Part shown: positions 1 through 38,730 of the stretch, piece by piece
How positions within the stretch are numbered: the first letter of the stretch is position 1
Layout of the letters: every line of letters begins with the position of its first letter
Source: an uncultured Syntrophobacterales bacterium
Lineage (GTDB): Bacteria > Desulfobacterota > Syntrophia > Syntrophales > UBA5619
Assembly (NCBI GenBank): GCA_903928915.1
Contig: CAIYSL010000078.1
Coordinates: 1 to 38,730, forward strand
Length of the DNA: 38,730 bases
Direction of reading: 5' to 3'
Made by a program: the position numbers and the translations under genes
Notes under the pieces: model-generated
Seen by the model: only the letters and a program-made list of their open reading frames with translations
Database searches by the model: none
Told to the model about the DNA's origin: nothing

Positions 1-1062
1 CTCAACGTCCACGGCTACTGGAACGTGGACAAGAGCAAGATGTCCAAGAGCCTGGGAAACGTGGTCAAGCCCCTCGACCTCAAGGACAAGTACGGCCTCG
101 ACCCCTTCCGGTACTTCCTCCTCAGAGACATGGTATTCGGCCTCGATTCGAGCTTCTCGGAGGAGGCATTCGTCCAGCGGATCAACTCCGACCTGGCCAA
201 CGATCTCGGGAACCTCGTCAGCCGGACGATGACGATGGCCCTCAAGTATGGTGAGGGCCGCGTCCCGGTCCCCCCCGGCACTGCCGGCGCCGACCCGGAC
301 CGGCTGCTCGCGGAAACCGCCGCCAGGACCCTGGGCGCCGTCGAGACATCCTTCGACGAGCTCGCCCCGCACAAGGCGCTGATCGCCATCTGGGAGTTCA
401 TCAACGTCACGAACAAGTACATCGTCGAGCAGGAACCCTGGGTGCTGGCCAAGGACCCGGCAAACCGGGGACGGCTCGAAACGGTGCTCTACACCCTGCT
501 GGAGGCCCTCCGGGTGACGGCGGTCCTGATCACCCCGTTCATGCCGGGATCGGCGGACCGGATGCTGACCCAGCTCGGGATCGCCGATAGGGCCGGCCAG
601 ACCTTCGCAACGATCCGGGACTGGGGGTATCTGCAGGCCGGAAACGCACTGAAGCGGGAAGATGCGCTCTTTCCCCGCGTGGAGGCAAAGACCGAGGAGC
701 CCAAACCCGAGGCGCCGAGGCGCGAAGTCCCGCCGCTCAAGCCCGAGATCACCTACGAGGAGTTCGAGAAGATTGACCTTCGGGTCGCGAAGGTCCTCGC
801 CGCCGAGCGGGTCCCGAAATCGACCAAGCTCCTGCGGCTGACCGTCGAGATCGACGGCGAGCGGCAGATCGTCGCCGGGATGGGGAAGGACTACACCCCC
901 GAGGAGATCGTCGGCAAGACGATCGTCGTGGTGGCGAACCTCAAACCCACCAAGCTGATGGGGGTCGAGTCGAAAGGGATGCTCCTGGCTACCGATACCG
1001 AGGGCGGCCTCACGCTGTTGGGCTTCGACCGCCCGCCGCAGACCGGGGCCAGGATCCACTGA
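1..1062 (+). CDS. metG: Methionyl-tRNA synthetase, C-terminal part (5' end outside window)
   Basis: Charges tRNA-Met with methionine in the cytoplasm. The reading frame is open from base 1, so the gene is cut by the window edge; the GTG at 25 is internal, not a start. The class I synthetase KMSKS loop, which closes over ATP, is encoded at 37-51 and is followed directly by LGN. The helical anticodon-binding domain follows. The last ~105 residues, from YEEFEKIDLRVAKV onward, form an OB-fold tRNA-binding domain of the EMAPII/Arc1p type, fused at the C-terminus as in many bacterial MetG dimers; its typical GMGKDYTPEE and LMGVESKGM segments are visible. The frame ends in TGA at 1060. The next gene is convergent, so metG is the last gene of its transcript here. 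Identification is firm. Confidence 0.96.
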   Translation, partial: LNVHGYWNVDKSKMSKSLGNVVKPLDLKDKYGLDPFRYFLLRDMVFGLDSSFSEEAFVQRINSDLANDLGNLVSRTMTMALKYGEGRVPVPPGTAGADPDRLLAETAARTLGAVETSFDELAPHKALIAIWEFINVTNKYIVEQEPWVLAKDPANRGRLETVLYTLLEALRVTAVLITPFMPGSADRMLTQLGIADRAGQTFATIRDWGYLQAGNALKREDALFPRVEAKTEEPKPEAPRREVPPLKPEITYEEFEKIDLRVAKVLAAERVPKSTKLLRLTVEIDGERQIVAGMGKDYTPEEIVGKTIVVVANLKPTKLMGVESKGMLLATDTEGGLTLLGFDRPPQTGARIH

Positions 1063-1076
1063 GCGCAGCGACTCCG

Positions 1077-1116
1077 GTCCGACGATGAGGGCTCACCGCT
1101 CCCCCCATCGTCGGAC
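1077..1116. terminator. Hairpin between convergent metG and amidohydrolase gene
   Basis: A perfect 11-bp inverted repeat (GTCCGACGATG at 1077-1087, CATCGTCGGAC at 1106-1116) with an 18-nt loop lies 15 bp after the metG stop. It has no T-run on either strand, so it may be a GC-rich, Rho-assisted or bidirectional terminator, or simply an mRNA 3'-end stabilising hairpin. Confidence 0.5.
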
Positions 1117-1148
1117 TGCCCGGGAGCGCCCCGGGACGGACGCCGGGC

Positions 1149-2132
1149 CTACTTCGCGAAACCGTACAATGCCGCCGGGTTATCCACCAGCAGCTGCTTC
1201 CGGGCGGCCGCGTCGGGCGCCCATTCGGCAACCAAGTTGAACAGCACCGCATCGTTGGGCTTGTTGTCCCGCTCCGTCGGGTGGGGCCAGTCACTTCCCC
1301 AGACCATCCGCTCCGGCGCCGCCTTCATGTAGGCCAGGGCGATCACGTTCATGTCCAGGTAGGTCGGCGGTCCCACCTTGGTGTCCTGGTATACCCCCGA
1401 AAGCTTGACCCAGGTCCGGCCCTTGTCGATCAGTTTGCAGACGATCCCGAAGGCCGGATGCATGGCGCCCTGCTGCGGCGGCGGCACACGGCCCATGTGA
1501 TCGAACACGATCGGCGCCGCGATGCGGTTGAGCAGCGCCTCGTGCTCCACGATCTGATCGCCCCGCAGATGGAGCTGCACGTGCCAGCCCAGGTCGTTCA
1601 CCCGCTTCGCCAGGGGTTCGATCATCTCGAAACTGGTGACCGAGGTGGCGGGATCGAAAAGGGTGAAGCGGATGCCGCGGATCCCTCCGTCGTTCATCTT
1701 CTTCAGTTCCGCGTCGGTGATGCCGGGATTGATGACCGCGACCCCGCGGGCATTGGCAAGCCCGAGCTGGGCGATGGCATCGAGGGTGACGTCGTTGGCG
1801 AGGCCGTACGCGCTGGGGGTCACGATCACGCCCCGCGTCGTGCCGAGTCGCTTCTGCAGCAGGCTGTACTCCTTCACGCTGGCGTTGGCCACCAACCGTT
1901 TGGCCGACCCGGCGGGGGTAAAGCGCGGGTCGTAGATGTGGAAGTGACAGTCGCAGGTGTTTGCCGGCGCCTTGAGCTTCGGCGCTTCGGTGCCGGAGGA
2001 ATGCGGCACCTTGAACTCCGCGACGGCGGAAGCGCGAAGATTCCTGGGCAGGCAGACACTTCCGGCTGCAGCTACGGTCAGCAGGCCGGCCCCTTTGAGA
2101 AACGTCCGACGGGAAACTCTCTTCTTGCTCAT
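1149..2132 (-). CDS. Tat-exported amidohydrolase (amidohydrolase-2 / PDC-lactonase-like family)
   Basis: A 327-residue TIM-barrel metal-dependent hydrolase. The N-terminus carries a twin-arginine signal (SRRTFLKGAG at residues 7-16, then a hydrophobic stretch), so the protein is probably exported folded, with its metal. The mature part opens with CDCHFHIYD; H63 and H65 form the HxH metal motif. Further family signatures are IVFDHMGRVPPP and, near the C-terminus, WGSDWPHPTE, whose Asp is the usual catalytic base. Relatives hydrolyse lactones such as 2-pyrone-4,6-dicarboxylate or decarboxylate aromatic acids; the substrate here cannot be read from sequence. The start is set by GAGGAGG 7 bases before ATG. 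The gene stands alone: it is convergent with metG and divergent from the diguanylate cyclase gene. Confidence 0.85.
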   Translation of the reverse strand: MSKKRVSRRTFLKGAGLLTVAAAGSVCLPRNLRASAVAEFKVPHSSGTEAPKLKAPANTCDCHFHIYDPRFTPAGSAKRLVANASVKEYSLLQKRLGTTRGVIVTPSAYGLANDVTLDAIAQLGLANARGVAVINPGITDAELKKMNDGGIRGIRFTLFDPATSVTSFEMIEPLAKRVNDLGWHVQLHLRGDQIVEHEALLNRIAAPIVFDHMGRVPPPQQGAMHPAFGIVCKLIDKGRTWVKLSGVYQDTKVGPPTYLDMNVIALAYMKAAPERMVWGSDWPHPTERDNKPNDAVLFNLVAEWAPDAAARKQLLVDNPAALYGFAK

Positions 2133-2289
2133 GACCCACCTCCTCTGTTTTCGAGTATGAACCCGCTTCGCTACCGGATGAGACTATGCCGGGGAGGTAT
2201 TGAACGCAAGGCTTTTTTCTCGGATTTCCCTTCCCGAAGGCGTGGTCCCGGAGCCGTCCGTAGCGCAGATGAATCCACGCAAAATCCCC

Positions 2290-2318
2290 TTGACTTGCCC
2301 GTATGCTTTCCGTACCCT
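2290..2318 (+). promoter_or_regulatory. Possible sigma70 promoter upstream of diguanylate cyclase gene
   Basis: TTGACT (2290-2295) and TACCCT (2313-2318) are separated by 17 bp and lie ~140 bp before the cyclase start. The -35 box is good and the -10 box weak. The rest of the 2133-2460 divergent intergenic stretch shows nothing else recognisable; an upstream in-frame extension of the cyclase ORF runs through it but looks non-coding. Confidence 0.3.
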
Positions 2319-2460
2319 CAACCCGCAGCGGCGCCCGCTAGAGTGGGCCGCGGTGCATGTGGGGTCCTTCAGGGGCACGGCTGTAGTGTTCCCGCTCACA
2401 GACCGGGCGGCAAACCTGCGGCAGGGGATTGCGGGAGGTTTCCGGAAGCGGAGGGGAAGG

Positions 2461-4161
2461 ATGGGGCGATCGTCCCGGAAGTGGGTCCTGGTGCAACTGG
2501 CGCTGCTGTCGGTCTTCTTCGGCATTGCCCAGGCGGCGCCGCCCGCTGCGTCGGTGGTTGAGGAGAAATCTTCGTACGATCTCGCCGGACACGTGGAGAT
2601 GCTGAGCGATCCCACCGGCCTCCTGACCGTCCGGGACGCGGCCGGCCGAAAGGATTGGTCGGGGCCGATCCGTGAACCGGTCCCCAACCTCGGGTTCACC
2701 CGGGCGGCAGTATGGCTCCGGTTCTCACTCGCCAACGGAGCAGCGGCGCCGCGGAACCTGTACCTCTCCTTCGAGTATCCCGTCGCCGATTCGGTTACCC
2801 TCTACCGGGCAGAACCGCAGGGCGTCTTCCGGGAGCTGCACGCCGGGGACAGCGTGCCCGCATCGCCCGACCTCGTGCCCGACCGCCATTTCCTGTTTCC
2901 CCTGACCGTCGGCCCCGGCGAAACGGCCGCGGTTTACCTCCGGGTCCAGTCCACGGCAGGGATGACCATTCCCCTGCGGCTCCTGTCCGACCGGGGGCTT
3001 GTGCGGAAGGCGATCCGCGACTATACGCTCTACGGAATCCTCTTCGGGTTTCTCGTCCTGGTCCTGATCTATTTCGTCGCGGTGAACAGCTGCCTGGCCG
3101 GGGGAACCTGCCTCTGGTTCGCCCTGTACAGCCTGTTCTACGGCCTCCACACGCTGGTGCGGGGCGGGTTCATGCGCCTGGTCATGCCGGACGCACTCGC
3201 GGGGGTGAACAACCTCCTGAACCTCCTGATCATCGGCGGCCTTTTCTTCACCGGGGCAAAATTCTTCCGGCTGTTCCTCGGGCTGAAGAACCACGCCCGG
3301 CCCTTCGACCTGATCATGGTCCTTTTTCAGTACCTGAGCATCCCCTTCGTTCTGGCCGCCCTGTTCCCGAACCCCGTGATGCCCGCGCTGTCGCTGCTGC
3401 TGCTTGTCGTCAATCCCCTGGTTTCGATCTCGCTCGCCTTCTATCTCTGGCGCAGGGGCGTCGCGAATGCCGGCTATTTCGCCTGCGGGTGGATCGTCGC
3501 CCACCTCGTGTCGGTGTACGATTTCTTCCGGATCAACGGCGCATTGCCCTACACCCCCTTCGGCGAGTGGCCGATCCCCTTCTCGCTGCTCGTGGCGCTC
3601 CTCTTTTTCTCGGCGGCGCTGATGAGAAGAAATGCGACAGAGCTGCTGATGGCGCGGATCGACCCGCTGACCGACCTGGCCAACAGGAGAAAATTCGACG
3701 AGTCGCTCGAGGGGGAATGGAACCGCTGCCTGAGGCAACGCACCCCCCTGTCGCTGATCATGGCCGACGTGGACCACTTCAAGGCCTACAACGATGCCTT
3801 CGGCCATAAGGCCGGCGACCAGCGTCTCCGGAGAATCGCCGACGCGATACGGCGCCATACCCGCCGCGCCGGCGACCTGGCGGTACGGTACGGCGGTGAG
3901 GAGTTCGTCCTGCTGCTTCCCAACCTCGACGCGGCAAGCGCCTTCAGCCTGGCGGAAGCGATCAGGGTCTCCCTGGAGCAGTCGGAACAGAGGGAGGACC
4001 AACGGCCGGGCGAGCGGCTCACCGTCAGTTTCGGGGTCGCCACTGCCGTACCGACGGAAGGGGAGAAACCGGAACAGCTCGTCACGGACGCCGACCGGGC
4101 GATGTACGAAGCGAAGCGGGCGGGCAGAAACCGGACCGTCGCGAGCGCCTGCGGAGCCTGA
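2461..4161 (+). CDS. Membrane diguanylate cyclase with 7TMR-DISM sensor region
   Basis: Predicted to make cyclic di-GMP from two GTP at the inner membrane in response to an extracytoplasmic signal. The 566 residues contain a signal peptide (VLVQLALLSVFFGIAQA), a ~130-residue periplasmic beta-rich domain of the 7TMR-DISM extracellular type 2 family, about seven membrane spans (roughly residues 180-390) and a C-terminal GGDEF domain. The active-site loop is GGEEF (478-482). An intact RxxD inhibitory site (RAGD, 469-472) sits exactly five residues before it, so product feedback is expected. The ATG at 2461 was chosen because it starts the signal peptide and has GGAG/GGGAAGG just upstream; an in-frame start at 2200 would bury the signal peptide. 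Monocistronic, convergent with the aldolase gene. Confidence 0.88.
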   Translation: MGRSSRKWVLVQLALLSVFFGIAQAAPPAASVVEEKSSYDLAGHVEMLSDPTGLLTVRDAAGRKDWSGPIREPVPNLGFTRAAVWLRFSLANGAAAPRNLYLSFEYPVADSVTLYRAEPQGVFRELHAGDSVPASPDLVPDRHFLFPLTVGPGETAAVYLRVQSTAGMTIPLRLLSDRGLVRKAIRDYTLYGILFGFLVLVLIYFVAVNSCLAGGTCLWFALYSLFYGLHTLVRGGFMRLVMPDALAGVNNLLNLLIIGGLFFTGAKFFRLFLGLKNHARPFDLIMVLFQYLSIPFVLAALFPNPVMPALSLLLLVVNPLVSISLAFYLWRRGVANAGYFACGWIVAHLVSVYDFFRINGALPYTPFGEWPIPFSLLVALLFFSAALMRRNATELLMARIDPLTDLANRRKFDESLEGEWNRCLRQRTPLSLIMADVDHFKAYNDAFGHKAGDQRLRRIADAIRRHTRRAGDLAVRYGGEEFVLLLPNLDAASAFSLAEAIRVSLEQSEQREDQRPGERLTVSFGVATAVPTEGEKPEQLVTDADRAMYEAKRAGRNRTVASACGA

Positions 4162-4232
4162 AGGGGACGGCCCCGCGGCGCCACCGGTGTTCGCAGCCGG
4201 CCCGGGGGATGAAACGGCAGCGGCGGCCCGGA

Positions 4233-5624
4233 CTAGACCAAAACGGCGGGCGGCTTCAGCGGTACGTCAACGGCGGGTACGAACTTCCGCACCTGCGCGA
4301 GCGTCCCCCCGACGCTGAGCTTCTTGAACAGAAGGCTGAACTGCGCCTCCAATTCTTTGCCGAGGGCCAGCCGGACCGCCTGCGGCAAGTCCCAGAGCTC
4401 CCGCTTGAAGGGGCCGGTCCCCTTCTTCCGGGTCTTGTAGATGAACTGCTCTTCCGTGTCGCCCTCCTTCCGCTCGGAGGCCGCCTCCTGCTTCAGGTAG
4501 TCGTAGATCTTCTGCCGGAGGTCGGCCGGGAAGTTCGGGCTATCGTAGACGATGTTCTGGAAACCCGTGGCCAGGTGGATCTCCGCCGTGCCCGTCGCGG
4601 GGAACCGGTCGAATGCCTCATTGGGGAGGGTCGAGGCGCCGTGCTGGACCGCCCCGGCAAGGCCGTAGTCGGTCCGGGCCACCGCGGAGAGCCTCTCCAG
4701 CGTCTCGAAGTCGAGTTTCACCCGGGCGACGCTCCCGTCGGCCAGGGGAACCCCGCCGTGGGTCGTCCCGGTCTGGACACTAATCTTGCTGATCCCCGTG
4801 AGGTTCGTCCCGCTCTGCTCCAGGACGCTGCGGTAGCCGTCCATGAAGGCGCGCAGCTCCTCCACGGTGCTGTTTTTCCCCCCCACCTCGCCGATCTCGC
4901 CGCCCACGGAGATGGTGACTCCCGCCGGTTCCAGGTCCCGGATCATCGTCGTGAGTTCGGCGGCCAGGGTGTAGTTCAGCCGCTGCTGCTCGGGCACGGT
5001 CGGCTCGCTGAGGTCGACCAGGGTCGAGGTGTCGATGTCGATGTTGTAGAAGCCCGCGTCGATCGCCTCCCAGATCAGGTCTTTTACTGCCTTGACCTCG
5101 GCCTCGGGGTCCTTCGCGTACCGCTTCGCCCCCACCTGGAAGTGGTCCCCCTGGAGGAACAGCGGTCCCCGGTATCCCGTTTTGAGGGCCGCCGCCAGTA
5201 CCGCGCAGGTGTACTCGTCGGGTCGCTGGCGGGTGTAATCGATTTCCGAACGGGCGATCTCGAAGATCACCGCCCCGACCCCGTCGGCCAGGGCCGCCCG
5301 GAACACCGCCTGGGCCGTGTCGTAGGTCATGGCGCGGATGTTGATCGCCGGCACGGTAAACCCGGAAACGTCCCCGCGGCCCATCGCCTCGTACAGCCCC
5401 TGGATCGAGGCGACGGATATCCCGGCCGCCGCCGCGGTCCGCCGGATCAGCCAGCGGGCCGCCGCCCGCGTCCCCTCATCCGATGCGAACACCGCCGTCC
5501 GGATCAGATCGTCGACGAGCGTTGCGCGAAGCTGCCCTTCGTCCGCGATCTCCACGTCCCGCACGCCGGGAGTCAGGATACCGTTCAGGGATTTTTTCAG
5601 CGTGTCTATTGTCTCGCAGATCAT
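4233..5624 (-). CDS. fba: Class II fructose-1,6-bisphosphate aldolase-like protein, long divergent form
   Basis: Predicted zinc-dependent aldolase interconverting fructose-1,6-bisphosphate with dihydroxyacetone phosphate and glyceraldehyde-3-phosphate. The 463 residues exceed the ~300-360 usual for class II enzymes. Family landmarks are present in divergent form: PAINIRAMTYDTAQAV (92-107) matches the N-terminal NV(N)N..Q region, QGDHFQVG has D160 and H161 for the catalytic Asp and zinc His, SVGGEIGEVGG has E243, TGTTHGGV has H289 and AVQHGAST has H328. A Lys/Glu-rich C-terminal tail of ~100 residues is additional. The start is ATG 5624 with AAGGAGAG 6 bases upstream; an earlier GTG-type start would include the Shine-Dalgarno. 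It follows fbp by 63 bp on the same strand, so the two probably form a gluconeogenic operon. Another sugar-phosphate substrate cannot be excluded. Confidence 0.8.
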   Translation of the reverse strand: MICETIDTLKKSLNGILTPGVRDVEIADEGQLRATLVDDLIRTAVFASDEGTRAAARWLIRRTAAAAGISVASIQGLYEAMGRGDVSGFTVPAINIRAMTYDTAQAVFRAALADGVGAVIFEIARSEIDYTRQRPDEYTCAVLAAALKTGYRGPLFLQGDHFQVGAKRYAKDPEAEVKAVKDLIWEAIDAGFYNIDIDTSTLVDLSEPTVPEQQRLNYTLAAELTTMIRDLEPAGVTISVGGEIGEVGGKNSTVEELRAFMDGYRSVLEQSGTNLTGISKISVQTGTTHGGVPLADGSVARVKLDFETLERLSAVARTDYGLAGAVQHGASTLPNEAFDRFPATGTAEIHLATGFQNIVYDSPNFPADLRQKIYDYLKQEAASERKEGDTEEQFIYKTRKKGTGPFKRELWDLPQAVRLALGKELEAQFSLLFKKLSVGGTLAQVRKFVPAVDVPLKPPAVLV

Positions 5625-5687
5625 GGGCTCTCCTTCCCTCTTCGGTCGCACGGCCCGGCGAAATCGGGCCCTCCGCTGTCTCTGCTG

Positions 5688-6623
5688 TTACGCCAGGAAC
5701 TCCCTGGCCTTTTCCACTTCAAACCGGCTTCCGATGTAGATCGGACAGCGCTGCTCCAGGTCCTCGACGCGAATCGAGAGGATCTCGTCCGCGCCGTCCA
5801 TGGCGATCCCTCCCGCCTGCTCGACGATGAAGGCCATCGGCTGCAGTTCGAACAGGAGCCGGAGTTTGCCCCGGGGGCTCTTCTTCAGGGCGGGGTAGGT
5901 GAAGACGCCGCCGCCCTTGATCAGGACCTGGTTGATGTCCGGGACGAAGCCGCCGCTGTACCGGAGCTTGTACCCCTCGGCTTCGAGGTATTCGAGGTAC
6001 TTCAGGTGCTTCTCGGTGCAGTCTTTTCTGATCCCTCCGGGGCTGTACAGGGAACCGCGCTCTTTGAGTCTGATGTTTTCCTGGGAGAGGACGTACTCGC
6101 CTTCCCGGTTGAGGACGAACTCGTGGGCCCCTTTTCCGGCGGAGTAGACCATCGTAATCAGCGGGCCGTAAGTGATGTACAATGCCGCCACCATCGAATC
6201 CCTGCCCCGGCAGAAGATCGACTCCTTGTGGATGCCGATGATCGTCCCGATGGCGAGGTTGGTGTCGACGAGCGACGAGCCGTCGAGCGGGTCCGCGGTG
6301 ACGAAGTACTTCTCCCTGCCCTTGCCGAGCAGGACCACGGCATCCTGCTCCTCCGAGGCGTACTCGCGGACGAACCCGGAGAATTGGAGCTGGTTTTTCA
6401 TGATCTCGTCGGCGCTCCGGTCCAGCGAGAGCTGGTCCTCGCCGTAGAGATTCTTGAAACCGGCAAGCTTCCGGTTCGATTCATGAATCTTTGCAGAGAT
6501 GTACTTTCCCGTGACCCCGACCTGCCAGATCAGGCGGCGGAGTTCCTCTTCCACGCCGGCCATCCACATCTGGCGGCGCAGATCGATGGAACATTTCGTG
6601 TAATCCGATATTCCGTCTCCCAT
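5688..6623 (-). CDS. fbp: Fructose-1,6-bisphosphatase, class I
   Basis: Hydrolyses fructose-1,6-bisphosphate to fructose-6-phosphate, the committed step of gluconeogenesis, in the cytoplasm. Length (311 residues) is close to the 330-340 of class I enzymes. The metal/phosphate motif ADPLDGSS (110-117) is preceded by the metal-binding acidic pair in ASEEQD (E91, E92). LYSPGGIRKD, YSGGFVPDINQVLIKGGGVFTYP (in part) and the C-terminal EQAGGIAMDG are further class I signatures. ATG 6623 has GAGAGGAG upstream; a longer frame to 6773 runs through the upstream gene's terminator and is not used. First gene of a probable two-gene operon with the aldolase, joining two consecutive gluconeogenic steps. Confidence 0.93.
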   Translation of the reverse strand: MGDGISDYTKCSIDLRRQMWMAGVEEELRRLIWQVGVTGKYISAKIHESNRKLAGFKNLYGEDQLSLDRSADEIMKNQLQFSGFVREYASEEQDAVVLLGKGREKYFVTADPLDGSSLVDTNLAIGTIIGIHKESIFCRGRDSMVAALYITYGPLITMVYSAGKGAHEFVLNREGEYVLSQENIRLKERGSLYSPGGIRKDCTEKHLKYLEYLEAEGYKLRYSGGFVPDINQVLIKGGGVFTYPALKKSPRGKLRLLFELQPMAFIVEQAGGIAMDGADEILSIRVEDLEQRCPIYIGSRFEVEKAREFLA

Positions 6624-6718
6624 CAGCCCGCTCCTCTCTCGCCCTGCACTACCAAAATCCCCTCCCAAAAGGCAACCTTTTTCTGCCCTCCGGCAGGTGG
6701 TTTGGCGGCGCTGTCCGC

Positions 6719-6748
6719 AAAAAAGGCGCAATCCGTCTCGGTTGCGCC
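6719..6748 (-). terminator. Rho-independent terminator after the small basic-protein gene
   Basis: On the minus strand GGCGCAA (from 6748) pairs with TTGCGCC and is followed at once by six T (A-run at 6719-6724). The 7-bp GC-rich stem plus T-run is a classical intrinsic terminator. It separates the gene at 6804-7199 from fbp, which must then have its own promoter in 6624-6718; none is obvious there. Confidence 0.75.
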
Positions 6749-6803
6749 TGTGGTATGAATCAGTCCGAAACACGGGCCGCCGACACCGCAGCCGCGGGAG
6801 GCG

Positions 6804-7199
6804 TTACGCCGCCGTGTACGTCCCCCGTTTGATCTTCTTGATCTTCCCCTGCTTCTGGGCCCGATAGACGATGCTCCAGATCTGCCGTTCGCTGAGCCCG
6901 GTCTTGTCCTTCAGCGCCGCCGTCGTGATCCCCCCTGCGCTGCCGCTGACCAGCGACACCACCGCATCACCCTGGGTTTCTCTCGCCGCCTTCTTCCGGC
7001 CGGGCGCCGCCTTTTTCGCCTTTGCCCGTTTCACGACGCGGGCCTTCTTCTGCCGTAGCTGCCCGCCCCCCCGCTTTCCCGGTGCGGCCTCGCGCAACTC
7101 CTGCAGTTTCTGGAAGTAGGCCTTGACAAACCGTTCCGACCCTTCAACTTCGATCTCGCCGGTGACGGGATTGAACCGTATCCGCGAATTCTCCTTCAT
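6804..7199 (-). CDS. Small basic protein, Lys/Ala/Arg-rich linker plus helix-turn-helix-like end
   Basis: I do not recognise a named family. The 131-residue protein has three parts. Residues 1-40 are a compact segment (RIRFNPVTGEIEVEGSE, then VKAYFQKLQEL), the middle ~41-75 is a very basic Lys/Ala/Arg stretch (KKARVVKRAKAKKAAPG), and the end ~80-131 is winged-helix-like (ITTAALKDKTGLSERQIWS, then KQGKIKKIKRGTY). The last part resembles domains of uncharacterised bacterial regulators in which a tail reads DNA and the basic stretch contacts backbone. ATG 7199 is preceded by GGAAAGGAGG. It is a single-gene unit with its own terminator. A nucleoid-associated or regulatory role is only an inference. 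Confidence 0.7.
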   Translation of the reverse strand: MKENSRIRFNPVTGEIEVEGSERFVKAYFQKLQELREAAPGKRGGGQLRQKKARVVKRAKAKKAAPGRKKAARETQGDAVVSLVSGSAGGITTAALKDKTGLSERQIWSIVYRAQKQGKIKKIKRGTYTAA

Positions 7200-7312
7200 G
7201 GGATTCCTCCTTTCCGTTCGGGTGCGAACCGCCGCAGACGGGCGTTATCCCCTCCGGTGCGGCAACTGTCATCTCCCGTGCTCATCCCGCCCCGCTCCGG
7301 CAGCCGGAATTC

Positions 7313-7876
7313 TTAGACCACCTTGACGATTTCCGGGGCGCGGCGCTGCGGAGCCGCAGGAACACGCTTGGGGTAGCCGAGGATCACGGGCGCGACGATC
7401 CGACAGTCCTCGGGAACGCCGATCTCACCGCGCAGTGCCGGGTCGCGGATGTTGGCCCCCAGACCGATCCAGCAGGTCCCCAGCCCGCGGTTAGCCGCGG
7501 AAAACATGAAATAGGCCGCCGCCAGCGTGCAGTCAACTTCCAGTGAGAACAGCTCGCTCGGGCCGATGAAGTACACCAGACAGGGGGCGTTGTAGAAGAC
7601 GTTGAACTTCTCGTCGGCCAGCGTCGTTTCATACTGCTTCAGCGGCAGACCGGGATTCCGGGTGAGGTCGGCCAGCAGGTTGCGTTTGCTTTCGCCGGAG
7701 AGCCGCTCGATCATCTTGCGATCGCGGACGATGATGAACCGGCAGGGCTGGCGGTTGCTGGCAGAGGGGGCCAGGCGGGTGTCCTGAATGATCTCTTCTA
7801 CCAGTACGAGGGGAACGTCGCGATCCAGGAAGTCCCGGATGGAGCGCCGGTTCAGCAGCAGCGTCGTAAAATCCAT
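7313..7876 (-). CDS. Nitroreductase-family FMN oxidoreductase
   Basis: A 187-residue member of the NfsB/FRase I-like superfamily of FMN enzymes that use NAD(P)H to reduce nitro groups, quinones or flavins, usually as cytoplasmic dimers. Visible signatures are the N-terminal FMN phosphate-binding NRRSIRDF (9-16), LAPSASNRQPCRF with the S-N-R-Q-P core, and the later AANRGLGTCWIG segment. ATG 7876 was chosen because the family starts just before (L)LxxRRSIR; the upstream frame to 8125 overlaps the acyl-CoA dehydrogenase gene and is low-complexity. A weak Shine-Dalgarno (AGGAAA) precedes it. It lies 100 bp downstream of the acyl-CoA dehydrogenase on the same strand, so read-through is possible. 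The substrate is unknown. Confidence 0.87.
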   Translation of the reverse strand: MDFTTLLLNRRSIRDFLDRDVPLVLVEEIIQDTRLAPSASNRQPCRFIIVRDRKMIERLSGESKRNLLADLTRNPGLPLKQYETTLADEKFNVFYNAPCLVYFIGPSELFSLEVDCTLAAAYFMFSAANRGLGTCWIGLGANIRDPALRGEIGVPEDCRIVAPVILGYPKRVPAAPQRRAPEIVKVV

Positions 7877-7976
7877 GGCTTTTCCTATTTCCGGAACAAC
7901 TCCGGGAGCCTTTTCCTGGGTTCGATTTTGCAGAAGATTATCAACTTTGTCAAGCATTTGATGTGCGCTCGCCCGG

Positions 7977-9812
7977 TCAGCGCACGGTGAATGCCTCCTC
8001 CGGGCAGTCGAGGACGGTCCGGTCCTCAGCGCGGATGATCTCGGTCCGGGTGAACGCCTGCGGGAGTACCTGGGTGAGGTAGTAGCGGGCGCTCGCGATC
8101 TTCCCTGCGTAAAAAGCCCGCTCATGATCTCCCGCCGCCACTTCGCCCAGCCTCCTCGCGGCGATCAGCGCCTGCTCCAGCAGACACTGGGCCACCTGGA
8201 GCTGGGCGCAGACGACGAGCGTCCCGACCGCGTTGAGCGGGATGAACTGGCCCTTTTCGCCGCTGTTGGCATACCACGAGTCGTACGACGCCTTCAGGGC
8301 CAAAACGCAGGCGCACCCCTTCTCGAGGTTCGCCATCTCCTGCCCGAATCCCCGGGCGTGGCGGTGCTCGGCCGCGAACGCAGCGATGACGTTCAGCCAG
8401 TCCGCAAAGGGAGCGCCGCCCCCCATCCGCATCTTGCGGTTGACCAGGTCCATGCCGTGGATGAAGGAGGTGCCTTCCCAGATGGTGAGGATCTTCGCAT
8501 CCCGGAGGTACTGCTCCACGGGATACTCGCGCGTGTAGCCCACGCCGCCCAGGACCTGGATGGCCGCGGCGATCAGGGCGAGGCTCGCCTCGCTGGCGTA
8601 GCACTTCACCAGCGGGGTGTAGATCTCCGCGATCGCACCCATCTTCTCGGCCTGCGTGCGGTCGGCCGCATGGGCCTGCATGTCGAGGTAGTAGAACCCC
8701 CGGAAGATCATCGCCCGGATCCCTTCGGTGTGGGCCTTCATATCCAGGAGCATCCGCCGGACATCCTCGTGGCGGATGATCGGCACCCGTTGTGCGGCCT
8801 TGAGACCGAAGGGCCTGCCCTGGACCCGCTGGGCTGCGTACCGGGCGGCGAAGAAGTAAGCGGCCGCGGCCTGGCAGTTGGCATTGTGGCCCGTTCCGAT
8901 CCGCGACTCGTTCATCATGTGGAACATCATCGCCATCCCCCGCGAACACCCCTTCTCGTCCGGGGGCGGACCCATCCTGATGCCATGGCAGCCATCGTTC
9001 TCCCCGAAATTGAGCAGGGCCGTGGCCTGGGCGTTGAGCCCCATCTTGTGTTCGAGCGAGACCGTGGCCACGTCGTTGCCCGGCCCGAGGCTGCCGTCCG
9101 CGTTGACGCGGATCTTGGGAACGATGTACAGGCCGATCCCGGCAGACCCGGCAGCCCCGCCCTCGGGACGGGCCAGGACCATGTGGATCGTGTTCTCGCA
9201 GATCCCCGCATCGCCCGCGGTGATGAACATCTTCGTGCCCTTGATCCGCCAGACCCGCGGATCGTCGGTGGGAAACGCCCGGGTGGTGATGTCGCCCACG
9301 TCGGAGCCCGCATCCGGCTCGGTCAGACACATCGTCCCCTGCCAGTCGCCGCTGAGCATCCGCGGCAGGAACAGGGCCCGGTCCGCATCCGTACCGAACT
9401 GGATGATGAGGTTTGCGGCACCGCTGGTGAGCTTGATGTACGAGGTGAGCGCCGGGCAGGCCGCGGTGTTCAGCTCGTGGAGCATCTTGTACAGGATCAG
9501 CGGCATCCCCCCTTCGATGCGGATGCACTCGCTGCTCGAACCCCAGCCATTGGCCTGGAGGAACCGGTACGCCTCGGCAAACCCCGGCGCCGGGGTGACG
9601 ACCCCCTTTTCCAGCTTCACCCCGGTCCGGTCCCCCGGTCCGTTGAGCGGGGCGACAACCCTGCGGGCGATCCGATATCCTTCTGTCAGGTAGGCATCGC
9701 AGTCAGCGACGCTGAAATTGTCCCGGAACCGGTCGCAGGCGAACACCTCGGCGGAGGGAAGCCACTCCTTGAGGATGAACAGCAGGTCCCGGGTATCGTA
9801 CTGAAAGTCCAT
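7977..9812 (-). CDS. Large acyl-CoA dehydrogenase (DmdC/FadE-type, ~610 residues)
   Basis: Flavoenzyme predicted to form the alpha,beta double bond of an acyl-CoA, passing electrons to ETF. The 611 residues exceed the ~380 of classical enzymes because of the C-terminal extension typical of the 3-methylmercaptopropionyl-CoA dehydrogenase-like branch. Seen are the flavin/substrate motif LTEPDAGSD (163-171), the segment FITAGDAG, NESRIGTG, and QVLGGVGYTREYPVEQ with the catalytic-base region TIWEGTS (E446). The start is ATG 9812 with AAAAGGAGGG upstream; an ATG at 9845 would include that ribosome site. A minus-strand TATAAT lies ~60 bp upstream. It groups with the hydroxyacyl-CoA dehydrogenase and thiolase genes, indicating beta-oxidation of an unidentified acyl-CoA, and could run in reverse metabolism or aromatic-acid pathways. 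Confidence 0.9.
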   Translation of the reverse strand: MDFQYDTRDLLFILKEWLPSAEVFACDRFRDNFSVADCDAYLTEGYRIARRVVAPLNGPGDRTGVKLEKGVVTPAPGFAEAYRFLQANGWGSSSECIRIEGGMPLILYKMLHELNTAACPALTSYIKLTSGAANLIIQFGTDADRALFLPRMLSGDWQGTMCLTEPDAGSDVGDITTRAFPTDDPRVWRIKGTKMFITAGDAGICENTIHMVLARPEGGAAGSAGIGLYIVPKIRVNADGSLGPGNDVATVSLEHKMGLNAQATALLNFGENDGCHGIRMGPPPDEKGCSRGMAMMFHMMNESRIGTGHNANCQAAAAYFFAARYAAQRVQGRPFGLKAAQRVPIIRHEDVRRMLLDMKAHTEGIRAMIFRGFYYLDMQAHAADRTQAEKMGAIAEIYTPLVKCYASEASLALIAAAIQVLGGVGYTREYPVEQYLRDAKILTIWEGTSFIHGMDLVNRKMRMGGGAPFADWLNVIAAFAAEHRHARGFGQEMANLEKGCACVLALKASYDSWYANSGEKGQFIPLNAVGTLVVCAQLQVAQCLLEQALIAARRLGEVAAGDHERAFYAGKIASARYYLTQVLPQAFTRTEIIRAEDRTVLDCPEEAFTVR

Positions 9813-9877
9813 CGAGGGATCCCTCCTTTTGAAAGGAGCCGGCAAGCGGAAGGGTTGCGCGGTTTGTTACTCCGACA

Positions 9878-9883
9878 ATTATA
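9878..9883 (-). promoter_or_regulatory. Probable -10 box of acyl-CoA dehydrogenase gene
   Basis: A perfect TATAAT on the minus strand (9883 to 9878) lies ~65 bp before the gene start. The hexamer 17 bp upstream (GTGGGT) is a poor -35 box, so an activator may be needed. It sits just downstream, in transcription order, of the hairpin at 9916-9957. Confidence 0.4.
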
Positions 9884-9915
9884 CCTGGCCGAGGCTCCTT
9901 ACCCACTAGCTCGGC

Positions 9916-9957
9916 GAACACCGGATCAGAGCCTGCACCGGCCCCGATCCGGTGTTC
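9916..9957 (-). terminator. Perfect 12-bp hairpin downstream of hydroxyacyl-CoA dehydrogenase gene
   Basis: GAACACCGGATC (9916-9927) and GATCCGGTGTTC (9946-9957) form a perfect 12-bp stem with an 18-nt loop, 43 bp after the stop of the gene at 10000-10887. There is no T-run, so termination would be Rho-assisted. With the TATAAT just beyond it, it suggests the acyl-CoA dehydrogenase is transcribed separately. Confidence 0.45.
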
Positions 9958-9999
9958 GGGACAGGCGCCGGGATCCGGTCCATTGCTCGTTCGGGGCCG

Positions 10000-10887
10000 C
10001 TAAAAATGGATGTCGGTCCGCGGCTTCTGCTCGCCGCTGGTGTAGTCGTACCACCCCTTGCCCGTTTTCCGTCCCAGGTCGCCCGAAGCGACGAGCTTCT
10101 TCAGGAGCAGCGAGGGGCGCCACTTGGGGTCCCGGAAGTTTTCCCAGAGGGTCTCGGCCACGGCGTACCCGATCTCGAGGCCCACAAAGTCCCCCAGCTC
10201 GAAGGGGCCCATCGGATGGCCCAGGCCGTACTTCATGGCCTTGTCGATGTCCTCGATCGTGGCCACCCCCTCGGCGAGGCAGTTGTACACCTCGTTCCGG
10301 AGCGCCGCATTGACCCGGTTGACCAGGAAACCCGGCCCGTCCTTGACGAAGACCCCGATCTTCCCGATCCGATCGGTGAGCTCCTTGATGACCTGGATCG
10401 TCTCGTCGGAGGTCTTGAGCCCCCGGATGATCTCCACGAGTTTCATGACCGGAACCGGGCTGAAGAAGTGCATCCCCGCCACCCGATCCGGCCGTTTGGT
10501 GGCCGTGGCCAGCTCGGTGATGGGAATGGAGGAGGTGTTGCTGGCGAAGATCACCTGCGGCGGGCAGAGCTCCTCCAACTGCCGGAACAGATCCTGCTTG
10601 ACCGCCTTGTTCTCGATGATCGCCTCGATGATCAGGTCGCACTCCGCGGCCGGGGCGAGCTCCTTGGTCGCTCTGATCCGGCCGGTGATCGCCTCCTTCT
10701 GGGCCTCCGTGATCTTCCCCTTGGCGACCCCGCCCGCCAGGTTCTTCGCGATCGCGGCCATCCCCTTGGCCACGAGCGCATCGGAGATGTCCCGGAGTAC
10801 GACGTTGTAGCCCGCCGCGGCAACCACCTGCGCGATCCCGGAGCCCATGAACCCCGCGCCGACAACCATGATCCTCTTGATCTCCAT
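10000..10887 (-). CDS. 3-Hydroxyacyl-CoA (3-hydroxybutyryl-CoA) dehydrogenase
   Basis: NAD(H)-dependent oxidation of 3-hydroxyacyl-CoA to 3-ketoacyl-CoA, the third step of beta-oxidation; short-chain members also work in butyrate metabolism. At 295 residues it is a stand-alone enzyme, about the size of 3-hydroxybutyryl-CoA dehydrogenases, not the multifunctional FadB type. The Rossmann loop GAGFMGSGIAQ is at residues 10-20, the catalytic His (H140) is in GMHFFSPVPVMKLVEII, and GPGFLVNRVNAALRNE begins the C-terminal dimerisation domain. The start at ATG 10887 has AGGAGG immediately adjacent plus a second GAGG further upstream. Context: acyl-CoA dehydrogenase downstream, two thiolase genes upstream in the same direction across a repeat-filled gap. 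Chain-length specificity is not visible. Confidence 0.93.
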   Translation of the reverse strand: MEIKRIMVVGAGFMGSGIAQVVAAAGYNVVLRDISDALVAKGMAAIAKNLAGGVAKGKITEAQKEAITGRIRATKELAPAAECDLIIEAIIENKAVKQDLFRQLEELCPPQVIFASNTSSIPITELATATKRPDRVAGMHFFSPVPVMKLVEIIRGLKTSDETIQVIKELTDRIGKIGVFVKDGPGFLVNRVNAALRNEVYNCLAEGVATIEDIDKAMKYGLGHPMGPFELGDFVGLEIGYAVAETLWENFRDPKWRPSLLLKKLVASGDLGRKTGKGWYDYTSGEQKPRTDIHF

Positions 10888-10914
10888 CCTCCTGCCTCCT
10901 AATCTAGGAAAATG

Positions 10915-11235
10915 CCTCTCCCTGTGTCCCCCTCCCCTTGATCCCCTCCCGCCAGGGAGGGGGTGCGTGAGCCTATCTCCCTTTCGGCGGAGGGTTCTTT
11001 CCTCCCTCCCTCCCCCTCGCCGGGGGATTCTTTCGCCCCTCCCCCGCGATGCTTTCTTCTCCGAACAGGGGAGGGCTCCTTCCTCCCTCCCCTCGACGGG
11101 AAGCCTTTCCCCCTTCGATCGGGTGGAGACTCTTTCCTTCCCCCCCCGGCGAAGGGTTCCTTTCTCCCCCCCTTGCCGGGGGGTTCTTCCCTCCCTCCCC
11201 CTCGACGGGGGAGGGACGGGTGGGGGCGCGATGGC
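10915..11235. repeat. GC-rich inverted-repeat mosaic between hydroxyacyl-CoA dehydrogenase and first thiolase-like gene
   Basis: This ~320-bp stretch without a convincing gene consists of alternating C-runs and G-runs: short imperfect inverted units such as CCCTCGACGGGGGAGGG (ending near 11217), CTCGCCGGGGGATTC and CTCCCGCCAGGGAGGGGG recur with TTCTTTCCTCCCTCCC-like spacers. The outer edges read CCTCCCCTTGATCCCCTCCC on the left and GGGGGAGGGACGGGTGGGGG on the right, roughly complementary in purine/pyrimidine pattern. The same edge motif recurs at 12434-12566. The stretch looks like an expanded intergenic palindromic repeat family, possibly MITE-like. Low-complexity ORFs across it are not real. 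Confidence 0.6.
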
Positions 11236-11248
11236 AGACCGAAACTGG

Positions 11249-12415
11249 TCAGCCCGTGCTTTTCATCACCATTGCCATCCCCTGGCCGCCCTCGGCCGGA
11301 AGGGCCGCGAGAGCGATACCCCCGCCCCGGCGGCGGAGCGCGTAGACGGCCCGCGTCACGAGCACCGCCCCGGCGGCGCCCCAGGGGTTGCCCGTGGCGA
11401 GTGCGCCCCCTGCGGGATTGATCCGGTCGGCCAGGGCCTCGCCGCCGCCTGCGGCGTCCCATTCCCGGACAACGGCCAGGCACTCGGCCGCAGAGGTCTC
11501 GTTGAGTTCGATGACATCCACCTGCCCGAGCGTCACACCGGCCCGTTCGAGGGCCTGCAGACCCGCCTTAGCCGCGGCCATGGCCGCGGTGCGCGGGTCC
11601 GCTGCGGCGATGCCCACGGAGAGCACCTCCGCCAGGACGGGAAGCCCCAGCTCCGCGGCCCGCTGCGGGTTTGCCAGAAGGCACATGGCCGCACCGTCGG
11701 CAGGCTCTGCCAGCAGTGCGGCCTGCTTCCGCAGTTCGTCCCGGTCGAAGGACTCCTCCTTCTTCCCCTTCTTCACCGTCACGGCGCAGATCTCCTCGTT
11801 GAATCTGCCGCTTCCCGCCGCCTGGAGCGCCTTCCCGAGGCTTGCCCCGGAAAAGGCCGCCAGGACATCGGGGGAGAGGCCGTAGTTTCGCGCCGCCCGC
11901 TCCGCCCGCTTTGCCGCGGTCACGGCTCCGTATCGCTCCGCCGGCTGGGCCCCTGCCTCCTGGGCCGGGATGGCGTCGATGATGGTGCGCTCGCGTTCAG
12001 CGAAGGCGTAGCGCGCCCCGCGGAGCTCGAAGGGGATCTGGCTCATGCTTTCCGTGCCGCCCGCCAGGATCGCACCGCTGTCACCGCAGCGGATCGCCCA
12101 GTACCCGTTCGCCACTGCCTGCAGGCCCGAGGCGCTCTGGCGCTGCACCGTGTAGGCCGGGATCGTATCGGGCAGGCGGGCCAGGAGCAGGGCATGCCGG
12201 CCGCAGTTGGAGGGCCTGCTCGTCTGCTTGGCCGTGCCCACGATCACCTCGTCGATCATCTCCGGCGCGATCCCTGCCCGCCGCAGGGCCTCCTGCATCG
12301 CCGCGGCCGCGAGTTGCTGCTCCGACAGACTCTCCAACTGCCCGCAGAAGGCCCCGAGCGGCGTCCGCACCGCGCTCACCACCATCACCTGGTTCACTGA
12401 GTCAGTTTTCCTCAT
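11249..12415 (-). CDS. Thiolase-fold protein lacking the catalytic triad (pseudo-thiolase)
   Basis: A 388-residue full-length member of the thiolase superfamily, intact in frame and with the same codon style as its neighbours. The nucleophilic Cys is replaced by Ser94 (QRQSASGLQ; AGC codon at 12136-12134). The GHP histidine is replaced by Asn343 (ATGNPWGAAGA), and the C-terminal catalytic Cys by Ala374 (LPAEGGQGMAM). Only Asn305 of the NExxA motif (NETSA) and scaffold motifs such as GGTESMSQ and NPAGGA remain. Ordinary thiolysis is therefore unlikely. The protein might bind acyl-CoA, pair with the intact thiolase encoded 153 bp upstream as a non-catalytic subunit, or catalyse something else. 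ATG 12415 has GAAGGAG upstream. Annotation by similarity alone would call it acetyl-CoA acetyltransferase. Confidence 0.9.
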   Translation of the reverse strand: MRKTDSVNQVMVVSAVRTPLGAFCGQLESLSEQQLAAAAMQEALRRAGIAPEMIDEVIVGTAKQTSRPSNCGRHALLLARLPDTIPAYTVQRQSASGLQAVANGYWAIRCGDSGAILAGGTESMSQIPFELRGARYAFAERERTIIDAIPAQEAGAQPAERYGAVTAAKRAERAARNYGLSPDVLAAFSGASLGKALQAAGSGRFNEEICAVTVKKGKKEESFDRDELRKQAALLAEPADGAAMCLLANPQRAAELGLPVLAEVLSVGIAAADPRTAAMAAAKAGLQALERAGVTLGQVDVIELNETSAAECLAVVREWDAAGGGEALADRINPAGGALATGNPWGAAGAVLVTRAVYALRRRGGGIALAALPAEGGQGMAMVMKSTG

Positions 12416-12433
12416 CTCCCACTCCTTCGTATG

Positions 12434-12566
12434 CCCCCACCCTAACCCTCCCCCGCAACGGGGGAGGAATGCGGAGATTGCTCCTGGCCCAACCCCTGTG
12501 GCATGTCCTTCTCCTCGACGAGATTACCTATTCCCCCCCGCACCGGGGAGGGACGGGGTGGGGCGC
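12434..12566. repeat. Inverted copies of the GC-rich repeat between the two thiolase genes
   Basis: CCCCACCCTAACCCTCCCCC with a short hairpin to GGGGGAGG occupies 12434-12467. A near inverted copy, ending GGGGAGGGACGGGGTGGGGCG, occupies 12532-12566. The two arms bracket ~65 bp of unremarkable sequence and match the right edge of the 10915-11235 repeat block, so both thiolase-like genes are followed by a member of the same repeat family. Confidence 0.55.
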
Positions 12567-12568
12567 CC

Positions 12569-13783
12569 TCAGCATTTTTCCACGATCATCGCCACTCCCA
12601 GCCCCCCGGCGCAGCACATGGTGACCAGCCCGTACCGGTGCGTGCTCACCCGGTGCAGTTCGGAGATGCACTTCACCGTCAGGGCCGCGCCCGTGCAGCC
12701 CAGCGGGTGGCCCAGGGCGATGGCGCCGCCGTTGGGGTTGGTCCTGGCCAGCAGGGTCTCCCGGTCGATTCCCCACTGCTGCCAATCCCGGATCACCGCC
12801 AGCGACTGGGCGGCAAAGGCCTCGTTCAGCTCGATCACGTCGATGTCGCCCAGCGTGAGACCGGCCCGCTTCAGGGCTGTCCGCGTGCACTCCACCGGAC
12901 CGATCCCCATGACCGCCGGGTCGCAGCCGCTGGCCGCGGCGGACAGGATCCGCACCCGCGGCTTCAGACCCAGGCGCCGGGCCTTTCCCTCCTCCATGAC
13001 CAGCAGGGCCGCTGCCCCGTCGTTGCGCCCCGAGGAGTTGCCCGCGGTGACGCTCCCCCCCTTCTTGAAAACCGGCGGCAGGGCCGCGAGCTTCTCCAGG
13101 GTCGTCATCCGCGGATGCTCGTCCGTGTCGAACAGACACTGCCGGCCCTCCGGGGAAACAACGGGCACCGGGACGATCTCCTCCCGGAACCGCCCCTCCT
13201 GGATGGCACGGTTGGCCCGCACCTGGCTTTCCAGGGCAAAGCGGTCCTGCTCCTCCCGGGGGATGCGGTACCGCTCTGCCAGGTTCTCCGCCGTGATCCC
13301 CATCGGGAGCTGGCCGTAGACCTCCGCCGGCACGGCACCCGGCCCGCCGGCCACGAGGGAGTCCTCGATCGGGTGGTCCCCGGTCCCCAGGCCGTGCCGG
13401 GCGTTGCGCAGGAAATACACGGACTGGCTCATGTTCTCGGTACCGCCCGCCACGATCGCCTCCGCCTGGCCCGCGCGGATGAGCTGGTCGGCATCCATGA
13501 TAGCCTGCAGCCCGGAACCGCACTGGCGGTGGATCGTGTACGCCGGGAGCGTCTCCGGCAGGTCGGCCGCCAACCCCACGACGCGCGCCGTATTGGAGGG
13601 GTCCGAACTCTGCCGGACCTGCCCCATGATCAGATGGTCGACCTCATCCGGCGCGATCCCGGCCCGGCCCATCAGCTCCCGCACCACGAGAGCCCCGAGC
13701 TCCTTGTCCGGGACGTCCCGCAGAGCCCCTCCGATCCGCGCGATGGGCGTCCGGACGGCGTGCGTGATCACCGCGTTCCCCAT
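12569..13783 (-). CDS. Thiolase (acetyl-CoA C-acyltransferase)
   Basis: Catalyses reversible thiolysis of 3-ketoacyl-CoA, releasing acetyl-CoA. It has 404 residues, the family norm of ~390-400. All catalytic residues are present: nucleophile C88 in HRQCGSGLQA, N320 and E321 in NEAFAAQ, H359 in ALGHPLGCTGA and C391 in CCAGGLGVAM. The start at ATG 13783 follows AAGGAG with a 7-base spacer. It is the first of the minus-strand series thiolase, pseudo-thiolase, hydroxyacyl-CoA dehydrogenase, acyl-CoA dehydrogenase, and so plausibly supplies the thiolytic step of that pathway. Whether it prefers acetoacetyl-CoA or longer substrates cannot be told. Its intact active site contrasts with the degenerate paralogue encoded downstream. 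Confidence 0.94.
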   Translation of the reverse strand: MGNAVITHAVRTPIARIGGALRDVPDKELGALVVRELMGRAGIAPDEVDHLIMGQVRQSSDPSNTARVVGLAADLPETLPAYTIHRQCGSGLQAIMDADQLIRAGQAEAIVAGGTENMSQSVYFLRNARHGLGTGDHPIEDSLVAGGPGAVPAEVYGQLPMGITAENLAERYRIPREEQDRFALESQVRANRAIQEGRFREEIVPVPVVSPEGRQCLFDTDEHPRMTTLEKLAALPPVFKKGGSVTAGNSSGRNDGAAALLVMEEGKARRLGLKPRVRILSAAASGCDPAVMGIGPVECTRTALKRAGLTLGDIDVIELNEAFAAQSLAVIRDWQQWGIDRETLLARTNPNGGAIALGHPLGCTGAALTVKCISELHRVSTHRYGLVTMCCAGGLGVAMIVEKC

Positions 13784-13901
13784 GTCTATTCTCCTTAAAG
13801 CAGTCTACAGAAACGTCGCCGCTCCCCTCTTGCGGGAGAGCGGGGACTAAAGTGCCCCTTTCGGGTGCCCCCTGCGGGCGCCCGGGGAGTAGCCGCAATG
13901 A

Positions 13902-14024
13902 TCAGCGGCTGCGTTTCGTAAGGAGCGGGGCGCTGGCCCCTTCCACCCCTGCCAGTCCCAGGATGGTCTGCGCCGCCACCGTGGCGCCATGATCGGCCCT
14001 TCCCCTTTCTGAGTCGCCGGTAAT
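13902..14024 (-). other. Coding-like 40-residue fragment, possible gene remnant or small ORF
   Basis: In the 245-bp gap after the methyltransferase gene, the frame ending at TGA 13904-13902 reads like real protein (HGATVAAQTILGLAGVEG, then ASAPLLTKRSR) with hydrophobic and small residues in a plausible pattern. It has no clear ATG/GTG start with a ribosome site; a frame beginning at ATT 14024 or a GTG inside is all that is available. It could be the C-terminal remnant of a decayed gene, or chance. The remaining 13784-13900 holds short GC-rich palindromes and nothing else. Confidence 0.25.
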
Positions 14025-14028
14025 CCCC

Positions 14029-14778
14029 TCATCGCCGCATCATCAGCGCGAACACGCCCCAGCCCAGGTATTCACGGGTGTACGCGGCGTAGCGCTCGGG
14101 TTCCGCGGTCAGTTGGGCTCGAACATCTTTCGCGAACTCGTCGTCGGGGTTGGCTTCAAGCCATCGGCGCATGGTGAGCCACTTGGCCGCCTCGTATCTG
14201 TCCCAGCCGTCTTGGTCTGCCAAAACCATTTCCACGACGTCGTAGCCGAGGCGGCCGAAAGACGCGAGAAGTTCCGGAAGCAGCAGAAAGTCGGAGATTG
14301 AGCCGGCCAGACACCCCCGGGCAACATCTTCCGTCGGCGGCAACAGCCGCCAGTAGGGCTCGCCGATGAGGATGATCCCTCCGGGGCGGAGGCTCTGCGC
14401 CAGAAGCTCGATGGTGCCGACGACTCCCCCCCCGATCCACGTGGCGCCGAGACAGGCTGCCACGCCGGCCTTCTCGTCAGAGACGAAGCCGGCAGCATCG
14501 CCATGGATGAACTTGACTCGATCGGCGACACCGAGCTTTTCAGCGCGGAGTTTCGCTTGCTCGGTGAACAACTGGCTCATGTCGATGCCGGTGCCGATGA
14601 CTCCGTAATCGCGTGCCCAGGTGCACAGCATCTCCCCCGAACCGCTGCCGAGGTCGAGCAGCCGGGTTCCCGTTTTCAGACGCAGCGCCGCGCCCAGCGT
14701 AGCGAGCTTTTCGGGTGTGAACGGGTTATGGATGCGGTGAGCGCTTTCGGTGATGGTGAAGATCCGTGGAATATCCAC
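14029..14778 (-). CDS. SAM-dependent methyltransferase (class I, unknown substrate)
   Basis: A 249-residue Rossmann-fold methyltransferase. Motif I is LLDLGSGSGEMLC (SAM-binding G-rich loop), followed by GTGIDMSQ (motif Post-I acidic region) and FIHGDAAGF. Later segments ATWIGGGVV, LRPGGIILIGEPYW and a Trp/Tyr-rich C-terminus (YLGWGVFALMMRR) match a common uncharacterised bacterial family. The start is taken as GTG 14778, because AAGGAG lies 10 bases upstream and the conserved-looking N-terminus begins VDIPRIFTITESAHRI. An ATG at 14883 would overlap the end of vapC and add an unrelated leader. The methyl acceptor is not deducible. The gene marks the left border of the AT-rich toxin-antitoxin insert. 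Confidence 0.82.
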   Translation of the reverse strand: MDIPRIFTITESAHRIHNPFTPEKLATLGAALRLKTGTRLLDLGSGSGEMLCTWARDYGVIGTGIDMSQLFTEQAKLRAEKLGVADRVKFIHGDAAGFVSDEKAGVAACLGATWIGGGVVGTIELLAQSLRPGGIILIGEPYWRLLPPTEDVARGCLAGSISDFLLLPELLASFGRLGYDVVEMVLADQDGWDRYEAAKWLTMRRWLEANPDDEFAKDVRAQLTAEPERYAAYTREYLGWGVFALMMRR

Positions 14779-14879
14779 TGCGGAAAATCTCCTTACGGGT
14801 GTGAATAGATTCGACCACGGCCCAACGAAAAACTCACCGGGGGCTCGCGTGCGCGCCGATCCGGTGCAGCGACGGGTTA

Positions 14880-15242
14880 TCAATTCTTATATCTTACACG
14901 CAGTTCGTCAGCCACTTGTGCCAATTTCTTATCAAGTGTCCAAATTGGAATGCCTGTTAATACGGCGGACGCGACAATCTGAGCGTCTGTATAACCGATA
15001 CCTTTTCCCATTAAACGGTTATCTTCAATGAAGGATAAGACTTCTTCATGATCTGCTTCAATGCTCATGGGTAACAGTTTGAGAAAAGAAAGTATTATGG
15101 CTCTGTCTTTCAGATTTCCGCACGCCAGTTCCCCGACGATCAATGGGTGACATAATACAGAGCCATTATTGAGCAAGTTTGCCAGTTCAGTACTTCCATT
15201 TCTCAAATGCGCTACCCAAACGGAGGTGTCCACAAGAACCAT
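14880..15242 (-). CDS. vapC: VapC-type PIN-domain ribonuclease toxin
   Basis: Toxin of a type II toxin-antitoxin pair; PIN-domain VapC proteins are Mg-dependent RNases that cleave tRNA or rRNA and are held inactive by VapB. The 120 residues are typical in length and retain the four acidic active-site positions: D5 (VDTSVW), E38 (GELACG), D86 (YTDAQIV) and D104 (WTLDKKL). The start ATG 15242 lies 6 bp after the vapB stop, so the genes are co-transcribed and probably translationally coupled. Base composition is clearly more AT-rich than the neighbouring genes, which points to horizontal acquisition. Its RNA target is unknown. Confidence 0.92.
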   Translation of the reverse strand: MVLVDTSVWVAHLRNGSTELANLLNNGSVLCHPLIVGELACGNLKDRAIILSFLKLLPMSIEADHEEVLSFIEDNRLMGKGIGYTDAQIVASAVLTGIPIWTLDKKLAQVADELRVRYKN

Positions 15243-15248
15243 GATCCA

Positions 15249-15440
15249 TCATGCCCCTTTTCTTCTCGGTATTTCTTGAAGCTGTTTTTGCGTTCCACCT
15301 AACTTTGCAAGCCTCCTCGCGCTTTCTCTGGCAATAAGCGCTTCCAATCCTAGTTTAACTAGTGTTGTTTTCTCCTTTATTCCGGTAATTTTCGTTGCTT
15401 TTTCGATTAAATTATCTTCAATATTCAGCGTTGTTCTCAT
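15249..15440 (-). CDS. vapB: VapB-type antitoxin
   Basis: A 63-residue antitoxin that should bind and neutralise VapC and repress its own promoter. The N-terminus MRTTLNIEDNLIEKATKIT is the ribbon-helix-helix-like DNA-binding segment of the VapB (MT2009/type II antitoxin) family; the C-terminal half (from RRLAKLGGT on) is the toxin-wrapping part, ending in basic RRKGA. ATG 15440 has GAGGTG 6 bases upstream. The palindrome at 15473-15489 is the likely operator. Gene order (antitoxin first), spacing and AT-rich composition are those of a mobile vapBC cassette. Confidence 0.9.
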   Translation of the reverse strand: MRTTLNIEDNLIEKATKITGIKEKTTLVKLGLEALIARESARRLAKLGGTQKQLQEIPRRKGA

Positions 15441-15472
15441 GTCTTCACCTCATATAAATGTGATGCTATAGT

Positions 15473-15489
15473 ATGCATATAATATGCAT
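15473..15489. promoter_or_regulatory. Palindromic operator in the vapBC promoter
   Basis: ATGCATAT-A-ATATGCAT is a perfect inverted repeat with a one-base centre, 33 bp before vapB. On the minus strand it lies between a TTGAAA -35-like box (15495 to 15490) and a weak -10-like TACTAT, so a bound VapBC complex would block RNA polymerase. Autoregulation by the antitoxin-toxin complex is standard for the family; the assignment here is inferred from position and symmetry. Confidence 0.65.
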
Positions 15490-15577
15490 ATATTTCAAGA
15501 TTATTTTTTGATAACAAGAAATTCACCGGCCGCGCCAGCGCTCCGGTGGAATGGCACGTTAGCGGTGAATCTTTTTC

Positions 15578-15874
15578 CTACATTATGATTCTACCCTTAC
15601 TACCGAATACGTCTCTTACTTCTTCTCTTTTGAACAAGTATATTTGATAGGCAGCAAAGAACATGTATACCAAATCAACAATCTTTCCTAGAAAGGATGA
15701 AGGGTTGTTCGCAGGACGAAGAATAGACAGAAAGCTGGTTATCATAATAAACGCGGCCATTATGAGAAGCAGAGGAATCACCCATGACTTTTTTCGATTC
15801 AGCCCATAGTAAATGAAAGTGTAGAGACATACAGTTAGAGCTCCTTCGAGTGCTTCGATGGGCGGGTGTTGCAT
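15578..15874 (-). CDS. Small multi-span membrane protein, unknown function
   Basis: No family recognised. The 98 residues contain about three hydrophobic helices (GALTVCLYTFIYYGL, VIPLLLIMAAFIMITSFL, and IVDLVYMFFAAYQIYLF) and a basic, charged C-terminus (KREEVRDVFGSKGR). The frame starts inside the preceding gene: ATG 15874 (or TTG 15886) overlaps the end of the gene at 15835-16137 by about 40 bases in another phase, suggesting translational coupling. Composition is AT-rich like vapBC, so it is probably part of the same acquired segment. A role cannot be assigned. Confidence 0.55.
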   Translation of the reverse strand: MQHPPIEALEGALTVCLYTFIYYGLNRKKSWVIPLLLIMAAFIMITSFLSILRPANNPSSFLGKIVDLVYMFFAAYQIYLFKREEVRDVFGSKGRIIM

Positions 15875-16137
15875 TTGCAGTCCCAACAGTTCAAGAGTGT
15901 TGCTATGCCACCCAACAAAGCAAGCCCCGCGTATATCCAGCGGATGATTCTTATCCTTCTCTCTATTTCATCGTCGATTGATATGGTTTCGAGACAAGCT
16001 TCGTTTTCTTTAGATCTCCTTGCTATCTCCTCATCAATGCGCTGTGCCCTATCCCTGTATCTTTCACGATCGATGTGCCTGGCGGCGTCTAAGAGTTCAT
16101 GGAGCGCGTATTTGGAGTATTCAGGCTCGTGATCCAT
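15835..16137 (-). CDS. Small protein with acidic/basic N-terminus and one membrane span, unknown
   Basis: The 100-residue protein has an N-terminal charged helical region (YSKYALHELLDAARHIDRE, then RYRDRAQRIDEEI) and a single transmembrane helix near residues 68-83 (WIYAGLALLGGIATLL), followed by a short Cys-containing tail (CWDCKC). The pattern Y-S-x-Y-x-x-x-E-L-x-x-A-x-x-x-I-D-x-E occurs in many small uncharacterised proteobacterial membrane proteins, but no function is known to me. No good ribosome site precedes ATG 16137. The following membrane-protein gene overlaps its 3' end. AT-rich composition resembles vapBC. Confidence 0.55.
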   Translation of the reverse strand: MDHEPEYSKYALHELLDAARHIDRERYRDRAQRIDEEIARRSKENEACLETISIDDEIERRIRIIRWIYAGLALLGGIATLLNCWDCKCNTRPSKHSKEL

Positions 16138-16192
16138 TGCATTCGAGGTGGTTCTTGTTCAGTGTCGCTAATGATAAAATCAGCCGCGAGAT

Positions 16193-16231
16193 AAAAAAGA
16201 CCCCATTCCTCTTATAGAAAAATGGGGTCTT
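16193..16231 (-). terminator. Rho-independent terminator of the M20 amidohydrolase gene
   Basis: On the minus strand AAGACCCCATT (from 16231) pairs perfectly over 11 bp with AATGGGGTCTT across a 13-nt loop and runs into a T-run (A-run at 16193-16198). It lies ~200 bp after the stop of the gene at 16433-17728 and before the small membrane-protein genes. Between 16232 and 16432 I see no gene. Confidence 0.75.
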
Positions 16232-16432
16232 GCCAGTCAGTCCATATTCCTCTCCAGCAATTGGCAAACGGGACGGAACATTCAACTGCCTTACCTATAT
16301 GTTACCGCCACATAAACGATTACTCGAAGAAAAGTCAAATGGAATCGCTGACTCCGTTCAGCTCTTGAGAACAATCGCGAGGGGGTCTCCGCCGAAACGC
16401 TGCCGCCGTCCCCGGGGAGCAGGGCGGCAGAC

Positions 16433-17728
16433 CTATTTCCCCTCCTTAGCCTTGGCCTCCTTGAAGCTCTCCTGGATCTCTTTCACCTTGGCGGGGTTGT
16501 TGAGCAGCTCGTAGGCGGCGCTGGCGATAGTCTTGGCCGCGGTCACCGTCGCCTTCCAGCCCTCCTCGGAGCCGGCTGCCTCGCGCATGGCGTCGGAATG
16601 GCCGGCGGTGCCGAAGGGGGCGATCTTGAACGACAGGTTGAAGGTGGGGTAGGCGTGGGCCACGTTCCCGAGGTCGGAGGAGCCGAAGTTCTCCTTGTCC
16701 CGGATCTCCTTTTCCGGGACGCCCTGGGCCTTGATCCGGGCGAGCATGAACTCCTTGAGCACCGGGACCGCCACGGGCGCCTTCAGGTAGGCGCGCGGTT
16801 CCTTGAACTCCAGGGTCGCGCCGCTGCCCAGCTCAGCCGCTTTGGCGCAGTTGACCACCTTCCGGTAGGCGTCTTCCATCGTGGCCGTGTCGATGGCGCG
16901 GGCCGCGAACTCGATCTCCGCCAGGGCCGGCACCACGTTTACCGCCTCCCCGCCCTTCTTGATGATCCCGTGGATCCGCACGTCCTGGCGCAGGTGCTCC
17001 CGGAGCATGTCGGCACAATTGTAGGTCAGGATGGCGGCCCTGAGGGCGTTGACTCCCTTGTGAGGGGCCGAGGCGGCGTGGGCGGACTTGCCCTTGAACA
17101 CGAAGGTGGCCCGCTTCATGGCCAGGAACCGCTGGTCCGTGCTCCAGTAGCCTTCCGGGTGGGTGATCAGGACCACGTCGGCCCCCTGAAAGTGGCCCCC
17201 TTCCAGGAGCGCGGTCTTGCCGCCGCCCAGGGAGCCGCGCTCCTCGTCGGGCGTGCCGACGACCAGGAGGCGGCCGGGGGTGTCTTTCATCAGCTTCGCG
17301 AGACCCGCCGCGGCCAGGAGCCCCGAGGTGGCGATCAGGTTGTGGCCGCAGGAGTGGCCGTTGGCCAGGGCGTCGTACTCCAGCATCAGCGCGACCGTCG
17401 GCCCCGGCCCCTTGCCGTTCAGCTCGGCGCGGAAGGCGGTTTTCGCGACCCCGCCCTTGATAAGGTCGTCGGGCACCTTGAGATCGCCCGCCACGGAGAA
17501 TCCGAGCTTGCGGAGCTCATCCATCAGGAGCTGCGAGCTCTTGAACTCCTGCTGGCCCAGCTCCTTGTATTGGAAAATCCTCTGCGAGACGGCCTTGCAG
17601 CCCCCTGCCTGTTCGTCGATCGCCGCCAGGAGCGCCTTTTCGTCGGCCGACGCCGGCGCGACCCAGAGCAGCGTCAGGATCACCCCGACCAGAACCCGTC
17701 CCCAACCACGGCACACATTTCTTTCCAT
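16433..17728 (-). CDS. Secreted M20-family amidohydrolase/peptidase (AbgB/M20D-like)
   Basis: A 431-residue zinc amidohydrolase with a Sec-type signal peptide (VLVGVILTLLWVAPASA, cleavage likely after ASA), so the enzyme probably acts in the periplasm. The M20D signature GHSCGHNL is present, as are DEERGSLGGG and the dimerisation-domain segment KSAHAASAPHKGVNAL. Relatives cleave N-acyl amino acids, p-aminobenzoyl-glutamate or aminobenzoyl dipeptides; most are cytoplasmic, so export is notable. The start ATG 17728 has GAGGAGG 8 bases upstream. A 968-residue frame extending to 19339 is only a chance read-through antisense to pcnB. Transcribed alone, divergent from pcnB. Confidence 0.88.
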   Translation of the reverse strand: MERNVCRGWGRVLVGVILTLLWVAPASADEKALLAAIDEQAGGCKAVSQRIFQYKELGQQEFKSSQLLMDELRKLGFSVAGDLKVPDDLIKGGVAKTAFRAELNGKGPGPTVALMLEYDALANGHSCGHNLIATSGLLAAAGLAKLMKDTPGRLLVVGTPDEERGSLGGGKTALLEGGHFQGADVVLITHPEGYWSTDQRFLAMKRATFVFKGKSAHAASAPHKGVNALRAAILTYNCADMLREHLRQDVRIHGIIKKGGEAVNVVPALAEIEFAARAIDTATMEDAYRKVVNCAKAAELGSGATLEFKEPRAYLKAPVAVPVLKEFMLARIKAQGVPEKEIRDKENFGSSDLGNVAHAYPTFNLSFKIAPFGTAGHSDAMREAAGSEEGWKATVTAAKTIASAAYELLNNPAKVKEIQESFKEAKAKEGK

Positions 17729-17956
17729 CGGTTCGCCTCCTCTGTCGTTATGCTGGTAACGAACTTTCGCTATGCACTCACCCTCCGCCATCATCCCGGG
17801 CGGCGGGAAACCGTAGCTATTCACTGCGAACGACTGTCCTGTGATTGGACGCGATACCTCCCTTACCATTTTGCTGATTGGGGTGCGTGGGGCTTGGCCG
17901 GGCAATACCTTTATCAGAAGTTCGCTTTTTTTGCTAGTTGTGCTATGGTGCGCGCC

Positions 17957-19279
17957 ATGCAGCCACGGATCATCCCCCGGGACGAGCACGGAATCTCCCG
18001 GAAACAGATCAGCCCGAACGCCCTGCGAACCCTGTACAGGCTCCGCGACAACGGGTTCATCGCCTACCTGGTGGGGGGGTGCGTCCGCGACCTGCTGATG
18101 GGGCGGACCCCCAAGGATTTCGACATCGCCACCGACGCGGTGCCCGGACAGATCAAACGGCTGTTCCGCAACTGCCGTCTGATCGGCCGCCGGTTCCGGC
18201 TGGCCCACCTGCACTTCCAGGACGAAATCCTGGAGGTCTCCACCTTCCGGGCCTCTGCCCCGCCGGAACCGCCGGAGACCGAAGGGGAACCCGAAAGCGA
18301 CCGGCCGCCTCTCCACCTGAAGGACGAGGACGGGATGGTCCTGCGCGACAATGTGTTCGGGACGCCCGAGGAGGATGCCCTCAGGCGCGACTTCACGATC
18401 AACGCCCTGGCTTACAACATCGCCGACTTCACGGTGATCGACTATGCAAATGGGCTCAGCGACCTGGAACAGCGCCTCATCCGGCCTATCGGCGACCCCC
18501 TGGTCCGGTTCACCGAAGACCCGGTACGGATGATCCGCGCCGTCCGGTTCTCCGCGTCCCATGACCTCACGATCGAACCGGCGACCTGGGAGGCGATCCG
18601 CGAACTCGCCCCTACCATCACCCGGGCAGCGCCGGCACGGCTGTACGAAGAGATGCTCAAGATCTTCCTGCTCGGCTCGGCCCGGCCGGTGTTCACGCTG
18701 ATGGAACGAAGCGGCCTCCTTGCCGCCCTCTTCCCCGGGCTTTCCCGGTGGCTCGCCGGCGGAGGCGAGCGCCTCGCGGTGCTGAACACCAACCTGGAGT
18801 GTCTCGACCGGCTGTACCGGGGGGGGTTGGCCCCCTCGTCTCCGCTCTTCCTCGCCGCGCTGTTCGGCCCCGTCCTGGAGGAGGAGGCGATCGCCCGCCA
18901 CCGCGACGGGATCCCCTACCAGCAGGGGCTCGACGCGGTGTGCACCGGTTTTCTGGAAGAGCTCTGCACCACCGTCTGCATCCCCGGCCGGATCGGCGGG
19001 CAGTTGCGCCGCATCCTCGCCTTTCAGCCTTCGCTGCACCGGATGCCGCCGCGGCGGCCCGCGATCCTGGCAGGCAGGCCGGAGTTCACCGATGCCATGG
19101 CGTACCTCTGCCTGACTGCAAAGACACGGGAAGAGAATCGCCGTTCGCTGGAATGGTGGCAGACCTTCATCACGACTCCGGCCGCGGCGACCGTAGAGAA
19201 GTCCGCACCTGAAGGTCCGGCCAAACGGCGCAGGCGGAGGGGGCGCAGGCGCCGCCCTGCGGAGCAGCCCGCTCCCTGA
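17957..19279 (+). CDS. pcnB: Poly(A) polymerase I / CCA-adding-family nucleotidyltransferase
   Basis: Adds poly(A) to RNA 3' ends, promoting decay. The 440 residues contain the class II nucleotidyltransferase core with LVGGCVRDLLMGRTPKDFD followed by IATDA (two catalytic Asp), the PcnB-type RRFRLAHLHF segment, DALRRDFTINALAYN, and GDPLVRFTEDPVRMIRA. The C-terminal tail is strongly basic (KRRRRRGRRRR), as in E. coli PcnB, which supports poly(A) polymerase over tRNA CCA-transferase, although the enzymes are hard to separate by sequence. The start is uncertain: ATG 17957 (MQPRIIPRDEHGISRK, the family-like beginning) or ATG 17945, four codons earlier; neither has a clear Shine-Dalgarno. A much longer upstream frame from 16598 lies antisense to the M20 gene and is not real. 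Confidence 0.87.
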   Translation: MQPRIIPRDEHGISRKQISPNALRTLYRLRDNGFIAYLVGGCVRDLLMGRTPKDFDIATDAVPGQIKRLFRNCRLIGRRFRLAHLHFQDEILEVSTFRASAPPEPPETEGEPESDRPPLHLKDEDGMVLRDNVFGTPEEDALRRDFTINALAYNIADFTVIDYANGLSDLEQRLIRPIGDPLVRFTEDPVRMIRAVRFSASHDLTIEPATWEAIRELAPTITRAAPARLYEEMLKIFLLGSARPVFTLMERSGLLAALFPGLSRWLAGGGERLAVLNTNLECLDRLYRGGLAPSSPLFLAALFGPVLEEEAIARHRDGIPYQQGLDAVCTGFLEELCTTVCIPGRIGGQLRRILAFQPSLHRMPPRRPAILAGRPEFTDAMAYLCLTAKTREENRRSLEWWQTFITTPAAATVEKSAPEGPAKRRRRRGRRRRPAEQPAP

Positions 19280-19489
19280 CGGCGGGGGGTTGTATCCCGC
19301 CCGCTGCCGCGGGTGAACTCTTTGAAATCTCATTATCACTGGTTGTTCATGAGGTATTTCCTACCATTCGGCTTACTATTTTCCAGTATTGCCTTCGGCC
19401 CGGGATTACCCCATCTTTTGCCCAACAGACAAGGGCAGTAGAACGGCGCCCGCCGAACCGGGGCGGCCCGTTAACGCCAAGGAGGACGT

Positions 19490-20314
19490 ATGCGATGCTA
19501 CGACACGGACAAGGTGAGACCGCTGGACGAGCTTCTGGGTGATTTGACCGGAGAGTTCGGCAGCGGAAGGGATAGGGTGTGCGACAAGGACCTCGACACC
19601 ATGGTCTGGGAGCTCGGCGACTACGAAAATGAGGAATCGCTCCAGGAGGCGGACGAGTACGAGGATGATGTGCGGCCGATCGAAGATGAGCTCGTGGAGA
19701 AGGAAATGGTTGTCGACCGCAAGGGTCGCGTGACCTTTGCGGATGTATCGGACGCAGAGGAACCGCTGTTCCCGGGTAGATCGACTGTCGTCGCAGGAGC
19801 GCTCGGGAGCGAATCGAAGAGAAAGCCCGCCGTGGCGGTGCGGACGGCTGCGGCGATCGGAAGGGCCGGGTCGGTAAAGACGGCAATTGCGGGGCGGAAG
19901 GCAGAGCCGGTAAAGAAGAAAGCGGCGGCAGGAAAGGCCGCGACCGCGCGGAAAACCGCAGCAGTGCGGAAGGCCAAGCCGGCCAGGACGGCACAGAAGG
20001 AGCCAACGGCAGGGAAAACCAAGCCCGCGAAGAAGGCCGCGACAACGGGCAAGGCCGGGACAGCCAAGAAGACCAAGACCGGACCGCTGAAAAAGGCCGC
20101 AGGGCCGGTGAAGAAGGCCGCGACGGGTAAGACCAGGACGGCCCAGAAGGCTGCGACCGCGCGCAAGCCGGCAAAACCAGTGAAAAAGGTAGCGGCAACG
20201 GCCAAGACGAGGGCGGCGCGCGCCCAGAAAACCGCGGGAGCGCGGAAGGTCGCCCAGCCGGTGAAGAAGACCACAGCAGCGGCCGGCCGGATTCCCGTCA
20301 AGAAGAAGAAATAA
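19490..20314 (+). CDS. Bipartite protein: acidic N-terminus and long Lys/Ala-rich histone H1-like tail
   Basis: A 274-residue protein of two very different halves. Residues 1-~95 form a conserved-looking acidic domain (RPLDELLGDLTGEFGS, ENEESLQEADEYEDD, ending VTFADVSDAEEPLF). From ~110 to the end it is an Ala/Lys/Arg/Thr/Pro repeat-like tail (units such as KKAATGK, ARKTAAVRK, KPVKK), like eukaryotic H1 tails and bacterial AlgP/Hc1-type proteins. The tail should be disordered and bind nucleic acid; the acidic part could bind a partner or neutralise the tail. Start ATG 19490 has a textbook AAGGAGG upstream. It is a single gene, with pcnB upstream on the same strand and a hairpin after it. The function is unknown; nucleoid organisation is an inference. 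Confidence 0.8.
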   Translation: MRCYDTDKVRPLDELLGDLTGEFGSGRDRVCDKDLDTMVWELGDYENEESLQEADEYEDDVRPIEDELVEKEMVVDRKGRVTFADVSDAEEPLFPGRSTVVAGALGSESKRKPAVAVRTAAAIGRAGSVKTAIAGRKAEPVKKKAAAGKAATARKTAAVRKAKPARTAQKEPTAGKTKPAKKAATTGKAGTAKKTKTGPLKKAAGPVKKAATGKTRTAQKAATARKPAKPVKKVAATAKTRAARAQKTAGARKVAQPVKKTTAAAGRIPVKKKK

Positions 20315-20322
20315 CCCCCCGC

Positions 20323-20355
20323 GGGCATACCGCGCGCGAAAACCGCGGTATGCCC
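20323..20355. terminator. Perfect 12-bp hairpin between convergent genes
   Basis: GGGCATACCGCG (20323-20334) pairs with CGCGGTATGCCC (20344-20355), loop 9 nt, just after the stop of the Lys/Ala-rich protein gene and ~70 bp beyond the stop of the flavin reductase-like gene on the other strand. No strong T-run flanks it; it probably serves as a bidirectional terminator. Confidence 0.6.
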
Positions 20356-20425
20356 CCTTCCCGGTCATCCCGGCAAGACACCGGGGAGGCGCCGGGCCGC
20401 TGATCCGGGGAGGGGGTGGAGTGGC

Positions 20426-21034
20426 CTACACAACCGGCCGCTTCATCTCGAAGAGATCCCGGGTGCGGCAGTAGAAATCCTCGCCCAGCCGCCCCACCGA
20501 CCGGAGCCGGTCCGGTTTTATCACCCCGCCGACGATCATCCCGTCGTCCACATGCACCCGCAGGACCTCGCCGACGACGAAATTGTGGATGCGCGGGGAG
20601 ACGCCGAATTCCATGACCTGCATCAGCCGGCACTCCATCTGGATGGGCGACTCCGCCACCCGGGGAGGTCGCACCAAGTCGCTTGCCAGGGGTGTCAGCC
20701 CCGCCTGCGTGAATTCGTCCACGTCGCTCGGGTACTCCCCGGCGGTCTGATTCATCGCCGGGGCGATCGCCTCGGAGACGCAGTTGATCACGAACTCCCG
20801 GGCAGATTCGATGTTTACGAGGGTATCCTTTTTCGCCCCGCCCCTCTTCCGGCCGACGGCAAACCCGACAACCGCCGGGTGCAGCGAAAGGACGGTGAAA
20901 AAGCTGAAGGGGGCCGCATTGTGCACCCCGTCCGCTCCTACCGTCGAGACCAGGGCGATGGGGCGGGGCGTGATGCACCCCACCATCAGTTCGTGGATTG
21001 CCCGGCCTTCCAGGCTGCTCGGATCGATGTCCAT
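20426..21034 (-). CDS. Flavin reductase-like domain protein (DIM6/NTAB family)
   Basis: A 202-residue FMN-binding split-barrel protein. Seen: CITPRPIALVSTVGADGVHN followed by APFSFFTVLS (flavin-binding strand and loop), FVINCVSEAIAPAMNQTA, a mid segment with E-C-R-L, and HNFVVGEVLRVHVDD. Relatives reduce FMN with NAD(P)H or act as flavoredoxins. ATG 21034 follows GGGAGGAG. It lies 23 bp after meaB on the same strand, so it is probably the last gene of the methylmalonyl-CoA operon. Its role there is unclear; reduction of oxidised cobalamin on the mutase is a possibility, but nothing in the sequence proves it. Confidence 0.82.
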   Translation of the reverse strand: MDIDPSSLEGRAIHELMVGCITPRPIALVSTVGADGVHNAAPFSFFTVLSLHPAVVGFAVGRKRGGAKKDTLVNIESAREFVINCVSEAIAPAMNQTAGEYPSDVDEFTQAGLTPLASDLVRPPRVAESPIQMECRLMQVMEFGVSPRIHNFVVGEVLRVHVDDGMIVGGVIKPDRLRSVGRLGEDFYCRTRDLFEMKRPVV

Positions 21035-21057
21035 GTACTCCTCCCATCAACGGCCGC

Positions 21058-22047
21058 TTACGATTCTGTCTTGGCGTCGAGCAAGCCCAGCAGCCGGCAG
21101 GCGGCGGCAGGCGGCGGCACCTCCCCGCTCTCCACACTCCTGAGCACCTCCGGCAGGCTGCGCTGGACCTCCCGGGAGCTGTGGAAGCGGTCCTTCAGCC
21201 CCTCTTCCACGAGCGACCACATCCAGGCGAGCGACTGCAACCGGCGCCGATCCGCCAGCTCGCCGCTTCGCGTCATCGCCTCCCGATGGTTCCGGACGAT
21301 CTCCCAGATTTCCTCGATCCCGGTCCGCTCCCGGGCGCTGCAGGTGACCACCGGCGGCGACCAGTTGGGCGAGGCCGGCCGGAGCAGGTGGAGCGCGGTC
21401 TCGTAGTCCTTCCGGGCGATCCCCGCCCGTTCGACGTTGTCGCCATCGGCCTTGTTGATGGCCAGGGCGTCGGCAAATTCCAGGAATCCCTTCTTGATTC
21501 CCTGGAGCTGATCCCCGGCCCCCGCCAGCATCAGGACCAGGAAGAAATCGACCATCGAGGCCACGGTGGTCTCCGACTGGCCGATCCCCACGGTCTCGAC
21601 GATGATCACGTCGAATCCCGCGGCCTCGCACACCAGCATGGTCTCGCGTGTCTTACGGGCAACACCCCCCAGGGTGCCGCCGGAGGGGGAGGGGCGGATG
21701 AAGGCCCGGCCGTCGGTGGAGAGCCGCTCCATCCGCGTCTTGTCGGCAAGGATGCTGCCGCCGCTCCGGATGCTGCTGGGGTCGACGGCCAGGACGGCCA
21801 CCCGCCTGCCCTGCCCGACGAGCAGCATCCCGAGACTTTCGATGAAGGAGCTCTTCCCCACCCCCGGGACGCCGGTGATCCCCAGGCGGATCGCCTTGCC
21901 CGTGTGCGGCAGCAGCCGCTGGATGATTGCCTGGGCCTCGTCCTGGTCGCAGGGACGCGAGCTTTCGAGCAGGGTGATCGTCTTGGCCAGGATGCGGCGG
22001 TCCCCGGCGAGCACCCCCGCGACGCTGACTTCACCGGCGGGGATCAT
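21058..22047 (-). CDS. meaB: Methylmalonyl-CoA mutase-associated GTPase MeaB (ArgK family)
   Basis: G3E-family GTPase that gates delivery of adenosylcobalamin to methylmalonyl-CoA mutase and protects it from inactivation. At 329 residues it is the normal length. The P-loop is GVPGVGKSS (59-67); [35 protein letters not shown] and the Walker-B-like [13 protein letters not shown] followed by [10 protein letters not shown] are hallmark segments; NKADGDN is the guanine-specificity motif. ATG 22047 overlaps the mutase stop codon in an ATGA arrangement, so translation is coupled and the two proteins should be made in step. Confidence 0.95.
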
Positions 22048-24176
22048 CCGTTATTCTTCTCCAGGGCGTTCAGGCACTGGTTGGCGGAATCGACGATCGA
22101 CGTGCCGGGGCCGAACACGCCCACCGCGCCGGCGCGGTACAGGAAATCGTAATCGCCCGGCGGGATGATCCCCCCGACCACGACCTTGATGTCCCCGCCG
22201 CCGCCCGCCTGCAGGGCCGCGATCAGTTGGGGCACCAGGGTCTTGTGTCCGGCCACGAGGCTGGACACCCCCACCAGGTGGACGTCGTGCTCGACGGCCA
22301 TCCGGGCGACCTCCTCCGGGGTCTGGAACAGGGGGGCGATGTCCACGTCGAACCCCAGGTCCGCGAAGGCCGTGGCCACCACCTTGATCCCGCGGTCGTG
22401 GCCGTCCTGACCGATCTTGGTCATCAGGATCCGCGGCCGGCGCCCCTCCCGTGCGGCAAAGTCGCTGCACCGCTTCCGGATCGCCTCGATCACGGCGGCG
22501 TCCACGTACTCCGAGGCGTACACCCCGGATATGCACTGGGTGGTAGCCACAAACCGGCCGAACACCTTTTCCATGGCTTCCGATACCTCCCCGACGGTGG
22601 CCCGGGCGCGGACGGCCGGGAGCGTCGCTTCCAGTAGATTGCCCCCCTCTGCGGCGACGCGGGTCAGATTCTCCAGGGCCCTGACGACCTCCGCGTTGTC
22701 ACGGCGGTTGCGGAGCTCCTTGAGCCGGTCGATCTGCTCCAGGCGGACCGCATCGGTCACCTCGCGGATGTCCTCCAGCGGCTTGTCTTCGATCCGGTAC
22801 TTGTTCACCCCGACGATCACGTCCAGCCCCTGGTCGATCCGGGCCTGTTTCCGGGCCGCCGACTCCTCGATCCGCAGTTTCGGCATCCCCGCCTCGATCG
22901 CCCGGGCCATCCCTCCCAATGCCTCGACTTCGTTTATGATCTTTCTCGACTCGCGGATGATGCCGTCGGTCAGCGCCTCCAGGTAGTAGGAGCCCCCCAG
23001 GGGATCGACGACGCGGCAGACGTCGGACTCCTCCTGGACGATGATCTGGGTGTTCCGGGCGATCCGCGCCGAGAACTCGGTCGGCAGCCCCACCGCCTCG
23101 TCGAAGGCGTTGGTGTGGAGCGACTGGGTCCCGCCGAGGACCGCCGATAGGCACTCGAGGGTGGTGCGGATGATGTTATTGTACGGGTCCTGCTGGGTGA
23201 GGCTCCACCCCGAGGTCTGGCAATGGGTCCTGAGCATCAGCGACTGGGGGTTTTTCGGGTTGAAGGGTTTCATCAGCTCGTACCACAGAAACCGCGCGGC
23301 CCGGAGCATGGCGATATCCATGAAGAAATTCATCCCGATCCCGAAGAAGAAGGAGAGTCGCGGGGCGAAGGCGTCGATGTCGAGCCCCGTGGCCAGGGCC
23401 GCGCGCACGTACTCCAGGCCGTCGGCGATGGTAAAGGCGGTCTGGAGGACGGAGTTCGCGCCCGCCTCCATCATGTGGTAGCCGCTGATGCTGACGGTGT
23501 TGAACCGGGGCATGGTGCGGGAGCAGTGGCCGATGATGTCCGAGACGATCCGCATCGAGGGGCCGGGCGGGTAGATGTAGGTGTTCCGGGTCAGGTACTC
23601 CTTCAGGATGTCGTTCTGGATGGTGCCGGTCAGTTTTTCCGGAGGCACCCCCTGCTCCTCGGCGGCAACGATGAACCCGGCCAGGACCGGCAGGACCGCG
23701 CCGTTCATGGTCATCGACACGGACATCTCGTCCAGCGGGATCCGATCGAACAGGGCCTTCATGTCCTCGACCGAGTCGATCGCCACCCCCACCTTCCCCA
23801 CCTCGCCGCTGACCCGCGGGTTGTCCGAATCGTACCCCCGGTGGGTGGCCAGGTCGAAGGCGACGGAGAGCCCCTTCTGCCCGGCGGCGAGGTTCTGGCG
23901 GTAGAAGGCATTGGACTCCCGGGCGGTGGAGAACCCGGCATACTGGCGGATCGTCCAGGGCCGGCCGGCGTACATCGTGGCCACCGGGCCGCGCACGTAG
24001 GGGGGAAGCCCCGGCAGGGTGTTGACGTGCTCCATCGCTTCGAGGTCTTCGGCCGTGTACAGGGGCTTCACCAAAATCCCCTCCGGTGTCATCCAGTTGA
24101 GCGTATCGGGAGATTGTCCTTTCAGCAGTTTGGCGGCCAAGTCGTTCCACTGGCCTTTTTGCGGATGCTCGGACAT
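22044..24176 (-). CDS. Methylmalonyl-CoA mutase, full-length with B12-binding domain
   Basis: Adenosylcobalamin-dependent interconversion of methylmalonyl-CoA and succinyl-CoA, used in propionate oxidation or formation. The 710-residue single chain contains the whole TIM-barrel catalytic part ([20 protein letters not shown], then [41 protein letters not shown]) and the C-terminal B12 domain with GQDGHDRG, whose H593 is the base-off cobalt ligand; the later [12 protein letters not shown] and [12 protein letters not shown] complete the cobalamin fold. ATG 24176 follows AAGGAG. No separate small subunit is present, so it is probably an active homodimer of the methanogen-independent bacterial/mitochondrial type. 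It lies 56 bp after the epimerase gene and overlaps meaB. Confidence 0.95.
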
Positions 24177-24232
24177 GTATCACTCCTTAATGGGTGGTCG
24201 CGGAGACCGGTATGGTCGTCACGTCGCAGAGA

Positions 24233-24640
24233 TCAATCGTCCCGTTCGCACAGCTCGACGAGAACCCCGCGGGTCGCCTGGGGGTGGAGGAAGGCGATCC
24301 GGGTGCCCCCTGCCCCCTTCCGGGGCCGCTCATCGATCAGCCGAACCCCCATTGCCTTGAGTTCCTCCAGGGCGGCGTTGAGGTCTGCGACCCGGAAGGC
24401 CACGTGGTGGATGCCTTCTCCGCGCTTTTCCAGGTACTTGGCGATGGGACCGTCCGGAGCGGTGGACTCCAGGAGTTCCACCTCGCTCTCCCCCACCGGG
24501 AAAAAGGCAGTGGTCACCTTCTGCTCGGCAACGGTTTCCGTTCCCGCCGACGTCAGCCCCAGCAGATCCGTCCAGACGTGGGCCCCCTCGGCGATGCTGC
24601 CGACTGCGATCCCCAGGTGGTCGATGCTCAGAATTTTCAT
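24233..24640 (-). CDS. mce: Methylmalonyl-CoA epimerase
   Basis: Converts (S)- to (R)-methylmalonyl-CoA for the mutase. A 135-residue VOC-fold (glyoxalase-like) metalloprotein: SIDHLGIAV carries the first metal His (H8), then VTTAFFPVGESEVELLEST, KYLEKRGEGIHHVAFRV (second His) and RGVLVELCE (metal Glu), the exact pattern of bacterial epimerases. The start ATG 24640 has AAGGAG ~10 bases upstream; the frame to 24712 would add an unrelated leader. First gene of the operon mce, mutase, meaB, flavin reductase-like. Together these supply the propionyl-CoA/succinyl-CoA link; the carboxylase or transcarboxylase is not in the window. Confidence 0.94.
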   Translation of the reverse strand: MKILSIDHLGIAVGSIAEGAHVWTDLLGLTSAGTETVAEQKVTTAFFPVGESEVELLESTAPDGPIAKYLEKRGEGIHHVAFRVADLNAALEELKAMGVRLIDERPRKGAGGTRIAFLHPQATRGVLVELCERDD

Positions 24641-24734
24641 GACTGATACGCTCCTTGGACGTTCACGCGCTTCCCGACCGGCCCGCGGCACCGGGTGCCG
24701 CAGGGCGATCACCCGCGGGCGTAGTAGCCGTTAC

Positions 24735-24763
24735 ATAGAATCTGAATGAACCGGTGAAGTCAA
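24735..24763 (-). promoter_or_regulatory. Candidate sigma70 promoter of the methylmalonyl-CoA operon
   Basis: On the minus strand TTGACT (24763-24758) and TTCTAT (24740-24735) are 17 bp apart, ~95 bp before mce. The -35 is strong, the -10 weak. The remainder of the 24641-25138 divergent gap shows no gene I would support. Confidence 0.4.
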
Positions 24764-25138
24764 GCAGAAAGAGGGTGCCGATAACCAACCGCGATCCGCC
24801 GCTGCTGAATCCTTCACGCACCGCTTTCGCTGTTTCTGCCGCTCGGGCTACCATGGGGCCGGCATCGTGAATGGCGATTCCTCATTATGATGGGTGCGCG
24901 CCATTTGTTGCCGATACTGTGACCGAGAAAGGACGTTGCCTGGCCGAGAGCGAATTGGCAAGAACTCGCTCTTGCGTGGTGAACGCATGAGGCACGAGGC
25001 GGTTGCGAGGCAGCGGCGGTACCGGGGGGTCTTGCTTTTTCCCGGATCGTGTATAAACTACCGGCCGTACTGCGCGAAGAACGCTGCTTTCAGCGCACCG
25101 GACGGCAAACGGGACGCAGGGAGGAAGCAAGGATAAGG

Positions 25139-26149
25139 ATGAAGGGGCTCAGGTTCGCGAAAAGATCGATCGCCCGCATGCGGCAGCCGATCGACTGGCT
25201 GCTGGGGTTCACCCCGCGGCGGAGATATCGGCTCAGCGGGGCGGAATGCCCTGCGCAGCCGGCCTCGACCGGAGGGCTGAACGTAAACGTCATGAGTTTC
25301 AACATCCGGCGCGGTACGGCGCGGGACGGCAGGAACCATTGGATGTTCCGCCGCAACCGCGTACAGGAAATCCTGAATCACTATCGTCCCGATGTGCTGG
25401 GGCTGCAGGAGGCGATGGACTTTCAGGTGGCGGCGATCCGGCACATGCTCCCGGGGTACGCGGTGGTCGGCGAGGGCAACATGGGGGGCAGCGAGGGGAT
25501 GCACAACGCCATTTTTTACGACACCGGCCGGTTCAACCTGGCCGAAGAGGGCACCTTCTGGCTCTCCGACACCCCGGACGTACCGGCGTCGTGGGGGTGG
25601 GGGAACGTCATCCGCCGTACCTGCAGCTGGGCGCGGCTGATCGAACGAGGGTCCGGGCAGGCCTTCTATTTCTACAATACCCATCTCGATCACATCTCGC
25701 TCCGTTCGCGCAAGCGGAGCGTAATCCTCCTGACCGAGCGGATCGAGGCGCGGTCCTATCCCGATCCCTTTGTCCTGACCGGAGATTTCAACGCCCGGGA
25801 ACGGAGCGCGCCCATCCAGTACCTGAAGGGGAAGGTCCGGTTGGGCTCCGCGGCCACGGGAAGGGTGTTGAACCCCAACCCACTGATGGACACCTTCCGG
25901 GTTCGTCACCCGAATCACCGCCGCGCCGGCACGTTCCACGGTTATCGGAGATTCTTCTTCCGGTTCAGGCTCGATTACATCTTCGTCCCTCCGTCGATCC
26001 AGGTCCGGGAGGCGCAAATCATCACCATGCGCTGCAAGGATCGTTACCCCTCCGACCATTTCCCGCTCCTGTCGACCATCGCGCTGCCGGAATGCGGCGC
26101 GCCTCAGCACCCCGCAGAGACTTCCCTGCCGGAGGCGGTAAACGGCTGA
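25139..26149 (+). CDS. Endonuclease/exonuclease/phosphatase-family hydrolase
   Basis: A 336-residue Mg-dependent phosphodiesterase-fold enzyme. All EEP motifs are visible in order: VMSFNIRRGT (N55), DVLGLQEAMD (metal E91), FYNTHLDH (catalytic His/Asp), LTGDFNARE (D-x-N), RLDYIFV and PSDHFPLLS (terminal D-H pair). Homologous secreted or cytoplasmic relatives act on DNA, phospholipids or sugar phosphates; the substrate here is open. A ~45-residue basic N-terminal leader (LRFAKRSIARMRQ) lacks a clear signal peptide. Start ATG 25139 is preceded by AGGATAAGG; the frame reaches back to a GTG at 25049 without support. A TATAAA at 25052-25057 could be its -10 box. Monocistronic. Confidence 0.87.
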   Translation: MKGLRFAKRSIARMRQPIDWLLGFTPRRRYRLSGAECPAQPASTGGLNVNVMSFNIRRGTARDGRNHWMFRRNRVQEILNHYRPDVLGLQEAMDFQVAAIRHMLPGYAVVGEGNMGGSEGMHNAIFYDTGRFNLAEEGTFWLSDTPDVPASWGWGNVIRRTCSWARLIERGSGQAFYFYNTHLDHISLRSRKRSVILLTERIEARSYPDPFVLTGDFNARERSAPIQYLKGKVRLGSAATGRVLNPNPLMDTFRVRHPNHRRAGTFHGYRRFFFRFRLDYIFVPPSIQVREAQIITMRCKDRYPSDHFPLLSTIALPECGAPQHPAETSLPEAVNG

Positions 26150-26368
26150 CCCCGCAGCCGCAAACCCTCTCGCTTCCCCGCACATCGGTACCACCGCCTC
26201 CGACCTCCTGCACGTCCTGCCGCTCCTCGATCCGGCCATGGTGACCGCCCCCCGTTCTGTGTAAAGAAAGTGAGCAGGCGACTGTTCATATTATTAACAC
26301 ATCCCTGTTTCTGCAATTGGTTGATTCTTAAAGATTTTAACAGATACCCCTGATTGCCGGCAGAATAC

Positions 26369-26475
26369 TGTTAATTAATCTAACACTTCTCTTCCGCTAA
26401 ACCCGCCTCCCTGGTCATCTCGCGAGCCGCACTTATAGTTATAACTATCTATATTCATTAGTTATTATTCTAACT
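26369..26475. promoter_or_regulatory. Cluster of three GTTA/TAAC inverted repeats in an AT-rich leader
   Basis: The 26150-26622 gap holds no gene but turns AT-rich from ~26270. Within it are TGTTA-n7-TAACA (26369-26385), the perfect 14-bp palindrome ATAGTTATAACTAT (26435-26448) and AGTTA-n6-TAACT (26460-26475). Two share the same AGTTA/TAACT half-sites. They lie ~35-140 bp upstream of the sigma54-like element, where upstream activator sites for NtrC-type regulators are usually found. Confidence 0.5.
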
Positions 26476-26494
26476 CTGCACTGCCCTTGCCTGT

Positions 26495-26510
26495 TGGCAC
26501 GGTTAGTGGA
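26495..26510 (+). promoter_or_regulatory. Sigma54-like -24/-12 element before the electron-transfer operon
   Basis: TGGCAC-GGTTA-GTGGA matches the consensus TGGCAC-n5-TTGCA perfectly in the -24 half and in 3 of 5 bases of the -12 half, with correct spacing; the -12 C is replaced by G, which weakens the case. It is 113 bp before the first gene. An NtrC-type regulator is encoded 5 kb away in the same locus. Confidence 0.4.
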
Positions 26511-26622
26511 TTGGAGTAAGGCAAGAAGTAGCGTGCATTGGCAGGCGCAAAGGGTGCAGACGGCCACGGACCAACGCAGCGTCCGGGCAATAGGCAACAA
26601 CCGAGAGAGGAGGGAATGAATC

Positions 26623-26829
26623 ATGAAGCTCGCACTGTTGATCATCATCGCCCTAGCGGGGGTGCTGATTCCCCTGCTGTGGATCACGGGGACGCTGACG
26701 TCCGCCGCTTATTTCATCCGGCAAAAGCTCGGTGCGGCCCGCAGAGACCAGGCCATCGCCCTCGATCCCCAACTGGGATTGACGATGGCCGACGGCGGGG
26801 ACGCCATCGACAAGAAGACGACGAAGTAA
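26623..26829 (+). CDS. Small single-span membrane protein, first gene of electron-transfer operon
   Basis: A 68-residue protein with one N-terminal hydrophobic helix (ALLIIIALAGVLIPLLWI) followed by TSAAYFIRQKLGAARRDQA and a charged tail (DGGDAIDKKTTK). I do not recognise a family. Start ATG 26623 has GGAGGG 10 bases upstream, and the length is too short for reliable homology, but its ribosome site, direction and position ahead of the HybA/HybB-like genes argue that it is real. It may be a small subunit or assembly factor of the membrane complex; this is inference. 169 bp, including a short GATTAC-GGCG-GTAATC palindrome at 26950-26965, separate it from the next gene. Confidence 0.65.
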   Translation: MKLALLIIIALAGVLIPLLWITGTLTSAAYFIRQKLGAARRDQAIALDPQLGLTMADGGDAIDKKTTK

Positions 26830-26998
26830 GGGAAGCCCGCAAGAAGAGGGGCAGATCCGCACGATCCCCGATAGTTCCGGTCGCTGGAAACGGAGGGATA
26901 GGGCGACAAAAGAGCCGCGACGGTTTGGTCCCCAGGATGATCTGCGACTGATTACGGCGGTAATCCGCTTAACATGCGATGAGAGGAGTGGACGAGGT

Positions 26999-27892
26999 AT
27001 GGGAATCGATCGGAGGACTTTTTTGAAGAGGCTGGGAGTAGGGGTAGCGGGGATTGCCCCGGGAAGCCTGTTATCTCCGGGAAAGGTCCAGGCGAAAGAG
27101 GCTGCGCCGGGCGGAACGAAGGAATTCATGGGGGTCCTCGTCGACACGACGCGCTGCGTCGGATGCCGGAGCTGCGAAATGGCCTGCGCCGACTCGCACG
27201 GCCTGCCGGTCCCGGACATCGGCGACACGGCGGCGCTGGAGAAGGTCCGGCCCACGTCGGAGACGCAGTGGACCGTGGTGAACCGCTTCAATACCGCCAA
27301 AGGAGATGTGTACGCGAAGAAGCAGTGCATGCACTGCAACCAGCCGGGGTGCGTCTCGGCGTGCCTCGTGAAGGCCATGGAAAAGCGGAAGGATGGGCCC
27401 GTCACCTGGGACGCCAACTGCATGGGATGCCGGTTCTGCATGATCTCCTGCCCCTTCGACATTCCGAAGTTCGAGTACGACAGCGCCGTCCCCAAGATCC
27501 AGAAATGCAGCCTCTGCTGGGAGCGGCTGCAGAAGGGGGAGAAGCCCGCCTGCGTGGAGGCCTGTCCCGGGGAGGCCCTCACCTTCGGCACCCGGCGAGA
27601 ACTGATCGTGGAGGGAAACAGGCGAATCTACGGCGAGCAGGGGAAATACATCCCCCACATTTACGGCGAGCACGAGGTGGGCGGCACCGGCTATCTCTAC
27701 CTCTCTGCGGTCCCCTTCGATCAGATCGGCCTCAGGACTGACCTGGGAGCAACCCCGTACCCGGAATTCAGCAAGGGATTCCTCTATTCCGTTCCGATCG
27801 TTCTGCTGCTCTGGCCGGCTTTCTTGATCGGAGTGAACACCTTGACCGGCCGGAAGAACGACGTACGACGCGCCCAAGGAGGTCAGCAATGA
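26999..27892 (+). CDS. HybA-like Tat-exported four-cluster ferredoxin with C-terminal membrane anchor
   Basis: Periplasmic electron-transfer subunit. The 297 residues start with a twin-arginine signal (DRRTFLKRLGVGVAG). Sixteen cysteines in four groups bind four [4Fe-4S] clusters: CVGCRSCEMAC; CMHCNQPGCVSAC; CMGCRFCMISC; and CSLC plus CVEAC. A hydrophobic C-terminal helix (VPIVLLLWPAFLIGV) anchors it, exactly as in HybA of hydrogenase 2 and Hme/Hmc-type complexes. ATG 26999 has GAGAGGAG upstream. The stop overlaps the next start in ATGA. No hydrogenase large or small subunit or cytochrome is nearby, so its electron donor is not shown. With the HybB-like protein it should exchange electrons with the quinone pool. 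Confidence 0.92.
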   Translation: MGIDRRTFLKRLGVGVAGIAPGSLLSPGKVQAKEAAPGGTKEFMGVLVDTTRCVGCRSCEMACADSHGLPVPDIGDTAALEKVRPTSETQWTVVNRFNTAKGDVYAKKQCMHCNQPGCVSACLVKAMEKRKDGPVTWDANCMGCRFCMISCPFDIPKFEYDSAVPKIQKCSLCWERLQKGEKPACVEACPGEALTFGTRRELIVEGNRRIYGEQGKYIPHIYGEHEVGGTGYLYLSAVPFDQIGLRTDLGATPYPEFSKGFLYSVPIVLLLWPAFLIGVNTLTGRKNDVRRAQGGQQ

Positions 27893-29136
27893 ACGGAACG
27901 ACGGTAACCGCAGCACCGATGGAAAACAAACGGACGCTCAAGGACATCATCGCCTTTGTGCTGAGCGAGTTGAAGCCGCGGGGGAAAATGTTGACGCCGT
28001 TCAACGTCATCTCTGGCGCGACGATCATCCTGGGCGCCTTCCTCATCCTCTACCGGCTGGTCAGGGGTCTGGGCGCCGTTACGAACCTCTCCCAGGATTT
28101 TCCCTGGGGAATCTGGATCGGGTTCGACGTTATGGTAGGCGTCGCTTTTGCCGGCGGAGCCTACGTTCTTACCTTTGTGGTCTATATCCTGCGATCGGAC
28201 AAGTATCACTCCATCATCCGGGCGACGGTCCTCAACGGCCTGTTGGCCTATGTCTTCTACGCCGGCGCGATCTTCCTCGACCTCGGCCGCTGGTGGAACA
28301 TCACCAACCCATTGTTCGGGAACAAATTCGGGGCGAACTCCGTTCTGTTCCTGATTGCCTGGCACTTCCTCTTGTACATGCTGGCCGAGTTTGTGGAATT
28401 CTCGCCGGCCATCGCCGAATGGCTGGGCCTGCGGAAGGTGAGGAGATTCCTCGGCTCGCTCACCGTGGGAGCGGTGGTGGTGGGTATCGCCCTCTCCACG
28501 CTCCATCAGGCGGGCCTCGGGGCGCTGTTCATGATGGCCAAGGGAAAGATCCACCCCCTGTGGTACACGGAATTCATCCCGGTGATGTTCTTCGTTTCGA
28601 GCATCTTCGCCGGCCTCTCGATGGTGATCTTCGAAGGGTCGATCAGCCACAGGGTCTTCAGCGATAAGATCGACCACAGGGATCACACCGCCTACGATGC
28701 AATCCTGATCGGCCTGAGCAGGGGGTGCGCGGTGGCCATGTTCGTATATTTCTTCGCCCAGTTTCTGATCTTCATCCACGGGTGGCACTGGTCGCTCTTG
28801 AACACGCCGATGGGCTACTGGTATCTGATCGAGATGATCGGGCTGGTGGCGGTTCCCTGCGCCCTGTTTCTCCAGGGGGCGCGGTCGGGCAGCGTCCCGC
28901 TCATCCGGACGGCCGCCGTCCTCACCATGATCGGGATCATCGTCAACCGGCTCAACATCTCCATCATCGCCTTCAAATGGTGGATACCGCTGAGCGAACG
29001 ATACATCCCCTCCTGGATGGAGATTGTCATCACCCTGGCGATCATTTTCACCGAGGTGTGGGTGTTCAGGTGGATCGTGACCCGGATGCCGGTATTCGGC
29101 GGAGTGCCGGCCTGGGCGGAGGAAAAACATACATAA
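27889..29136 (+). CDS. HybB/NrfD-family quinone-reactive membrane protein
   Basis: Integral membrane partner of the ferredoxin. The 415 residues carry about ten hydrophobic helices, with family landmarks LSQDFPWGIWIGFDV, AGGAYVLTFVVYILRSDKYH, FLDLGRWWNITNPLFG, SVLFLIAWHFLLYMLAEFVE, and TLHQAGLGALFMMAKGKIHP followed by LWYTEFIPVMFF, all typical of HybB. Such proteins bind quinone without heme and link periplasmic iron-sulfur subunits to the menaquinone pool. The start overlaps the HybA-like stop by four bases, so the pair is made together. Symbols hybA/hybB are not given because no hydrogenase subunits accompany them; the complex may belong to another enzyme. Confidence 0.93.
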   Translation: MNGTTVTAAPMENKRTLKDIIAFVLSELKPRGKMLTPFNVISGATIILGAFLILYRLVRGLGAVTNLSQDFPWGIWIGFDVMVGVAFAGGAYVLTFVVYILRSDKYHSIIRATVLNGLLAYVFYAGAIFLDLGRWWNITNPLFGNKFGANSVLFLIAWHFLLYMLAEFVEFSPAIAEWLGLRKVRRFLGSLTVGAVVVGIALSTLHQAGLGALFMMAKGKIHPLWYTEFIPVMFFVSSIFAGLSMVIFEGSISHRVFSDKIDHRDHTAYDAILIGLSRGCAVAMFVYFFAQFLIFIHGWHWSLLNTPMGYWYLIEMIGLVAVPCALFLQGARSGSVPLIRTAAVLTMIGIIVNRLNISIIAFKWWIPLSERYIPSWMEIVITLAIIFTEVWVFRWIVTRMPVFGGVPAWAEEKHT

Positions 29137-29160
29137 CCTCTTTCACAAGGAGACGAGACG

Positions 29161-29850
29161 ATGGAAGGCTTTACCTACGTGGACATCTTTGCGACAAAGG
29201 GCATTGAATATCTGCTGGTCATCGCCGCGCTGCTTTTGTTCATCCCCTTCTGGAGGGTGGTGAGCAAACCGGCGGCGATCCCGGCGGCCGTGGAGAACGT
29301 CATCCCGGCCGTAAACGGATGGTTTCATCTTCCCGAGAGGCTGTATTACCACCAGGGACATAGCTGGGCGATGCCCGAGGAAGGCGGCCTGGTGCGGGTG
29401 GGGATCGACGATTTCGCCCAGAAGTTGGTGGGGAAGGTCGATGGCGTCGAGCTTCCCCCGCTCGGTTCCCGGGTAGCGCAGGGAGAAAAAGGGTGGAGCC
29501 TGCGCGCCGGCGCGAAGACCATCGACATGCTTTCCCCTGTCGACGGAAACGTGGTGGCGGTCAACGAACAGCTGCTGAAGTCGCCGGGGGATATCGGCAA
29601 CGACCCCTACGGGCAGTCCTGGTTGTTGAAGGTCCAGGCGCCCAGGGTCTCGGCGAACCTCAAGAACCTCCTGTCGGGAGGGCTGGCCGTGAAATGGCTG
29701 GAGGGGGTCCGGGAGAACCTCTTCGCCCGGATGAATTACAACCTCGGCGCGGTCTCCCAGGACGGTGGTGTGCCGGTCGACGGAATAGCCAGAAATCTGG
29801 ACCGGGAACGGTGGGACGAGATCGTAAAGGAGTATCTTCTGACCTCCTGA
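29161..29850 (+). CDS. Membrane-anchored H-protein-like (GcvH-fold) protein
   Basis: A 229-residue protein with an N-terminal membrane helix (IEYLLVIAALLLFIPFW, ~15-31) and a biotinyl/lipoyl-fold domain of the glycine cleavage H type (HLPERLYYHQGHSWAMPEE, RVGIDDFAQKLVGKV, LSPVDGNVVAVNEQLL, DPYGQSWLLKV). At the canonical lipoyl site, ESVKxxxxxxSPVSG in GcvH, the sequence is LRAGAKTIDMLSPVDG: the aligned position is Ala118 and the nearest Lys (K119) is shifted by one, so lipoylation is doubtful. A conserved-looking C-terminal domain (from NLKNLLSGGLAVKWLEG) follows. Start ATG 29161 has AAGGAGACG upstream. It sits 24 bp after the HybB-like gene; glycine cleavage P and T genes are absent, so it is not for glycine catabolism. 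Confidence 0.85.
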   Translation: MEGFTYVDIFATKGIEYLLVIAALLLFIPFWRVVSKPAAIPAAVENVIPAVNGWFHLPERLYYHQGHSWAMPEEGGLVRVGIDDFAQKLVGKVDGVELPPLGSRVAQGEKGWSLRAGAKTIDMLSPVDGNVVAVNEQLLKSPGDIGNDPYGQSWLLKVQAPRVSANLKNLLSGGLAVKWLEGVRENLFARMNYNLGAVSQDGGVPVDGIARNLDRERWDEIVKEYLLTS

Positions 29851-29886
29851 GCGATCTGAGCAGAGTATGTGCGTCGGTGAGTATCT

Positions 29887-30720
29887 ATGAAGGAAGAAGC
29901 CTCTCGCCGTTATCCGCTGATACCAGAAGAAGAGCGGAAGTGTGTCTGGATGACCACGGGGTTGATATCCTACAAACTGTGCGACCGGAACTACCGGTGT
30001 GAATTCTGCCCCTTCGACCAGGCCTTGAAAAACGAAGAGGGCGTCGCCGACACCGAGGCGGCAGCGGGAGGCACCGGGACGGAGGGGCCGCTCGTCGCGG
30101 ACTCCTCCGCCCGGATCGGCGGATCCTTCTTCTACCACCCCGATCACTGCTGGGTGAAGGTGGAAACCACGGAGAGGGTGCGGATCGGGATCGACGAGCT
30201 GTTGACCCAACTGCTGACGCGCGTCCAGGTGGTCATCCTTCCCCAGGTGGGAAACTTCATTTCCCAGGGCGAGTGCTGCGCCCATATCATCCAGGAGGAC
30301 TACATCCTGCCGGTGGTATCTCCCCTCTCCGGGTCGATCCAGACTATAAACCCCCGCCTGAAGAAGAGGCCCGAACTGGTCAGCGACGATCCCCGGGGCG
30401 AAGGGTGGCTGCTGACGCTCAAGCCGGAAAACCTGGAAAGCGACCTGCAGAACCTGCTGTTCGGGAGAAAGGCGCTCCTCTGGTACCAGCAGGAGGAAAA
30501 GGAGATCCTCGCCCGGGCCGACGGGATCCTGAAGCAGAGTCCGAATGCCCTGGGTCCCACCATGCAGGACGGGGGCGTCAGGGTCGCGCACCTGCGGGAC
30601 ATCCTCGGCATCGTCACCGCCGAGCAGCGGACGCAGATCCTCGACTCTTGCGTCACCCGGCGCAGAAAGGCCCCCGGAGGGCCCGCCCTGCCGAAGTACC
30701 GTCCCCGCCCCGAAGGCTGA
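29887..30720 (+). CDS. H-protein-like protein with four-cysteine N-terminal motif
   Basis: A second GcvH-fold protein, 277 residues, paralogous in layout to the preceding gene. The N-terminus bears C19, C32, C38 and C41 in the order CVWMTTGLISYKLCD, then CEFCPFDQAL (C-x12-C-x5-C-x2-C), which looks like a metal or iron-sulfur site. The middle has the H-like domain (FFYHPDHCWVKVETTERV, VVSPLSGSIQTIN, DPRGEGWLLTL). There is no Lys near the lipoyl position: the stretch reads HIIQEDYILPVVSP. A tail domain (MQDGGVRVAHLRDILGIV) ends the protein. No membrane helix or signal is seen, so it is probably cytoplasmic. It lies 36 bp after its neighbour; GGTGAG is a weak ribosome site. Last gene of the operon. 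Function unknown. Confidence 0.82.
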   Translation: MKEEASRRYPLIPEEERKCVWMTTGLISYKLCDRNYRCEFCPFDQALKNEEGVADTEAAAGGTGTEGPLVADSSARIGGSFFYHPDHCWVKVETTERVRIGIDELLTQLLTRVQVVILPQVGNFISQGECCAHIIQEDYILPVVSPLSGSIQTINPRLKKRPELVSDDPRGEGWLLTLKPENLESDLQNLLFGRKALLWYQQEEKEILARADGILKQSPNALGPTMQDGGVRVAHLRDILGIVTAEQRTQILDSCVTRRRKAPGGPALPKYRPRPEG

Positions 30721-30735
30721 CCCTCCCCGGTCTCA

Positions 30736-31314
30736 CTATTTTTTCCCCCACCAGGGGAACCGGAATCCGTCGTTGGCAGGAGCACCCCGCTCCGCCCGGA
30801 TGGTCCGCTGGCAGGCAGGGCAGAGTTCGGCCGGTTTCTGGTCGATGTTCTCTACGTAGGTGGAAGAGTTCATGACGCACTGCGGCTGCGAACAGTGGAT
30901 CAGCCCGAAGGTGTGTCCCAGTTCGTGGATCGCCTCCTTCAGCAGGCGTTCGGTCGTCAATTCCCGGTCTTCGGGCAGTCCGTAGAACCGGTTATGGAGG
31001 CGATGGAGGGAGACGATCGCGCCGATCCCTTTCAGCTGGGCCTCGCCGAACACGAACGTGAGGATGGGGATGAACAGGTCCACATCGACCACACCCAGGA
31101 TCCGTTCGGTCTCCCGGGGCGGGGCCGCGATCAACTGCCTGAGCAGCAGCGACGAGTTGTACTGCTGGCGGTTCGGATCGAAGGCATCCTGCAGACTGAT
31201 CTCCCGGGCGTCTACCCTGGTCGGCAGACGGAACGTATCCGCGACAAAACGCTCGAGCGCGGCAAGGTAGGCGTGGTCCTCCAGCCCGATCGGTACGAGT
31301 GAGATATGGGTCAT
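30736..31314 (-). CDS. Archaemetzincin-type zinc metalloprotease
   Basis: A 192-residue metalloprotease of the archaemetzincin (AMZ) family. The extended zinc motif EAIHELGHTFGLIHCS supplies the three His ligands (HExxHxxGxxH) with the AMZ-specific Cys following. It continues as QCVMNSSTYVENID with the Met-turn-like CVM and CPACQRT, which with the earlier Cys pair forms the second, structural zinc site. N-terminal LDAFDPNRQQYNS-like and GIGAIVSLHRLHNRFYG segments fit the family. Cytoplasmic by lack of signal peptide. Physiological substrates of bacterial AMZ are not known. It starts 19 bp after the response regulator stop on the same strand, so it is part of the two-component operon; no strong ribosome site is seen apart from GAGAGCGG. 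Confidence 0.88.
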   Translation of the reverse strand: MTHISLVPIGLEDHAYLAALERFVADTFRLPTRVDAREISLQDAFDPNRQQYNSSLLLRQLIAAPPRETERILGVVDVDLFIPILTFVFGEAQLKGIGAIVSLHRLHNRFYGLPEDRELTTERLLKEAIHELGHTFGLIHCSQPQCVMNSSTYVENIDQKPAELCPACQRTIRAERGAPANDGFRFPWWGKK

Positions 31315-31333
31315 CCGCTCTCGCGCATCAGCG

Positions 31334-32677
31334 TCATCGTTTGAGATGGTATTTTTCGATCTTGTTGTACAGGGTGAGACGGCTTATTTTGAGGATTTCC
31401 GCCGCCTGAGCGATGTTCCCCCGCGTCTGTGCCAGTATCTTCTCGATATGGGCCCGTTCCACATCCTCCAGGGTTTCTCCGCCGGAAGGGGTCGCCTGCG
31501 CGGAGAAGGGAAACGAAAGATCTTCGACCTGGATCTTGCTTCCCTTCGTCACCACCATCGCCCGCTCGACCACGTTGCGCACCTCCCGAATGTTCCCCGG
31601 CCAGTCGTAGGCGCTGAACGTCTCCAAGGCCTGGGGCGAGAAATCGGTGACGTTCTTGTTCATCGACCGGGCATACTTGTTGAGGAAATACCGGGCGATA
31701 AGCGGAATGTCCGACCGCCGCTCCCGAAGCGGCGGCAGCACGACGGAAAAGACGTTGAGCCGGTAGTACAGATCTTCCCGGAAACTCCCCTCCCTGATTG
31801 CCTTCTCCAGGTCCTTGTTGGTCGCCGAGATGACCCGGAAATCGCAATCGATGGTCTTGTCGCCCCCCAGCCGGGTGAATTTCTTCGTCTCGATGACCCG
31901 GAGCAGGTCCATCTGCATCTTTTCGGTAATGTTGCCGATCTCATCCAGAAACAGGGTCCCCTTGTCGGCCATCTCCAGCTTTCCCTTGCGCGTGTACATG
32001 GCCCCGGTGAAGGACCCCTTTTCGTGGCCGAACAGCTCGCTCTCCAGGAGCCCTTCCGGGTAGGCGCCGCAGTTGATGGTGATGATCGGAAAGTAGCGGC
32101 GGCTGCTGCGGCTGTGGATCGCCCGGGCAATCAGCTCCTTGCCGGTCCCGCTTTCCCCGAGGATCATCACGGTGGAATCGGTCTTCGCCACCGTGTTGAC
32201 CATCTCCATGACCTTCTTGATGGCGGGGCTTTCCCCGACGACTTGATCGGGCAGTTGCAGCTCTTCGATCTGGTGGCGCAGTTGGAGGTTCTCCGTGATC
32301 AGCCTCCGCTTCTCGACGGCGTTCCTGATCAGCCTGCTCAGGTCGTCGGGATCGACCGGCTTCGTTATGTAGTCGAAGGCCCCGTCCTTCAGCGCCTGGA
32401 TGGCCGTATCCACCGCCGCGAAGGCCGTGATGATGATGGTGACGATGTTCTGATCGATCTCCTTGATGCGGTGTTGGAGCTCGATCCCGTCCATTCCCGG
32501 CATCTTGATGTCGAGCAGGATGATATCCCAGGGGTTGTCCTGCAGCTGCTTCAGGGCGCTGGTGGCGTCTTCGGCAGTAGCCACCCGATACCCGTCCGCC
32601 TTGAACCATTCGTACAGCGACTCCCGCACCGAGGCTTCATCGTCGACGATCAGTATTCCTATCTCTTCGGGCTTCAA
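31334..32677 (-). CDS. NtrC-family sigma54-dependent response regulator
   Basis: A 447-residue transcription activator in three parts. The receiver domain (1-~120) has phospho-acceptor D56 in ILLDIKMPG and K106. The AAA+ ATPase has Walker A GESGTGKE (174-181), the sigma54-contacting loop GSFTGA (221-226; the usual form is GAFTGA, Ser is a common variant), and Walker B TLFLDEIG (241-248). The Fis-type helix-turn-helix has ARGNIAQAAEILKISRLTLY in essence (GNIAQAAEILKISR) at the C-terminus. It should act with sigma54 RNA polymerase from an upstream site. The start is TTG 32677, chosen because AAGGAG lies 7 bases upstream and no in-frame ATG precedes the receiver domain. It follows the histidine kinase gene by 114 bp. 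Confidence 0.95.
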   Translation of the reverse strand: MKPEEIGILIVDDEASVRESLYEWFKADGYRVATAEDATSALKQLQDNPWDIILLDIKMPGMDGIELQHRIKEIDQNIVTIIITAFAAVDTAIQALKDGAFDYITKPVDPDDLSRLIRNAVEKRRLITENLQLRHQIEELQLPDQVVGESPAIKKVMEMVNTVAKTDSTVMILGESGTGKELIARAIHSRSSRRYFPIITINCGAYPEGLLESELFGHEKGSFTGAMYTRKGKLEMADKGTLFLDEIGNITEKMQMDLLRVIETKKFTRLGGDKTIDCDFRVISATNKDLEKAIREGSFREDLYYRLNVFSVVLPPLRERRSDIPLIARYFLNKYARSMNKNVTDFSPQALETFSAYDWPGNIREVRNVVERAMVVTKGSKIQVEDLSFPFSAQATPSGGETLEDVERAHIEKILAQTRGNIAQAAEILKISRLTLYNKIEKYHLKR

Positions 32678-32791
32678 AGGTCATCTCCTTTCCTGCGGCC
32701 GCAGTCGCCGTACCCGATACTCCCTTTTCGGCCCCTGCGGACCTTCCCGACCCGGGTCGACGGTGGCGCGGGGGTCGGAGCCTGTCGGCTG

Positions 32792-34468
32792 TCATTGACC
32801 ATCCTGAGCCCCTCTGCGCTCCGGGTTCGGCAGCGGCCCGTTATCCTGCTGCCCCTTCTTTTGCGGGGATACCCGGGGGAGGAAGACGGTAAAGGTCGTT
32901 CCCTGGTTCACCGTGGAATCCACCTGGATCGTCCCGCCGTGCTGCTCCACGATTCCGTACACCACCGACAGTCCGAGCCCCGTGCTCTTCACCTTCGTGG
33001 AAAAGAACGGCTCGAAGATATGGGGAAGGACATCTGCGGGGATCCCCCTGCCGTCGTCCGCTACGCTGACCCGGATCCGCTCGGTGCGGCAATCGGTGGC
33101 TATGGTTATCTTCCCTCCCGGAGAAGTCGCCTCGATGGCATTGATGATCAGGGCAACCAGGATCTGCTGGATCCCGCCGGCATCGCACTGGAGGCTATCG
33201 TCCCCGTCGTCGAACTCTTTGAGGAGGGTCAGCTCTTTCATCTTGATGCTGTGGTCGATCACTGCGGCGCTGTTGTCGATGATTCTATGCAGGCGTTCTT
33301 CCTTGAAATCGCCCGAGGTCTTGCGGGCGAAGAGGAGCAGATTCTTGACGATGTTTCCACACCGCTTCGTTTCGTTGCTGATGAAGGTCAGATTCTTCTT
33401 CACCGACTCCAACGTCTCGGAATCGACACCTTCCCGTGCCAGGTACCGGGAGGATAGTTTTGCGTAGGAGAGGATCCCGGAGAGGGGGTTGTTGATCTCG
33501 TGGGCCACCATTGCCGACAGCTCACCCATGGCGGCCATCTTTTCCGCGACGATCAGCTGCGACTGGGTCTTCTCCAGCTCCCGGGTCTTTTCCTGGACCC
33601 GGCTCTCCAACTGTGTCGACCAGTCCTGGACGGCCTGGTTCGCCTCTTTCAGGTGATAGGTCATCTTGTTGAACGAATAGGCCAGGTTTCCCAGTTCGTC
33701 GCGCGAATGGATGTCGACCTTGTGGTCGAGGTTGAGGTTCGCAACCTCCTTGGTGGCGTCGTTGAGCTTCTTGATCGGGCTGTGGATCATCTTCCGGACG
33801 AACGCCCCCTTCACCAGGGCGGTAAGCAGTATCAGGATGAAGGAGTACAGCAGCATCTTGTCGCGCGTGTCGACGATGCTCCGGTCCCCTTTCTCCAGCG
33901 AGAGCTTCACATCCAGGATGCCCAGCAATTTTTCCTTCGGGGAATGGGCATGACAGGAGGCATTGTAGCAGACCGGTTCGTTCTCGATCGGGTTGATCAT
34001 CCCTAAAATGCGGTATCCGTCGGGGGATTGCAGTATCCGCGTCCGGTCCTTGGTGGGGACGACCCCCTTCGCCGGTTCTTCCGCATGGCAGACGTAGCAC
34101 TGCTCCGCCTGCTTGTCCGCGATCTGCCCCCGCTCCTCGATCCGGTCGGAAAAGGCAATCGCCCCTGCTTTATTGTAGATCCGTATTCCCTCGAATATTT
34201 CCTCCTTGCCGAGACTGAGGATCGTGTTGGTCAGATCGTCGCGGCGATTCTCCAGCATGCTGTTGTAGGTCGCCCTCTTGATAAGGTTGCTCACCTGGAC
34301 CGCGTTATTGACCACATCTTCCCGGTACAGGTTGGTGAAAAAGTAGATATTGACGTAGGTAATGATTCCGAAGGACAGCATCAGGAGGACGACCAGCAGC
34401 ACGAAAAACTTCACGCCGATCGAATTGGTCAAGCCGACGATTCTCTCGAGCAGCCGTGCAGATTTCAT
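32792..34468 (-). CDS. Sensor histidine kinase with putative c-type heme-binding periplasmic domain
   Basis: A 558-residue membrane kinase: transmembrane helices near 18-44 and 206-222 bound a ~160-residue periplasmic domain. This domain has a canonical heme attachment motif CYVCH (124-128) and a CxxxxCH motif (C167, C172, H173: CYNASCH), so it may bind one or two covalent hemes and sense redox or a gas. HAMP (from ~223), HisKA with H323 in MVAHEINNP, and a complete HATPase domain (N-box LIINAIEA, G1 DDGRGIP, F EPFFSTK, G2 STGLGLS) follow. Homologues with such motifs are known in metal- and sulfate-reducing deltaproteobacteria. Start ATG 34468. It is first of an operon with an NtrC-type regulator and the archaemetzincin, and lies convergent to the HybA/HybB operon. 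Confidence 0.92.
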   Translation of the reverse strand: MKSARLLERIVGLTNSIGVKFFVLLVVLLMLSFGIITYVNIYFFTNLYREDVVNNAVQVSNLIKRATYNSMLENRRDDLTNTILSLGKEEIFEGIRIYNKAGAIAFSDRIEERGQIADKQAEQCYVCHAEEPAKGVVPTKDRTRILQSPDGYRILGMINPIENEPVCYNASCHAHSPKEKLLGILDVKLSLEKGDRSIVDTRDKMLLYSFILILLTALVKGAFVRKMIHSPIKKLNDATKEVANLNLDHKVDIHSRDELGNLAYSFNKMTYHLKEANQAVQDWSTQLESRVQEKTRELEKTQSQLIVAEKMAAMGELSAMVAHEINNPLSGILSYAKLSSRYLAREGVDSETLESVKKNLTFISNETKRCGNIVKNLLLFARKTSGDFKEERLHRIIDNSAAVIDHSIKMKELTLLKEFDDGDDSLQCDAGGIQQILVALIINAIEATSPGGKITIATDCRTERIRVSVADDGRGIPADVLPHIFEPFFSTKVKSTGLGLSVVYGIVEQHGGTIQVDSTVNQGTTFTVFLPRVSPQKKGQQDNGPLPNPERRGAQDGQ

Positions 34469-34648
34469 GGATTTTTCTTATCACCCCCGGCGGGGCTATG
34501 CAACAGAATTATCCGCAGGGCCGGCGTCTCCGTTCGCCCGCGGAGGTCAGCCCGCGGGGGCTCGCATCCCCTTCCCCCGGTGCAGCGCAGTTCGCGCCCG
34601 CGACGCCCTTACCCGCCGGGAGAACTCGCTATCCGTCCGATTATTCTG

Positions 34649-34677
34649 TTGACAGCCCCCTCCCTCCTTCCTATAAT
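34649..34677 (+). promoter_or_regulatory. Perfect-consensus sigma70 promoter of methyltransferase gene
   Basis: TTGACA (34649-34654), a 17-bp spacer, and TATAAT (34672-34677) match both consensus hexamers exactly. The predicted start at ~34684 would give a 47-nt leader before ATG 34731. Promoters of this quality usually drive constitutive or strong transcription. Confidence 0.9.
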
Positions 34678-34730
34678 CCGCGCACCCACCGTGTCGTTCC
34701 GGTTGGGCCAGCGCCTGCCAAGGAGTTTTC

Positions 34731-35669
34731 ATGAAGACCTCGCTTCTCGACCTGCTTGTCTGTCCGCTCTGTCTGCCTCGGGAGATCGCGCTCACGGCTG
34801 TAATCACCGCAGAGCGCGGGGGGGACATCGGCGAAGGCGCACTGACCTGCCCGGGGTGCGGCGGCTCCTACCCGGTGCGGGAAGGGATCGCCTTCCTCGA
34901 CCCGGCTGCCCGGATGGAAACGAAACCCCCTTCGAAGTATGAGACCGCCCCGGTGGTGTCGTCCTACCTCTGGAGCCACTACGGCGATATCCTGGGGGAC
35001 CCCGAGGCCTCGTCGGCGTATGCCGAGTGGGCAGGCCTGGTAAGCGGCGGCTCCGGCGCGGTCCTGGACATCGGCTCGGCTGTCGGCAGGTTCGCCTTCG
35101 AGATGAGCCGCACGCACGATTTCGCCGTGGGAATCGATAATTCAGTGGCCTTCATCCGGGCGGCCCGCGAGCTGCTGGTCCGGGGCCGGAAGGCGGTAGC
35201 CCTCCGCGAGGAGGGGCTGCTCACCCGGGAGGAGACGGTAGTGCTGCCCGGGCAGTGGCGGACCGACCGGGTCGAGTTCATCGTGGCCGACGCCCTGGCG
35301 CTGCCGTTCCGATCCGGGAGCTTCGCCGCCGCGGCATCGCTCAACATCGCCGACAAGGTGCCGCTGCCGCTTCAGCACCTCCGGGAGGCAAACCGCGTCA
35401 CCCGGGACCGGGAGGCCCAGTTTCTCCTTTCGGACCCTTTTTCCTGGTCGGACGAGGTAGCCCGTCCGGAGGATTGGCTGGGGGGAACGGCGACCGGCCT
35501 CTATGCCGGCCGGGGGCTCGACAACATCGCCGCCCTGCTTGCGGGCAAGGACCGGCTGCTGATGCCCCCCTGGCGGGTCGCCGGCCGGGGCAGTGCCTGG
35601 TGGAAGATCCGGACCCATGTGAACCACTTCGAGCTGATTCGGAGCTGCTTCGTCAAGGCGGAACGGTAA
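34731..35669 (+). CDS. Methyltransferase with N-terminal Trm112-like zinc domain
   Basis: A 312-residue fusion. The N-terminus (LLDLLVCPLC at residues 3-12, later LTCPGCGGSYPVREGIAFLD) is a Trm112-like domain with two CxxC pairs binding zinc; such domains often partner with methyltransferases. A class I methyltransferase follows (VLDIGSAVGRFAFEM, GIDNS, FIVADALALPFRSGSF, ADKVPLPLQHLREANRV). The start ATG 34731 has AAGGAG 6 bases upstream. A Trp/His-rich C-terminus (AWWKIRTHVNHFELIRS) ends the protein. The acceptor is unknown: it could be RNA, a small molecule or a cofactor. It runs convergent to the molybdopterin oxidoreductase, with only 51 bp between the stops and no clear terminator. A single transcription unit with a perfect promoter. 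Confidence 0.85.
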   Translation: MKTSLLDLLVCPLCLPREIALTAVITAERGGDIGEGALTCPGCGGSYPVREGIAFLDPAARMETKPPSKYETAPVVSSYLWSHYGDILGDPEASSAYAEWAGLVSGGSGAVLDIGSAVGRFAFEMSRTHDFAVGIDNSVAFIRAARELLVRGRKAVALREEGLLTREETVVLPGQWRTDRVEFIVADALALPFRSGSFAAAASLNIADKVPLPLQHLREANRVTRDREAQFLLSDPFSWSDEVARPEDWLGGTATGLYAGRGLDNIAALLAGKDRLLMPPWRVAGRGSAWWKIRTHVNHFELIRSCFVKAER

Positions 35670-35720
35670 GATCCGAAACGCGCCGTATGTAAGCTGCTTG
35701 TCGGCAGATATGCAACAGGA

Positions 35721-37784
35721 CTATCGTTGTTGCGCCCTGCTCACGCGGCACATGAAGCTTCTGCTGGTGGAGGTGCCGGTCACCGGGCTCCGCCGGTCGT
35801 CCTCGGTGAGGGCGTTGAGATTGCATCGCAAGTCGTATTCGCCCCACCCCCAGGCAAGGCGGACCATGCCGGGGCGCACCGTGGTCGAGATTCTCGCCGC
35901 CATTTCGACGGCCCCCTTCGGAGATTCAATCCGCACCGGATCGCCCTCCGTCAGATCGTAACGCAGGGCATCCTCGGGGTGGATATCGACTACGCAACCC
36001 GGACCGGCCTCCCGCAGGGAGGGGATCGTGCGGAACTGCGAGTTGGTGAAGCGGATGTCGCGGCTGCCGCTGATCCCCAGCATCGGATACTCGCCGCTCC
36101 GATCGGCAAAGCTGATCGGGTCGTCGCCCAGGCCATGCTGAAACGGCACGCCCGGGAATCCTGCCTCCGCCAGCCGCGCGGAGAAGAATTCGACCTTACC
36201 GGTCGGCGTCTTGAACGGCGCCTCCCGGTATTTTTCGTAGCGCATCTCCTCGACCCGCAGGCCATTGCCGTTCTGCCGCAACTTTTCCACGGTGACCCCC
36301 GCAGGCTCCAATTGGTAATCGAGGGCCTCTTCCGCGCTCTGCCAGGGAAATTCAGCGGAAAACCCGAGCCTCCTGCCCAGCGCGAAGACGATCTGCCAGT
36401 TCGGCCAGGAATCGCCCACCGGCGGGATGACCGCGTTTTGCAGGAACATCGGGTTGTTGCGGATGGAGGAGCGATTGAGCTGGGTCGTTTCAAAGCAGCT
36501 GGCCGCCGGGAGAATGACGTCGGCAAGCTTGGCCGTCTCGGTCATAAACATCTCGATCACCACCAGGGTCTCCAGCTTGGCGAAGGCCTCCCGGGTCCGG
36601 GTCGAATCAGCCATGGTGATCAGCGGGTTGCCGGTCTGGACCACCACCATGTTCACCGGGTAGGGCGATCCCTCGAGAATGGCATCGATCAGGCAGCCCT
36701 GGACCTGGTTGCCCCAGGTTTCGCTGAAGGTGTTGAACAGCGGGTAGTCGCGGGTGATGGGAACCGCCCCGGCGGGAAGCCGATCCTTCAATTGAATGTT
36801 GCGCACCGGTATCGGTTGCGGCAGCACGTCGCCGCCTGGTTTGTCCAGGTTTCCGGTCAAAGCCCGGAGCATGGCAATCGCCCGGGTCGTGTCGAAGACC
36901 TCGCGGTGCATGTCCAGGCCGTTGCCGTCGACGATGCATCCGGGTTTCGTGGCGGCATAGAGACGGGCCGCCTGCTTGATCTGCTCGACGTTCAGCCAGA
37001 TCTTTTCGGCGACCGCCTCGGCGGGATATCGGGCGGCAACAGCTTTGAGCTGTTCGAAGCCGGTCGTATGGGTTCGGACAAAGTCAGCGTCAAACAGTTC
37101 TTCCTTGATGATCTCGGAAATCATCGCCATGGCGAGCAGGCCGTCGTGTCCCGGCTTGATCCGCAGCCAGAGGTCCGCCTTGCGGGCAAGGGCGGTTTGC
37201 ACGGGATCGACCACGATCAGCGTGGCCCCCTGCTCGCAAGCGCAGTGGATCGCTTCGGCCGCACCCAAGGCGGTGTCTTTGTCGTTCTTGCCCCAGACGA
37301 TGATGCAGCGGGCGTTCTTCGCCTCCGGGAAGGCCATGGCCCCATAGGTGAAGGAATGCGCAAAATCACGGTCTACAAAACAGATGGAGCCGTTGCCGAT
37401 TGTGTTGGGGGAGCCGAAGAGATTCATCAGCCGGTTGGGATAATCCCAGGGCGCTCCCCAATCGGCAGCCATACCCCGCAGCCAGGCAACCGACCGTGCC
37501 CCGGATTCCTCCCGATGACGGTGAAATCGGGCGGCTACCAGGTCGATCGCCTCATCCCAGCCTGCTTCGCGAAAGCCGGAGCCGTCGTCCTTCTTGATCA
37601 GCGGAGTCGTCAGCCTCCGGGGGGAATAGACGATATCCGCGGCAGCAGCCAGTTTGGGGCAAGACAGCCGTTTCTCCGGGACGAGGAAGGATTTTCGCCG
37701 TGCGGCGATCAGGCGGTTGTCAACCACCTCCGCCTCGACGGGACAGCAGGAAGAACAGAGACGACAAACCGTATCCAGGATCAT
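35721..37784 (-). CDS. Molybdopterin (Mo/W-bis-MGD) oxidoreductase catalytic subunit, orphan
   Basis: A 687-residue DMSO reductase-superfamily protein. The N-terminal [4Fe-4S] motif is CRLCSSCC (C7, C10, C13/C14) with the fourth ligand C42 in KRLSCPK. Molybdopterin-binding segments include WDEAIDLVAARFH, IIVWGKNDKDTA, IVVDPVQTALARKADLWL, VVQTGNPL, ADVILPAASCFE and the C-terminal cofactor-binding domain. C135 (NGSICFVD) is in the region that supplies a Cys metal ligand in relatives such as nitrate reductase or acetylene hydratase, but the alignment is not certain. No Tat signal, so cytoplasmic; no ferredoxin or membrane subunit genes adjoin. Start ATG 37784 has AGGAGAAC upstream. Reaction unknown: thiosulfate or polysulfide reduction, aldehyde or formate oxidation, or hydration are all possible. 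Confidence 0.88.
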   Translation of the reverse strand: MILDTVCRLCSSCCPVEAEVVDNRLIAARRKSFLVPEKRLSCPKLAAAADIVYSPRRLTTPLIKKDDGSGFREAGWDEAIDLVAARFHRHREESGARSVAWLRGMAADWGAPWDYPNRLMNLFGSPNTIGNGSICFVDRDFAHSFTYGAMAFPEAKNARCIIVWGKNDKDTALGAAEAIHCACEQGATLIVVDPVQTALARKADLWLRIKPGHDGLLAMAMISEIIKEELFDADFVRTHTTGFEQLKAVAARYPAEAVAEKIWLNVEQIKQAARLYAATKPGCIVDGNGLDMHREVFDTTRAIAMLRALTGNLDKPGGDVLPQPIPVRNIQLKDRLPAGAVPITRDYPLFNTFSETWGNQVQGCLIDAILEGSPYPVNMVVVQTGNPLITMADSTRTREAFAKLETLVVIEMFMTETAKLADVILPAASCFETTQLNRSSIRNNPMFLQNAVIPPVGDSWPNWQIVFALGRRLGFSAEFPWQSAEEALDYQLEPAGVTVEKLRQNGNGLRVEEMRYEKYREAPFKTPTGKVEFFSARLAEAGFPGVPFQHGLGDDPISFADRSGEYPMLGISGSRDIRFTNSQFRTIPSLREAGPGCVVDIHPEDALRYDLTEGDPVRIESPKGAVEMAARISTTVRPGMVRLAWGWGEYDLRCNLNALTEDDRRSPVTGTSTSRSFMCRVSRAQQR

Positions 37785-37871
37785 TGGGTTCTCCTATCAG
37801 AAAAGGATCCGCACCGGGCAGCCTGAACCTCCCGCCGGACGCTGCGTCGCGCCGGCGGCCCTCGGCGCGTC

Positions 37872-38264
37872 CTAGCTTCTCTCCACAAATTCGACGATGT
37901 TCCCGTCCGGGTCCTTGACCATGGCGATCCGCGAACCGGGCCGCACCTGCGTCTCCGGCAGCGTGAATTCGATCCCCCGATCACGAAGCTCGGCGCACAG
38001 CCCGGTCAGGTCTTTGACGACGAAGGTCACGTACCGGAATCCCAATTGGCTCTCCAGGCCCGGGGCTCCCGGGGGAGGCGCCGTCGCCGGTTCGATCAGT
38101 TTGAAGTCGCTCGTTCCGAAGCGGAGCCGGTGCATGGTACCGAACCAGACGGGAACGCTGCCGACGAACTGGAGGCCGAGGATATCCCGATAGAAGGCAA
38201 GGCTGGCAGCGATGTCTCCGACGATCACGCCGATATCCAGAGAATCTTTTGCCGGCTGCATCAT
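37872..38264 (-). CDS. VOC-fold (glyoxalase/bleomycin-resistance-type) protein
   Basis: A 130-residue protein with two betaalphabetabetabeta modules. IGVIVGDIAASLAFYRDILGL opens the first, in the usual form D-x-x-x-S-x-x-F-Y-x-x-x-L-G; YVTFVVKDLTGLCAEL opens the second; VKDPDGNIVEFVE with terminal Glu ends it. Note that the first module lacks the usual His after I/V (reads LDIGVIV rather than HxxI), so the metal site may be incomplete. Role unknown: isomerase, dioxygenase or binding protein are possible. Start ATG 38264 (or 38261) has AAAGGAGTG upstream. It lies 87 bp upstream of the molybdopterin oxidoreductase on the same strand, possibly co-transcribed. Confidence 0.8.
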   Translation of the reverse strand: MMQPAKDSLDIGVIVGDIAASLAFYRDILGLQFVGSVPVWFGTMHRLRFGTSDFKLIEPATAPPPGAPGLESQLGFRYVTFVVKDLTGLCAELRDRGIEFTLPETQVRPGSRIAMVKDPDGNIVEFVERS

Positions 38265-38311
38265 CTCGTTTCACTCCTTTCCGTTCGTTTCCGCGGGAGG
38301 TCAACTATTCC

Positions 38312-38339
38312 TTGACAGCCTCCCGGCGAATCATATATG
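38312..38339 (+). promoter_or_regulatory. Promoter of the tRNA-Ala gene
   Basis: Perfect TTGACA (38312-38317) with a 16-bp spacer to TATATG (38334-38339), about 50 bp before the tRNA, giving a short leader that would be removed by RNase P. Confidence 0.6.
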
Positions 38340-38390
38340 CTCGCCGCTCGAAAATCGAGCGTGGGCACCCTCCCGCGCCGTAATACGCCT

Positions 38391-38466
38391 GGGGATGTAG
38401 CTCAGCTGGGAGAGCGCGGCGTTCGCAACGCCGAGGCCAGGGGTTCGATCCCCCTCATCTCCACCA
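38391..38466 (+). tRNA. tRNA-Ala (anticodon CGC)
   Basis: A full cloverleaf: acceptor stem GGGGATG/CATCTCC, D arm GCTC-AGCTGGG-AGAGC, anticodon arm CGGCG-TTCGCAA-CGCCG with anticodon CGC reading GCG, and T arm AGGGG-TTCGATC-CCCCT. The acceptor stem contains the G3-U70 wobble pair (38393 with 38460), the identity element for alanyl-tRNA synthetase. CCA is encoded (38464-38466). Confidence 0.97.
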
Positions 38467-38474
38467 GATACCAA

Positions 38475-38509
38475 AAAAGGGACCGGTCCAACCGGTCCCT
38501 TTTCTTTTC
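38475..38509 (+). terminator. Rho-independent terminator of tRNA-Ala
   Basis: GGGACCGGT (38479-38487) pairs with ACCGGTCCC (38491-38499) around a 3-nt loop, and flanking A4/T4 extend the stem; TTTTCTTTT follows. It is 8 bp after the tRNA CCA end. Confidence 0.9.
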
Positions 38510-38553
38510 TGGTCTTTTCTGGCTGCGCCAGCCCCGTCATCGCCGGGCCGCTC

Positions 38554-38730
38554 TTACTCCGGGAAGATCTTCGCGAACCGCCGGGGCCTGCGCTTCTTCC
38601 AGGCTCCCCGATGCCAGACGTCGCTCGCCAGAAGGGGGAGAACGGAGGTGGCCTCGGCGTAGACCATCTGCTCGCAGCTGCTGTCCACCTTGCCCCAGGA
38701 GTTCGCCTCTTTCAGGGTTGAGCTCGAGCA
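38554..38730 (-). CDS. Deoxyhypusine synthase-family protein, C-terminal part (5' end outside window)
   Basis: The frame is open from the window edge to TAA at 38556-38554, 58 residues. It begins ...TLKEANSWGKVDSSCEQ and continues MVYAEATSVLPLLASDV. The segment SWGK corresponds to that holding the catalytic lysine of deoxyhypusine synthase, and the following YA-E/D-A-x-x-x-x-P-L-L matches the C-terminal NAD/spermidine domain of that enzyme. In bacteria such proteins do not modify eIF5A; many act as homospermidine synthase-like or uncharacterised enzymes that transfer the aminobutyl group of spermidine. Most of the protein is outside the window, so the identification rests on this C-terminal match only. 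Confidence 0.7.
   Translation of the reverse strand, partial: CSSSTLKEANSWGKVDSSCEQMVYAEATSVLPLLASDVWHRGAWKKRRPRRFAKIFPE

Follow-up and report, generated by a model that had tools for sequence, protein, structure and literature searches.

The locus analysed here encodes a membrane-bound electron-transfer pair related to HmcB and HmcC, two proteins of the H-protein (GcvH) fold, a histidine kinase with a predicted di-c-haem sensor, a sigma-54-dependent response regulator and a zinc protease of the archaemetzincin type, which together look like an undescribed redox-signalling system and not like a lone respiratory enzyme, because the HmcBC/GcvH set travels with the haem kinase, the regulator and often the protease across several phyla. 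The literature searched contained no description of such a system, and none of the papers found linked GcvH-fold proteins to HmcBC, to response regulators or to archaemetzincins. The genes (Table 1) lie in a stretch of 38,730 nucleotides from an uncultured Syntrophobacterales bacterium (contig CAIYSL010000078.1), referred to below as the window, and form two convergent operons, one with the GcvH/HmcBC genes (26623-30720) and one with kinase, regulator and archaemetzincin (34468-30736). The initial annotation was silent on the latter operon, which belongs to the unit. Its five genes of the former operon, all on the plus strand, were recovered when the ORFs were checked against the window sequence, as was the 4-bp overlap of the genes for the membrane protein and the ferredoxin (27889 versus 27892). 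Likewise, no hydrogenase, cytochrome or gcvP/T/L gene adjoins the five-gene operon; the reported lack of a formate dehydrogenase nearby has to be qualified by the molybdopterin oxidoreductase encoded further along in the window.

Table 1. Features of the locus and its surroundings in the window.
Feature	Position	Strand	Basis
Small protein of 68 aa with one TM segment; its gene opens the operon	26623..26829	+	ORF with Shine-Dalgarno sequence
HmcB/HybA-type Tat-exported, tail-anchored ferredoxin, four Cys clusters	26999..27892	+	NF045715, TAT signal
HmcC/HybB-type integral membrane protein, NrfD family	27889..29136	+	NF045714, PF03916
GcvH1: N-terminal TM, H-protein fold, conserved C-terminal tail	29161..29850	+	PF01597
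GcvH2: N-terminal C-x-W..C-x5-C-x2-C motif, H-protein-like domain, tail	29887..30720	+	PF01597
Archaemetzincin (M54), system-specific clade, intact zinc motif	30736..31314	-	NF033823
NtrC-type response regulator: REC, sigma-54 activator AAA+, Fis HTH	31334..32677	-	Pfam
Histidine kinase: periplasmic di-c-haem sensor (CxxCH + Cx4CH), HAMP, HisKA, HATPase	32792..34468	-	Pfam
Putative sigma-54 promoter TTGGCACG-N4-GTGGA	26494..26510	+	PWM score 12.6
Molybdopterin oxidoreductase without Tat signal	35721-37784		best match Fdh-alpha, under cut-off

The ferredoxin, whose C-terminal hydrophobic tail is visible in the sequence, matches PF13247 at 4e-20, and the membrane protein matches the NrfD family at 3e-12. 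The pair had initially been described as HybA/HybB-like and devoid of a hydrogenase partner, which agrees with our results, except that the closest named families are HmcB (337 bits, compared with 223 bits for HybA) and HmcC (394 bits, compared with 244 bits for HybB); all four scores are under the curated NCBIfam cut-offs, and the equivalog cut-offs of HmcB and HmcC (420 and 550 bits, respectively) are not reached. The HmcC of the window is the only strong HmcC-like gene across the genome.

The H-protein fold is known as that of a lipoyl carrier. GcvH1 and GcvH2 match the GCV_H family at 3e-24 and 5e-20, respectively, and the AlphaFold model of GcvH1 shows the H-protein fold (Foldseek match 1onl, TM 0.91), but both proteins score below the curated gcvH cut-off (76 and 67 versus 115.85 bits). 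They keep this fold without the lipoyl lysine, the respective column being occupied by Ala in GcvH1 and Asp in GcvH2 and by Lys in just 4 of 67 aligned GcvH-fold proteins, which bears out the earlier suggestion that they do not serve as lipoyl carriers. Neither gcvP/T nor hdr genes were present among the window genes scanned. The N-terminal TM segment of GcvH1 (alignment A1, 21 sequences) matches the HmcD model NF045712 at an E value of 0.007, below cut-off. Residues C19, C32, C38 and C41 are invariant in the GcvH2 alignment (A2); since the N-terminus of the AlphaFold model is disordered (pLDDT <50 over residues 1-75), this Cys motif is not assignable to a metal site. By a hand count of rows with E values of about 5e-33 or better, some 85-90 of the 297 Desulfobacterota genomes sampled have the lipoyl-less fold, which is also present in Bacteroidota relatives.

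As for the facing operon, both haem motifs of the kinase align across its relatives, and CxxCH is invariant in all sequences covering it. The sensor region has no Pfam match above cut-off and no match in a PDB sequence search; weak matches to sCache_3_2 and Mcp40H-20_sensor are seen in the kinases of relatives. The GxFTGA motif of the response regulator is visible as GSFTGA. The archaemetzincin scores 168.6 bits against a cut-off of 145 and retains the complete motif HExxHxxGxxHCx4CxM...CxxC (HELGHTFGLIHCSQPQCVM...CPAC). In a tree of these proteins, 54 system-type and 17 solo sequences fall into separate clades without error (support 0.935), and linkage to the regulator and/or GcvH is found for 13 of 13 system-type, but 0 of 17 classical archaemetzincins, GcvH2 being the usual neighbour.

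The neighbourhood noted at the outset is conserved in relatives: about 45 loci, spread over several phyla, combine HmcBC with GcvH-fold genes, and this gene set is far beyond chance. The order of kinase, regulator, archaemetzincin and GcvH, with or without HmcBC, recurs in Desulfobacterota, contiguously on one strand in loci L010, L011, L019, L023, L031, L137 and L138; in other phyla the kinase accompanies the set. About 20 loci lacking HmcBC retain kinase, regulator, protease and GcvH. The presence of HmcBC tracks that of the diheme kinase (24 of 27 versus 1 of 22 loci; counts 24/3/1/21), with a Fisher p value of 1e-9 that overstates independence because the loci are phylogenetically related; a further 11 loci are concordant, and haem sensors are absent where HmcBC is absent. 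The initial proposal stands only in part. The conserved association of GcvH with the membrane pair holds, but a redox complex complete in itself and scaffolded by GcvH is not supported in that form: GcvH is tied more tightly to the two-component system and the system-specific archaemetzincin than to HmcBC, as indicated by the HmcBC-less loci, the sigma-54-type promoters and the receiver fusions in other phyla.

These promoters suggest how the operons may be connected. The site in the window has a perfect -24 box and a -12 box with GG where GC is usual; a PWM score of 12 is reached by 1.8% of random 370-base segments. Like sites precede the operons of near relatives (L006, TTGGCATAGTTATTGGA; L122, TTGGCATGGTTATTGGA; L007, TTGGCACGCTTATTGTT), and distant relatives carry the full sigma-54 consensus. 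Because such sites are enriched ahead of the GcvH/HmcBC operons (46% of 56, versus 2% of 50 regulator operons and 1.8% of random segments), the response regulator probably switches this operon. A strict scan requiring GG/GC misses the window's own promoter, and a paper on the sigma-54 regulome of D. vulgaris mentions neither H protein, hmc nor a peptidase.

Outside the lineage of the window, GcvH domains are fused to receivers: REC-GcvH or TM-REC-GcvH proteins are encoded beside HmcBC and a diheme kinase in L016, L018 (where the sequence ends before any kinase gene), L033-L035, L184 and L190-L195. The phosphorylation residues are retained in nearly all of 24 such proteins, and next to the diheme kinase of the Bacteroidota-type loci no response regulators apart from these were found, as in L190-L194. 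GcvH therefore looks like a signalling effector; as the GcvH proteins of the window lineage have no receiver domain, their role as phospho-effectors is extrapolated from other phyla.

We give about an even chance to a model in which a redox-sensing two-component system employs non-lipoyl H-protein effectors acting at the membrane pair that connects quinone and periplasm. Via its two c-type haems, the kinase would respond to a haem ligand or to the redox state of the periplasm and, as suggested by adjacency, phosphorylate the sigma-54 activator, which would then turn on the facing operon, consistent with the comparative promoter evidence. As judged from their families, HmcB and HmcC would connect menaquinone by electron transfer with a haem carrier in the periplasm, which may be the haems of the kinase itself. 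The membrane-anchored GcvH1 and GcvH2 with its putative metal- or thiol-type Cys cluster may act as adaptors at the cytoplasmic face, coupling the signalling state to HmcBC or Hdr-type partners, as the receiver fusions elsewhere suggest, and the archaemetzincin might trim or remove a cytoplasmic component, with GcvH2 as a candidate. More tentatively, the locus may represent an undescribed class of signalling system, with lipoate-free GcvH as a two-component output domain that docks on the quinone/periplasm pair, so that haem kinase and quinone pool are linked directly, and with the archaemetzincin resetting the effector.

The redox-signalling interpretation is weakened by the missing GC in the -12 box of the window, by the possibility that REC-GcvH postdates a purely structural role of GcvH, and by GcvH fusions to HdrA/MvhD, which fit an electron-transfer scaffold equally well. 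It is possible, if rather unlikely, that HmcBC makes up a respiratory complex of its own together with GcvH as scaffold, with the two-component system controlling transcription only and GcvH having no part in signalling. In favour of this are the sigma-54 promoter on the operon, the dedicated regulators rrf1/rrf2 of the Desulfovibrio hmc operon (PMC10924467), fusions of GcvH domains to HdrA/MvhD and Fer4 proteins elsewhere, and the c3 cytochromes beside HmcC in several loci; the persistence of GcvH and regulators in the HmcBC-less loci and the receiver-GcvH proteins as the sole response regulators found beside the kinase in L190-L194 speak against it. We regard it as improbable that HmcBC is a non-respiratory sensory wire by which the quinone pool sets the redox state of the kinase haems, with GcvH relaying the output: the near-perfect coupling of HmcBC to diheme sensors would be accounted for, as would the single c3-like multihaem ORF (PF02085 search) on another contig of the genome, but genes for cytochrome c3, cytochrome b and multihaem proteins adjoin HmcBC in other loci and suggest real electron flux.

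The similarity to HybA/HybB, the two group-1 [NiFe] hydrogenases of the genome and the molybdoenzyme in the window could also indicate a quinone module serving one of these enzymes, which appears very unlikely. Each hydrogenase has a Tat small subunit and its own cytochrome b, and no [NiFe] hydrogenase lacking a quinone-reactive subunit was found in the window or among these two, so a hydrogenase partnership was rejected. The molybdoenzyme was rejected as partner as well, since it lacks a Tat signal, other genes lie between it and the operon, and it did not recur as a neighbour when related loci were clustered. Least credible of all is a function of the GcvH proteins as genuine lipoyl carriers, comparable to LbpA of sulfur oxidation via sHdr. 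The fold, a Lys of GcvH1 one residue past the aligned site and GcvH domains on Hdr-like proteins elsewhere might be quoted in its favour; this reading was rejected because the Lys column is lost, and the neighbouring Lys is not conserved.

Compared with known systems, the locus shares its closest named families and the presence of dedicated regulators with the Hmc complex of Desulfovibrio (HmcABCDEF plus Rrf1/Rrf2), but the 16-haem HmcA, the cytochrome b HmcE and the CCG protein HmcF are absent from 26623-34468, GcvH-fold proteins are predicted at the cytoplasmic side, and haem kinase, sigma-54 regulator and archaemetzincin replace Rrf1/Rrf2. The two-protein module itself is the one known from E. 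coli hydrogenase 2 (HybA/HybB) and from further pairs of tail-anchored ferredoxin and quinol oxidase, but none of the published settings (hydrogenase 2, Hmc, octahaem cytochrome c and [FeFe] hydrogenase) includes GcvH or a two-component system (PMC10924467). The glycine cleavage H-protein and LbpA of sHdr (PMC6067878) have the same fold, and GcvH-like domains are associated with Hdr-like proteins in relatives; unlike these, the window-type GcvH proteins lack the lipoyl lysine and have gained a TM segment, Cys motif, tail or receiver. The kinase recalls the sCache_heme sensor kinases (PMC12889525) and the Geobacter haem sensors GSU0582 and GSU0935, with a periplasmic sensor carrying a CxxCH motif for covalent haem before HAMP and HisKA, but differs by its second motif, Cx4CH, and its lack of a Pfam match above cut-off.

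The partners with which the lipoyl-less H-protein fold recurs are kinases, receivers, a zinc protease and redox proteins of the membrane or of Hdr type. Should GcvH be a signalling effector, the quinone pool and the periplasmic redox state would be linked to gene expression in anaerobes. Moreover, the bacterial archaemetzincins gain a consistent genetic context, and sigma-54 regulons may be predicted from the locus pattern. The 68-aa TM protein, which matched no Pfam or NCBIfam family, has matches to its own profile before HmcB or beside GcvH in L006, L007, L009, L012-L015, L024-L026, L122 and L132.

The unit extends past the operon comprising the genes for a small membrane protein, HmcB, HmcC and two GcvH-fold proteins to the facing genes for an archaemetzincin, a sigma-54 response regulator and a histidine kinase. 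All five genes of the initial annotation, their single strand and the 4-bp overlap of the HmcB and HmcC genes were confirmed, and in NCBIfam the HmcB and HmcC models of the sulfate respiration complex scored higher than those of HybA and HybB, every score lying under the curated cut-off. A single scan of 85,000 genomes with GcvH1 as query led to 31 fetched loci from Deltaproteobacteria, Bacteroidetes, Ignavibacteria, Chlorobiota, Krumholzibacteria, Gemmatimonadetes and Spirochaetes; judged by this gene, the nearest relatives of the window are Syntrophaceae/Syntrophus MAGs. As judged from profile-based architectures, kinase, regulator and archaemetzincin repeatedly adjoin GcvH and HmcBC (the HmcB-HmcC pair) in these loci. 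The GcvH-HmcBC neighborhood recurs in several phyla; the full set is co-directional in L010, L011, L019, L023 and L031.

Features of the window and of loci fetched from other genomes (L-numbers)
Feature	Position	Strand	Remark
Putative sigma-54 site	26494-26510		-24 box perfect; -12 box GG instead of GC
Small TM protein	26623-26829	+	gene in operon
Tat four-cluster ferredoxin (HmcB/HybA type)	26999-27892	+	Pfam Fer4_11
HybB-like (HmcC) membrane protein	27889-29136	+	Pfam NrfD
GcvH1, GcvH-fold	29161-29850	+	Pfam GCV_H
GcvH2, GcvH-fold	29887-30720	+	Pfam GCV_H
Archaemetzincin	30736-31314	-	converges with GcvH operon, 15 bp apart
Sigma-54 response regulator	31334-32677	-	facing operon
Histidine kinase	32792-34468	-	facing operon; CxxCH-bearing periplasmic domain
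Methylmalonyl-CoA mutase, MeaB-like GTPase, probable epimerase	21058-24712	-	upstream of locus
Trm112-like domain-methyltransferase fusion	34731-35669	+	
Molybdopterin oxidoreductase	35721-37784	-	no Tat signal
HdrA/MvhD (FlpD)-type proteins	L103:8604-11522, L104:5644-8610, L105:6136-9102, L106:7705-11109		C-terminal GcvH-like domain
Duplicated-Cys GcvH paralogue	L012:1099-2049, L013:3050-3982, L015:6733-7650, L025:4679-5575		
Diheme kinases with zinc-ribbon insertion	L194:5165-7033, L192:5377-7239, L191:10814-12697		
Minimal-cassette loci			L099, L101, L102, L110-L113, L119, L120, L124, L126-L130; L125 partial
Extended-form loci			L114-L118, L122, L131-L138; L131, L133, L136 partial
Receiver-GcvH loci			L016, L033-L035, L184, L190-L195; L018, cut before any kinase

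Non-canonical GcvH-like proteins occur in about 85-90 of 297 Desulfobacterota genomes (hand count, best E about 5e-33 or better), and forty fetched stretches define two cassette forms. The minimal one lacks HmcBC and consists of kinase, sigma-54 regulator, archaemetzincin and either a single GcvH gene or two, which in most cases carry the Cys motif; the extended one, represented by the window (contig C78 of a 4.34-Mb genome in 141 contigs), adds HmcBC and a TM-anchored GcvH.

The AlphaFold model of GcvH1 matches the H-protein of T. thermophilus (1onl; TM 0.91 when normalised to target length, with an rmsd of 1.6), and the lipoyl site is lost: the lysine column holds Ala in GcvH1 and Asp in GcvH2, and no more than 4 of 67 relatives have Lys there. 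GcvH1 has a Lys one residue further on, where many relatives have R, T, A, V or H. Its TM segment (YVDIFATKGIEYLLV...FWR) is nearly invariant and its C-terminal tail reads QDGG...G...W, while four Cys are invariant in GcvH2. Variants in other loci carry double Cys domains or Fer4 domains, or form part of HdrA/MvhD-type proteins. The latter, iron-sulfur flavoproteins of 970-1150 aa in L103-L106, share the same tail of the GcvH-like domain, and kinase/sigma-54 regulator genes lie nearby in L104-L106. Some HmcBC loci contain an extra paralogue with a duplicated Cys-rich N-terminal domain (CPFL...C...C...CP).

With a sigma-54 matrix, 46% of 56 GcvH/HmcBC operons show a TTGGCAC-type site ahead of their first gene; the share is 2% for regulator operons (50 scanned) and 1.8% for random segments. 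The GG variation at -12 of the window site is common to its near relatives L006, L122, L010 and L011. In the minimal cassettes L112, L113, L128 and L129, the kinase-regulator-archaemetzincin genes converge with a lone Cys-motif GcvH2 gene, which has its own sigma-54 site upstream. This arrangement suggests that GcvH2 alone is the local target, and a single two-component system appears devoted to a single H-protein-like product. The system-type archaemetzincins separate without error from classical ones on a tree (54 versus 17, support 0.935), and 48 of the 54 retain the full zinc motif. A search started from archaemetzincins found 13/13 system-type members adjoining regulator and/or GcvH, against 0/17 classical ones; the protease may act on one of the cytoplasmic components of the system.

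Where a kinase was scored, HmcBC and a diheme sensor occur together in 24 loci, HmcBC alone in three, the sensor alone in one and neither of them in 21 (p 1e-9, without correction for phylogeny); 11 further loci are concordant. The HmcBC-only cases are L007, whose contig ends within the kinase gene, and L109 and L114, with diverged HmcBC; in the sensor-only L017 the contig starts inside GcvH1. In the minimal-cassette kinases checked, PAS or GAF domains are present and haem motifs absent. CxxCH and Cx4CH are present in nearly all aligned sensors covering both motifs. The sensor resembles the sCache_heme family, with no match reaching the cut-off; for that family, c haem and binding of NO were recently demonstrated (PMC12889525). 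In Bacteroidota-type diheme kinases, a zinc ribbon of about 120 aa is inserted into the catalytic ATPase domain.

Bacteroidota, Chlorobiota and Spirochaete loci combine HmcB-HmcC and a diheme kinase with REC-GcvH (about 265 aa) and TM-REC-GcvH (about 385 aa) receiver fusions, confirmed by Pfam in L194; phosphorylation residues are retained in nearly all of 24 cases. Neither sigma-54 regulator nor archaemetzincin was seen in the L190-L194 stretches, where GcvH is the only output domain within local reach of the kinase. Mainly for this reason, a signalling role is preferred to the scaffold role initially proposed; the initial proposal that the proteins are not lipoyl carriers stands. In the window's own lineage, GcvH may act as a phospho-effector.

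HmcBC is not needed as quinone module of the two group-1 [NiFe] hydrogenases of the genome, because each has, besides a Tat small subunit, its own cytochrome b (assigned by sequence inspection). The genome contains one strong HmcC-like gene and one c3-like multihaem ORF. Since c3 cytochromes, cytochrome b or multihaem genes adjoin HmcBC in other taxa, it likely carries electrons, along a presumed route. Tail-anchored ferredoxin/quinol-oxidase pairs are published for hydrogenase 2, Hmc, an octahaem-cytochrome module and an [FeFe] hydrogenase module (PMC10924467); GcvH, archaemetzincin and haem kinase occur in none of these four settings. No description of GcvH with HmcBC, archaemetzincin and haem kinase was found in the literature searched, subscription papers being mostly outside reach. 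The individual parts are already known; what appears to be new is how they are combined and how the H-protein fold is employed. Near the locus, the molybdopterin oxidoreductase best matches formate dehydrogenase alpha, below all curated cut-offs, and the methyltransferase of the Trm112-like fusion is related to the C-terminal methyltransferase of OvoA.
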